From the NCBI GenBank assembly GCA_913055795.1, contig CAJXLA010000017.1, forward strand, positions 1 to 36,514: a DNA stretch of 36,514 bases, given 5' to 3'. The position numbers and the translations under genes were made by a program. The notes beneath the pieces are model-generated. The model ran no database searches. It was not told where the DNA came from and worked only from the letters and a program-made list of their open reading frames with translations. Origin of the DNA: an uncultured Alcanivorax sp. Its GTDB lineage: Bacteria > Pseudomonadota > Gammaproteobacteria > Pseudomonadales > Alcanivoracaceae. This document shows, piece after piece, positions 1 to 36,514 of the stretch. Position 1 is the stretch's first letter. Every line of letters begins with the position of its first letter.

Positions 1-97
1 CACCCTGCTTACTCCCAACCCGACCGTGGTCGAAACGGCTATCGCCCGGCCCACTTGGCGCGCGTCGGGGCTGGCCGATGTCCTAACCAGCCGGTAA
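1..97 (+). CDS. RecD-like helicase, C-terminal end only (gene begins before the window)
   Basis: Reading from base 2, 31 codons run to a TAA at 95-97. The peptide starts TLLTPNPTVVETAIARPTWR and continues ASGLADVL before four last residues. It matches the end of the complete RecD in this window (which ends at 21095, with FTLLSPNPAVVENAIARPTW) at about 25 of 28 positions, so homology is clear. This part of RecD follows helicase motif VI. The DNA differs at many third positions, so it is a diverged paralogue and not a recent copy. Whether the upstream gene is a whole RecD, part of a second RecBCD, or a remnant cannot be told from here. Confidence 0.85.
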   Translation, partial: TLLTPNPTVVETAIARPTWRASGLADVLTSR

Positions 98-967
98 TGA
101 CGCACGTGAGCAGTACTGATGCTATGCTGTCTCAAACACTGCACATCCGAGACAAAGCAAGAGTAGAAGTTGCGTGGTCTCTCAGCTTTAGTGCAGTGTT
201 TCGTAAAACGCTTGTCCGGCTACTATCGGGTGGTCCGGGATTGTTGCAACCGGTTCCTACTGATCGTCTTCGACAGGCCGAGGCCACCCTGAAACCGCTC
301 GACCAGAAACCAAACCCGGGTCATAATTGACCGCCAAGCCCTGTAGGTACGGGTCTGGATGAGCCTTTTTCGGGCATAGCTTATTCCCCGGTAACAGGGC
401 GCTACAGGGGCTTTATCAAGTCCTGGAGGGCATCGAACCGAAGCCCTCACCGTACCAGATTGGCTTGGGGGTACCTGAGGGGGTACATGGCGCTTTCACA
501 TTGGACTTTTCCGAGGAATTCCGGGGACTTGAGCGCCGAATGTGAGTGTCCCCCTCGGCACCATTTCACTCCCTACATCCACCCGTAGTCTGCCGGGACC
601 GGGTTATTCCGGCGCATTCGGGCCGACCGTCGCGATCTCTCCCGCTGGCCGTGCAACGGAACAGCCCCTACCTTCAGGTTGATGCGAAGACCGTGCGGCT
701 CCCGCAAGGCCGGATTGCCCGGTTCTGCCTCCGACGATATCGAATCGGGTGGGGCCCTGCTCGCCCGATGGCGGAAACGACGGTCGGGAGAGCGATTTCG
801 GGCGCGCGACGGGAGCGTGGCAAAAGCTTCTCGCTCTTCCATGCCTCATGCCATGGCCGGTCATTCCCGGGCCGGGTTACCGGGCCAGGATCACGGCGCA
901 GCGACCGCAGTACTCCCCCCGTCCTCCTGTCTCCCTGTTACCAGGGCCTCTTGCATTATTATAAGTA
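98..967. other. Gene-free stretch of about 870 bp
   Basis: No reading frame here has a convincing start site, family motif or codon pattern; the frames present overlap one another on both strands. Visible structure is limited to a 6-bp-stem hairpin at 426-448 (GAGGGC/GCCCTC, 11-nt loop), a tandem GGGGGTAC pair at 467-486, and an interrupted inverted repeat at 511-558 (CCGAG and GGGGAC pairing with GTCCCC and CTCGG). The stretch separates the RecD-like tail from the exporter operon and may be decayed mobile DNA, but I recognise no protein remnant. Confidence 0.55.
467..486 (+). repeat. Tandem GGGGGTAC direct repeat, 12-bp period
   Basis: GGGGGTAC occurs at 467-474 and again at 479-486, separated by CTGA. 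Repeated GGGGGTA motifs of this kind often lie beside tyrosine-integrase genes of genomic islands. No integrase is visible nearby, so assignment to an old attachment region is only a suggestion. Confidence 0.3.
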
Positions 968-999
968 TATGCTAATTTAGCGCATACTAATTTAGCATA
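968..999. promoter_or_regulatory. Dyad operator upstream of the exporter operon (likely ArsR/BigR-type site)
   Basis: Two 14-base arms, 968-981 and 986-999, form an inverted repeat, and each contains its own CTAA-T-TTAG palindrome. Across the centre, 977-990 reads TTAG-CGCATA-CTAA within a wider AATTTAG-N6-CTAATTT dyad. The same TTAG-N6-CTAA arrangement occurs at 6914-6927 in front of the rhodanese gene. The site is immediately upstream of the ribosome-binding site at 1003-1007, and a TTGCAT at 951-956 could be a -35 element, so bound repressor would block transcription. AT-rich dyads of this type are used by BigR/SqrR-class ArsR repressors; one is encoded at 6540. Confidence 0.6.
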
Positions 1000-1015
1000 G
1001 TTGGGAGATCCGGAC

Positions 1016-3622
1016 ATGGGACGCCTCATTGCGCGCTTCAGCATGCGCCACCGGTGGTGGGTTTTCGGTGTGACCCTCGCCATCGTCGTGGCCACGGGGT
1101 TGCTGATTCCGCGGCTGACCATCGACACCGACCCGGAAAACATGCTGCCGGCCGATCAGCCGGACCGGGTCGAGCATAACCGTATCCAGGAGCGTTTCGA
1201 TCTCCATGACATGATCGTCGTGGGCGTGGTCAATGAGCAGCACCCGGAAGGCATCTTCAACCCGCAATCACTGAGCGCTCTCTATCAACTGTCAGAGTCC
1301 ATCGAGGACATTGAGGGCGTGATTGAGCAGGACATGCTCTCGCTGGCCACCATCGACAATGTCGAGCAGGTCAGTCCGGGCACCATCAGCTTCGACTGGA
1401 TGATGTCCGAGCCGCCGTCCACCCAGGCCGAAGCGGACAGCATCCGTCGCGCCATTCAGGATCTGCCCATGTTCTACGGCACCCTGGTGGCCGAAACCGA
1501 CCAGGCCGCGGGCATTTTCGTGCCCATTGAAAGCAAGGACGAAAGCCACCGCATCGCCACCGAGATCCAGGGCATCATTGATGAGCTGGACAGCAATGAC
1601 GATTTTCATATCACCGGCCAGCCCGTGGCGCAGGACACCTTCGGCGTGGAGATGTTTCAGCAGATGGCCATCTCCGCCCCGCTGGCGGGCCTGCTCATCT
1701 TCCTGTTGATGCTGTACTTCTTCCGCAGCCTTCCGCTGGTGGTGGCACCCATGCTGCTGGCCATGGCTACCGTTATCACCGCCATGGGCCTGCTCATCGG
1801 CATGGGCTACACCGTGCACATCATGAGCTCCATGATCCCCATCTTTCTCATGCCCATCGCGGTGGTGGACTCGATCCATGTGCTGTCCAGCTTTGCCGAC
1901 CGTTGCCGCGCCGGCGACGACAAGCAGCTTGTCATGGCGGAGGTTATTCAGAGTCTCTACAAGCCTTTGATCTTTACCAGCCTGACCACTTCCGTGGGTT
2001 TTGCGTCGCTGATGCTCACGCCCATTCCGCCGGTGCAGATATTCGGTGCCTTCGTGGCCATTGGTGTGCTCTTCGCTATCGTGCTTTCGCTCACTTTCCT
2101 GCCCGCCTTCGTCGCCGCGTTGCCACAGAAAACCGTGGACGGCATGGTGAGCCGCGTGCGCACACACGAGGAGTCGGGGAAGGGAGCCGATTGCCGGCTC
2201 TGCCGCTTCATGTCCGCCACCGGCCGCTTCGCGACCCGACACGCTACCCCCTTGCTGGTCACCTTTGCCGGGCTGGTCGTGGTGGCGGTCTACGGCATCA
2301 ACCAGATCTATATCAACGACAACCCCACGCGCTGGTTCAAGGAGGATCACCGCATCCGGGTCGCGGACCGCGTGCTCAATGAGCATTTCGCGGGCACATA
2401 CGAGGCCTACATCGTTCTTGAACAGACCCGGGTGGGGGATCTGATGGCGACGCTCAACGAGCGCGCCGAGCCGGTTCTCGACCAGGCGGCCGAGGACGGC
2501 CACGCCATCCGCAAGGACTGGAGCCGAATCCTGGAGCAATCGCGCTCGGGCAATACCGAAAACGAGGTCGGCGCGACCCTCGACGAACTGATGTTCGCGC
2601 TGGAAGACCAGTCCTTCAACGCGCCCCGTGACCAGGCCCAATACTGGGACGAGCTGCTGTCCATCACCGAGCGCATCCGCAGCGAAGCGCAATACTTCCA
2701 GAAGCCCGAAGCACTTCGGTACATGGACAACATGCAGACATGGCTGGAAGAACGCGATCACGTGGGCAAGTCCAGCTCGCTGGCCGATCTGGTACAAACC
2801 ATCAATCGCGAACTGGTCAGCGGTGAACCGCAAGACTACCGCATCCCCGACCGGCCGTCCGGTGTAGCCCAGACCATTCTCAGTTATCAGAGCTCGCACC
2901 GGCCCGAGGATCTCTGGCACTTCGTGAGTGAAGACTACGAGGAGGCCAGTATCTGGCTACAATTGCCCAGTGGCGACAACCGCGCCATGCAATCCGTGGT
3001 GGATGCGGTGGAGCAGTACAAGGACAACCACCCCTTGCCCGAAGGCGTGGACATGACCTGGGGCGGCTCCACCTATATCAACCTGGTCTGGCAGGGCGAG
3101 ATGGTGGAAGGCATGAGAGCGGCCCTGCTGTCCGCCTCGGTCTTCGTGCTTGCCATGATGATCCTGCTGTTCCGTTCGTTCGTCTTCGGTGTGCTGGCTG
3201 TTTTGCCCCTGACCCTGACCATCGCGCTGATCTACGGCGTCATGGGTCTGATCGGCAAGCCCTACGACATGCCGGTAGCTGTCCTGTCGTCGCTCAGCCT
3301 GGGCCTTTCGGTGGACTTCGCCATCCACTTCATCCAGCGCTTGCGCGCCGAGGCCGCCGAAACCGGCAACTGGCGCCAGGCTATAGACGCGGTATTCGAG
3401 GAACCGGCTCGGGCCATCACGCGCAACGCCATCGTGATCTCGCTGGGCTTTTTGCCGCTGCTGGCCGCGCCGCTGGTGCCCTACATCACGGTGGGCATCT
3501 TCCTGGCGAGCATCATGGCCCTGTCCGCCGTGGTAACGCTGCTGATGCTGCCGGCCATTCTGCGCGCAATTCCAAGCCTGTTCTTCGGACGCGAGATCGC
3601 GCGAGCCACACGCCAGGAGTGA
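1016..3622 (+). CDS. RND/MMPL-family exporter (COG1033 type)
   Basis: This is an 868-residue inner-membrane transporter with the duplicated layout of the MMPL/RND superfamily. There is an N-terminal membrane helix at about residues 14-31, a periplasmic loop, a five-helix bundle at about 217-380, a second N-terminal-like helix near 415-435, a large second loop, and a final bundle at about 700-860. Each bundle has the D-x-x-I-H motif placed for proton coupling (D285-H288 in VVDSIHVL and D767-H771 in SVDFAIHF). I chose the ATG at 1016 because GGGAG at 1003-1007 sits 8 bases upstream; an in-frame TTG at 1001 is less likely. It heads an operon with a LolA-like protein and a beta-barrel, so it may move a lipid or hydrophobic substrate across the envelope. 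The substrate is unknown. The operator at 968-999 suggests control by the ArsR-family protein encoded downstream. Confidence 0.9.
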   Translation: MGRLIARFSMRHRWWVFGVTLAIVVATGLLIPRLTIDTDPENMLPADQPDRVEHNRIQERFDLHDMIVVGVVNEQHPEGIFNPQSLSALYQLSESIEDIEGVIEQDMLSLATIDNVEQVSPGTISFDWMMSEPPSTQAEADSIRRAIQDLPMFYGTLVAETDQAAGIFVPIESKDESHRIATEIQGIIDELDSNDDFHITGQPVAQDTFGVEMFQQMAISAPLAGLLIFLLMLYFFRSLPLVVAPMLLAMATVITAMGLLIGMGYTVHIMSSMIPIFLMPIAVVDSIHVLSSFADRCRAGDDKQLVMAEVIQSLYKPLIFTSLTTSVGFASLMLTPIPPVQIFGAFVAIGVLFAIVLSLTFLPAFVAALPQKTVDGMVSRVRTHEESGKGADCRLCRFMSATGRFATRHATPLLVTFAGLVVVAVYGINQIYINDNPTRWFKEDHRIRVADRVLNEHFAGTYEAYIVLEQTRVGDLMATLNERAEPVLDQAAEDGHAIRKDWSRILEQSRSGNTENEVGATLDELMFALEDQSFNAPRDQAQYWDELLSITERIRSEAQYFQKPEALRYMDNMQTWLEERDHVGKSSSLADLVQTINRELVSGEPQDYRIPDRPSGVAQTILSYQSSHRPEDLWHFVSEDYEEASIWLQLPSGDNRAMQSVVDAVEQYKDNHPLPEGVDMTWGGSTYINLVWQGEMVEGMRAALLSASVFVLAMMILLFRSFVFGVLAVLPLTLTIALIYGVMGLIGKPYDMPVAVLSSLSLGLSVDFAIHFIQRLRAEAAETGNWRQAIDAVFEEPARAITRNAIVISLGFLPLLAAPLVPYITVGIFLASIMALSAVVTLLMLPAILRAIPSLFFGREIARATRQE

Positions 3623-3657
3623 ATCGGACATCAACGAAAACGCAGAGGAGAATCGCG

Positions 3658-4473
3658 ATGAAAAACAGAGTACTTCGCACCCTAGTGATCGGGCTGGGCC
3701 TGGCGGCAACCGCGTTCGCGCCGGCAGCCAGTGCACAGGACAGACCCTCGACCATGGAAATCGTGAAACGGGCCAACCAGGCATCCTTTTACGCCGGTGA
3801 CGACGGACGGACCGAGGCGCGGATGCGCATCGTGGGCAGTAGCGGCCGGGAACAGGTCCGCCAGTTCACCATGCTGCGCCGCGATGGCGACCAGGGCCGC
3901 CAGCAGTACCTGGTGGTCTTCAGCCGTCCCGCCGACGTGCGCGGCACCGTCTTTCTGGTGGAAAAGAACCCGGGTGCGGATGACAACCGCTGGCTCTACC
4001 TGCCCGGTCTGGATCTGGTTCGCCGCATCGCCCCGGGCGACAAGCGCACCAGCTTCGTGGGCTCGCACGTCTATTACGAGGACGTCTCCGGCCGCGATAT
4101 CCAGGCGGATGAACACGAGTTGATCGAAACCACGGACGAACACTACGTCGTACGCAGCACGCCCAAAGACCCGGACAGTGTGGAGTTCGCGTATTTCGAC
4201 ACACGCATTGACCGGGACACGTTCCTGCCCATGGAGAGTGAATACGTGAATGCCGACGGCAAGATCTACCGCCGCATGAAGATCGAGGAGGTCAAGGAGA
4301 TCGACGGCTACCCCACGGGCGTGCGTATGCGCATGGAGGATGTCGCGAACGGCGGCCATACGCTGGTGCAGTTCCGGTACAACGCTTATGACCTGGGCAT
4401 TCCGGAATCCGTGTTCAGCGAACGTTCGCTGCGCAATCCGCCGCGGGAATGGCTCCAGCGTCCGGAACGGTAA
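3658..4473 (+). CDS. Outer membrane lipoprotein-sorting (LolA-like) periplasmic protein
   Basis: A 271-residue exported protein. It has a classic signal peptide with probable cleavage after ASA (residues 24-26). The body resembles the COG2834/PF17131 LolA-like family, with the typical run WLYLPGLDLVRRI followed by GSHVYYEDVSGRDI. These proteins have an incomplete barrel fold that can shield lipids. They are commonly encoded beside MMPL exporters, as here, where the gene lies 35 bases after the transporter. The ATG at 3658 follows GAGGAG at 3645-3650 with good spacing; a GTG at 3619 would overlap the previous gene and put a hydrophilic extension before the signal peptide. It probably passes the exporter's substrate through the periplasm. 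Confidence 0.85.
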   Translation: MKNRVLRTLVIGLGLAATAFAPAASAQDRPSTMEIVKRANQASFYAGDDGRTEARMRIVGSSGREQVRQFTMLRRDGDQGRQQYLVVFSRPADVRGTVFLVEKNPGADDNRWLYLPGLDLVRRIAPGDKRTSFVGSHVYYEDVSGRDIQADEHELIETTDEHYVVRSTPKDPDSVEFAYFDTRIDRDTFLPMESEYVNADGKIYRRMKIEEVKEIDGYPTGVRMRMEDVANGGHTLVQFRYNAYDLGIPESVFSERSLRNPPREWLQRPER

Positions 4474-4495
4474 GACAACGACCGAGGCAATGATG

Positions 4496-5812
4496 ATGCG
4501 CTTTGATTATTACAAAAGGCATGCCCGAACCCGACTTGCCCTGCTGGCCGGGCTGGTCCTGCTCCCGCTCGCCAGCGTTGCCCAGGACGATGCCTGGGGG
4601 GACGACCCCTGGGCAAGCGAGAACGTCTCGCCCTGGTCCTGGTACGGCTTTGTCGAGGGCGCGGCCGGTGTGCGCACCGACGAAAACCCGCTCATCGACG
4701 AGGACATGCCCCTGGGCGAGCTACGCCTGCAAGTCGAAGGCGAATATCAGGGCGATGGCGCCACCTGGGACTTCAAGCTCGACGGTATCGCCGACGGTGT
4801 GGAAGACGACTTCACGGGCAATGTCCGTGAAGCCAAGGTCAGCTTCACCCTGGGTGAGCGCACCGATGTCCGCGCCGGCCGTCAGATCCTGACCTGGGGC
4901 ACCGGCGATCTGGTCTTTCTCAACGACCTTTTCCCCAAGGACTGGGTCTCCTTCCTGAGCGGCCGGGACCGGGAATACCTCAAGGCCCCGTCGGATGCGA
5001 TCCGTACCAGCTGGTTCGGGGATAATGTCAACGTGGACCTCGCTGTATTGCCTTTCCGGGAACCGGACGTCTACATCGACGGCACAAGGCTGTCGTACTG
5101 GAACCCTCGCGCCGGCCGCCGTGTCGCCGCGCCCCCGAAGCTGCGAACCACCGAGCCCGCCCGCACCGTGGAAAACAGCGAAGCGGCCCTGCGCGTGTAC
5201 GGCATGGCGGGCGATCAGGAATGGGCGGTCTATGGCTACCGTGGCTTCGCCGGTCAGCCGGAAGCTGTGGACACCGATACCGGCCGGCCCACCTTTGCCC
5301 GCCTGGACAGTCTGGGCGCCAGCCTGCGCGGGCCCCTGGGCGATGCGCTCTACAATCTGGAATTCGCGTACCACAACGCGCCCGACGACCCGGACGGCGA
5401 CGACCCGCGGGTGCCCAACGACGAACTGCGTTTTCTAACGGGCTATGAGCGCGAAGCGTTCACCAACTTCAACGTGGGCGTGCAGTATTACCTGGAATGG
5501 ATGCAGGACTACGACGCCTTCCGCGAGACCTACCCCTTCGCCACTGATGAACGGCCGGAGGAAAAGCGCCATGTCGTCACACTGCGCCTGACGTGGCGAC
5601 TGATGCGCGATAATCTGGTGCTGGGCCTGATGAACTTCCATTCCCCCAACGAGGAGGACTCGTTTATCCGTCCCACGGTCGAGTACCGCATCACGGACCA
5701 GCTGTATTTCAATACCGGTGCGAACCTGTTCGAAGGGCAAAGCCCGGCCACTTTTTACGGACAATTTGAACCCGACAGCAGCGTTTATGCCCGGCTGCGG
5801 TATAACTTCTGA
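4496..5812 (+). CDS. Outer-membrane beta-barrel protein, exporter-associated
   Basis: A 438-residue protein with a signal peptide ending near SVAQ (about residues 25-28). It then has alternating amphipathic strands and an aromatic C-terminal residue (YARLRYNF), the sorting signature of outer-membrane barrels. The middle is rich in acidic turns (for example DDPDGDDPR). It resembles porin or alginate-export/DUF1302-type barrels, but I cannot name the family with certainty. Three ATGs occur in a row at 4490, 4493 and 4496; the last is best spaced from GAGG at 4484-4487. The gene is 22 bases after the LolA-like gene, completing an inner membrane, periplasm and outer membrane set with it and the MMPL protein. 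Confidence 0.75.
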   Translation: MRFDYYKRHARTRLALLAGLVLLPLASVAQDDAWGDDPWASENVSPWSWYGFVEGAAGVRTDENPLIDEDMPLGELRLQVEGEYQGDGATWDFKLDGIADGVEDDFTGNVREAKVSFTLGERTDVRAGRQILTWGTGDLVFLNDLFPKDWVSFLSGRDREYLKAPSDAIRTSWFGDNVNVDLAVLPFREPDVYIDGTRLSYWNPRAGRRVAAPPKLRTTEPARTVENSEAALRVYGMAGDQEWAVYGYRGFAGQPEAVDTDTGRPTFARLDSLGASLRGPLGDALYNLEFAYHNAPDDPDGDDPRVPNDELRFLTGYEREAFTNFNVGVQYYLEWMQDYDAFRETYPFATDERPEEKRHVVTLRLTWRLMRDNLVLGLMNFHSPNEEDSFIRPTVEYRITDQLYFNTGANLFEGQSPATFYGQFEPDSSVYARLRYNF

Positions 5813-5839
5813 CCCACACCGATCGACAGGAGAGCAATC

Positions 5840-6031
5840 ATGACCGTCAACCAGGCCCTTCGATTCATCGCCGGCACCTTTGTGCTCGCGAGCATTCTGC
5901 TGGCCCATTTCCATCACGGCTACTGGCTGTTCTTCACTGGTTTTGTCGCACTGAACCTGATGCAATCGGCATTGACCCAGTGGTGCCCCATGATGACCCT
6001 GCTGCGCAAGGCGGGGCTGCGCGATGCGTGA
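5840..6031 (+). CDS. DUF2892 (YgaP-like) small membrane protein
   Basis: A 63-residue protein with two hydrophobic segments (about residues 8-22 and 28-45) and the conserved TQWCPMMTLLRK segment near the end. This is the DUF2892 pattern seen in the membrane part of YgaP. Such proteins are regularly encoded with rhodaneses, persulfide dioxygenases and sulfide-responsive ArsR regulators, and both of the latter kinds (rhodanese and ArsR) lie just downstream. AGGAGA lies 7 bases before the ATG. Its biochemical role is not established; a link to reactive sulfur handling is inferred from context. Confidence 0.8.
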   Translation: MTVNQALRFIAGTFVLASILLAHFHHGYWLFFTGFVALNLMQSALTQWCPMMTLLRKAGLRDA

Positions 6032-6120
6032 CGCGCTCACGCAGCGATTCAAACGGCTGAAGGCCAGCGGAAGCGGCTGTCAACCAACCGGAACCTGATC
6101 AGCCATCGGAGGTAACTTCC

Positions 6121-6513
6121 ATGGCACATCCCGTTATCATCGGTGCCGGCATGCCGCTCGCGCTGGAGCAGAGGAAGACCTGCGGCCACAACGCAAGGAT
6201 TACCCGGGTCAGTGCCGTGGATCACTTCCAGTTCGTGCCTTCCAACCCCTGGGGGGCCCTGGGCTGGCGTAAAAGGCCGCGAACGACCACCGTACTGGCT
6301 CCGCCGTTGAAAAAGCGCAAGGTCAACCCGGGGGTAGATACCGTCAGCCACATCGACCCGGACGAACAACGCGTCGAGCCCAACGGTGGCAATAGCCTGG
6401 ACTACGATTATGTCGTGATAACCACCAGGCCCAAAAGCGCCCTGGATGAAATGCCCGGGCTGCCGTCGGGTGCTCTCACAGGGACAGATTCAGCGTTCTC
6501 TGATAGACAATAG
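6121..6513 (+). pseudogene. Decayed sulfide:quinone oxidoreductase-like flavoprotein, N-terminal remnant
   Basis: The 130-codon frame keeps a perfect ribosome site (GGAGGT, 6108-6113) and the start of an SQR-family flavoprotein. Recognisable segments are AHPVIIGAG (start of the FAD Rossmann fold), DHFQFVPSNPW followed by LGWRKR, and SLDYDYVVITTRPKSALDEM followed by PGL. In intact members these read GAGIGGMPAAYEL, FQFVPSNPWVAVGWRKR and LDYDYLVIATGPKLAFDEVPGLG. Here the IGG of the GxGxxG dinucleotide motif is missing, the FAD-contacting TGP is TRP, and the frame ends after about 115 homologous residues where intact proteins have about 430. The rest, including the redox cysteines, is absent. An active enzyme is very unlikely. 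It sits inside the exporter-ArsR operon. Confidence 0.8.
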
Positions 6514-6539
6514 CGATCCAACAGTGGAGAAACCCAACA

Positions 6540-6887
6540 ATGTCGTCCCAAAAGCTCAAACACAACAGCATCGCAGGGCTATCCCCCGGGGAAATGGCCA
6601 ACCATGCGGATGAGACGGCCGAGGTGCTCAAATCCATTGCCAACCCCAACCGCCTGATGATCCTCTGTGCCCTGATTGAAGAGGAAAAGACGGTGAGCGC
6701 CATCAACGAGCTGGTGCCGCTCAGTCAATCGGCGCTGTCCCAGCACCTGGCCCGCCTGAGAGCGGAAAACCTGGTCACCACCCGCAAGGAGCGCCAGACG
6801 GTTCACTACAGCATCAGTGATCCCAGGATCGTCGAGCTCATGTCCAACCTGTACGAACTCTACTGCGAACCGCCATCACAGAGCTGA
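6540..6887 (+). CDS. bigR: ArsR-family persulfide-sensing repressor (BigR/SqrR/YgaV type)
   Basis: A 115-residue winged-helix repressor. The recognition helix lies in PLSQSALSQHLARLRAENLV (residues 60-79), followed by the wing at about 80-92. Two cysteines, C43 (in RLMILCALIEE) and C109 (in LYELYCEP), are 66 residues apart, the same spacing as C42/C108 of BigR and C41/C107 of SqrR. In those proteins a disulfide or tetrasulfide link releases DNA when sulfide or persulfide is present. No metal-binding ELCVC motif is present, which argues against an arsenic or zinc sensor. GGAGA lies 9 bases before the ATG. Co-transcription with the exporter operon, and matching dyads at 968-999 and 6914-6927, suggest autoregulation plus control of the rhodanese. 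The symbol is by family analogy. Confidence 0.85.
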   Translation: MSSQKLKHNSIAGLSPGEMANHADETAEVLKSIANPNRLMILCALIEEEKTVSAINELVPLSQSALSQHLARLRAENLVTTRKERQTVHYSISDPRIVELMSNLYELYCEPPSQS

Positions 6888-6916
6888 CCTTTTGCGTCCG
6901 GGCTCTTTTTATTTTA
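6880..6916 (+). terminator. Probable Rho-independent terminator after the ArsR gene
   Basis: AGAGC at 6880-6884 pairs with GCTCT at 6902-6906 around a loop that can extend pairing through GAC/GTC, followed directly by a run of Ts (6906-6910, then ATTTT). The stem overlaps the ArsR stop codon. It probably ends the exporter-ArsR transcript just before the rhodanese promoter. Confidence 0.5.
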
Positions 6917-6927
6917 GATTGTGCTAA
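6914..6927. promoter_or_regulatory. Dyad operator upstream of the rhodanese gene
   Basis: TTAG-ATTGTG-CTAA, within ATTTTAG-N6-CTAATAT, has the same half-sites and 6-base spacer as the centre of the 968-999 dyad. It overlaps an AT-rich region suited to a -10 element and lies about 40 bases before the rhodanese start. The neighbouring BigR-like repressor is the obvious candidate ligand. Confidence 0.6.
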
Positions 6928-6964
6928 TATATTGATCATTGTACCGCAAAAGAGGTAGTCCACC

Positions 6965-7324
6965 ATGAGTCTCAAGCCCCTTCAGGAACTTGTCGCCGAG
7001 ACCAAGGCCAGTGTTCATTGCCTGAGCCCGGAGGCGGCCGCGGAAGTGTTCAAGGAGGACAGCAACGCCCTGATCATTGATGTGCGCGAGCCCGGCGAAG
7101 TGGCCGAGAAACAGGCCCGGGGCACCATCAATATCCCGCGCGGCGTTCTGGAAATGAAAATCACCGATTACACCATGGATCCGGACTGTCCCATCTATCT
7201 GCACTGCGCCAGCGGTGGCCGGGCCGCGCTGGCCGCGTCCGCGCTGGAGCACATGGGCTTCAACAAGGTCAGCATCCTGGACGCCAACTGTGACGACCTG
7301 ATCACTCACCTGGGCGCATCCTGA
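6965..7324 (+). CDS. Single-domain rhodanese sulfurtransferase
   Basis: A 119-residue rhodanese domain. It has the DVREPGEVAEKQARGTINIP segment (residues 39-58) and the active-site loop beginning at C81 in HCASGGRAAL, a six-residue loop typical of sulfur rather than phosphate substrates. Such proteins move sulfane sulfur from persulfides or thiosulfate to thiols. There is no signal peptide, so it acts in the cytoplasm. AGAGGT precedes the ATG. The gene has its own promoter region with an operator matching the one in front of the exporter, which fits a persulfide-induced detoxification enzyme. Confidence 0.9.
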   Translation: MSLKPLQELVAETKASVHCLSPEAAAEVFKEDSNALIIDVREPGEVAEKQARGTINIPRGVLEMKITDYTMDPDCPIYLHCASGGRAALAASALEHMGFNKVSILDANCDDLITHLGAS

Positions 7325-7372
7325 GGCGGCTGCCCCGGCGGCCCGCCCTGCGCGCTTTCGGGATTCACGGCG

Positions 7373-7579
7373 ATGGCTGATTCCATCCGGCTCAAACGCA
7401 TCCAGGATCCGGTGGCCGCCGGAGACGGCGCACGGATTCTGGTGGACCGGGAACACAACCAGGCCCGGGTCCTGCGCGAAGTATTGCAGCAGGAAATCGC
7501 CGAGGAACAACGCCCGGGCGAAAGCGCTTCACCGGTTTGTTACCGCGGCGATTTTGAAGACAGCGACAACCGAGGCTGA
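7373..7579 (+). pseudogene. DUF488 (YeaO-like) gene with internal deletion
   Basis: The 68-codon frame begins SIRLKRIQDPVAAGDGARIL then VDR, which matches the N-terminus of DUF488 proteins (typically IRIKRVYDPP...DGxRVLVDRLWPRG). It then jumps directly to EHNQARVLREVLQQ, which matches their C-terminal EEHNNAVVLREVL. The central 50 or so residues are missing, so the junction lies at about codon 26. DUF488 proteins are about 115-120 residues long, and the deleted part holds the conserved core. The remnant follows the rhodanese gene by about 50 bases. Confidence 0.7.
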
Positions 7580-7697
7580 TGGCCGCAATGTCGCGACATC
7601 ACCTTTGACCCCGCGCGCGAAAACCGGAGACACTGCTGGCATCCACTTTCAGCCATGAAGCCCGAATTCGACCGCCAATGGCCCGGGGAGATACGCC

Positions 7698-8162
7698 ATG
7701 AGTTCCGGAAACAAGGTCCTGTTTGCCCTGTTCACATTCGGCCTGGCGGTTATGGCCCAACCGGTGGCGGCCCGGGATGTCACCACCGAACTGCCCGCCG
7801 AGCTCCGCGCATTGCTGCAGGAAGAAATGGTGCAAATCGACGCGGCCATGAAAAGCATCCATAGCGCCATGATTCGCGGACAGCATCAGGTCGTGCAGGC
7901 AAAAGGACAGGCGATTCATGACAGCTTTATCCTGGAGCAGTCCATGACGCCGGAAAAACGCAAGGCGCTGAAAGCCGCTGTGCCGAAGGCGTTTCTGAAA
8001 CTGGACCAGCAATTCCACCAACTCGCCAGGCAACTTGCGAACAGCGCCGGCGCGCGGAATACCGCGAAACAGCAAGAGATCTTCGCGCAAATGACCCAGG
8101 CCTGTGTTACCTGTCACAGCCGTTACGTCGATGAGCGTTTTGATGGACTCAAGCAGCAGTAA
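7698..8162 (+). CDS. Cytochrome c' family periplasmic heme protein
   Basis: A 154-residue exported protein with a signal peptide ending near VAARD (about residue 26). It is helix-rich and carries one heme-binding C136-V-T-C139-H140 motif close to the C-terminus, the placement seen in the four-helix-bundle cytochromes c'. These proteins bind NO or CO or serve as electron carriers in the periplasm. GGGGAGA lies 6 bases upstream of the ATG. The sequence is more divergent than standard cytochrome c', so a related class II-like c-type cytochrome is also possible. It stands alone between the sulfur genes and the ABC exporter. Confidence 0.75.
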   Translation: MSSGNKVLFALFTFGLAVMAQPVAARDVTTELPAELRALLQEEMVQIDAAMKSIHSAMIRGQHQVVQAKGQAIHDSFILEQSMTPEKRKALKAAVPKAFLKLDQQFHQLARQLANSAGARNTAKQQEIFAQMTQACVTCHSRYVDERFDGLKQQ

Positions 8163-8243
8163 CCCGGATCAGACGGTCGTCCAGCTGAACCCGATCAGCT
8201 GGCAAGCTGTTGAAGGCCACCTTTCGTCACTGGACCGGACGGG

Positions 8244-8256
8244 TACAATGCGCGCA
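8244..8256 (+). promoter_or_regulatory. TACAAT -10 element for a probably leaderless ABC-exporter transcript
   Basis: TACAAT at 8244-8249 ends 7 bases before the A of the ATG at 8256, so transcription would start at or next to the start codon. No Shine-Dalgarno sequence is present in the gap. The same arrangement, CGGGTACAAT with identical spacing, occurs before the gene at 35187. No good -35 box is seen. Confidence 0.45.
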
Positions 8257-10088
8257 TGTCACCACCCGCCCAACCCCGTTCCGATACCGGCGGTGAAACG
8301 CCCGGCCGCTTGCTGGGCGTGTTCCGCTACAGCCGCCGGGCCCTGGAACTGGTCTGGACCACCAATCGCCGCCTGACGATCCTGCTCGCCGTGGGCACGC
8401 TGATCGCGGGCCTGCTGCCGGCGGCCGCGGCCAAGGTGGGCCAGTGGATCGTCGACGGCGTGGTGGCCGCCATGGAGGGCAATGGTGACGCCGAGACCGT
8501 GTTCTGGTTCGTGGCCCTGGAAGGCGCGCTCATGGCCGGCATCGCCGGCGCCCAGCGCCTGATTTCGCTGGGGCAGTCCCTGCTGCGCGGGCTGCTGGGC
8601 CAGCGGGTGAACGTCATGATCCTGGACAAGGCGCTCACGCTGCAGCTGGCGCACTTCGAGGATTCGGAATTCTACGACAAGCTCACCCGCGCCCGGCGCG
8701 AAGCCTCCACCCGGCCGCTGGGGCTGGTCAACAAGACCTTCAGCCTGATCCAGAACGCCATCTCGCTGATCAGCTATGCCGCCCTGCTGCTGGCGTTCTC
8801 GCCCTGGGCCGTGGTGATCCTGATCCTGGGCGGCCTGCCCCAGTTCGTGGCCGAGGCGAAGTTCTCCGGCGACGCCTTTCAACTGTTTCGCCGACGCTCG
8901 GCGGACAACCGCCGGCAGATGTATCTCGAAACCGTGCTCGCGCGCGAGGACAGTGCCAAGGAAGTCAAACTCTTCCAGATCGGTCCGTTGCTGCTGGACT
9001 GGTACCGCCGGATCTTCGAACGCATTTACGCCGAGGACCGCGCGCTGACCCTGCGCCGGGAAACCTGGGGTTTCATTCTGGGGCTGCTGGGCACACTGAC
9101 CTTCTACGCCGCTTATGCCTGGATTGTCTGGTCCACCATGCAGGGCCAGCTCAGCCTGGGCGAGATGACCATGTATCTGGCCGTGTTCAAGCAGGGCCAG
9201 TCCGCCGTGAGCGCAAGCCTGACCGCCATATCCGGCATGTACGAGGACAACCTCTATCTGTCCAACCTCTACGAATACCTGGAGCAACCCGTGGAGGGCC
9301 CGACCGGCAGCGCCACCGAGGGCGCGCGCCCCGGCGACGGGGTGCGCTTCGAAAACGTCGGTTTCACCTATCCGGGTAACGAAGAGCCGGCGCTGCACAA
9401 CATCGACCTGCACCTGACTCCGGGCCAGAGCCTGGCCCTGGTGGGCCAGAACGGCTCCGGCAAGACCACGCTCATAAAACTGCTGGGACGGCTCTATGAA
9501 CCCACGGAAGGGCGGATCCTGCTGGATGGCACCGACTTGCGCGACTGGGATCCGCCCGTGCTGCGCCGGCGCATTGGCGTCATCTTCCAGGACTTCATGC
9601 GCTATCAAATGCGCGTGGGCGAAAACATCGGCGCCGGCGACGTGGAGCGTTTCGAGGACACGCAAGGCTGGCGCGAGGCGGCGGAGCAGGGTCTGGCGGA
9701 TGACTTTATCCAAGCACTGCCCGAAGGCTATGAAACCCAGCTCGGCCGCTGGTTCAGCGGCGGCCGCGAACTGTCCGGCGGTCAGTGGCAGAAGATCGCC
9801 GTGGCGCGCGCGTTCATGCGTCGCGGCGCGGACATTCTGGTGCTGGACGAACCCACAGCCGCCATGGACGCCGAAGCGGAAGCACAGGTCTTCCAGCACT
9901 TCCGCGAGATGACCCGCGACCGTATCGCCATTCTCATTTCGCACCGCTTTTCCACGGTGCGCATGGCCGATCAGATCATCGTCATGGAAGAAGGTCGTGT
10001 AATCGAGCGCGGCCAACACGAGGAACTGCTCGCGCTTAACGGCACCTATGCCCGCCTGTTCCGGCTTCAGGCCGCGGGCTACCAGTAA
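8256..10088 (+). CDS. ABC exporter, fused permease and ATPase
   Basis: A 610-residue half-transporter. The N-terminal membrane domain (about residues 40-330) precedes a nucleotide-binding domain with Walker A GQNGSGKTT (397-405), signature LSGGQWQK (about 506-513), Walker B DILVLDEPT (about 526-534) and the switch histidine in ISHRF (about 561-565). Such proteins dimerise in the inner membrane and export lipids, peptides or drugs. The signature reads SGGQWQK rather than the common SGGQRQR; this variant occurs in several exporter subfamilies. It stands alone and the substrate cannot be predicted. The ATG at 8256 directly follows a -10 box, suggesting leaderless translation. Confidence 0.9.
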   Translation: MSPPAQPRSDTGGETPGRLLGVFRYSRRALELVWTTNRRLTILLAVGTLIAGLLPAAAAKVGQWIVDGVVAAMEGNGDAETVFWFVALEGALMAGIAGAQRLISLGQSLLRGLLGQRVNVMILDKALTLQLAHFEDSEFYDKLTRARREASTRPLGLVNKTFSLIQNAISLISYAALLLAFSPWAVVILILGGLPQFVAEAKFSGDAFQLFRRRSADNRRQMYLETVLAREDSAKEVKLFQIGPLLLDWYRRIFERIYAEDRALTLRRETWGFILGLLGTLTFYAAYAWIVWSTMQGQLSLGEMTMYLAVFKQGQSAVSASLTAISGMYEDNLYLSNLYEYLEQPVEGPTGSATEGARPGDGVRFENVGFTYPGNEEPALHNIDLHLTPGQSLALVGQNGSGKTTLIKLLGRLYEPTEGRILLDGTDLRDWDPPVLRRRIGVIFQDFMRYQMRVGENIGAGDVERFEDTQGWREAAEQGLADDFIQALPEGYETQLGRWFSGGRELSGGQWQKIAVARAFMRRGADILVLDEPTAAMDAEAEAQVFQHFREMTRDRIAILISHRFSTVRMADQIIVMEEGRVIERGQHEELLALNGTYARLFRLQAAGYQ

Positions 10089-10094
10089 ACGGCT

Positions 10095-10427
10095 TCAGCC
10101 GGCATGCTTCAGCGCCAGACGCTTGCGGAGGCGCTGGACACGGTTGCCCTGCGTCTGCGCTTCGTCGGTTTCCAGCAGCTGCACATAGCCGTGGTCACGA
10201 AGCTCGTTGAACCTGGCGGCGACATCGCCGTAATTTTCCAGTGTCCGGGCATAGACCCGGAAAGGCGAGTGCCCGTCCACCGACCGCAACAGGGTCCGCA
10301 AACGCCGGGGCAGCGACGACTGCGACGTGTGCACCCGGCTCTCGCGGTGCCCCTGTCCGGTCTTGATGAACACATCCTCGGTGTGAAAGCTTCGTTGCTG
10401 CCCCTCAGCCCGCGTAGCGGCATGCAT
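10095..10427 (-). CDS. Conserved protein with an SLPRRLRTLL domain, paralogue of the 11080-11736 product
   Basis: A 110-residue protein of unknown function. Residues of about 15-85 match the N-terminal domain of the 218-residue protein encoded at 11080-11736: both have F-x-x-x-DV-x-x-KT, then RES-R-x-x-T, then SSLPRRLRTLL, VDG-x-x-PF-x-VY and NYGDV. The pattern resembles small winged-helix-like domains (LDPRLRxLLxxVDG) found in proteobacterial signalling proteins, a comparison I hold loosely. I chose the ATG at 10427 because GGAGGG lies about 7 bases upstream; a TTG one codon earlier is possible. It converges with the ABC exporter and lies 157 bases downstream of the BLUF gene, so it may be read from the same transcript. 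Confidence 0.7.
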   Translation of the reverse strand: MHAATRAEGQQRSFHTEDVFIKTGQGHRESRVHTSQSSLPRRLRTLLRSVDGHSPFRVYARTLENYGDVAARFNELRDHGYVQLLETDEAQTQGNRVQRLRKRLALKHAG

Positions 10428-10583
10428 CAAATTACCCTCCTTTGCGGCCTGGTCAAACCGGATCGAAGCGCAATGCCTTCAACCCCGACCGATGAACACT
10501 GTGGACACCGGCCCGTGAAAGCACGGTGACGCAAGCCTTTGTGCAGCTGCGCGGCCATCACGCTCCACCCGGGCAACGCGCAC

Positions 10584-11069
10584 TCAGGACGCACTGAACA
10601 ACCGCGCCAGCGCGCCTTTTTCCGGCGTCTCCTGCGGCTTGGCTTTCTTGTCTTCCATGGCCACTGTGGTATCCGTCAGTTCCTGCATCATGTTCTCCAC
10701 GGCATCGCCTTCCATGACATAGGGGTTGAACTGACTGCGCACCGAGTACTTGAGATAGATGGAGCGACTGGCTTCACTCGCGGGCGCAAAGGACATGGAC
10801 CATTCCGCCCAGTTGCGGCTCTCGGCGCGTTCGTACTTGAGGATCATCAGATCCTTGTGACGCGGGTCCTGCTCCAGGGTGTTGTAGAGCTTGTTGACCT
10901 CCTTGCGATCGCCCTCCAGCACCTGCAGAAAGATGCGGGAATTGAACATGAGCATGCCGGTGAGGTCCTTCGCGGCATTGTTCTTCTGGGCGGTGGCGAG
11001 AATGCGACGGAATTCGTCGATATCCACACCCTCGGTGGCAGTGCTGCAATAGATGATACGCGTGAGCAT
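10584..11069 (-). CDS. BLUF-domain blue-light photoreceptor
   Basis: A 161-residue protein whose first 95 residues form a BLUF domain, which binds FAD and switches on blue light. The key residues have the AppA spacing: Y7 (AppA Y21), N31 (N45), Q49 (Q63) in FLQVLEGD, W90 (W104) and M92 (M106). The RH-x-D region (DPRHKDLMIL) is also present. The C-terminal 65 residues have no recognised output domain, so it is a short BLUF protein that probably signals by contacting a partner. The ATG at 11069 follows AAGGAG with good spacing. It lies 10 bases after the 218-residue protein's stop codon, so the two are almost certainly co-transcribed. Confidence 0.9.
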   Translation of the reverse strand: MLTRIIYCSTATEGVDIDEFRRILATAQKNNAAKDLTGMLMFNSRIFLQVLEGDRKEVNKLYNTLEQDPRHKDLMILKYERAESRNWAEWSMSFAPASEASRSIYLKYSVRSQFNPYVMEGDAVENMMQELTDTTVAMEDKKAKPQETPEKGALARLFSAS

Positions 11070-11079
11070 GTTGTCTCCT

Positions 11080-11736
11080 TCAGGCGAGTTGCTTGCGCAC
11101 TTCAGATACGAAGCGCTTGACGTCCCGGCTGCCCATGCCCGCCTTGAGTTCCTCGGCAAGCTCGGGCAACAGATCCAGCAATTGCTGGGGCGTATCCACG
11201 GCTTCCACTTTCAGCAGAAGTTCCATGGCATCCGAACCCAGTTTTTCGGTGATCAGCGTGCTGATATCGCTCATCAGCTCGCGGAATTCGTGCTGATCGA
11301 TGCCACGGCCCGCCGGCTGTTCGGGATTGCCGGCCGATTCCGGCGCTGGTTCCGCGCGGGGCGCGGGTGACTGTTCGGCTCGGGGCTCCGGCTCGGGCTG
11401 GGCTCCCGGCGCCGCGGTCGGTTGCACTTCCTCCACCGGCGGCGGCCCGGCCGCGCCTGTTTTGGTATGCTCCCGGACTTGACATTCCAGATAACCGCCC
11501 GTGACGAGCGCCTCGTAGAGCGAGCCCACGTCGCCGTAATTCGCCAGCGTCTCTTCATAGACATGAAAAGGGGTCTTGCCGTCGACCACCATCAGCAGCG
11601 TGCGCAGGCGCCGCGGCAGCGACGACTCGGCGGTCTGAATGCGGCTCTCCCGGTTGCCCTTTTCCGTTTTGACCAGGACGTCGCCGGGATGGAATTCAGC
11701 TTCGTCGTTCATGGCTTTCACTTGTTCGTTGGACAT
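11080..11736 (-). CDS. Two-domain protein co-transcribed with the BLUF photoreceptor
   Basis: A 218-residue protein. An N-terminal domain of about 90 residues contains SLPRRLRTLLMVVDGKTPF and NYGDV and is paralogous to the 10095-10427 product. A linker very rich in Pro, Glu and Ala follows (about residues 93-145), then a helical C-terminal domain (about 150-218). The C-terminal part, with ITEKLGSDAMELLLK and LLPELAEEL, resembles helical tails attached to signalling proteins in other proteobacteria, without a named function. AGGGGG precedes the ATG. Placed 10 bases upstream of the BLUF gene, it is the best candidate for the photoreceptor's partner. Confidence 0.7.
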   Translation of the reverse strand: MSNEQVKAMNDEAEFHPGDVLVKTEKGNRESRIQTAESSLPRRLRTLLMVVDGKTPFHVYEETLANYGDVGSLYEALVTGGYLECQVREHTKTGAAGPPPVEEVQPTAAPGAQPEPEPRAEQSPAPRAEPAPESAGNPEQPAGRGIDQHEFRELMSDISTLITEKLGSDAMELLLKVEAVDTPQQLLDLLPELAEELKAGMGSRDVKRFVSEVRKQLA

Positions 11737-11948
11737 AAATTACCCCCTGCCTCTGGGCGCGTCCCGGGATTTTCGCCGGAACGCGTACACAGCGACCGTT
11801 TGAACTGCGTCACACTTTAGGACCGGATGCGTGAAAGCCTGGTGAATCAAGGCGTCGTGAATTTTCGGAAACACAAAAGGCGCCGCCGAATTGAGCGCCC
11901 CGGCCTTTACCTTTATAAAGGGGCTTTGCCATCGCCTCGTGGGGATCC

Positions 11949-14900
11949 ATGCAACCCGGCTTTGCCGTCATCCACGCCAACCATCTGGAAGACCTGACCG
12001 ACATCACGGTCCAGTGGCTGCGCGATAACCCTCTGGCACCGCTGGAAAACGAGGTCTTTCTGGTGCAGTCCAACGGCATGGCCCAGTGGCTCAAGCTGGA
12101 GCTGGCCGCCGACGACGCCTGTGGCATTGCCGCCGCACAGGAATTCCAGATGCCCCAGCGCTTTCTCTGGCAGGTCTACCGCCAGGTGCTGGGCGAGAAT
12201 CAGGTGCCGCGCACCTCGCCCTATGACAAGTCCCGGCTGATCTGGCGGCTGATGCGGCTACTGCCGGAACTGCTCGGTGACGAGGCCTTCGCGGCCCTGC
12301 GCCGCTTTCTCGACGAGGGCACCGACCAGCGCAAGCGCTATCAGCTCGCCGAACGCCTGGCCGATCTGCTGGACCAGTACCAGGTCTACCGCGCGGACTG
12401 GCTGGATGACTGGGAAGCGGGCCGGGACCGCATCCGCCGTGATCCCGCCGACGACGGGAGCGAACTGGACGCCGATCAGCGCTGGCAGGCGATTCTCTGG
12501 CGCCGGCTGATCGAGGACATGGACACGAATCAGCGCGACACCTCGCGCGCGAAGATTCACCGGCGTTTTCTGCAAGCGCTGGACCAGGGCGACGCGCCCG
12601 CCGATCTACCCCGGCGCATCGTGGTCTTCGGCATTAGCTCCTTGCCCCAGCAGGCGCTGGAAGCGCTGCATGCGCTCTCGCGTCACTGTCAGATCCTGAT
12701 GCTGGTGCAGAACCCCTGCCGGCATTACTGGGCGGATATCGTCGAGGACCGGCACCTGTTGCGCATTGACCAGAACCGCCATGGCAGCAAGCCGGAACTG
12801 GCCACGCTCGACCCGGAGGAAATGCATCGCTACGCCAACCCGCTGCTCGCCGCCTGGGGCAAGCAGGGCCGCGACTATATCGGTCTGCTCTACAACTATG
12901 ACCTGCCCGAGCAATATCAGGGCTGGTTCAATGAAATTGATGCGTTCTCGGACGTAACCACCCGACACCATGCACCCGATAGTCTGCTGGCCGAAATCCA
13001 GCAGGCCATTCTTGATCTGGAACCCCTGCCGCCGGCGGATCAGTCCCGGATGCGTTCACCGGACGCTTCGGTGTCCCTGCAGGTCACGCACGGTCCCCAG
13101 CGCGAAGTGGAAGTGCTGCACGATCAGTTGCTCCAGCGCTTCAAGGACGCCGGCGGCGATCTGCGCCCACGCGACGTGATCGTCATGGTCCCGGACATCG
13201 AAACCTATGCGCCGCACATCGAGGCGGTCTTCGGCAATCTCGACAGCGACGATCCGCGCCATATTCCCTACACCATTTCCGACCGCAGTCAGCGTCATAC
13301 CCTGGCGCTTGCCGGCGCACTGGAAAAACTGCTGGAGCTGCCCGAGTGGCGCTTTACCGTGGGCGAGCTGCTGGATCTGCTGGATGTGCCGGCGCTGCGC
13401 GCACGCTTTGGCCTGCACGAAAACGATCTGCCCTTATTGCATCAATGGATACACGGCGCCGGCATCCGCTGGGGCCTGCACGGCGAACAACGCGCCGCTC
13501 TGGATCTGCCCGCGGAGTTCGAACAGAACAGCTGGTGGTTCGGACTCAAACGCATGCTGCTCGGCTATGCCGTGGGCCAGGGCGAGGCCTGGGAGGGCAT
13601 TGAACCCTATGACGAAGTGGGCGGTCTGGAAGCGGACCTTGCCGGGCGTCTGGTGCAACTGCTCGAGACCCTGGAAACCCAGTGGCACGAGTTGCGCCGC
13701 GACGGCACACCCACGGAATGGGTACAACGTCTGCGCGCACTGACCGAAGCGCTTTTCCTGCTCACCGAACCCGAAGACCTGCAACTCGAAGCCACGTTGC
13801 TGGACGCACTGGAGCAATGGCAATCCGCCTGCCTTGAGGCCGGCTTCGACGAGCCTCTGCCACTGGCCGTGGCCAGTCAGGCCTGGCTGTCCGCGCTGGA
13901 TCCATCCGGTCTGTCACAACGTTTTCTCGCCGGCCGGGTCAACTTCTGCACCCTCATGCCCATGCGCTCCATTCCCTTCCGCGTGGTCTGCCTGCTGGGC
14001 ATGAATGACGGCGACTATCCGCGCAGCCAGACGCCACTGGATTTCGATCTCATGGGCGTCAAGGATCAGTATCGTCCGGGTGACCGTTCAAGACGCGAGG
14101 ATGATCGCTATCTGTTCCTGGAAGCGCTGTTGTCCGCGCGTGAACAACTTTACATCAGCTGGGTGGGGCGCAACGTACGCGACAACGACAAACGCCCGCC
14201 TTCGGTCCTGCTGGCCCAGTTGCAGGACTATATCGAACAGGGCTGGCGCACAAACCGAGGCAAATCACTGCTGGAAGCCATTACCACCGAGCATCCCTTG
14301 CAGCCGTTCAGCCGGCGCTATTTTGAAAAGGGCAGTCTGCTTTTCACCTTTGCCAAAGAATGGGTCGCTGTTCATGACGACAAGCCTGTGGTTGAGGAGA
14401 ATCGTCCCCTGCCGCCACCGGAACCGGAAAGCGAACCCGTACTGGCGCTGAACCAGCTTTCCCGCTTTCTCAAACAGCCCGCGGCCCTGTTCTTTCACGA
14501 ACGGCTCAAGGTGCGCTTCCAGCGTCCCGATCTGGAAGCCGAGGACGCCGAGCCCTTCGACTTCGATGGCCTGGATCAGTACCAGATCACCGAGGAATTG
14601 CTGGACGCCACGCGAACCGCCACGGAGCACAATACCGAAACGGCCCTGGCCAAACGCGAAGCCGCGCTGCGCCGCGCGGGCCGGATTCCGCCCGGCGTCT
14701 TTGGCGAATCCGCCCTGGCCGAAATCAGTGAAAAGGCCCGCGCCGCCGTGGGCCACTGGCAGCAGCTGCGCTCCGGCTGGCAACCGACCGAAGACATTCA
14801 CGAGATTCGGCAGGCATTTCAGGTCGGGGACCAGAACATCCACATCGAGGACTGGCTGGACGATCTGCTGGTCAATGACGAAGGCCGCCACGCCCGCGTG

Positions 14901-15395
14901 CTGATGCTGCCCAATGACCTGGCCAACAACAAGGACAAGAACAAGACCTGGAATGCCCTGCCCGCCTGGATCGTTCATCTGGGTGGCTGTGCCCAGGGGC
15001 TGGATCTGACCACCGCACTGATTGCCGGTGATCAACGCAAGGTGTTGCGGCCCATCGCACCGGAGGAAGCCCGGGATCTTCTGCACAGTCTCATCGAGGG
15101 CTGGTGGCTGGGTCAGCAGGCGCCGTTGCCCGTGGCCTGTCGCAGCGCCTTTGCCTGGCTCGATCACGACGACAAGAAGAATCCGGCAGAGCATGCGCGG
15201 ACCGAATACGAGGGCGGCTTCAACAAGACCGGCGAACGGGATTTCACACCGGAACTCGGGCGCGCCTTCCCCGATCTCGATGCCATGATCGCCGCCAACG
15301 AACCCGCGCCCGGTGGTTTCGAGGCCTGGATGCGGTCTTTCTATGAACCCTTGCGTGAACGCCTGGTTCATCTGCCGGAAGGAGAAACGCTGTGA
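11949..15395 (+). CDS. recC: RecBCD subunit RecC (exodeoxyribonuclease V gamma chain)
   Basis: A 1148-residue protein (E. coli RecC has 1122) with the RecC-family opening, F-x-V-x-HANHLEDL and NEVFLVQSNGMAQWLK, and the later signature FCTLMPMRSIPFRVVCLLGM followed by NDGDYPR. RecC is the structural subunit that splits the duplex and recognises Chi; it carries an inactive helicase fold and a nuclease-like domain. The ATG at 11949 follows GGGG at 11942-11945. A 12-bp perfect palindrome, CCTTTATAAAGG, lies at 11910-11921 just upstream and may belong to the promoter. The stop codon overlaps the recB start (GTGA), so the two are translationally coupled. Confidence 0.95.
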   Translation: MQPGFAVIHANHLEDLTDITVQWLRDNPLAPLENEVFLVQSNGMAQWLKLELAADDACGIAAAQEFQMPQRFLWQVYRQVLGENQVPRTSPYDKSRLIWRLMRLLPELLGDEAFAALRRFLDEGTDQRKRYQLAERLADLLDQYQVYRADWLDDWEAGRDRIRRDPADDGSELDADQRWQAILWRRLIEDMDTNQRDTSRAKIHRRFLQALDQGDAPADLPRRIVVFGISSLPQQALEALHALSRHCQILMLVQNPCRHYWADIVEDRHLLRIDQNRHGSKPELATLDPEEMHRYANPLLAAWGKQGRDYIGLLYNYDLPEQYQGWFNEIDAFSDVTTRHHAPDSLLAEIQQAILDLEPLPPADQSRMRSPDASVSLQVTHGPQREVEVLHDQLLQRFKDAGGDLRPRDVIVMVPDIETYAPHIEAVFGNLDSDDPRHIPYTISDRSQRHTLALAGALEKLLELPEWRFTVGELLDLLDVPALRARFGLHENDLPLLHQWIHGAGIRWGLHGEQRAALDLPAEFEQNSWWFGLKRMLLGYAVGQGEAWEGIEPYDEVGGLEADLAGRLVQLLETLETQWHELRRDGTPTEWVQRLRALTEALFLLTEPEDLQLEATLLDALEQWQSACLEAGFDEPLPLAVASQAWLSALDPSGLSQRFLAGRVNFCTLMPMRSIPFRVVCLLGMNDGDYPRSQTPLDFDLMGVKDQYRPGDRSRREDDRYLFLEALLSAREQLYISWVGRNVRDNDKRPPSVLLAQLQDYIEQGWRTNRGKSLLEAITTEHPLQPFSRRYFEKGSLLFTFAKEWVAVHDDKPVVEENRPLPPPEPESEPVLALNQLSRFLKQPAALFFHERLKVRFQRPDLEAEDAEPFDFDGLDQYQITEELLDATRTATEHNTETALAKREAALRRAGRIPPGVFGESALAEISEKARAAVGHWQQLRSGWQPTEDIHEIRQAFQVGDQNIHIEDWLDDLLVNDEGRHARVLMLPNDLANNKDKNKTWNALPAWIVHLGGCAQGLDLTTALIAGDQRKVLRPIAPEEARDLLHSLIEGWWLGQQAPLPVACRSAFAWLDHDDKKNPAEHARTEYEGGFNKTGERDFTPELGRAFPDLDAMIAANEPAPGGFEAWMRSFYEPLRERLVHLPEGETL

Positions 15396-18300
15396 GCGAA
15401 AACGAAGCACCCTTGCCGCTCAGCTTTCCCCTCAAGGGCGCGCGCCTGATCGAGGCCAGCGCGGGCACCGGCAAGACCTTTACACTAGCCGCGCTCTATG
15501 TACGCCTGGTATTGCGCCATGGGGGCGACAATGCCTTTGTGCGTGCACTCATGCCGCCCGAGATCCTGGTGGTCACTTTCACCGAGGCGGCCACACGCGA
15601 ACTGCGTGACCGCATTCGCAACCGGCTCGCGGAAACCGCGCGCTTTTTCCGCGGCCAGGAAGACGAAACCGACGCCGATCCTTTCGTCGCCGGCCTGCTG
15701 GCCGAACATGACGAAACCGAACGGCCCGGTTGCGCGGACCTGCTCGACGCCGCCGCGCAGTGGATGGACGAGGCGGCCGTCTACACCATCCATTCGTTCT
15801 GCAATCGCATGCTGCGCGAACATGCCTTTGATTCGGGCAGTCTCTTTGATCTCGAACTCAGTCAGGACGAACAACAGATCGTCGAGGACGCCGCCCGGGA
15901 TTACTGGCGTACCTTCTGTTATCCACTGAACGAACGCGAGGCGCACACGCTCAAAGAAATCGCCACCACGCCGGATGAACTCCTGGCGGAGGTGCGCCCC
16001 CTGCTGGGGCAGGATGGGGAAGCCCTGCGCGAATCCGCCGGCGATATCCTCCGGCGCATTACCGATGAACGCGAAGAAAAACGCGAAGCCGGCAAGGCCT
16101 TCTGGCGCGAACAGCTTCCCGATCTGATCGGCAAGTTCGAACAGGCCTGGAACGAAAAGCGCCTGCCGAAAAGCAAGCCGTCCAATTCGAAAAAGGTACT
16201 GGAGTGGCTGGACCAGATCCGTGCCTGGACCCAGGACCCGGAAGCGGTCACGCCTGGGCTCACGGCTACCGCCTTTCAGCGTCTGCGCCCGGAAGAAATC
16301 CGGGCGCACGGCACCGAAGTGGACGAACTCGCCGGCCATCCGGGGCTGGAACGGCTGCCCGAACTCCAGGACCCGCAAGCCGGACTGCCGAAACTAACAC
16401 CGGAGCTGCTGCCCCATGCGGCCGCCTGGATCACCGAACGCGTTCAGCGGCACAAGCGGCGTCAGGGTGTTATCGGTTTCGACGACATGCTGAGCCGATT
16501 GCGCGATGCCCTGCACGGAGACAATGGCAATAAGCTCGCGCGCATCATTCGCAACCAGTTCCCGGTGGCGCTGATCGACGAGTTCCAGGACACGGATCCG
16601 GTGCAGTACGACATCTTCCACCGGATCTATGCCCAGCAGCCGGACGTAGGCTGGTTCATGATCGGCGATCCCAAGCAGGCGATCTATGCCTTCCGGGGCG
16701 CGGATATCTTTACCTATCTGCATGCACGGAAGACGGTCGGCGAAAACCGGCACAGTCTGGATCACAACTTCCGTTCCAGCCCGGCGCTGGTGGAAGCGGT
16801 GAATCAGGTCTTGGGCGCGGCCGAAGCCCGGAACCCGGAAGGGGCCTTTCTGCTGGATCACAGCATTCCGTTCGAGCACGTCCATGCGGGCACGAAACAG
16901 AACAAGCGACTGACGGTGAACGAACGCGAGCAGCCCGCACTCAACTTCTGGCTGCTGTTCCAGAATCCGGACTCCGGCGAGACCAGCCTGCCCAAGGGGC
17001 AGTATCAGGAACAGATGGCCGCCGCTTGCGCCTCGCACATGACCCGGCTGCTCAATCAGGGCCGCACCGGTGAGGCGTACCTGCACGACGACACCAGCGA
17101 ACCGGTCCGGCCCGCGGACATGGCCGTGCTGGTACGCACCGGCCGGGAAGCCCGCGCCATCCGTAATGAACTCGACCGCCGCGGCGTGCGTTCGGTCTAT
17201 CTTTCCGACAAGGACAATGTGCTCACCACGGGCGAAGCCAACGACATGCTGCTATGGCTCATGGCCTGTGCCGAACCGGAATCGGAAAGCGCGCTGCGCG
17301 CCGCCCTGGCCACGGCCACCCTGGGCCTGAGCTGGCGTCAGCTGGATGAACTGGGCAACGACGAACGCCAGCGGGAAGACAAGATCGATCAGTTCCGCGA
17401 CTATCGCCGGCGCTGGCGCCGTCAGGGCGTGCTGGCCATGCTGCGCACCCTGATGCGTCAGCACGAGGTTCCCGAACGGCTGATGCAGTGCGAGGGTGGC
17501 GAACGTTCGCTCACCAATCTGCTGCATCTCTCGGAACTGCTGCAACAGGCGGCTACCGGTCTCGACGGCGAACAGGCTTTGATCCGCTGGTTCGCCGAGG
17601 AACAGGACGCGGCCGCCGACAGTGCCGCCAGCGAGGAACAGATCCTGCGCCTGGAAAGCGACGCGGATCTGGTGAAGGTGATCACCATTCACAAGGCCAA
17701 GGGCCTGGAATACCCACTGGTGTTTCTGCCCTTCATCTGCAACTTCCGCCCGGTAAATCCGAACGACAAGCCGCTGCGCTATCACGACGAAAACAATGTG
17801 CTGCAACTGAGTCTCGAACCGGACGAGACTATCCTGGCCCAGGCAGAACGCGAACGTCTGGCCGAGGACATGCGCCTGCTCTATGTCGCGCTGACACGAG
17901 CGAAGTTCGCCTGCTGGCTGGGCATGGCCCCCATGCGCAGTGGCGGCGGCAAAAGCCGAATGGATCTGCACCAGAGCGGGATAGGCACCCTGCTGGGGAT
18001 CAACGCGGACGATCAGGTGGATCAGTTGCAGGAGAAACTGCAACACCACGCGCACAACAGTGAAACCATCCAGGTGGTGCCGGCACCGGAGATCACCAGC
18101 GAAACCCTGCAACCGGCCTCAGAGAAAGACAACAGAATCGGGTCTGCGGAGACCTTCGAGGGTGTGCCCATGGAACGCTGGTGGGTCGCCAGCTACAGCG
18201 CCCTGCAACATGAAGCGGGTCAAAATACGCCGCCGGATTCGGCCCGGGACGAGGATTATCTCGAAGAAACACCGGCATCCGGGTCCATGTCACGCGGAGC

Positions 18301-19057
18301 CGATTCGGGCCATCCCCTGCATGCCTTCATGAGCGGGCCCATGGCCGGTACCTTTCTGCACGGTTTGCTGGAAGTGCTGGCCGACGAAGGTTTCGATTGC
18401 GGCGCACCGGAAGAAGGTGTATTCGCCGACGCCCTGCATCAGCGTCTGGCCGTACGCCGCTGGGAAGACTGGCACCAGCCATTGCATGAATGGATGCACG
18501 CACTCGTGGCAACGCCGCTACCGCTGGGCGAAACCGAAGTCGCCTTGCAGCAATTGCAGCCGCATGCCTTTCGCCCGGAACTGGAATTCCTGTTTCCGGT
18601 GCATCAGGTACCGGCGGCCGAACTGGATCGCATTATCCGCGCGCATGTTCTTCCGGGCGAGGACCGTCCACCACTGGCCGAGGAACACCTCAACGGCATG
18701 CTCAAGGGCTTTATCGATCTGGTGTTCGAACACGATGGGCGCTATTACGTCATGGACTACAAGTCCAACCGCCTGGGCGAGGACGACCACGCCTATACCG
18801 AAGCGGCCATGCGGGAAGCGGTGCTGAAAAAACGCTATGACGTCCAGTACAGCCTCTACCTGCTGGCACTCCATCGATTACTCCAGACACGGCTGGGCGA
18901 CGCCTATGACTATGACCAGCACATCGGTGGCTCTGCCTACTATTTCCTGCGCGGCATCCATGCCGACAGCCGTGGTCTGTTTTTCGAGTGTCCGCCGAAG
19001 GCATTGATGGAAGAAATGGATGCACTCTTTCGCGGGGATATGGTCCCCCATGGATAA
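15392..19057 (+). CDS. recB: RecBCD subunit RecB (helicase-nuclease)
   Basis: A 1221-residue UvrD-like helicase with a C-terminal nuclease. Walker A is SAGTGKT (K28), the Walker B/motif II is DEFQDTD (from D396), and motif VI is LLYVALTRAK. The nuclease site is intact: D1109, D1122 and K1124 in FIDLVFEHDG and MDYKSN, with the same 13- and 15-residue spacings as E. coli D1067, D1080 and K1082. It degrades and unwinds DNA from double-strand ends and loads RecA after Chi. It starts at a GTG overlapping the recC stop, with AGGAG upstream. The end is followed by a long GTGCGC hairpin before recD. Confidence 0.95.
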   Translation: MSENEAPLPLSFPLKGARLIEASAGTGKTFTLAALYVRLVLRHGGDNAFVRALMPPEILVVTFTEAATRELRDRIRNRLAETARFFRGQEDETDADPFVAGLLAEHDETERPGCADLLDAAAQWMDEAAVYTIHSFCNRMLREHAFDSGSLFDLELSQDEQQIVEDAARDYWRTFCYPLNEREAHTLKEIATTPDELLAEVRPLLGQDGEALRESAGDILRRITDEREEKREAGKAFWREQLPDLIGKFEQAWNEKRLPKSKPSNSKKVLEWLDQIRAWTQDPEAVTPGLTATAFQRLRPEEIRAHGTEVDELAGHPGLERLPELQDPQAGLPKLTPELLPHAAAWITERVQRHKRRQGVIGFDDMLSRLRDALHGDNGNKLARIIRNQFPVALIDEFQDTDPVQYDIFHRIYAQQPDVGWFMIGDPKQAIYAFRGADIFTYLHARKTVGENRHSLDHNFRSSPALVEAVNQVLGAAEARNPEGAFLLDHSIPFEHVHAGTKQNKRLTVNEREQPALNFWLLFQNPDSGETSLPKGQYQEQMAAACASHMTRLLNQGRTGEAYLHDDTSEPVRPADMAVLVRTGREARAIRNELDRRGVRSVYLSDKDNVLTTGEANDMLLWLMACAEPESESALRAALATATLGLSWRQLDELGNDERQREDKIDQFRDYRRRWRRQGVLAMLRTLMRQHEVPERLMQCEGGERSLTNLLHLSELLQQAATGLDGEQALIRWFAEEQDAAADSAASEEQILRLESDADLVKVITIHKAKGLEYPLVFLPFICNFRPVNPNDKPLRYHDENNVLQLSLEPDETILAQAERERLAEDMRLLYVALTRAKFACWLGMAPMRSGGGKSRMDLHQSGIGTLLGINADDQVDQLQEKLQHHAHNSETIQVVPAPEITSETLQPASEKDNRIGSAETFEGVPMERWWVASYSALQHEAGQNTPPDSARDEDYLEETPASGSMSRGADSGHPLHAFMSGPMAGTFLHGLLEVLADEGFDCGAPEEGVFADALHQRLAVRRWEDWHQPLHEWMHALVATPLPLGETEVALQQLQPHAFRPELEFLFPVHQVPAAELDRIIRAHVLPGEDRPPLAEEHLNGMLKGFIDLVFEHDGRYYVMDYKSNRLGEDDHAYTEAAMREAVLKKRYDVQYSLYLLALHRLLQTRLGDAYDYDQHIGGSAYYFLRGIHADSRGLFFECPPKALMEEMDALFRGDMVPHG

Positions 19058-19066
19058 TCGTTCCGG

Positions 19067-19124
19067 TAGGGTGCGCCCATGCGCACCAACCAGGGCCCGG
19101 AATGGTGCGCACGGGCGCACCCCA
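19067..19124. repeat. GTGCGC inverted repeat between recB and recD
   Basis: Arms at 19067-19088 and 19103-19124 (TAGGGTGCGCCC and TGCGCACCA complemented by TGGTGCGC and GGGCGCACCCCA) pair over 22 bases with two mismatches around a 14-base loop. The element belongs to the same GGGTGCGC...GCGCACC family as the perfect repeat at 25648-25702. Such REP-like hairpins are spread through intergenic spaces and here could dampen transcription or protect the recB mRNA end. Confidence 0.8.
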
Positions 19125-19160
19125 AGGCGACCGGCCTGCCGATGATGGAGATTGAAGGGA

Positions 19161-21095
19161 ATGCAGCAGCCTGAAGCAAGTCAGCAAAGATCCATCTTCG
19201 AAGCACTGATTCGCTGGCGCGACACCGAACAACTGCGCCCACTGGACCTTGCTCTGGCCCGCTTTTTTGCCGACGAAGGCGGTGAGACCGACGAGACGGT
19301 TCTCCTGCTTGCCGCGCTCGCCAGCCAGCAACTGGGCCACGGCCATATCTGTCTGGATCTGGATCATCTGCTGGCCGATCCCGACGCCCTCTTTACCAGT
19401 GAAGCAGCGGAAACGGAGATGGGGCCGCGGCCCGGCGAACTTCTTGCAGGCACCACCACGGTCTCGCTGACCGAAGCACTGGCGCAATCGCCGGCAGTGG
19501 ATACCGGCGAAGGCAATGCGCCGCTGGTGCTACAACACAATCGCCTTTATCTGCGCCGCTACTGGCAATACGAACAGACCGTGGCGGATCAGCTAAGCCG
19601 CAAGCTGGCCCATGAAACGCAACCACCGGCGAATCTGCGCGCGCGGCTGGAAACCCTCTTTGACGCACCCGGCGAGCAAACGGACTGGCAGAAGGTGGCC
19701 TGTGCCCTGGCGACACGCTCGGCGTTAACGGTGATTACCGGCGGCCCGGGCACGGGCAAGACCACCACGGTGGTGAAACTCCTGGGCCTGCTGCAGTCCG
19801 GCGCCATGGAAAACGACCGCCCGCTGCGGATCCGCCTGGCTGCGCCCACGGGCAAGGCGGCGGCGCGCCTGTCCGGTTCCATTGGCGCGGCCGTCGAAGC
19901 ACTGCCGTTTGCGGATTCGGTGAAAAATGAAATTCCCACCGAACCCACGACCCTGCACCGCCTGCTGGGCCGGCGCCCGGACAGCCGCCACTTCCGCCAC
20001 CACCAGCACAACCCGTTGCACGCGGATCTGGTAGTGGTGGACGAGGCCAGCATGATCGATCTGGAACTCATGGCCGGCCTGCTGGATGCCCTGCGGCCGG
20101 AGACCCGGCTGGTGCTGCTGGGTGACAAGGATCAGCTCGCCTCGGTGGATGCGGGCGCGGTGCTGGGCGATCTCTGCCGCGACGCCGACCGGGGTGGCTA
20201 TGACGAAACCACCTGCGCCTGGGTGGAGGAACAAACCGGCGAAAGCATCGACGCCTTCGCCGGCGACGGCGGCGCCCTGGCGCAGCAGACCGCCATGCTT
20301 CGGCACAACTGGCGCTTTCGCGACGCGCCCGGCATCGGTGAACTGGCCGCCGCGGTCAACGCCGGCGACCCGGGTGCCGCCCGGGCCGTCTGGCAGGCGG
20401 AGCATGACGACCTCGAACAGATCACCCTGGCCGGGCCCCGCGACCGGCGTCTGGCCCGCACCGCCGTGGCCGGGTACAGCCCCTATCTGCAAACCCTGCG
20501 CAACGAACGCCCCGCCAGCATCGATACCGAAGCCAACGACGCCTGGGCGAAAAAAGTGCTCGATGCCTTCACCGGCTTCCAGCTGCTCTGCGCCCTGCGC
20601 CAGGGCCCGGCCGGCGCCGAGGGCCTGAACACCCTGATCGCCGAAGCCCTGCACCAGGCCGGCGAGATCGAACGCGCCGAGGGCTGGTACGAAGGCCGCC
20701 CGGTCATGCTCACCCGCAACGACTATCAGCTGGGCCTGATGAACGGCGACGTAGGCATTACCCTGAACGTGCCCGATCCAGACGGCGCGGCCAGCCGCCT
20801 GCGCGTCGCCTTCCCTCTACCCAACGGCGAGATCCGCATGGTCCTCCCCAGCCGGCTGGACGCCGTGGAAACCGTCTATGCCATGACGGTGCACAAGTCC
20901 CAGGGCTCGGAGTTCGACCACACCGCCCTGGTCCTGCCCGGCATGGACAACCCGGTGCTTACCCGCGAGCTGCTCTACACCGCCATTACCCGCGCAAAGA
21001 AGCGGTTTACCCTGCTCAGCCCGAATCCGGCCGTGGTGGAAAATGCCATTGCGCGGCCGACCTGGCGGGCCTCGGGTCTGGCCGAGCAGTTGTGA
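19161..21095 (+). CDS. recD: RecBCD subunit RecD (5'-3' helicase)
   Basis: A 644-residue SF1B helicase (E. coli RecD has 608). After an N-terminal RecB-binding region (to about residue 120) it has Walker A GGPGTGKTT (K200), motif II VVDEASMID, motif V MTVHKSQGSEFD and motif VI YTAITRAKKRF. RecD is the fast 5'-3' motor of RecBCD. I chose the ATG at 19161, with GGAG at 19147-19150 about 10 bases upstream; a TTG three codons earlier is possible. The gene is separated from recB by a hairpin rather than by an overlap, so its expression may be lower. Its last 28 residues nearly match the peptide at bases 2-97. Confidence 0.95.
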   Translation: MQQPEASQQRSIFEALIRWRDTEQLRPLDLALARFFADEGGETDETVLLLAALASQQLGHGHICLDLDHLLADPDALFTSEAAETEMGPRPGELLAGTTTVSLTEALAQSPAVDTGEGNAPLVLQHNRLYLRRYWQYEQTVADQLSRKLAHETQPPANLRARLETLFDAPGEQTDWQKVACALATRSALTVITGGPGTGKTTTVVKLLGLLQSGAMENDRPLRIRLAAPTGKAAARLSGSIGAAVEALPFADSVKNEIPTEPTTLHRLLGRRPDSRHFRHHQHNPLHADLVVVDEASMIDLELMAGLLDALRPETRLVLLGDKDQLASVDAGAVLGDLCRDADRGGYDETTCAWVEEQTGESIDAFAGDGGALAQQTAMLRHNWRFRDAPGIGELAAAVNAGDPGAARAVWQAEHDDLEQITLAGPRDRRLARTAVAGYSPYLQTLRNERPASIDTEANDAWAKKVLDAFTGFQLLCALRQGPAGAEGLNTLIAEALHQAGEIERAEGWYEGRPVMLTRNDYQLGLMNGDVGITLNVPDPDGAASRLRVAFPLPNGEIRMVLPSRLDAVETVYAMTVHKSQGSEFDHTALVLPGMDNPVLTRELLYTAITRAKKRFTLLSPNPAVVENAIARPTWRASGLAEQL

Positions 21096-21186
21096 CGGGA
21101 CGCGTACACGACGCTAGAATGGAACGGAGGGACCGTTTGGATCCGTCCTCTGGAGCATGGATAGCACAACCGACGTAAGGGACCAC

Positions 21187-21765
21187 ATGACGATCGAGCT
21201 TCACGGAAACTGGCACAAGGGGCTCGCCTTCGATGTTCACACACTGAGCAGCACCTATCTTGGCCCGGATGAAAATGGCTACGAGCACTGGGAAAACGTC
21301 CGGAGCGAAATGGGCGAGCTTCTTTATCAGTTAAAGTATCGGGGTGACAAAACGAAGATTCAAACGATCATTCAGCTTCTGGATCGAATCAAAGGTATTG
21401 AAAACATGGACCTCCTGATTCCGATTCCATCGACAAACCGGAACCGCGAGTTTCAGCCGGTTGTTGAAATTGCGCGAGCCCTTGGCGCTCAACACGGCGT
21501 AGAGACTCTGGATAATGTTTTGCACAAGACTCCAGGCGGTTCTGAACTCAAGAATGTCCTGGATACAGACGAGCGCGAACACTTGTTAAATGAACGTATA
21601 CACCTCACGCCACACGAATCCGTTCCCGGCAGCAAGATCCTTCTTGTCGATAACTTGTACCGATCCGGCGCAACGCTGCGGGCGGCCACCAGCCTCCTTT
21701 ATGAACAGGGAAACGCCGCCACCGTCAATGTTTTGACCATGACCAGAACCCGGAGCAGACGATGA
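21187..21765 (+). CDS. ComF-like phosphoribosyltransferase
   Basis: A 192-residue type I phosphoribosyltransferase fold. The PRPP loop is ILLVDNLYRSGAT (D155-T163), where most ComF proteins have VDDVxTTGAT, and LLIPIPSTNRNREFQP matches the earlier ComF strand and loop. The N-terminal zinc ribbon of ComFC is absent. These proteins bind PRPP, but most ComF-type members have no known reaction. An upstream in-frame ATG at 21157 exists; I prefer 21187, which has AAGGGA just before it. The stop overlaps the next gene as ATGA, so the two are coupled. Base composition is clearly AT-richer than in recBCD, a sign of transfer. Confidence 0.75.
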   Translation: MTIELHGNWHKGLAFDVHTLSSTYLGPDENGYEHWENVRSEMGELLYQLKYRGDKTKIQTIIQLLDRIKGIENMDLLIPIPSTNRNREFQPVVEIARALGAQHGVETLDNVLHKTPGGSELKNVLDTDEREHLLNERIHLTPHESVPGSKILLVDNLYRSGATLRAATSLLYEQGNAATVNVLTMTRTRSRR

Positions 21766-22322
21766 CTACTGTATTCGTTGCCGGATCAAGAAACCTTAAA
21801 CAGTTGAGCCCTGAAATTCGTGAGCGACTGGAAAATCTGATCTCCGGTTCGTACGAGATTTTGGTGGGAGATGCCCATGGCGCGGACAAGGCCGTTCAGA
21901 AATTCTTTCTGGAAAAGAATTACCCAAACGTAGTCATCTATTGTTCCGGAAATACGTGCAGAAACAACACCGGGGACTGGCCTGTTCACAACGTTCCCGT
22001 CCCTTCTGATGCAAGGGGACGCGATTTCTATACCAGAAAAGATCTGGAAATGGCCCATGACGCCGATTACGGTTTCATGATCTGGGATGCCAAGAGCCCG
22101 GGGACGATCAGCAATGTTCTGGAATTGCTCAAGGAAGGGAAAAGCGCTCTGGTCCATGTATCGCGGAATTCAAGTTTTCATCGCATCATAACTTGCGAGG
22201 ATCTGGAGAATCTGCTCATGACCTGCTCAAAAGACGATCTGGCCAGTTTGAGCAAAAAAATCCACCTGCAATCACGCATATCGGAAGTTTCGTCTTCAAG
22301 GCAGCAAGCACTTGACCTCTGA
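21762..22322 (+). CDS. SLOG-like Rossmann nucleotide-binding protein
   Basis: A 186-residue protein with the layout of the SLOG superfamily (relatives of DprA, LOG and DUF2493): a first strand TVFVAGSR, a glycine-rich loop at ILVGDAHGADKAVQ (residues 33-46), and the late motif ADYGFMIWDAKSPGTISNVL (101-120), where SPGT corresponds to the substrate-binding GT turn. The last 50 residues are charged and helical. SLOG domains bind or hydrolyse nucleotides and nucleotide-derived signals, and several act in defence systems. Its ATG overlaps the phosphoribosyltransferase stop codon (ATGA). The pair may act on a common PRPP- or NAD-derived molecule; this is inference. Base composition is AT-rich like its partner. 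Confidence 0.7.
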   Translation: MTTVFVAGSRNLKQLSPEIRERLENLISGSYEILVGDAHGADKAVQKFFLEKNYPNVVIYCSGNTCRNNTGDWPVHNVPVPSDARGRDFYTRKDLEMAHDADYGFMIWDAKSPGTISNVLELLKEGKSALVHVSRNSSFHRIITCEDLENLLMTCSKDDLASLSKKIHLQSRISEVSSSRQQALDL

Positions 22323-22411
22323 TCACGATTGTTTGAGAGACACCGTTGAGAGTCCATGATAATCGTCATCCTTGATAGATTGCCTATTCACGGCGTTCGG
22401 GTTCACGCACG

Positions 22412-23038
22412 CTAATCATCCGGCGCCCGGTGCCTCACCGCCTCCTCATCGATCCAGTCCTCCTCCACGAACGACTGCCCGTGGCGCCCGGGCACTTGCC
22501 GTTTCGGCCCGGGCTTGTACAGCGGGCACGACTTCGGACCATAGCAAAAGGTCTCGAAGCGGTACTGGACCTTCGACGGATTCCAGTGGTCGACGATCAT
22601 CTCCACCGGCATCCGGCAGCCCCAGATGCAGTTGTGGCACTGGGTGTCGTAGGTCCGCGCGGCCAGCCGGCGGTGGCCGCGCTCGCGATAGGTGGTCAGC
22701 GCTGGCGGAACGCCCAGCCAGGGCGGCGGCTCCGGCGGTGCGTCCCCACGCTCGGTCACCCGGAAACCGCTTACCTTGTAATAGCCGGCCACTTCCCGGC
22801 GCTCGTCCGCCACGGGCAGGCAGGTCCCCTCGGCCCAATCCCCGGCCCTGGGTTCGTGCCTGTCGCGCAGCGACGGTCCCACCGCCACCGAAAAGGTACC
22901 GATTTCACCCCCGATGGTTCCGTCCAGCGTGAGGACATAACCCAGATATTCGTGGTGGCGTTCATCGAAGGACCGGATCAGCCGGATCCGGGGCTGAATG
23001 CCCAGCACCTTGCCCTTCCAAGCAATCTTGCCCGTCAT
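22412..23038 (-). CDS. Conserved protein of unknown function with a cysteine cluster
   Basis: A 208-residue protein I do not recognise by name. The N-terminal half is beta-rich, beginning GKIAWKGKVLGIQPRIRLIR. The C-terminal half has a compact metal-binding-like pattern, C-x2-C-x3-C in TQCHNCIWGC, followed by C-x6-C in FCYGPKSCPLY, and ends in acidic residues. The Cys spacing suggests a zinc or iron-sulfur site. No signal peptide or membrane segment is seen. It stands alone, convergent with the SLOG gene about 90 bases away. Confidence 0.65.
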   Translation of the reverse strand: MTGKIAWKGKVLGIQPRIRLIRSFDERHHEYLGYVLTLDGTIGGEIGTFSVAVGPSLRDRHEPRAGDWAEGTCLPVADERREVAGYYKVSGFRVTERGDAPPEPPPWLGVPPALTTYRERGHRRLAARTYDTQCHNCIWGCRMPVEMIVDHWNPSKVQYRFETFCYGPKSCPLYKPGPKRQVPGRHGQSFVEEDWIDEEAVRHRAPDD

Positions 23039-23261
23039 GGGCGTCCCCGTTTGTGCAAACCAGCGAAACAGGAACCATTCTTCCGCTCCGGGGCCGACGG
23101 GACAACCGCCGAGGGTGGAGCACGGGAGTAAAGGGTTTCCGGCATCACATGCGCAAGGTGGGCGCGGCCGACCTGGCGCGCCGCGGGGCCGGCCGGAGCA
23201 CTCATCGGAGGATCATGGGCGAGGCGCGCCTACTTCCTGAAAAGGGATGTCCCGTCAGAGC

Positions 23262-23525
23262 CTATGCATAGTGCGTCCACAGTCGCAGTACTTTGACGAC
23301 ACCCTCCTCTTCCAGCACCTGGTACACAAGGCGATACAGAATATTAATCCTGCGGGAATAGGCCCCTTCGAGATCGCCGACCAGTTTCTCGAAGGGCGGT
23401 GGTTTGCGGAAGGGATCTTCCTCGAGTAACCGGAGCAGTTCCTGTGCTTTGGGTTTGAGACCACTCGAGGCCAGCTTTTCCGCATCCTTTTGAGCCTGCC
23501 GGGTATAGACCAGCTTCCATGTCAC
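23262..23525 (-). CDS. yoeB: Txe/YoeB-family ribosome-dependent mRNA interferase toxin
   Basis: An 87-residue RelE-superfamily toxin. Recognisable features are WKLVYTRQAQKDAEKL at the start, PPPFEKLVGDLEGAYSRRIN and the end motif VVKVLRLWTHY, which contains the C-terminal His-Tyr used in catalysis. YoeB cleaves mRNA at the ribosomal A site when free of antitoxin. The GTG start at 23525 overlaps the antitoxin stop codon (GTGA), so the toxin is translated after its antitoxin. Length matches the family (about 84). The gene looks intact. Confidence 0.9.
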   Translation of the reverse strand: MTWKLVYTRQAQKDAEKLASSGLKPKAQELLRLLEEDPFRKPPPFEKLVGDLEGAYSRRINILYRLVYQVLEEEGVVKVLRLWTHYA

Positions 23526-23764
23526 CAGTCGAGCTCCTCGTCGCACTCATCAGCGGGAGTGTCCATACCTTCCCGAATGGATTCACGCATGCCGGGCACG
23601 GACAACAGGAACAGGGTTTCCTGAATCGCCGCCCAGTCTTCTTCGGCAATCAGTACGGCATTGTTCCGCTTGCCCGTGATCACGACGGGCTCATGCGATT
23701 CCGCCGTTTCATCGATCAACCTGTACAGATTGCTACGCGCCTCGGTCGCCGTAATGTCCGCCAT
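23522..23764 (-). CDS. yefM: YefM/Phd-family antitoxin
   Basis: An 80-residue antitoxin with the Phd/YefM DNA-binding fold (ITATEARSNLYRLIDE, then EPVVITGKRNNAVLIAEEDW) and an acidic, flexible C-terminus ending DECDEELDW, which would wrap the toxin. It neutralises YoeB and represses the operon. GGAGA lies 8 bases before the ATG. CGTACG palindromes immediately upstream (23791-23824) are the likely operator. It overlaps the toxin gene by four bases. Confidence 0.9.
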   Translation of the reverse strand: MADITATEARSNLYRLIDETAESHEPVVITGKRNNAVLIAEEDWAAIQETLFLLSVPGMRESIREGMDTPADECDEELDW

Positions 23765-23790
23765 GATTCGTCTCCGGTTTATTGGTTCAG

Positions 23791-23824
23791 TGTACGCCTT
23801 TACGGACGTACGTCAATACGTACG
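23791..23824. promoter_or_regulatory. Likely YefM-YoeB operator: repeated NGTACG palindromes
   Basis: TGTACG at 23791-23796, GACGTACGTC (perfect palindrome, 23805-23814) and TACGTACG (23817-23824) lie 27-60 bases upstream of the antitoxin start. E. coli YefM-YoeB binds palindromes with TGTACA cores; the shifted CGTACG core here suggests a matching site with altered sequence. The region also separates the pair from the gene at 23950 on the other strand. Confidence 0.5.
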
Positions 23825-23949
23825 CTTGGTTTCCGGTCACACAAAACGGAAGGGCGCAGCCAGCGGACGGTGGCATTGGTATTCTGGTGGTGGTTGTGGT
23901 TCATGGCCGTAACCAGGGATCTATCAGGCCCACGGAGAAACACGTCCCA

Positions 23950-24693
23950 ATGAACTTCACGCGCCTGGGCATTCGCCTTCTGCTCACCACCAGTATCGTG
24001 CTGCTGGCCCTGTGGTACTGGAACAAGGACGTCTTCCCCGAGCAGCCCCGGGCCATCTCCGGCATGGAGAAAACACCGGATCAGGTGCGCGTGGACCGCG
24101 AGCCCTTGATGCTGGAGTCCAGCGGCGTCGAATACCGGGTCAAGCCGCTCTACCGCTACGAGCTGACCGGGATGGTGGTCTCTTACGCCCGCCACAGCGG
24201 CGACCGCGGCTTGCACGAGCTGTGGAATGATCACCTCAATGTGGCCGATGTCTGTGTGGTCTGGGGCCGGAATGCGCGCGAGGTGGCGCTCAATGCCTTC
24301 GATTTCTGGAACGGGCAATTCACCTGCCGGTACTCGACCGGATCGGAAAAGGCATGGCAGCAGTTCAACCCCGACCAGCTTTCCAACAACCACCTGATCA
24401 CCAACGACCCCCGGGTCCGCGGGAAGATCGAGGACCTGCGCGTGGGGGATCAGATCCGTATCGACGGCTGGCTCGCCCACTATGGCGAGCCCGGCCAGAG
24501 CATGCGCAAGACCAGCACCACGCGTACGGACTCGGGCAACGGCGCCTGCGAGACCATACTGGTGGAAGATTTTCGGGTCGTCCGCAGCATGGACAACCCC
24601 TGGCGGGCCCTGTTTTGGCCCGGCCTGCTCGGCTTGCTGGGTTCCGTGGTCTGGTGGCTGGCGGCCCCGACCCATCGGTTCGCGGGGCGGTAA
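23950..24693 (+). CDS. Membrane-anchored protein of unknown function
   Basis: A 247-residue protein with an N-terminal membrane helix (about residues 6-24, LGIRLLLTTSIVLLALWYW), a soluble domain, and a C-terminal helix (about 220-240, WPGLLGLLGSVVWWLAA). The soluble part should face the periplasm. It contains YELTGMVVSYARH, VCVVWGRNAREV and the beta-rich segment KIEDLRVGDQIRIDGWLAHY, which looks like an OB- or SH3-type barrel. I do not recognise a named family. I chose the ATG at 23950, with GGAGA about 11 bases upstream; frames extending further upstream would run through the toxin-antitoxin operator. It is monocistronic. Confidence 0.6.
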   Translation: MNFTRLGIRLLLTTSIVLLALWYWNKDVFPEQPRAISGMEKTPDQVRVDREPLMLESSGVEYRVKPLYRYELTGMVVSYARHSGDRGLHELWNDHLNVADVCVVWGRNAREVALNAFDFWNGQFTCRYSTGSEKAWQQFNPDQLSNNHLITNDPRVRGKIEDLRVGDQIRIDGWLAHYGEPGQSMRKTSTTRTDSGNGACETILVEDFRVVRSMDNPWRALFWPGLLGLLGSVVWWLAAPTHRFAGR

Positions 24694-24865
24694 CCGACGC
24701 GGCCCCGGTCTGCCGAGGCCCCGCAATGCTGAAACACGTCCGCGAGCTTATCCAGCTTTTTCCAACTGCGTCTATGCGATCTGGCCCGGCGCTTGAACTT
24801 CCAGGGTGGCAGGCGAAATGCTTTTGCTACTTGACGTGGAACACCAGGAAGGCTGAAACCGTTCG

Positions 24866-25149
24866 TTATGTGCGCTCGTTCGACGACGAAGGATCTTTCC
24901 GGACATGGAATACGGCCGTCACAATCACGTGATCGCCCTGTACGAAAAAGAATACGCGATACGGGAAGCGTCTTATGGGGATGCGTCGTAATTCTTTGTG
25001 AATCCGGGGATAAATGAGCGGGTTTCTCTCCAGCCTGCTAGACACAGGAGGAAATCGCGCCCGAGCCCCTCTCTTTTCTTTTCGTAATAATCGAATTGCT
25101 CGCCAATATCAAACTCGGCCTCTTGCCGAAGAGTGACCCGGCAACTCAT
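24866..25149 (-). pseudogene. RelE/ParE-family toxin, broken by a frameshift
   Basis: From the ATG at 25149 the frame reads CRVTLRQEAEFDIGEQFDYY then EKKREGLGRDFLLC, the usual opening of a ParE/RelE toxin. After that point the frame gives unrelated sequence and stops. A shift to another frame right after DFLLC restores the family sequence: SSRLERNPLIYP, then RRFPYRVFFFVQGDHVIV and TAVFHVRKDP, ending at 24866. Intact relatives have a few more residues at this point, so a small deletion caused the shift. The toxin is probably inactive. Its start overlaps the antitoxin stop as ATGA. Confidence 0.8.
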
Positions 25150-25349
25150 TCCCGAGGCAGTATCCGGGCCTTGACGCTCGACCACGATGAACCTGCGTCC
25201 TGGTCAATCTCGAACGCGGCGAGCCGACGGTCGAGCTCTTCCTTCTGGGACTGCGAGAGTTCGATTTCCGCATCTTCTGCGACAACGCTATCCCACAAGG
25301 CCTCGGCAAGCATGATGCGTTCGGATACGGTCAGTGATTGTATGTCCAT
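25146..25349 (-). CDS. Addiction-module antitoxin (PF09720 family), partner of a broken toxin
   Basis: A 67-residue protein with the family's LTVSERIMLAEALWDSV core and LSQSQKEELDRRLAAFE helix. These short antitoxins pair with RelE/ParE-like toxins. The ATG at 25349 has GAGGT 9 bases upstream. The coding sequence looks intact, while the toxin gene that overlaps its stop codon is frameshifted, so the antitoxin may survive as an anti-addiction protein or be on its way to loss. Confidence 0.85.
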   Translation of the reverse strand: MDIQSLTVSERIMLAEALWDSVVAEDAEIELSQSQKEELDRRLAAFEIDQDAGSSWSSVKARILPRE

Positions 25350-25627
25350 GACCTTGTTACCTCGGTTCTGAGACAGTCTATTGAAATCGTAATACAGGCA
25401 GGGGCTCGGCTCCTGCACACACAGGGCGCCATACCCGCAAAAGGCAATAGATTGCATCCCCCTCCCCCCGCGCTTTCTCGCAGGGCACGCCCGTTGCGCA
25501 CAGATCGCACACCAGGTCCGCAAATCATTGCGCAACTGACTCCAGCGACACCCGAAAATTGGCACGATCGCCCTAGGCGCGGCAGGCAGGAGGTGCAATC
25601 CTGTTTCCACCTTCACACCGGAACGAG
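25350..25627. other. Non-coding stretch upstream of the nested repeat
   Basis: Together with the repeat that follows, this makes about 420 bp without a gene between the addiction module and the acyl-CoA synthetase. Apart from a short hairpin (CAGGGGC near 25400 pairing with GCTCCTG) I see no structure or coding signal in it. Frames that cross it are not continued by any family motif. Confidence 0.45.
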
Positions 25628-25751
25628 GGTGTCGCAAAAGGCAAAGCGTAGGGTGCGCTGTGCGCACCATTGGCCTTCGAAGGTGCGCACAGCGCACCCT
25701 ACAGCTTATTCGAGCGTCCCGGACGCAAAATTCAGAAGCTTTTGCGACACC
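25628..25751. repeat. Nested inverted repeat, 124 bp (MITE- or REP-like element)
   Basis: The outer arms GGTGTCGCAAAAG (25628-25640) and CTTTTGCGACACC (25739-25751) are perfect complements. Inside them a 21-base perfect inverted repeat (25648-25668 and 25682-25702, beginning GTAGGGTGCGC) encloses a 13-base loop. The inner hairpin shares its sequence family with 19067-19124. Nested complementary ends are typical of small mobile elements mobilised in trans, for example by REP-associated transposases; no transposase is present here. It lies 21 bases before the acyl-CoA synthetase start. Confidence 0.75.
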
Positions 25752-25772
25752 TGCAGAACAGGGGGATCCCGC

Positions 25773-27602
25773 ATGCAACTGCCCAGCCCCGCGGAATTCG
25801 CGCGCACCAGTCTCAGCGTCTTCCATGCCGGCCGGCTGCTATGGCTGCGCGCGCGCCTGCCACTGGTTCGCAACCGCCCGCTCATTCTCTGGGGCGACGA
25901 AAGCTGGACCTATGCCGAGGTGTACCGCGAGGCCCAGCGCTACGCGCAGCTGTTCCGCGAACACCGGGAAAAGGCCATCCGCGCCGGCCGGTTGCAGAAG
26001 AACGAGCAGCTCACCATCGGCCTCTACCGCGACAACAGCCCGGCCTACTTTTTCGCCTGCTTCGGCGCCGCACTGGAGGGGGATCTGATCCTCGGACTCA
26101 ATACCGGCTTCCGCGGCCAGATCCTGGCCACCCTGCTGGAGCAAAGCGGTACCCCGCTGGTGCTCACCGACGACGACTATGTGGCCTATCTGGAACAGGC
26201 GCTGGACGGCGTGCCCCAGCTTAAGCGCGACCATGTTCTGGTCGACACCGACCAGCCCCCCGAAGGCATGCAGAGCCTGCCCCGGGCACTCGACAGCGCC
26301 CGCCCGGCCGGCAACGGCCGCAGGCCCCGGGGCGCCGATCCGCTGCTGGTGATCTACACCTCCGGCACCACGGGCACGCCCAAGGGCATTCCCTGCTCGC
26401 ACCTGAAACTGCTCGGCGCCGGCGGGCTCATCGCCGCGCGCATCGGCCTCAAGCGCGACGACCGCGGCTACATCGCCATGCCGCTGTTTCATTCCAACGC
26501 CTGGCTTATCGCGGTCATGCCCACCCTCTTCGCCGGGGCCAGCTTCGTGCTCAAGCCAAAGTTCAGCGCCAGCGCCTTTGCCAATGATGTGCTGGAAAGC
26601 CATGTGACCTGGATGAACTATGTGGGCCAGCCGGTGCACTACATCCTGGCCGCGCTGGAGCAGCGCTTCGGCTCGCCGGAGCAAGTCACCGAGGCGCTGG
26701 CGAGCCACCCGGACAACCACCTGCGCATCGCCTGCGGCAATGGCGCCAGCGCGCGGGACCGGCAGAAGTTCATGCGCTACTTCAACATGGCCCACATCTA
26801 CGAGGTGTACGGCTCCACCGAGGCGGTGATCAGCACCATGCTCATGCCCGGCGACCCGCCGGACAGCGTAGGCTCGGTCTCGAAAGGCGTGATCATCCTG
26901 GATGAAAACGGCAACGAATGCCCGCCCGCCCAGGTGGACAACGACGGCCGCATCCTCAATTACGACGAGGCCGTGGGCGAGATCTGCGCGAAGATCAACC
27001 CGAACAACCTGCGCTTCGACGGCTACTTCGGCAACCCGGAGGCCACCAACAGGAAGTACGACGGCAATATCTACCACTCCGGGGATCTGGGCCATACCCG
27101 CAAGGTGAAGGGCAAGCGCTACCTTTATTTCGACGGCCGCACCGACGACTGGATCCGCAAGGACGGCGAGAACTTCTCCGCCGACACCGTCGCCCACTTC
27201 GCACAGGACCTGCCCGGCGTGCACCTGGCCGCCGCCTATGGCGTGCCCGACCCGGTCGCCGACGAACGCGTGGCCGTGGCCCTGCAGCTGGAACCCGGCG
27301 AGCGCTTCGATCCGCAGGCCGCGTTCGACCGCTTCATCGAACAGCAGAAGAACGAAGGCATGGACCCGAAGTGGATGCCGGATTTCATCCGCATCGAGGA
27401 ACAACTCCCCATGTCCGAAACCAACAAGGTGCTGGTCCGCCACCTGCGCAAGGAAGGCTACAACCTGGACGCCAACCCGGACATGGCGATCTGGTTCCGC
27501 GAACGCGGGGATCAGGCCTACAAGAAACTCACGCCGGACGAGTTCGAGCGCCTGAAGAAAACCTTCGAGGACAATGGCCGGGCCCAGGCCCTGGTTGCCT
27601 GA
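25773..27602 (+). CDS. AMP-forming acyl-CoA synthetase (ANL superfamily, FATP-like)
   Basis: A 609-residue ligase. Adenylation motifs appear in order: YTSGTTGTPKG (Y195-G205), VYGSTEA, YHSGDLG, the hinge/gate segment DDWIRKDGENFSA (G465-S469) and a C-terminal SETNKVLVRHL with the probable catalytic lysine. The gate motif with GENFSA and the layout resemble very-long-chain acyl-CoA synthetases and fatty-acid transport proteins. It should activate a carboxylic acid as an adenylate and then form a CoA thioester; the acid is not known. The ATG at 25773 has GGGGGAT upstream. A possible partner is the amine oxidase 34 bases downstream. Confidence 0.9.
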   Translation: MQLPSPAEFARTSLSVFHAGRLLWLRARLPLVRNRPLILWGDESWTYAEVYREAQRYAQLFREHREKAIRAGRLQKNEQLTIGLYRDNSPAYFFACFGAALEGDLILGLNTGFRGQILATLLEQSGTPLVLTDDDYVAYLEQALDGVPQLKRDHVLVDTDQPPEGMQSLPRALDSARPAGNGRRPRGADPLLVIYTSGTTGTPKGIPCSHLKLLGAGGLIAARIGLKRDDRGYIAMPLFHSNAWLIAVMPTLFAGASFVLKPKFSASAFANDVLESHVTWMNYVGQPVHYILAALEQRFGSPEQVTEALASHPDNHLRIACGNGASARDRQKFMRYFNMAHIYEVYGSTEAVISTMLMPGDPPDSVGSVSKGVIILDENGNECPPAQVDNDGRILNYDEAVGEICAKINPNNLRFDGYFGNPEATNRKYDGNIYHSGDLGHTRKVKGKRYLYFDGRTDDWIRKDGENFSADTVAHFAQDLPGVHLAAAYGVPDPVADERVAVALQLEPGERFDPQAAFDRFIEQQKNEGMDPKWMPDFIRIEEQLPMSETNKVLVRHLRKEGYNLDANPDMAIWFRERGDQAYKKLTPDEFERLKKTFEDNGRAQALVA

Positions 27603-27636
27603 GCGCGGATTCCGTGACGCGACGGAGGCTGGGGAT

Positions 27637-28989
27637 ATGGAAACGGATGTAATCGTGCTGGGCGCCGGCTTCGCCGGCCTGGCCGCCGCCGAACGGCTGA
27701 GCGAACACGGCTACAGCGTGCGGGTGCTCGAGGCCCGCGACCGGGTCGGCGGCCGCGCCCGCACGGACTGGATCGACGATCATCTGTGGCTCGACCTCGG
27801 CGGCCAGTGGATCGGCCCGGGCCATGAACAGATGTATGCCCTCGCCGAGCGTCTGGATGTCCCCATCTGGTCCATGTACACCCTGGGCCGGCACCTGCTG
27901 CGCCTGGACGGCCGCACCCGGGCCTTCAAGGGCTTCATGCCCCTGACCCTGTCGCCCACCACCTATGCCGCGTTTGCCTGGGCCCTGCTGCGGCTGGAAT
28001 GGCTCACCCGGCGCATCCCGCTGGACGCGCCCTGGCAAGCGAACAACGCCGCCGAACTGGACCGCCAGAGCCTGGGCGACTGGCTGCGCCAGAACCTGCG
28101 CGACCGCCATGCGTACAGCATCTTCCGCGCGGCCACGGACGCCATCTTCGCCGCCCACCCGGACGACATCAGCCTGCTCCATGCGCTGTTCTATCTGCGC
28201 TCCAGCGACGGCATCAACAAGCTCACCTCCTCCGACAACGGCGCCCAGCAGGACCGCGTGGAAGCGGGCATGCAGGGCCTGGCCGAAACCTGGCAGGAAC
28301 AGCTGGCCGGCGCGGGCGTGGAATTCGTGCTCGGCGAACCGGCCCGGACCGTCGAACAGAGCGGCGACCCGGTCCGCGTGGACACCGATCACGCCAGTCA
28401 CCAGGCCCGCCGCCTGATCTGCACCCTGCCCCCGGCTCTGATCCCCGAAATCGACTTCCGGCCCGCGCTGCCGGACGAACGCCACCAGTGGTGCGAGGGC
28501 CTGCCCCCGGGCCGCGTCATCAAATGTTTCGCCGTCTATGACCAACCCTTCTGGCGCGACCGCGGCCTCTCCGGCCAGTCCGCCGGCGACGAACCGCCCG
28601 TCCATGTCACCTTCGACGCCACCCCGCCGGGCGAGGACCGCGGCGTACTCATGGGCTTTATCGAGGGCCGCGAAGCCGAACACTGGGCCGGCGTCCGCAA
28701 GGAGGAACGCCGCGCCGCCGTCCTGGCCGCCTTCGCCCGCTACTTCGGCGACGACGCCGGCCAGCCGCTACGCTACCTCGACCACATCTGGCAAGACGAA
28801 CCCTGGTCCCGCGGCTGCTACGCCGGCGTGGCCCGGCCCGGCATCCAGAGCACGGTCGGCCACGCGGCACGCGAGCCCCACGGGCATGTGTTCTGGGCGG
28901 GGACCGAGACGGCTACGCGGTATAACGGGTATCTGGAGGGGGCTGTGCGGTCGGGATTCCGCGCGGCCGACAAGATAGCAACTTCTTAA
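27637..28989 (+). CDS. FAD-dependent amine oxidase family protein
   Basis: A 450-residue flavoprotein. The N-terminus holds the dinucleotide-binding motif GAGFAG (G9-G14) with the ribose-binding E32 and the following RVGGR (36-40). The C-terminus has the second FAD motif, GHVFWAGTETATRYNGYLEG. Together these identify the flavin monoamine oxidase family. Substrates in this family range from amines to polyamines and amino acids, so the specificity is open. GGAGG lies 8 bases before the ATG. It follows the acyl-CoA synthetase by 34 bases in the same direction, suggesting a two-gene operon that oxidises an amine and activates the derived acid; this link is inferred. Confidence 0.85.
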   Translation: METDVIVLGAGFAGLAAAERLSEHGYSVRVLEARDRVGGRARTDWIDDHLWLDLGGQWIGPGHEQMYALAERLDVPIWSMYTLGRHLLRLDGRTRAFKGFMPLTLSPTTYAAFAWALLRLEWLTRRIPLDAPWQANNAAELDRQSLGDWLRQNLRDRHAYSIFRAATDAIFAAHPDDISLLHALFYLRSSDGINKLTSSDNGAQQDRVEAGMQGLAETWQEQLAGAGVEFVLGEPARTVEQSGDPVRVDTDHASHQARRLICTLPPALIPEIDFRPALPDERHQWCEGLPPGRVIKCFAVYDQPFWRDRGLSGQSAGDEPPVHVTFDATPPGEDRGVLMGFIEGREAEHWAGVRKEERRAAVLAAFARYFGDDAGQPLRYLDHIWQDEPWSRGCYAGVARPGIQSTVGHAAREPHGHVFWAGTETATRYNGYLEGAVRSGFRAADKIATS

Positions 28990-29000
28990 CGCTGATTAAG

Positions 29001-29771
29001 TTAATCTCGAAATTGCTGCTCACGATGCCATTTCAGAAAGTCAGTATTGGGAGAGAACTTCTCCGGCAACAGAAGCTTTTCGCCCTCTCGTGCAACAAAT
29101 GTCTCTCGAATATGGCCATTTCCGCTTTGCTCTTTGATTTCCGATGAAACCAAAAGCTCGAAATTCTCAGAGAAAGATACAAGCCCGATATCAAAAGCCC
29201 TATCGAAAAATGTGCTTAGGCATAGCCCATTACGCGGATTCAACCGGTTCTCTGAATCCTTCGACCAAGGCTTGATATGACTCGCTACAAGCAAACGGGC
29301 ATCCGAGACGCCGGTCATAGCGCAGCGGAATTCATAGGAGGAAAGAACGGCATCTCGAAATAAGTTTTGCCCCTTTCTTCGTTTCGATTTTCCTTCAACC
29401 TCCGGCGCAGAATAGTCTTCTATCCTTTCGGCCTCCCCTTTTTCAAGCCCATATCCTTCAGGGTCAATTCGAAACTGCTCCAGCTGGGTTTCGATTTCCG
29501 GCATAAGGCGGTTGGTTCCCGCCATAAACTCCTGCCATATCGCACGATCGGCAGCTGAAGCGCCCGGAAGCCCCGAGCGCCCCGACCCTGTAATATCTGG
29601 ATCCAGACTAGCCAGATTGGAAAGCTTCATTGCTAGCGCACTGGGAGTCCGCCCAATAGCTTCGGCCGCAGCGATAATCTTTGGGTTGTTCTGATGAAAC
29701 TGCCCGAAAGGAATCTCACAGTAGAGCCCTAACGCAAGCAGAAGCTGCTCTCTCGTCCAGTTATTAGCCAT
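29001..29771 (-). CDS. HNH endonuclease, putative restriction enzyme (HNH_2 type)
   Basis: A 256-residue protein with a C-terminal HNH_2 domain. C150 in YEFRCAMTG, H165 in ASHIKPW and N181 in PRNGLCLS give the betabetaalpha-metal site. The N-terminal 60 residues (WTREQLLLALGLYCEIPFGQ and GRTPSALAMKLSNLASLDP) recur in many bacterial HNH proteins and look like a DNA-reading helical module. The family is annotated as putative restriction endonuclease (COG3440), but few members have been tested. It starts 8 bases after the 117-residue protein's stop codon. Base composition is AT-richer than the metabolic genes next to it, pointing to transfer. Confidence 0.8.
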   Translation of the reverse strand: MANNWTREQLLLALGLYCEIPFGQFHQNNPKIIAAAEAIGRTPSALAMKLSNLASLDPDITGSGRSGLPGASAADRAIWQEFMAGTNRLMPEIETQLEQFRIDPEGYGLEKGEAERIEDYSAPEVEGKSKRRKGQNLFRDAVLSSYEFRCAMTGVSDARLLVASHIKPWSKDSENRLNPRNGLCLSTFFDRAFDIGLVSFSENFELLVSSEIKEQSGNGHIRETFVAREGEKLLLPEKFSPNTDFLKWHREQQFRD

Positions 29772-29779
29772 ATCAAACC

Positions 29780-30133
29780 CTAGTCAAATATGTAACTCAA
29801 AGGATCCCAACCCTTCTTCTCTATTTGCGCGAACCTTTCGAGCAATTCTTTTGCAGAGAGGCTTACCGTGGGAGTCTTATCTGTATGCTCCACGCCTTCC
29901 CACTCATGCCAATCGTGATCCAGCCCGGGATCGTACGAAGACCCAGCAACAAAATCTTCGCGCAACCCCAGCAAACCGATCTCGGATGGAATAAATCCGT
30001 TCTCAGGAAAACGAGTCAGAAGAGAAGTCATCCACTCGACCTGGCTTTCCGTAAAGGTTCCATGGATCACCGCGTCTCCAAATACCTTATTGTTTCCTGC
30101 ATCACGATACATATACGAAATCCGTGTATTCAT
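29780..30133 (-). CDS. Small protein of unknown function in the HNH cluster
   Basis: A 117-residue acidic protein beginning NTRISYMYRDAGNNKVFGDA followed by VIHGTFTESQ, with LGLREDFVAG and DPGLDHDWHEWEG in the middle and a charged end. No named motif is recognised. GGAGG precedes the ATG by 5 bases. The gene lies 8 bases before the HNH nuclease, so the two are very likely co-translated. Proteins of this kind often sit next to nucleases as specificity or inhibitor partners, but nothing in the sequence shows which. Confidence 0.7.
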   Translation of the reverse strand: MNTRISYMYRDAGNNKVFGDAVIHGTFTESQVEWMTSLLTRFPENGFIPSEIGLLGLREDFVAGSSYDPGLDHDWHEWEGVEHTDKTPTVSLSAKELLERFAQIEKKGWDPLSYIFD

Positions 30134-30216
30134 GGTCCCTCCGGTTAAGTCAGCGTGTCTACGCCGAAAATAACCTGGAGCCCCTTCCGCGTCACGAGGG
30201 CGACCGGTCTATCACC

Positions 30217-31149
30217 TCAAAGAAGGCTTCCCTTCCTCCGAGCTAGAAACTCCTCCTTCGGCCAGAGCCGCTGCTCCCTCGGAAGAATCAACTTTGTTTT
30301 GTCGAGCCGTGTCAGCGGGTCGTTCTCTCGCATTCTTCGGTCCAGTTGCCGGGATACATGCCACTTGTAGTCCGGTCCCGGCGCGATGATTTGCTTGTCC
30401 ATGGCCCAATGAATATCGGGAGTTAGCGCCAGCCCATTTCGCGGGTCGTCATTGCCGGCTACGGAAAACGGCTCGATATGGGCGGCCTGCACCATTACGG
30501 ATTCGTCTGGGAGAATGATGCGCGTACCGGTGGCGGCGCAGCGGTAGTCGTAGGCTTCGAGCACAACCCGCCGGAAGGCCGGATCGCGAATATATTGCGG
30601 GGGGGCCTCGCCGACTGCGGGAGCGGACTCGAAGTTGCGAAGCTGATGCTCGTACTGGTTGATCTGCCGGCCGCGCCTAAGCATTTCGCGGATTTCGTCT
30701 GCACTTCGGTCGAACCAGTGCTGGACGATCGCTTCCGCCAGCACTTCCCGCGCTTCGGTGTCGCGCATCAGCTGGTACAGGTCTTCATCCAGCGAGACAT
30801 GGGAGATGTTGCCGAGAACCTGGGACGGCTTGCGGATGGTGTTCAGCCCCTCCAGTACCTGCTCACGCTCCGGCAGCGCGTGCAGGTGCCAGAACCCCTC
30901 GCTTTTCAGATGAAAGAACGGGAAGTACGGGTGTGGATGGTCACCGGGCGCACTGACCGTTCTGAAAAAGCCGTGGAAACGGTCCAACAGTTGCGGCTCG
31001 TATTCGATGCGGTTGGGGCGGTCCGGATTGGCGTCGAACAGGTCGATCACCGCCAGCAGCATGCACATCTTGTGCGGGCTGACCTTGCCGTGGGCCCTGT
31101 TCACGTTCAGCTTGCGAACCTTGTCGAGGTAGGGCCCGAGCTCAGTCAT
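30217..31149 (-). CDS. ScoMcrA-like HNH endonuclease (putative type IV-like restriction)
   Basis: A 310-residue protein. The N-terminal domain (about residues 1-100) has HGKVSPHKMCMLLAVIDLF and a beta-rich HPYFPFFHLKSEGFWHL segment, a combination seen in the N-terminal domains of ScoMcrA-like and COG3440 nucleases. The C-terminal HNH domain has C204 (DYRCAATG), H224 (QAAHIEPF), N238 (DPRNGLALTP) and H247 (DIHWAMD), so the active site looks complete. ScoMcrA cuts modified DNA, but this protein lacks an obvious SRA reader, so modification dependence is only possible. Its ATG overlaps the HIT gene's stop by 8 bases. It is 83 bases upstream of the 117-residue gene. Confidence 0.8.
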   Translation of the reverse strand: MTELGPYLDKVRKLNVNRAHGKVSPHKMCMLLAVIDLFDANPDRPNRIEYEPQLLDRFHGFFRTVSAPGDHPHPYFPFFHLKSEGFWHLHALPEREQVLEGLNTIRKPSQVLGNISHVSLDEDLYQLMRDTEAREVLAEAIVQHWFDRSADEIREMLRRGRQINQYEHQLRNFESAPAVGEAPPQYIRDPAFRRVVLEAYDYRCAATGTRIILPDESVMVQAAHIEPFSVAGNDDPRNGLALTPDIHWAMDKQIIAPGPDYKWHVSRQLDRRMRENDPLTRLDKTKLILPREQRLWPKEEFLARRKGSLL

Positions 31150-31513
31150 ACCGCTGCCTCTCCGGAATCACCCCGCGCACACCACCGGTCGGATCCTCGC
31201 TGTCGCCGCTGTAGCGCGGGACCAGGTGGCAGTGCATGTGGAAGACGGTCTGCCCCGCCGCCTCGCCGCAGTTCATGCCGATCTTGAAGCCATCCGGGGC
31301 ATGGGAGCTCGCCAGCCAGTCGCGGGCGCGGTGGATGAGCTCATCGATGGCGCGGCGCTCGGCTTCGTCCAGGCCGAACCAATCCTCGACGTGGCGCCGG
31401 GGGATGATCAGCAGGTGGCCGGGCGTGACCGGGTTGCGGTCCAGGCGCGCATAGGCCAGGTCGTTCTCCAGCACCGGGTCGGGCAGGCAGAAGGGACAGT
31501 CCGGCGGGGTCAT
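31142..31513 (-). CDS. HIT-family (histidine triad) hydrolase
   Basis: A 123-residue HIT protein. The triad is H92-M-H94-C-H96 in VFHMHCHLVPR, with N81 upstream and a CPFC pair (C6, C9) at the start that may hold zinc. HIT proteins hydrolyse nucleotide conjugates such as AppppA or AMP-lysine. The stop codon lies inside the start of the HNH gene (8-base overlap), so the two are coupled, an unusual partner for a housekeeping HIT enzyme. HIT-HNH coupling may mean that the hydrolase serves the restriction cassette or simply supplies its promoter. Confidence 0.9.
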   Translation of the reverse strand: MTPPDCPFCLPDPVLENDLAYARLDRNPVTPGHLLIIPRRHVEDWFGLDEAERRAIDELIHRARDWLASSHAPDGFKIGMNCGEAAGQTVFHMHCHLVPRYSGDSEDPTGGVRGVIPERQRYD

Positions 31514-31918
31514 GGCCGGCTCCGCCCTGCCTGGGGTGTCTGGCTTACGTTGATGAGTCGGATTGCTGACATCCCTGGTCGCCGGGTTCCTACAACATTG
31601 TTCGTAGAAGGTTAGTACAAATCAGGGGCGAGGCGCGAGGGGCGAGGCGCGAGCCGCCTGCTGGCGCCCTCTTCTGACCAAGCGGAACGGTGGCGGGACC
31701 CGGCAGGAGCTGGTGGGCTGGTCTGGGCGGCTACCCAGGCAGTCCCGCGCTTCATAACGCCTGGCCGAATCCCTGCCCGGCGCTTGCGGCCAGGGCGGGC
31801 GCTGGAGCCCCGGTGCAATGGCCCGTAAAACGACTGTGGTTGATCGGGCTCAAATCGGTGAATTCGACCGGCGTTTATAATGGGGGGCACCAACGACACT
31901 CAGTAAAGGAGGTTCAGC
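31514..31918. other. 405-bp intergenic region with heptamer repeats and a promoter
   Basis: This divergent spacer holds the promoters for the HIT gene (minus) and the DUF465 gene (plus). A three-unit heptamer tract occupies 31630-31653. TATAAT at 31876-31881, about 38 bases before the DUF465 ATG, is a consensus -10; a -35 at the right distance is poor. No gene is seen. Confidence 0.6.
31630..31653 (+). repeat. GAGGCGC heptamer tract, three units
   Basis: The tract reads GAGGCGC, GAGGGGC, GAGGCGC, then GAG. It belongs to the same heptamer family as the eight-unit array at 34014 and the three-unit tract at 34860. Confidence 0.75.
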
Positions 31919-32158
31919 ATGTCCCATACGCCCCATGAACTGGCGGAAGAGTTTCCGGAGCACTCGGAGCGCATTCATGAGCTCAAGCTCAATGATGCGC
32001 ATTTCGCCAGGCTGGCGGACGAGTATCACGAGATTAACCGCGAGATTCACCGGATGGAGACCGAGGTCGAGCCGGTTTCCACGCATACCGAGGAAGACGT
32101 GCGCAAAAAGCGTCTGGCGCTCAAGGATGAAATCGCAGCCTATCTGGAAAGCGCTTGA
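31919..32158 (+). CDS. YdcH family protein (DUF465)
   Basis: A 79-residue, almost entirely helical protein with a DUF465 pattern: FPEHSERIHELKLNDAHFAR, LADEYHEINREIHRMETE and KKRLALKDEIAAYL. DUF465 proteins are small coiled coils common in proteobacteria, of unknown function. AAAGGAGG sits 6 bases before the ATG, a strong ribosome site. The gene is monocistronic, with TATAAT at 31876-31881 and a terminator at 32175-32210. Confidence 0.9.
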   Translation: MSHTPHELAEEFPEHSERIHELKLNDAHFARLADEYHEINREIHRMETEVEPVSTHTEEDVRKKRLALKDEIAAYLESA

Positions 32159-32174
32159 GATGTGACTCGACTGT

Positions 32175-32210
32175 CCCCGGGCGGATGAGGCGCTGATCAA
32201 CCGCCCGGGG
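32175..32210 (+). terminator. Strong GC hairpin after the DUF465 gene
   Basis: CCCCGGGCGG (32175-32184) and CCGCCCGGGG (32201-32210) form a perfect 10-bp stem with a 16-base loop, 17 bases after the stop codon. There is no clear T run after it, so it is a stable transcript-end hairpin rather than a textbook terminator. Confidence 0.6.
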
Positions 32211-32276
32211 TTGCGCCTGAACCGTTCGTGGGGGCAATGCGAGCGCATGGATCACCTGCAGGGACCGTCTTGCCCC

Positions 32277-32400
32277 ATGGCTCTGGTATTCCCGTTCGGC
32301 CCCAATGTGCGTTATGACCGGCTCAACTCGCCGCGGCGGTTGAACGGCGAGGCGCGGCTGGTGGATGGAGGCCTTCGAGCTGGACTTCACGGTCTGGAGC
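32277..32400 (+). pseudogene. Truncated copy of the gamma-glutamylcyclotransferase-like gene
   Basis: The DNA closely matches the first part of the gene at 33477. The peptide MALVFPFGPNVRYDRL then NSPRRLNGEARLVD corresponds to MALVFQFGSNVRYDRL then NSPQRLNGDARLVD of the full gene. About 14 bases are then deleted, after which the match resumes in another frame (EAFELDFTVWSEG). Homology ends near 32400. The fragment is a direct repeat about 1.2 kb upstream of the intact copy, and the VapBC genes lie between the two. Confidence 0.85.
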
Positions 32401-32410
32401 GAGGGCCAAA

Positions 32411-32625
32411 CTACGCAAGCATCTGCACGAAATACGCAATCGGGACGAAGATCGCTACTCCGGTAATGAACGTCTGAAGGAGTCAAAGGAAACAATCCCG
32501 GGATTCATTCAACCCCTTCTGGCCTCCCTGTCACGAGCAGCTGAAAGACGAAAGAAGAAAGTCGCAAGCGCCAGCCTCTGTGCCACTCATCCGGACCTAG
32601 TTGCCGGTCACACCGAGCCCCGGCT
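32411..32625. other. Non-coding stretch before the VapBC operator
   Basis: About 215 bp between the truncated gene copy and the toxin-antitoxin operator. I see no coding frame with family motifs, and no repeat or hairpin of note. Confidence 0.4.
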
Positions 32626-32663
32626 ATCATGATGTTTTGATGTTCAACACGAGGCATCATGAT
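32626..32663. promoter_or_regulatory. Likely VapBC operator: two ATCATGAT palindromes
   Basis: ATCATGAT occurs at 32626-32633 and 32656-32663, exactly 30 bases apart, about three helical turns. The second copy overlaps the VapB start codon inside a longer palindrome, CATCATGATG. The arrangement suits cooperative binding by a ribbon-helix-helix antitoxin and would link repression with the start site. Confidence 0.55.
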
Positions 32664-32931
32664 GCGTACCACACTGACTATTGACGACAACATACTGAAA
32701 AACCTCAAAAAGATGGCCCAGGAGTCGGGCCGTCCCTTCAAGGACGTGGTCAATGAGGTTCTGGTGCGCGGCCTGTCTGCCACGGAACGCGGCGACCAGG
32801 TTGAACCCTATCGTCTGGTGCCCGCGTCCATGGGTGCGGCCCAACCGGCAGTGGACCTGAACAAGGCGCTGCAGCTCGGTGATGCGCTGGAAGATCAAGC
32901 CATCGCGGAGAAGCTGGAGCGGCGGAAATGA
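32662..32931 (+). CDS. vapB: VapB-type ribbon-helix-helix antitoxin
   Basis: An 89-residue protein with an N-terminal ribbon-helix-helix fold (MRTTLTIDDNILKNLKKMAQ, then EVLVRGL) and a C-terminal toxin-binding tail. It represses the operon and inhibits the PIN toxin. Two ATGs lie side by side (32659, 32662); the second is better spaced from GAGG at 32651-32654. The stop codon overlaps the toxin start (ATGA). Confidence 0.85.
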   Translation: MRTTLTIDDNILKNLKKMAQESGRPFKDVVNEVLVRGLSATERGDQVEPYRLVPASMGAAQPAVDLNKALQLGDALEDQAIAEKLERRK

Positions 32932-33410
32932 TCCTGGTCGACGCCAACCTGCTCGTCTATGCCGTGAACGGGGATTCGCCCTTTCATGATCAGGCCCGGC
33001 AATGGTGGGAGGAATCTTTGTCCGGGCACGAGCTGGTGGGGCTGCCCTGGGCGGTTATCCTGGCTTTCCTGCGCGTCACCACGCATCGCCGGATCTTCGA
33101 CAGGCCACTGGAGCCGGAGCAGGCTCTGGGGTACGTCGATGAATGGCTGAATCTCCCGATCTGCCGAACACCGCAACCCACGGACCGGCACTGGCCCGTT
33201 TTGCGCAATCTTCTGGTGCAATCCGGTACAGCCGGCAATCTGACCACCGACGCTCATCTCGCCGCGCTCGCGCTGGAGCATGGTGCGACCCTGTGCTCCT
33301 CGGACAACGACTTCCAGCGTTTCCCGGGCATCGCGTTCCACAATCCCCTGGCGGACATGGGTGGCAATGGCGTTCACGAAGATCGCGGGGCCTGGTCTGC
33401 TCGGGGTTGA
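32928..33410 (+). CDS. vapC: VapC-type PIN-domain ribonuclease toxin
   Basis: A 160-residue PIN nuclease. Acidic residues include D5 in ILVDANLLVYAV, D108 in LTTDAHLAALALEHG and D126/D128 in SSDNDFQRFPGI, matching the family's metal site. VapC toxins usually cut tRNA or rRNA. Its ATG overlaps the antitoxin stop codon. The last 20 residues after HNPL (ending in ADMGGNGVHEDRGAWSARG) extend past the usual VapC end and look like read-through into neighbouring DNA. The pair lies between two copies of an unrelated gene. Confidence 0.9.
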   Translation: MILVDANLLVYAVNGDSPFHDQARQWWEESLSGHELVGLPWAVILAFLRVTTHRRIFDRPLEPEQALGYVDEWLNLPICRTPQPTDRHWPVLRNLLVQSGTAGNLTTDAHLAALALEHGATLCSSDNDFQRFPGIAFHNPLADMGGNGVHEDRGAWSARG

Positions 33411-33476
33411 TGGGCTTGGGCCGGCCACGACGAGCGGATACACTCGCTTTCCCCATACCCTGAGTTTCTTTTGCTG

Positions 33477-34013
33477 ATGGCTCTCGTTTTCCAGTTCGGC
33501 TCCAATGTGCGTTATGACCGGCTCAATTCGCCGCAGCGGCTGAACGGCGATGCACGGCTCGTCGATGTGGTGCGCACGCGCGAGGCCTTCGAGCTGGACT
33601 TCACGGTCTGGAGCGAGGGCAACGGCTGTGCCGCGGCCGATATCGTGCCGGGGCGCGGGCGCTCGCTCTGGGGCGTGCTCTATGAGGTGCCGGATTTCCT
33701 GATCGCCACCGAAACGGCCGGCGGGCGGCGGTCCTTCGACGAGATCGAGTGCGAGTACGTGCGGCGTTCGATCACGGTGGTCAGCGGCGACGGCCATGGC
33801 GTGGAAACCGAGGCGCTGACCTATAGGGTGCCGGAGAAACGCTTTGATCTGCGCACCGGCATCGATTACGTAACCCATATTCTCACCGGCCTGCGCGAGC
33901 GTGAGGTGCCGGCCGAGTACATCGACTATGTGCACGGGCGGATTCTGGCGAATAATCCGGAGCTCAAGGACGAGCTCAAAGAAGAAAGCGGAAAGATGAA
34001 AGCAGGAAGTTGA
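33477..34013 (+). CDS. Gamma-glutamylcyclotransferase-like (AIG2/GGCT fold) protein
   Basis: A 178-residue protein of the GGCT-like family. Recognisable parts are FQFGSNVRYDRLNSP (the YGSN-type substrate loop), RSLWGVLYEVPDFLI, RRSFDEIECEYVRR and TYRV, plus a helical C-terminus with VPAEYIDYVHGRILANNPEL. The family cleaves gamma-glutamyl compounds to 5-oxoproline or acts on related amides. I chose the ATG at 33477; no good ribosome site is visible there, and TTG at 33471 is an alternative. A truncated copy of the gene's first 140 bases lies at 32277. The stop is followed immediately by the heptamer array. Confidence 0.75.
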   Translation: MALVFQFGSNVRYDRLNSPQRLNGDARLVDVVRTREAFELDFTVWSEGNGCAAADIVPGRGRSLWGVLYEVPDFLIATETAGGRRSFDEIECEYVRRSITVVSGDGHGVETEALTYRVPEKRFDLRTGIDYVTHILTGLREREVPAEYIDYVHGRILANNPELKDELKEESGKMKAGS

Positions 34014-34069
34014 GAGGCGCGAGGCGCGAGGCGCGAGGCGCGAGGCGCGAGGCGCGAGGCGCGAGGCGC
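34014..34069 (+). repeat. GAGGCGC heptamer array, eight perfect units
   Basis: Eight identical copies of GAGGCGC start at the base after the preceding gene's stop codon, followed by GAG. Shorter tracts of the same heptamer lie at 31630-31653 and 34860-34880. Copy number is likely to vary between strains through slippage. Confidence 0.95.
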
Positions 34070-34208
34070 GAGAGTAAAATGCCGGTCCATCCTCGCCCTG
34101 GCAAGGGGAGTTAGAAGGGATCCCGGTTGGTCAACAAACGAACGCACCGGCACCAACGGCACGCCGCCTGATCTCTTTCAAAACAGTACGCTTTAATTAT
34201 TTCTCTCT

Positions 34209-34838
34209 ATGAGCCATAATTTTCTCATGGAGCGGATATCCCTGCGTGAGGCGGCGGTCTTGCTGGACGCGCCCGAGAAAACACTACGCAACGAACTGGA
34301 CCGAGTTCTGCGCACAACGGCGGACAACGCGGGCCAGGGTGACGCACGTGCCCGGCTCCGGTTCGGCGTGCGGGAGCTGGCATACTTTGAAGCCAAGCAA
34401 CTGCTGGAATCACAAGGGGTGTCCCTGGACCCCGAGCAGCGCCGCGAGCTATTTCAGCTGCTGACGCGCCGGCACACACATGTGCTCGGCGCGTGGAGCC
34501 TGTTCGGCTGCCGCCTGGCCCTGCACGGGCAGGTCGAAATCACCATGGATATGGAAAAGGCGTGGAGCGCATTGTTCCGCACATTGCGCTCCTACGCCCG
34601 GGGCGAAGCCCTGATCGAGCAAAGGAGTGACATCATGGGTGGTACATCGGTTTTCCGGGGCACACGAATCCCGGTCCAGCAAGTCGTGGATTATTTCCGC
34701 AACAGAGGCTCGGTCGAAGAGGCACGGGAAGACTTTCCCACGCTTTCGGAAGACGCCCTGCTCTATGCACGCATCCAGGCGGCAGCCGGCCCCGGGCCGG
34801 GTCGTCCGGCAAGGCGGATTTCCTTCACCGCGGCCTGA
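34209..34838 (+). CDS. DUF433-domain antitoxin-like protein with N-terminal helix-turn-helix, no partner toxin
   Basis: A 209-residue protein. Residues of about 8-70 look like a MerR-type helix-turn-helix (ISLREAAVLLDAPEKTLRNE). The middle is helical, and DUF433 occupies about 138-187 (DIMGGTSVFRGTRIPVQQVV, FRNRGSVEEA and EDFPTLSEDALLYA). DUF433 proteins usually pair with a DUF5615 PIN-like toxin encoded immediately downstream; here the next 350 bp contain only repeats. It may be an orphan antitoxin or a stand-alone regulator. No ribosome site precedes the ATG, while an AT-rich -10-like sequence (34194-34200) is 9 bases away, so a near-leaderless mRNA is possible. An ATG at 34227 is an alternative start. 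Confidence 0.7.
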   Translation: MSHNFLMERISLREAAVLLDAPEKTLRNELDRVLRTTADNAGQGDARARLRFGVRELAYFEAKQLLESQGVSLDPEQRRELFQLLTRRHTHVLGAWSLFGCRLALHGQVEITMDMEKAWSALFRTLRSYARGEALIEQRSDIMGGTSVFRGTRIPVQQVVDYFRNRGSVEEAREDFPTLSEDALLYARIQAAAGPGPGRPARRISFTAA

Positions 34839-34859
34839 TGCGGCTTCTCACTAAGGGAC

Positions 34860-35122
34860 GAGGAGCGAGGCGCGAGGGGCTAGAAAAAATACCCCAGTCC
34901 AGATAACTACACAGAGAGCACGGAGACCACAGAGACTGAAAAAACTCACCTCTGTGCTCTCTGTGGCCTCTGTGGTTACTTCAGTTTCATCGCTCTGCCC
35001 CAACCGTTGGAGGTTGGCTTGAGGTTCTGGAAGGAACCCCTCCTCGGTCCTCCCCTTGGGAAGGGAGGAAGGGATTTTGACGACCCCTCCTTTGTTTTTC
35101 CTCCCCTTGCCAGGGGAGGAAA
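34860..35122. repeat. Composite repeat region with three repeat families
   Basis: The 348-bp spacer 34839-35186 has no gene and holds three dispersed repeat types. First, GAGGAGC, GAGGCGC and GAGGGGC heptamers at 34860-34880. Second, an imperfect inverted repeat of CACAGAG-type arms at 34905-34934 and 34950-34976 (about 22 of 30 positions agree). Third, two CCTCCCC hairpins, at 35048-35069 (9-bp stem, 4-base GGG-type loop) and at 35097-35122 (TTTCCTCCCCT and AGGGGAGGAAA, 11-bp perfect stem, 4-base loop). The clustering suggests a site that tolerates insertion of small elements. Confidence 0.75.
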
Positions 35123-35174
35123 GCACTTGATCAGCGAAACGGGACGGCCGCTGCTGCGCTGCCCTTGTTCCGGG

Positions 35175-35187
35175 TACAATGGCTTCA
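35175..35187 (+). promoter_or_regulatory. TACAAT -10 element for a probably leaderless transcript
   Basis: TACAAT at 35175-35180 ends 7 bases before the A of the start codon at 35187 and is preceded by CGGG, exactly as before the ABC exporter at 8256. No ribosome site lies between. A matching -35 box is not evident. Confidence 0.45.
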
Positions 35188-36101
35188 TGCTTCCGCTCGT
35201 GACTCATCCCGCCTACAGTTTTCCGTTCCCCGCCCGGCACCGCTTTCCCATGGAGAAGTTCGCGTTGCTGGCCGACCATGCGCGCGAGCAGGGCTGGCTG
35301 ACCACGGACAATCTCTGGCGGCCCGGGCGGGCGCGGACCGAGTTGCTGGCACGGGCGCACTGCCCGGACTACATCGCGCGTTTTCTGGGAAACGAACTCA
35401 CGGAGAAGGAACAGCGGCGCATGGGCCTGCCCTGGAGTGACGGGCTGGCGCAGCGCACGCGGATTGCGCCGGCAGGTACGCTGCTGACCGCGCAGCTGGC
35501 GCTGAAGCATGGTCTGGCCTGTCACCTGGCCGGCGGCACCCATCACGCGCACTATGATTTCGGCTCGGGTTTCTGCATCTTCAATGATCTGGCGGTCACC
35601 GCCCGGGCGCTGCTCGACGGTGGGCATGTCCAGCGGTTGCTGATCTTCGACTGTGACGTGCATCAGGGCGACGGCACGGCGGCGCTGCTGGCCGACGAGC
35701 CGCGCGCGTTTACCTGTTCCATTCATTGCGAAAAGAACTTTCCGGCGCGCAAGCAGGCCAGTGATCTGGATCTGGGGCTGGCGCGCTACACCACGGACGC
35801 GGATTATCTTTCGACGGTGGACGAAACCCTGGAGCGCGCGCTGGACGAGGCGCAGCCGGAGCTGGTGCTCTATGACGCCGGGGTGGACATCTACGAGCGT
35901 GATCCGCTGGGTCAACTCAATATCAGCTCGGACGGCATCCTTGAACGTGAACGGCGGGTGCTGCGGCGCTGCCGCGAGGCGGGGCTGCCCGTAGCGACCG
36001 TGATCGGTGGCGGTTATGACGACGACCGCCCGGCGCTGGCGCGCCGGCATGCACTGGTAGTGGCGGCGGCGCACGAACTGGCGGGAGCCGGGACGTCTTA
36101 A
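35187..36101 (+). CDS. Histone deacetylase-family amidohydrolase
   Basis: A 304-residue enzyme of the arginase/deacetylase fold. The active-site histidines lie in H119-H120-A-H122-YDFGSGFC, and the zinc ligands are D157 and H159 in FDCDVHQGDG and D234 in DAGVDIYERDPLG; the closing IGGGYDDD is also typical. Bacterial members deacetylate polyamines, acyl-lysines or small amides. The substrate here is unknown. The ATG at 35187 is supported by the -10 box directly before it; longer frames run into the repeat region. It is encoded alone. Confidence 0.9.
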   Translation: MLPLVTHPAYSFPFPARHRFPMEKFALLADHAREQGWLTTDNLWRPGRARTELLARAHCPDYIARFLGNELTEKEQRRMGLPWSDGLAQRTRIAPAGTLLTAQLALKHGLACHLAGGTHHAHYDFGSGFCIFNDLAVTARALLDGGHVQRLLIFDCDVHQGDGTAALLADEPRAFTCSIHCEKNFPARKQASDLDLGLARYTTDADYLSTVDETLERALDEAQPELVLYDAGVDIYERDPLGQLNISSDGILERERRVLRRCREAGLPVATVIGGGYDDDRPALARRHALVVAAAHELAGAGTS

Positions 36102-36166
36102 TCCGGCCCGCGCGATAGGGTATTTTGGGCAGCGCTTGTACCCTCAACCGGAGTGGAGAAACGGAT

Positions 36167-36445
36167 ATGGTGAAATCGTCGCGCGTAGTGCATCCGGGTC
36201 GTTTCGCCGCGCTGATCCTGCCGGCGCTGCTCGGCGCCTGCGCGAGCATGCCTGGTATCCAGTCCATGCCCGACGACGCCAAGGCCTGTCCGAAACAAAA
36301 ACCCGATGCCTGCACCATGGAATATGATCCGGTCATCGGCTACACCGCCGACGGCGAGGATCAGGGCGTGTTCAGCAATCATTGCAGCGCCTGCCGGGAA
36401 GAACACATCGAGTACACCGTGCCCAAGGACAAGGCACGGCGCTAG
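36167..36445 (+). CDS. Small lipoprotein with a degenerate Kazal-like cysteine pattern
   Basis: A 92-residue exported protein. The signal peptide ends in a lipobox, LLGAC, with C25 as the lipid-bearing residue. The mature part has C-x-n-C in ACPKQKPDACTMEYDPVIG, then a short loop and FSNHCSACREEH. This follows the Kazal protease-inhibitor pattern (PVCG...YSNxCxAC), except that the PVCG cysteine is isoleucine here and the loop is longer. GGAGA lies 7 bases before the ATG. Whether it inhibits proteases is unknown. The window ends 69 bases after the gene; I see nothing in that remainder. Confidence 0.7.
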   Translation: MVKSSRVVHPGRFAALILPALLGACASMPGIQSMPDDAKACPKQKPDACTMEYDPVIGYTADGEDQGVFSNHCSACREEHIEYTVPKDKARR

Positions 36446-36514
36446 CCCGGATATTTCACCAAATCACTCGCATAACCGAAGCCAGGCTTGACGATACGGG
36501 CTTTTCAGAGGCTT

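Follow-up and report, generated by a model that had tools for sequence, protein, structure and literature searches.

A HIT-family gene as a recurrent, translationally coupled partner of a predicted phosphorothioate-dependent SBD-HNH restriction enzyme

RESULTS

Two unrelated gene pairs in a 2.5-kb block

The four genes at positions 29001 to 31513 of the window (the whole stretch of DNA analyzed, 36,514 nucleotides) fall into two unrelated pairs: a histidine-triad (HIT) gene with an SBD-HNH nuclease gene, and a separate, AT-rich pair of a 117-aa ORF and a second HNH gene. Taking all parts of the proposal jointly, we consider it likely that what is conserved is an operon of two genes, with HIT preceding SBD-HNH (30217-31513), which would restrict phosphorothioate (PT)-modified DNA, with the HIT protein serving the nuclease. 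The features are as follows.

31142-31513, minus strand: HIT gene, 123 aa (Pfam HIT, E = 1.5e-21)
31142-31149, minus strand: 8 bases that the HIT stop region shares with the beginning of the SBD-HNH gene, an overlap seen in the sequence and read as translational coupling
30217-31149, minus strand: SBD-HNH gene (first HNH), 310 aa, with the SBD at residues ~1-145 and the HNH domain at ~185-305
30919-31074, minus strand: codons of SBD residues 26-77, enclosing the sulfur pocket His26, Lys27, Phe76, and Pro77
29780-30133, minus strand: 117-aa ORF, a mobile-element gene outside the HIT/SBD-HNH unit
29001-29771, minus strand: second HNH gene, 256 aa (PADLOC HNH PDLC04132), an independent gene

The first-pass annotation had reported the four minus-strand ORFs, the 8-base overlap, an 8-base gap between the 117-aa ORF and the second HNH gene, and an 83-base spacer between the halves (30134-30216), all of which were found as reported. 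It had also called the second half AT-rich, and the composition bears this out: the GC content was 0.475 (GC3, 0.51) in the 117-aa gene and 0.498 (GC3, 0.50) in the second HNH gene, versus 0.69 (GC3, 0.90) in the HIT gene and 0.60 (GC3, 0.76) in the first HNH gene. No sigma-70-like promoter was detected in the four-gene block, and terminator-like sites occurred there at or below the frequency expected by chance. In the window, the HIT/SBD-HNH pair neighbors genes for a DUF465 protein, an AMP-ligase, and an amine oxidase.

The second half is an independent, AT-rich pair

The annotation had joined all four genes into a single modification-dependent or regulated restriction system that employs two nucleases, in keeping with their single strand, short gaps, and confinement to a single 2.5-kb block. 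This model is largely refuted, and we regard it as very improbable. Searches of genomes, plasmids, and viral contigs turned up no other locus at which both halves were present together, so that the four-gene order predicted to be conserved was absent outside the window; each half occurred independently elsewhere, an outcome that the annotation had itself counted as part of the evidence against its model. Moreover, GC and GC3 break sharply at the boundary between the halves.

The 117-aa protein had no match in Pfam, PADLOC, NCBIfam, or PHROGs, a scan of viral contigs with it gave no match, and its AlphaFold model was weak (mean pLDDT, 51), so no fold was assigned. Relatives were found on Bdellovibrio, Mycobacterium, and other plasmids and in Brevundimonas jumbo phages, while chromosomal relatives adjoined YqaJ-like or PAAR-like genes. 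A single relative (L176) had an HNH gene nearby, located on the opposite strand and matching in the HNH domain only. The second HNH protein matched PADLOC HNH PDLC04132 (E = 4.4e-101), and its HNH domain resembles PDB 6yex. Its own relatives stood alone or formed the C terminus of a longer protein, one of them near a C5-methyltransferase-like ORF, and neither the 117-aa gene nor a HIT gene lay beside them at the seven loci examined. At these loci the 117-aa family has no conserved HNH partner, and relatives of the second nuclease occur without a 117-aa or HIT gene, which speaks against the four-gene system and against the 117-aa gene as a conserved partner of that nuclease.

Both nucleases had been said to keep their His and Asn residues. 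This was true of the first in full (His224, Asn238, and His247). In the second, His165 and Asn181 were kept, but the third histidine of the triad, present in 7/7 aligned relatives (alignment A4), was replaced by Phe189. Because of this replacement the second HNH protein is probably impaired or damaged, as judged from the alignment, a further point against a system with two working nucleases. Since the halves are unlinked elsewhere and differ abruptly in GC content, the simplest reading is that the AT-rich 117-aa/HNH pair was inserted later, on the downstream side of the HIT and SBD-HNH genes.

The first HNH gene encodes a predicted PT-dependent type IV enzyme

Residues 9-303 of the SBD-HNH protein matched the NCBIfam model PT-DNA_restrict (NF045808; E = 2.8e-31) with 108.7 bits and did not reach the strict cut-off of 180. 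NF045808 is an "exception"-type model of a narrower subgroup, and we take the score below its cut-off to mark a different subfamily, not a missing fold. The closest solved structure was SBD-Hga bound to PT-DNA (PDB 8h0l; E = 2e-24 with the single sequence and 5e-37 with a profile). A Foldseek search with the AlphaFold model, which is poor outside the SBD in the full-length protein (mean pLDDT, 47.9), returned only SBDs at ranks 1 to 9 (Hga 8h0l at the top; SprMcrA, ScoMcrA). The C-terminal domain matched Pfam HNH_2 (E = 2e-8), and His224, Asn238, and His247 were invariant among ten relatives (alignment A1).

The sulfur pocket of ScoMcrA is formed by H116, R117 (Lys in most homologs), Y164, and P165 (PMC6224610). 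Mapped by eye, these residues correspond to His26, Lys27, Phe76, and Pro77 in the window protein, of which His26, Lys27, and Pro77 occupied invariant columns among the ten relatives of alignment A1. Y164, which also touches the core sequence, is poorly conserved in ScoMcrA homologs (PMC6224610). A Pfam search that found HNH_2 in the 310-aa protein found no SRA domain, giving it the layout of EcoWI and SprMcrA. The label "ScoMcrA-like" therefore suits the SBD and HNH domains but not the domain layout, and orthology to ScoMcrA was rejected for lack of the SRA domain.

SBD-HNH enzymes of other bacteria restrict PT-DNA (PMC7461809, PMC6224610). Against a PT-dependent activity stands that certain published SBD-HNH proteins showed weak or no PT dependence. 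Given the domains and residues above, the assignment as a nuclease is strong, and we infer that the protein is a PT-dependent type IV restriction enzyme active in vivo. The modification-dependent restriction suggested by the annotation thus survives for the HIT/first HNH half, as a predicted PT-DNA cutter, and fails for a four-gene, two-nuclease system; nor would that half any longer count as being of unknown type.

The PT writer DndC had no match in the genome carrying the window, which is 86.7% complete and could be missing a writer, and it scored above the cut-off in 0/8 other genomes carrying SBD-HNH. Its absence is expected, because the enzyme would attack PT-marked self DNA; dnd neighbors are likewise rare beside SBD-HNH genes (<3.6%; PMC7461809). 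A self-modifying PT system was rejected, as DndC was not found. No SBD-HNH relatives were confirmed in viral contigs, and a DNA search of E. coli genomes gave no match.

The HIT protein belongs to a separate subfamily

By its motifs and domain match, the first gene of the unit is assigned to the HIT nucleotide hydrolases. Its H92-x-H94-x-H96 triad is intact and invariant in an alignment with 11 relatives (A2), and the protein carries a CxxC motif at residues 6-9 and a C-terminal GD..P.GGVRgViP..xY signature. The closest solved relatives were Hint/Fhit/Ap4A-phosphorylase-type enzymes. Identity with the housekeeping HinT (purine nucleoside phosphoramidase) was rejected: the protein scored 36.6 bits against an equivalog cut-off of 206, and in the tree, whose shallow branches are weakly supported, its subfamily branched apart from the HinT-type and other HIT copies of the same genomes. 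A domain-level PADLOC match to ThsC was weak (E = 2e-10), and Thoeris type II was rejected, there being no TIR, ThsA, or ThsB among the neighbors.

HIT genes recur next to SBD-HNH genes

A HIT gene lay within 300 bases at 7/21 SBD loci (the window counted among the seven) versus 0/45 control loci, which encode HNH_2 proteins that lack an SBD match (Fisher P = 1.5e-4). HIT, SBD, and HNH calls were HMM matches; other neighbor genes came from a longest-ORF heuristic and may include spurious ones. In the window and five further loci (L004, L007, L018, L022, and L023), the HIT gene abutted the SBD-HNH gene immediately upstream on the same strand. One of these, HTCC5015 (L004), encodes HIT and SBD-HNH proteins 65% and 53% identical to those of the window, and its genes also overlap by 8 bases (7577-8008/8001-8936). 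L007 is a marine MAG, and the other same-strand pairs are L018/L137, L022/L135, and L023/L136. Mapped onto the SBD tree, linkage required 6 changes, at least 5 of them forced by supported branches; this scatter indicates that the pairing was, as far as the tree can tell, gained or lost repeatedly. The adjacent HIT gene was missing from two thirds of the SBD loci and is therefore dispensable, and both unlinked Thiobacillus genomes (L005 and L006) had a HIT of the same subfamily elsewhere.

The same HIT subfamily accompanies other nucleases

A search of 399 Pseudomonadota genomes with the profile of this HIT subfamily revealed HNH-HIT fusion proteins (L122, L124, L126, L127, and L129; L134 came from another genome). 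It also revealed a 1,192-aa HIT-PLD-ResIII helicase-DUF3427 fusion with an N-terminal HIT domain (L120; PADLOC mREase_IV, E = 5e-109), a type of protein that we take to be a SauUSI-like type IV restriction helicase. Plasmids of Polaromonas, Aromatoleum (4-base overlap), Hymenobacter, and Persicobacter carried the HIT gene directly beside a gene of a different HNH family. HNH-HIT fusions were present in 12/80 viral-contig loci, and the remaining HIT loci of the 80 had no HNH or SBD near HIT. Among cassette-type HIT loci of cells and plasmids, HNH or SBD was found by HMM in 13/29, a set partly picked via SBD genomes, unlike the phylum and plasmid searches; beyond these 13, annotation added L075 (the same gene as L120) and four plasmid cases. 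At loci of other HIT families, the retrieved flanks matched neither HNH nor SBD (0/21). On a Gordonia plasmid, a TIR ThsB gene adjoins one for a HIT-2TM protein.

These distributions bear on whether the adjacency is incidental, the product of a generic mobile HIT gene with a tendency to insert into defense islands. Such a gene could explain why two thirds of SBD loci have no HIT, why the subfamily is abundant in viral contigs and mostly without an HNH or SBD neighbor there, and why the HIT gene lies downstream on the opposite strand at L008 and ~3 kb away at L009. It would not account for a shared gene order with abutting or overlapping starts at six diverse loci, for the lack of linkage at all 45 HNH controls, or for repeated HIT-nuclease fusions, and we consider incidental adjacency unlikely. 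The HIT gene is better described as a recurrent, translationally coupled partner gene of SBD-HNH, whose role we discuss below in conditional terms.

Proposed mechanism and roles of the HIT protein

In the favored operon model, the SBD would bind the Rp sulfur of foreign PT-modified DNA (Dnd/Ssp-type marks) through the His26/Lys27/Pro77 pocket, and the HNH domain would cut near the bound sulfur, so that DNA from PT-modifying donors would be restricted. The host would tolerate the enzyme by virtue of having no detectable PT writer. The HIT protein would act on a nucleotide either produced by or controlling the nuclease: it might desulfurate deoxynucleoside 5'-phosphorothioates from degraded PT-DNA, yielding dNMP and H2S, or it might hydrolyze a nucleotide by which the nuclease is gated. 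Conversion of dGMPS to dGMP with release of H2S is known for human HINT1 (kcat, 0.023/s; kcat/Km, 65 per M per s; PMC8775712), and desulfuration is a concrete candidate role, since the substrate class of HINT1 is what full breakdown of PT-DNA is expected to yield. Within the favored model, nucleotide-based control may be the function, at somewhat below an even chance; clean-up of modified nucleotides is conceivable with a little less assurance, and other roles carry the smallest share.

A regulatory role can also be cast more broadly, with the HIT protein as a sensor or hydrolase of a regulatory nucleotide (for example, an infection-altered dinucleotide or NAD-derived signal) that controls the nuclease, as in the comparison with ThsC. 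The PADLOC authors proposed such a role for the HIT proteins that accompany 2.4% of Thoeris systems (PMC8565338); the HIT-2TM protein beside ThsB in Gordonia and the direct HNH-HIT fusions, which have no other evident partner, fit this proposal. However, the neighborhoods of the HIT/SBD-HNH pairs found here contained no recognizable gene for a TIR protein, a cyclase, or another producer of signals, and EcoWI-type SBD-HNH enzymes function without a partner (PMC7461809). We therefore hold this explanation to be possible but doubtful.

Alternatively, the HIT protein could process DNA ends. Aprataxin is a DNA-AMP hydrolase, and an aprataxin-like HIT acting on DNA ends or adenylates would tune ligase repair of nuclease cuts instead of handling sulfur nucleotides. 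A DNA break is the common product of the enzymes with which the subfamily occurs (SBD-HNH, HNH-HIT, HIT-PLD-helicase-DUF3427, and another HNH family). Aprataxin was, however, not among the nearest solved relatives, which were of the Hint/Fhit/Ap4A-phosphorylase type, and a DNA-end processor appears improbable.

Returning to the operon model, desulfuration is no more likely than a broader role of the HIT protein, be it nucleotide control of the nuclease or the processing of DNA ends, because the subfamily accompanies nucleases with no known link to PT. A substrate confined to PT nucleotides is disfavored, given these non-PT nucleases and the phage loci free of HNH and SBD. Tentatively, and as one joint reading that we rate as rather unlikely, the mobile HIT subfamily could be a general accessory of modification-dependent nucleases that, in SBD-HNH pairs, desulfurates PT nucleotides from restricted DNA and so ties restriction to the salvage of modified nucleotides or the release of H2S; "HIT-coupled nucleases" would then span SBD-HNH pairs, HNH-HIT fusions, and HIT-PLD-helicase-DUF3427 proteins.

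DISCUSSION

The block thus holds an enzyme of a known kind with a new recurrent partner gene, beside an unrelated insertion. PT-dependent restriction enzymes have so far been treated as single-gene systems, to which a recurrent, cotranslated HIT protein would add a second component. HIT goes unmentioned in a main survey of SBD-HNH enzymes (PMC7461809), and searches of the open-licence literature for HIT together with HNH, phosphorothioation, or type IV restriction turned up no account of the pairing, although an earlier one may exist elsewhere; the sole precedent found for HIT in defense was ThsC of Thoeris type II (PMC8565338). Through the chemistry of HIT enzymes, by which deoxynucleoside phosphorothioates yield dNMP and H2S, the pairing makes the fate of sulfur-modified nucleotides after restriction directly testable. 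The fusion or abutment of HIT with several unrelated nucleases suggests a shared, unexplained need for HIT activity in DNA-targeting defense.

Among known systems, HINT1/Hint shares the HIT fold and HxHxH triad with the window HIT, which differs in belonging to a separate, mobile, nuclease-linked subfamily with the GGVR C-terminal signature. In ThsC of Thoeris type II, a HIT gene has likewise been added to a known defense system (PMC8565338), but its partner is the TIR/ThsA system, whereas that of the window HIT is a restriction endonuclease. The SauUSI-like helicases include a relative (L120) with the same HIT subfamily at its N terminus; the window has no such helicase. ScoMcrA (SBD-SRA-HNH) has the SBD, HNH domain, and sulfur-pocket residues in common with the window nuclease, which lacks the SRA domain and is only 310 aa long. 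SBD-Hga (8h0l) is alike in SBD fold and sequence, its solved structure covering the SBD only. The nearest in architecture are EcoWI, SprMcrA, Ksp11411I, and Bsp305I (NF045808), which also combine an N-terminal SBD with a C-terminal HNH domain in ~300 aa, share the pocket His/Lys/Pro, and have no linked dnd cluster. In contrast to these enzymes, the window nuclease represents a distinct subfamily, with an SBD nearer to Hga than to ScoMcrA or SprMcrA and with a coupled HIT gene.

Duplication and repeats in the window

The 5′ part of a GGACT/AIG2-like gene was found to be duplicated, with block identities of 88% and 100%. The two copies flank a small open reading frame (ORF) and PIN-domain toxin-antitoxin-like pair, which suggests an insertion with partial gene duplication. 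A 14-base GC-rich tandem repeat (AGGCGCGAGGCGCG) was dispersed over three sites.

Window features
32277-32406 and 33477-33620, duplicated GGACT/AIG2-like 5′ part
32659-33410, small ORF and PIN-domain pair, between the copies
31624-31671, 34001-34076 and 34854-34887, tandem repeat

Other contexts of SBD proteins

Two genomes from a single genus shared a layout in which the SBD-HNH gene immediately followed that of a small SAM-dependent methyltransferase. At locus L144, where the SBD was fused to a PADLOC PDC-S36 domain in place of HNH, the fusion was accompanied by an exonuclease-like ORF and, ∼2 kb downstream, by a HIT gene of the window HIT's subfamily.

SBD loci
L142 4482-6230 and L143 4800-6548, methyltransferase and SBD-HNH
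L144 1267-4650, SBD/PDC-S36 fusion and its neighbours
L145 5075-7747 (genome G047), three diverged SBD-HNH genes in tandem

Nuclease and TIR partners of HIT

Two-gene units on plasmids of Betaproteobacteria and Bacteroidota paired HIT with an HNH family of 338 to 351 aa and N terminus "ATYKFA." HNH-HIT fusion proteins, present in chromosomes and prophages, comprised a conserved N-terminal domain (∼120 aa), a PF01844 HNH domain and a C-terminal HIT domain; the fusion adjoined a Cas9-like ORF in viral contig L191 and a Vsr-like ORF in L177.

HIT loci
L148 3986-5453, L151 3989-5361, L152 2945-4330 and L153 2909-4297, HIT and "ATYKFA" HNH
L122 4637-5620, L124 5365-6351, L126 4821-5807, L129 4545-5597 and L134 19-1014, HNH-HIT fusion
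L177, L180-L183, L185, L186, L191, L192, L196, L204 and L209, HNH-HIT fusion, viral contigs
L120 2870-6445, HIT-PLD-ResIII-DUF3427 fusion, 1192 aa
L154 3513-5023, overlapping ThsB-type TIR and HIT genes, Gordonia terrae plasmid

In the L120 protein, an N-terminal HIT domain was joined to a PLD nuclease, ResIII helicase and DUF3427, which together we take to be a SauUSI-like type IV restriction enzyme. The G. terrae HIT protein carried a C-terminal two-TM region (PADLOC PDC-M50A), and the TIR/HIT gene layout on this plasmid resembled that of Thoeris.
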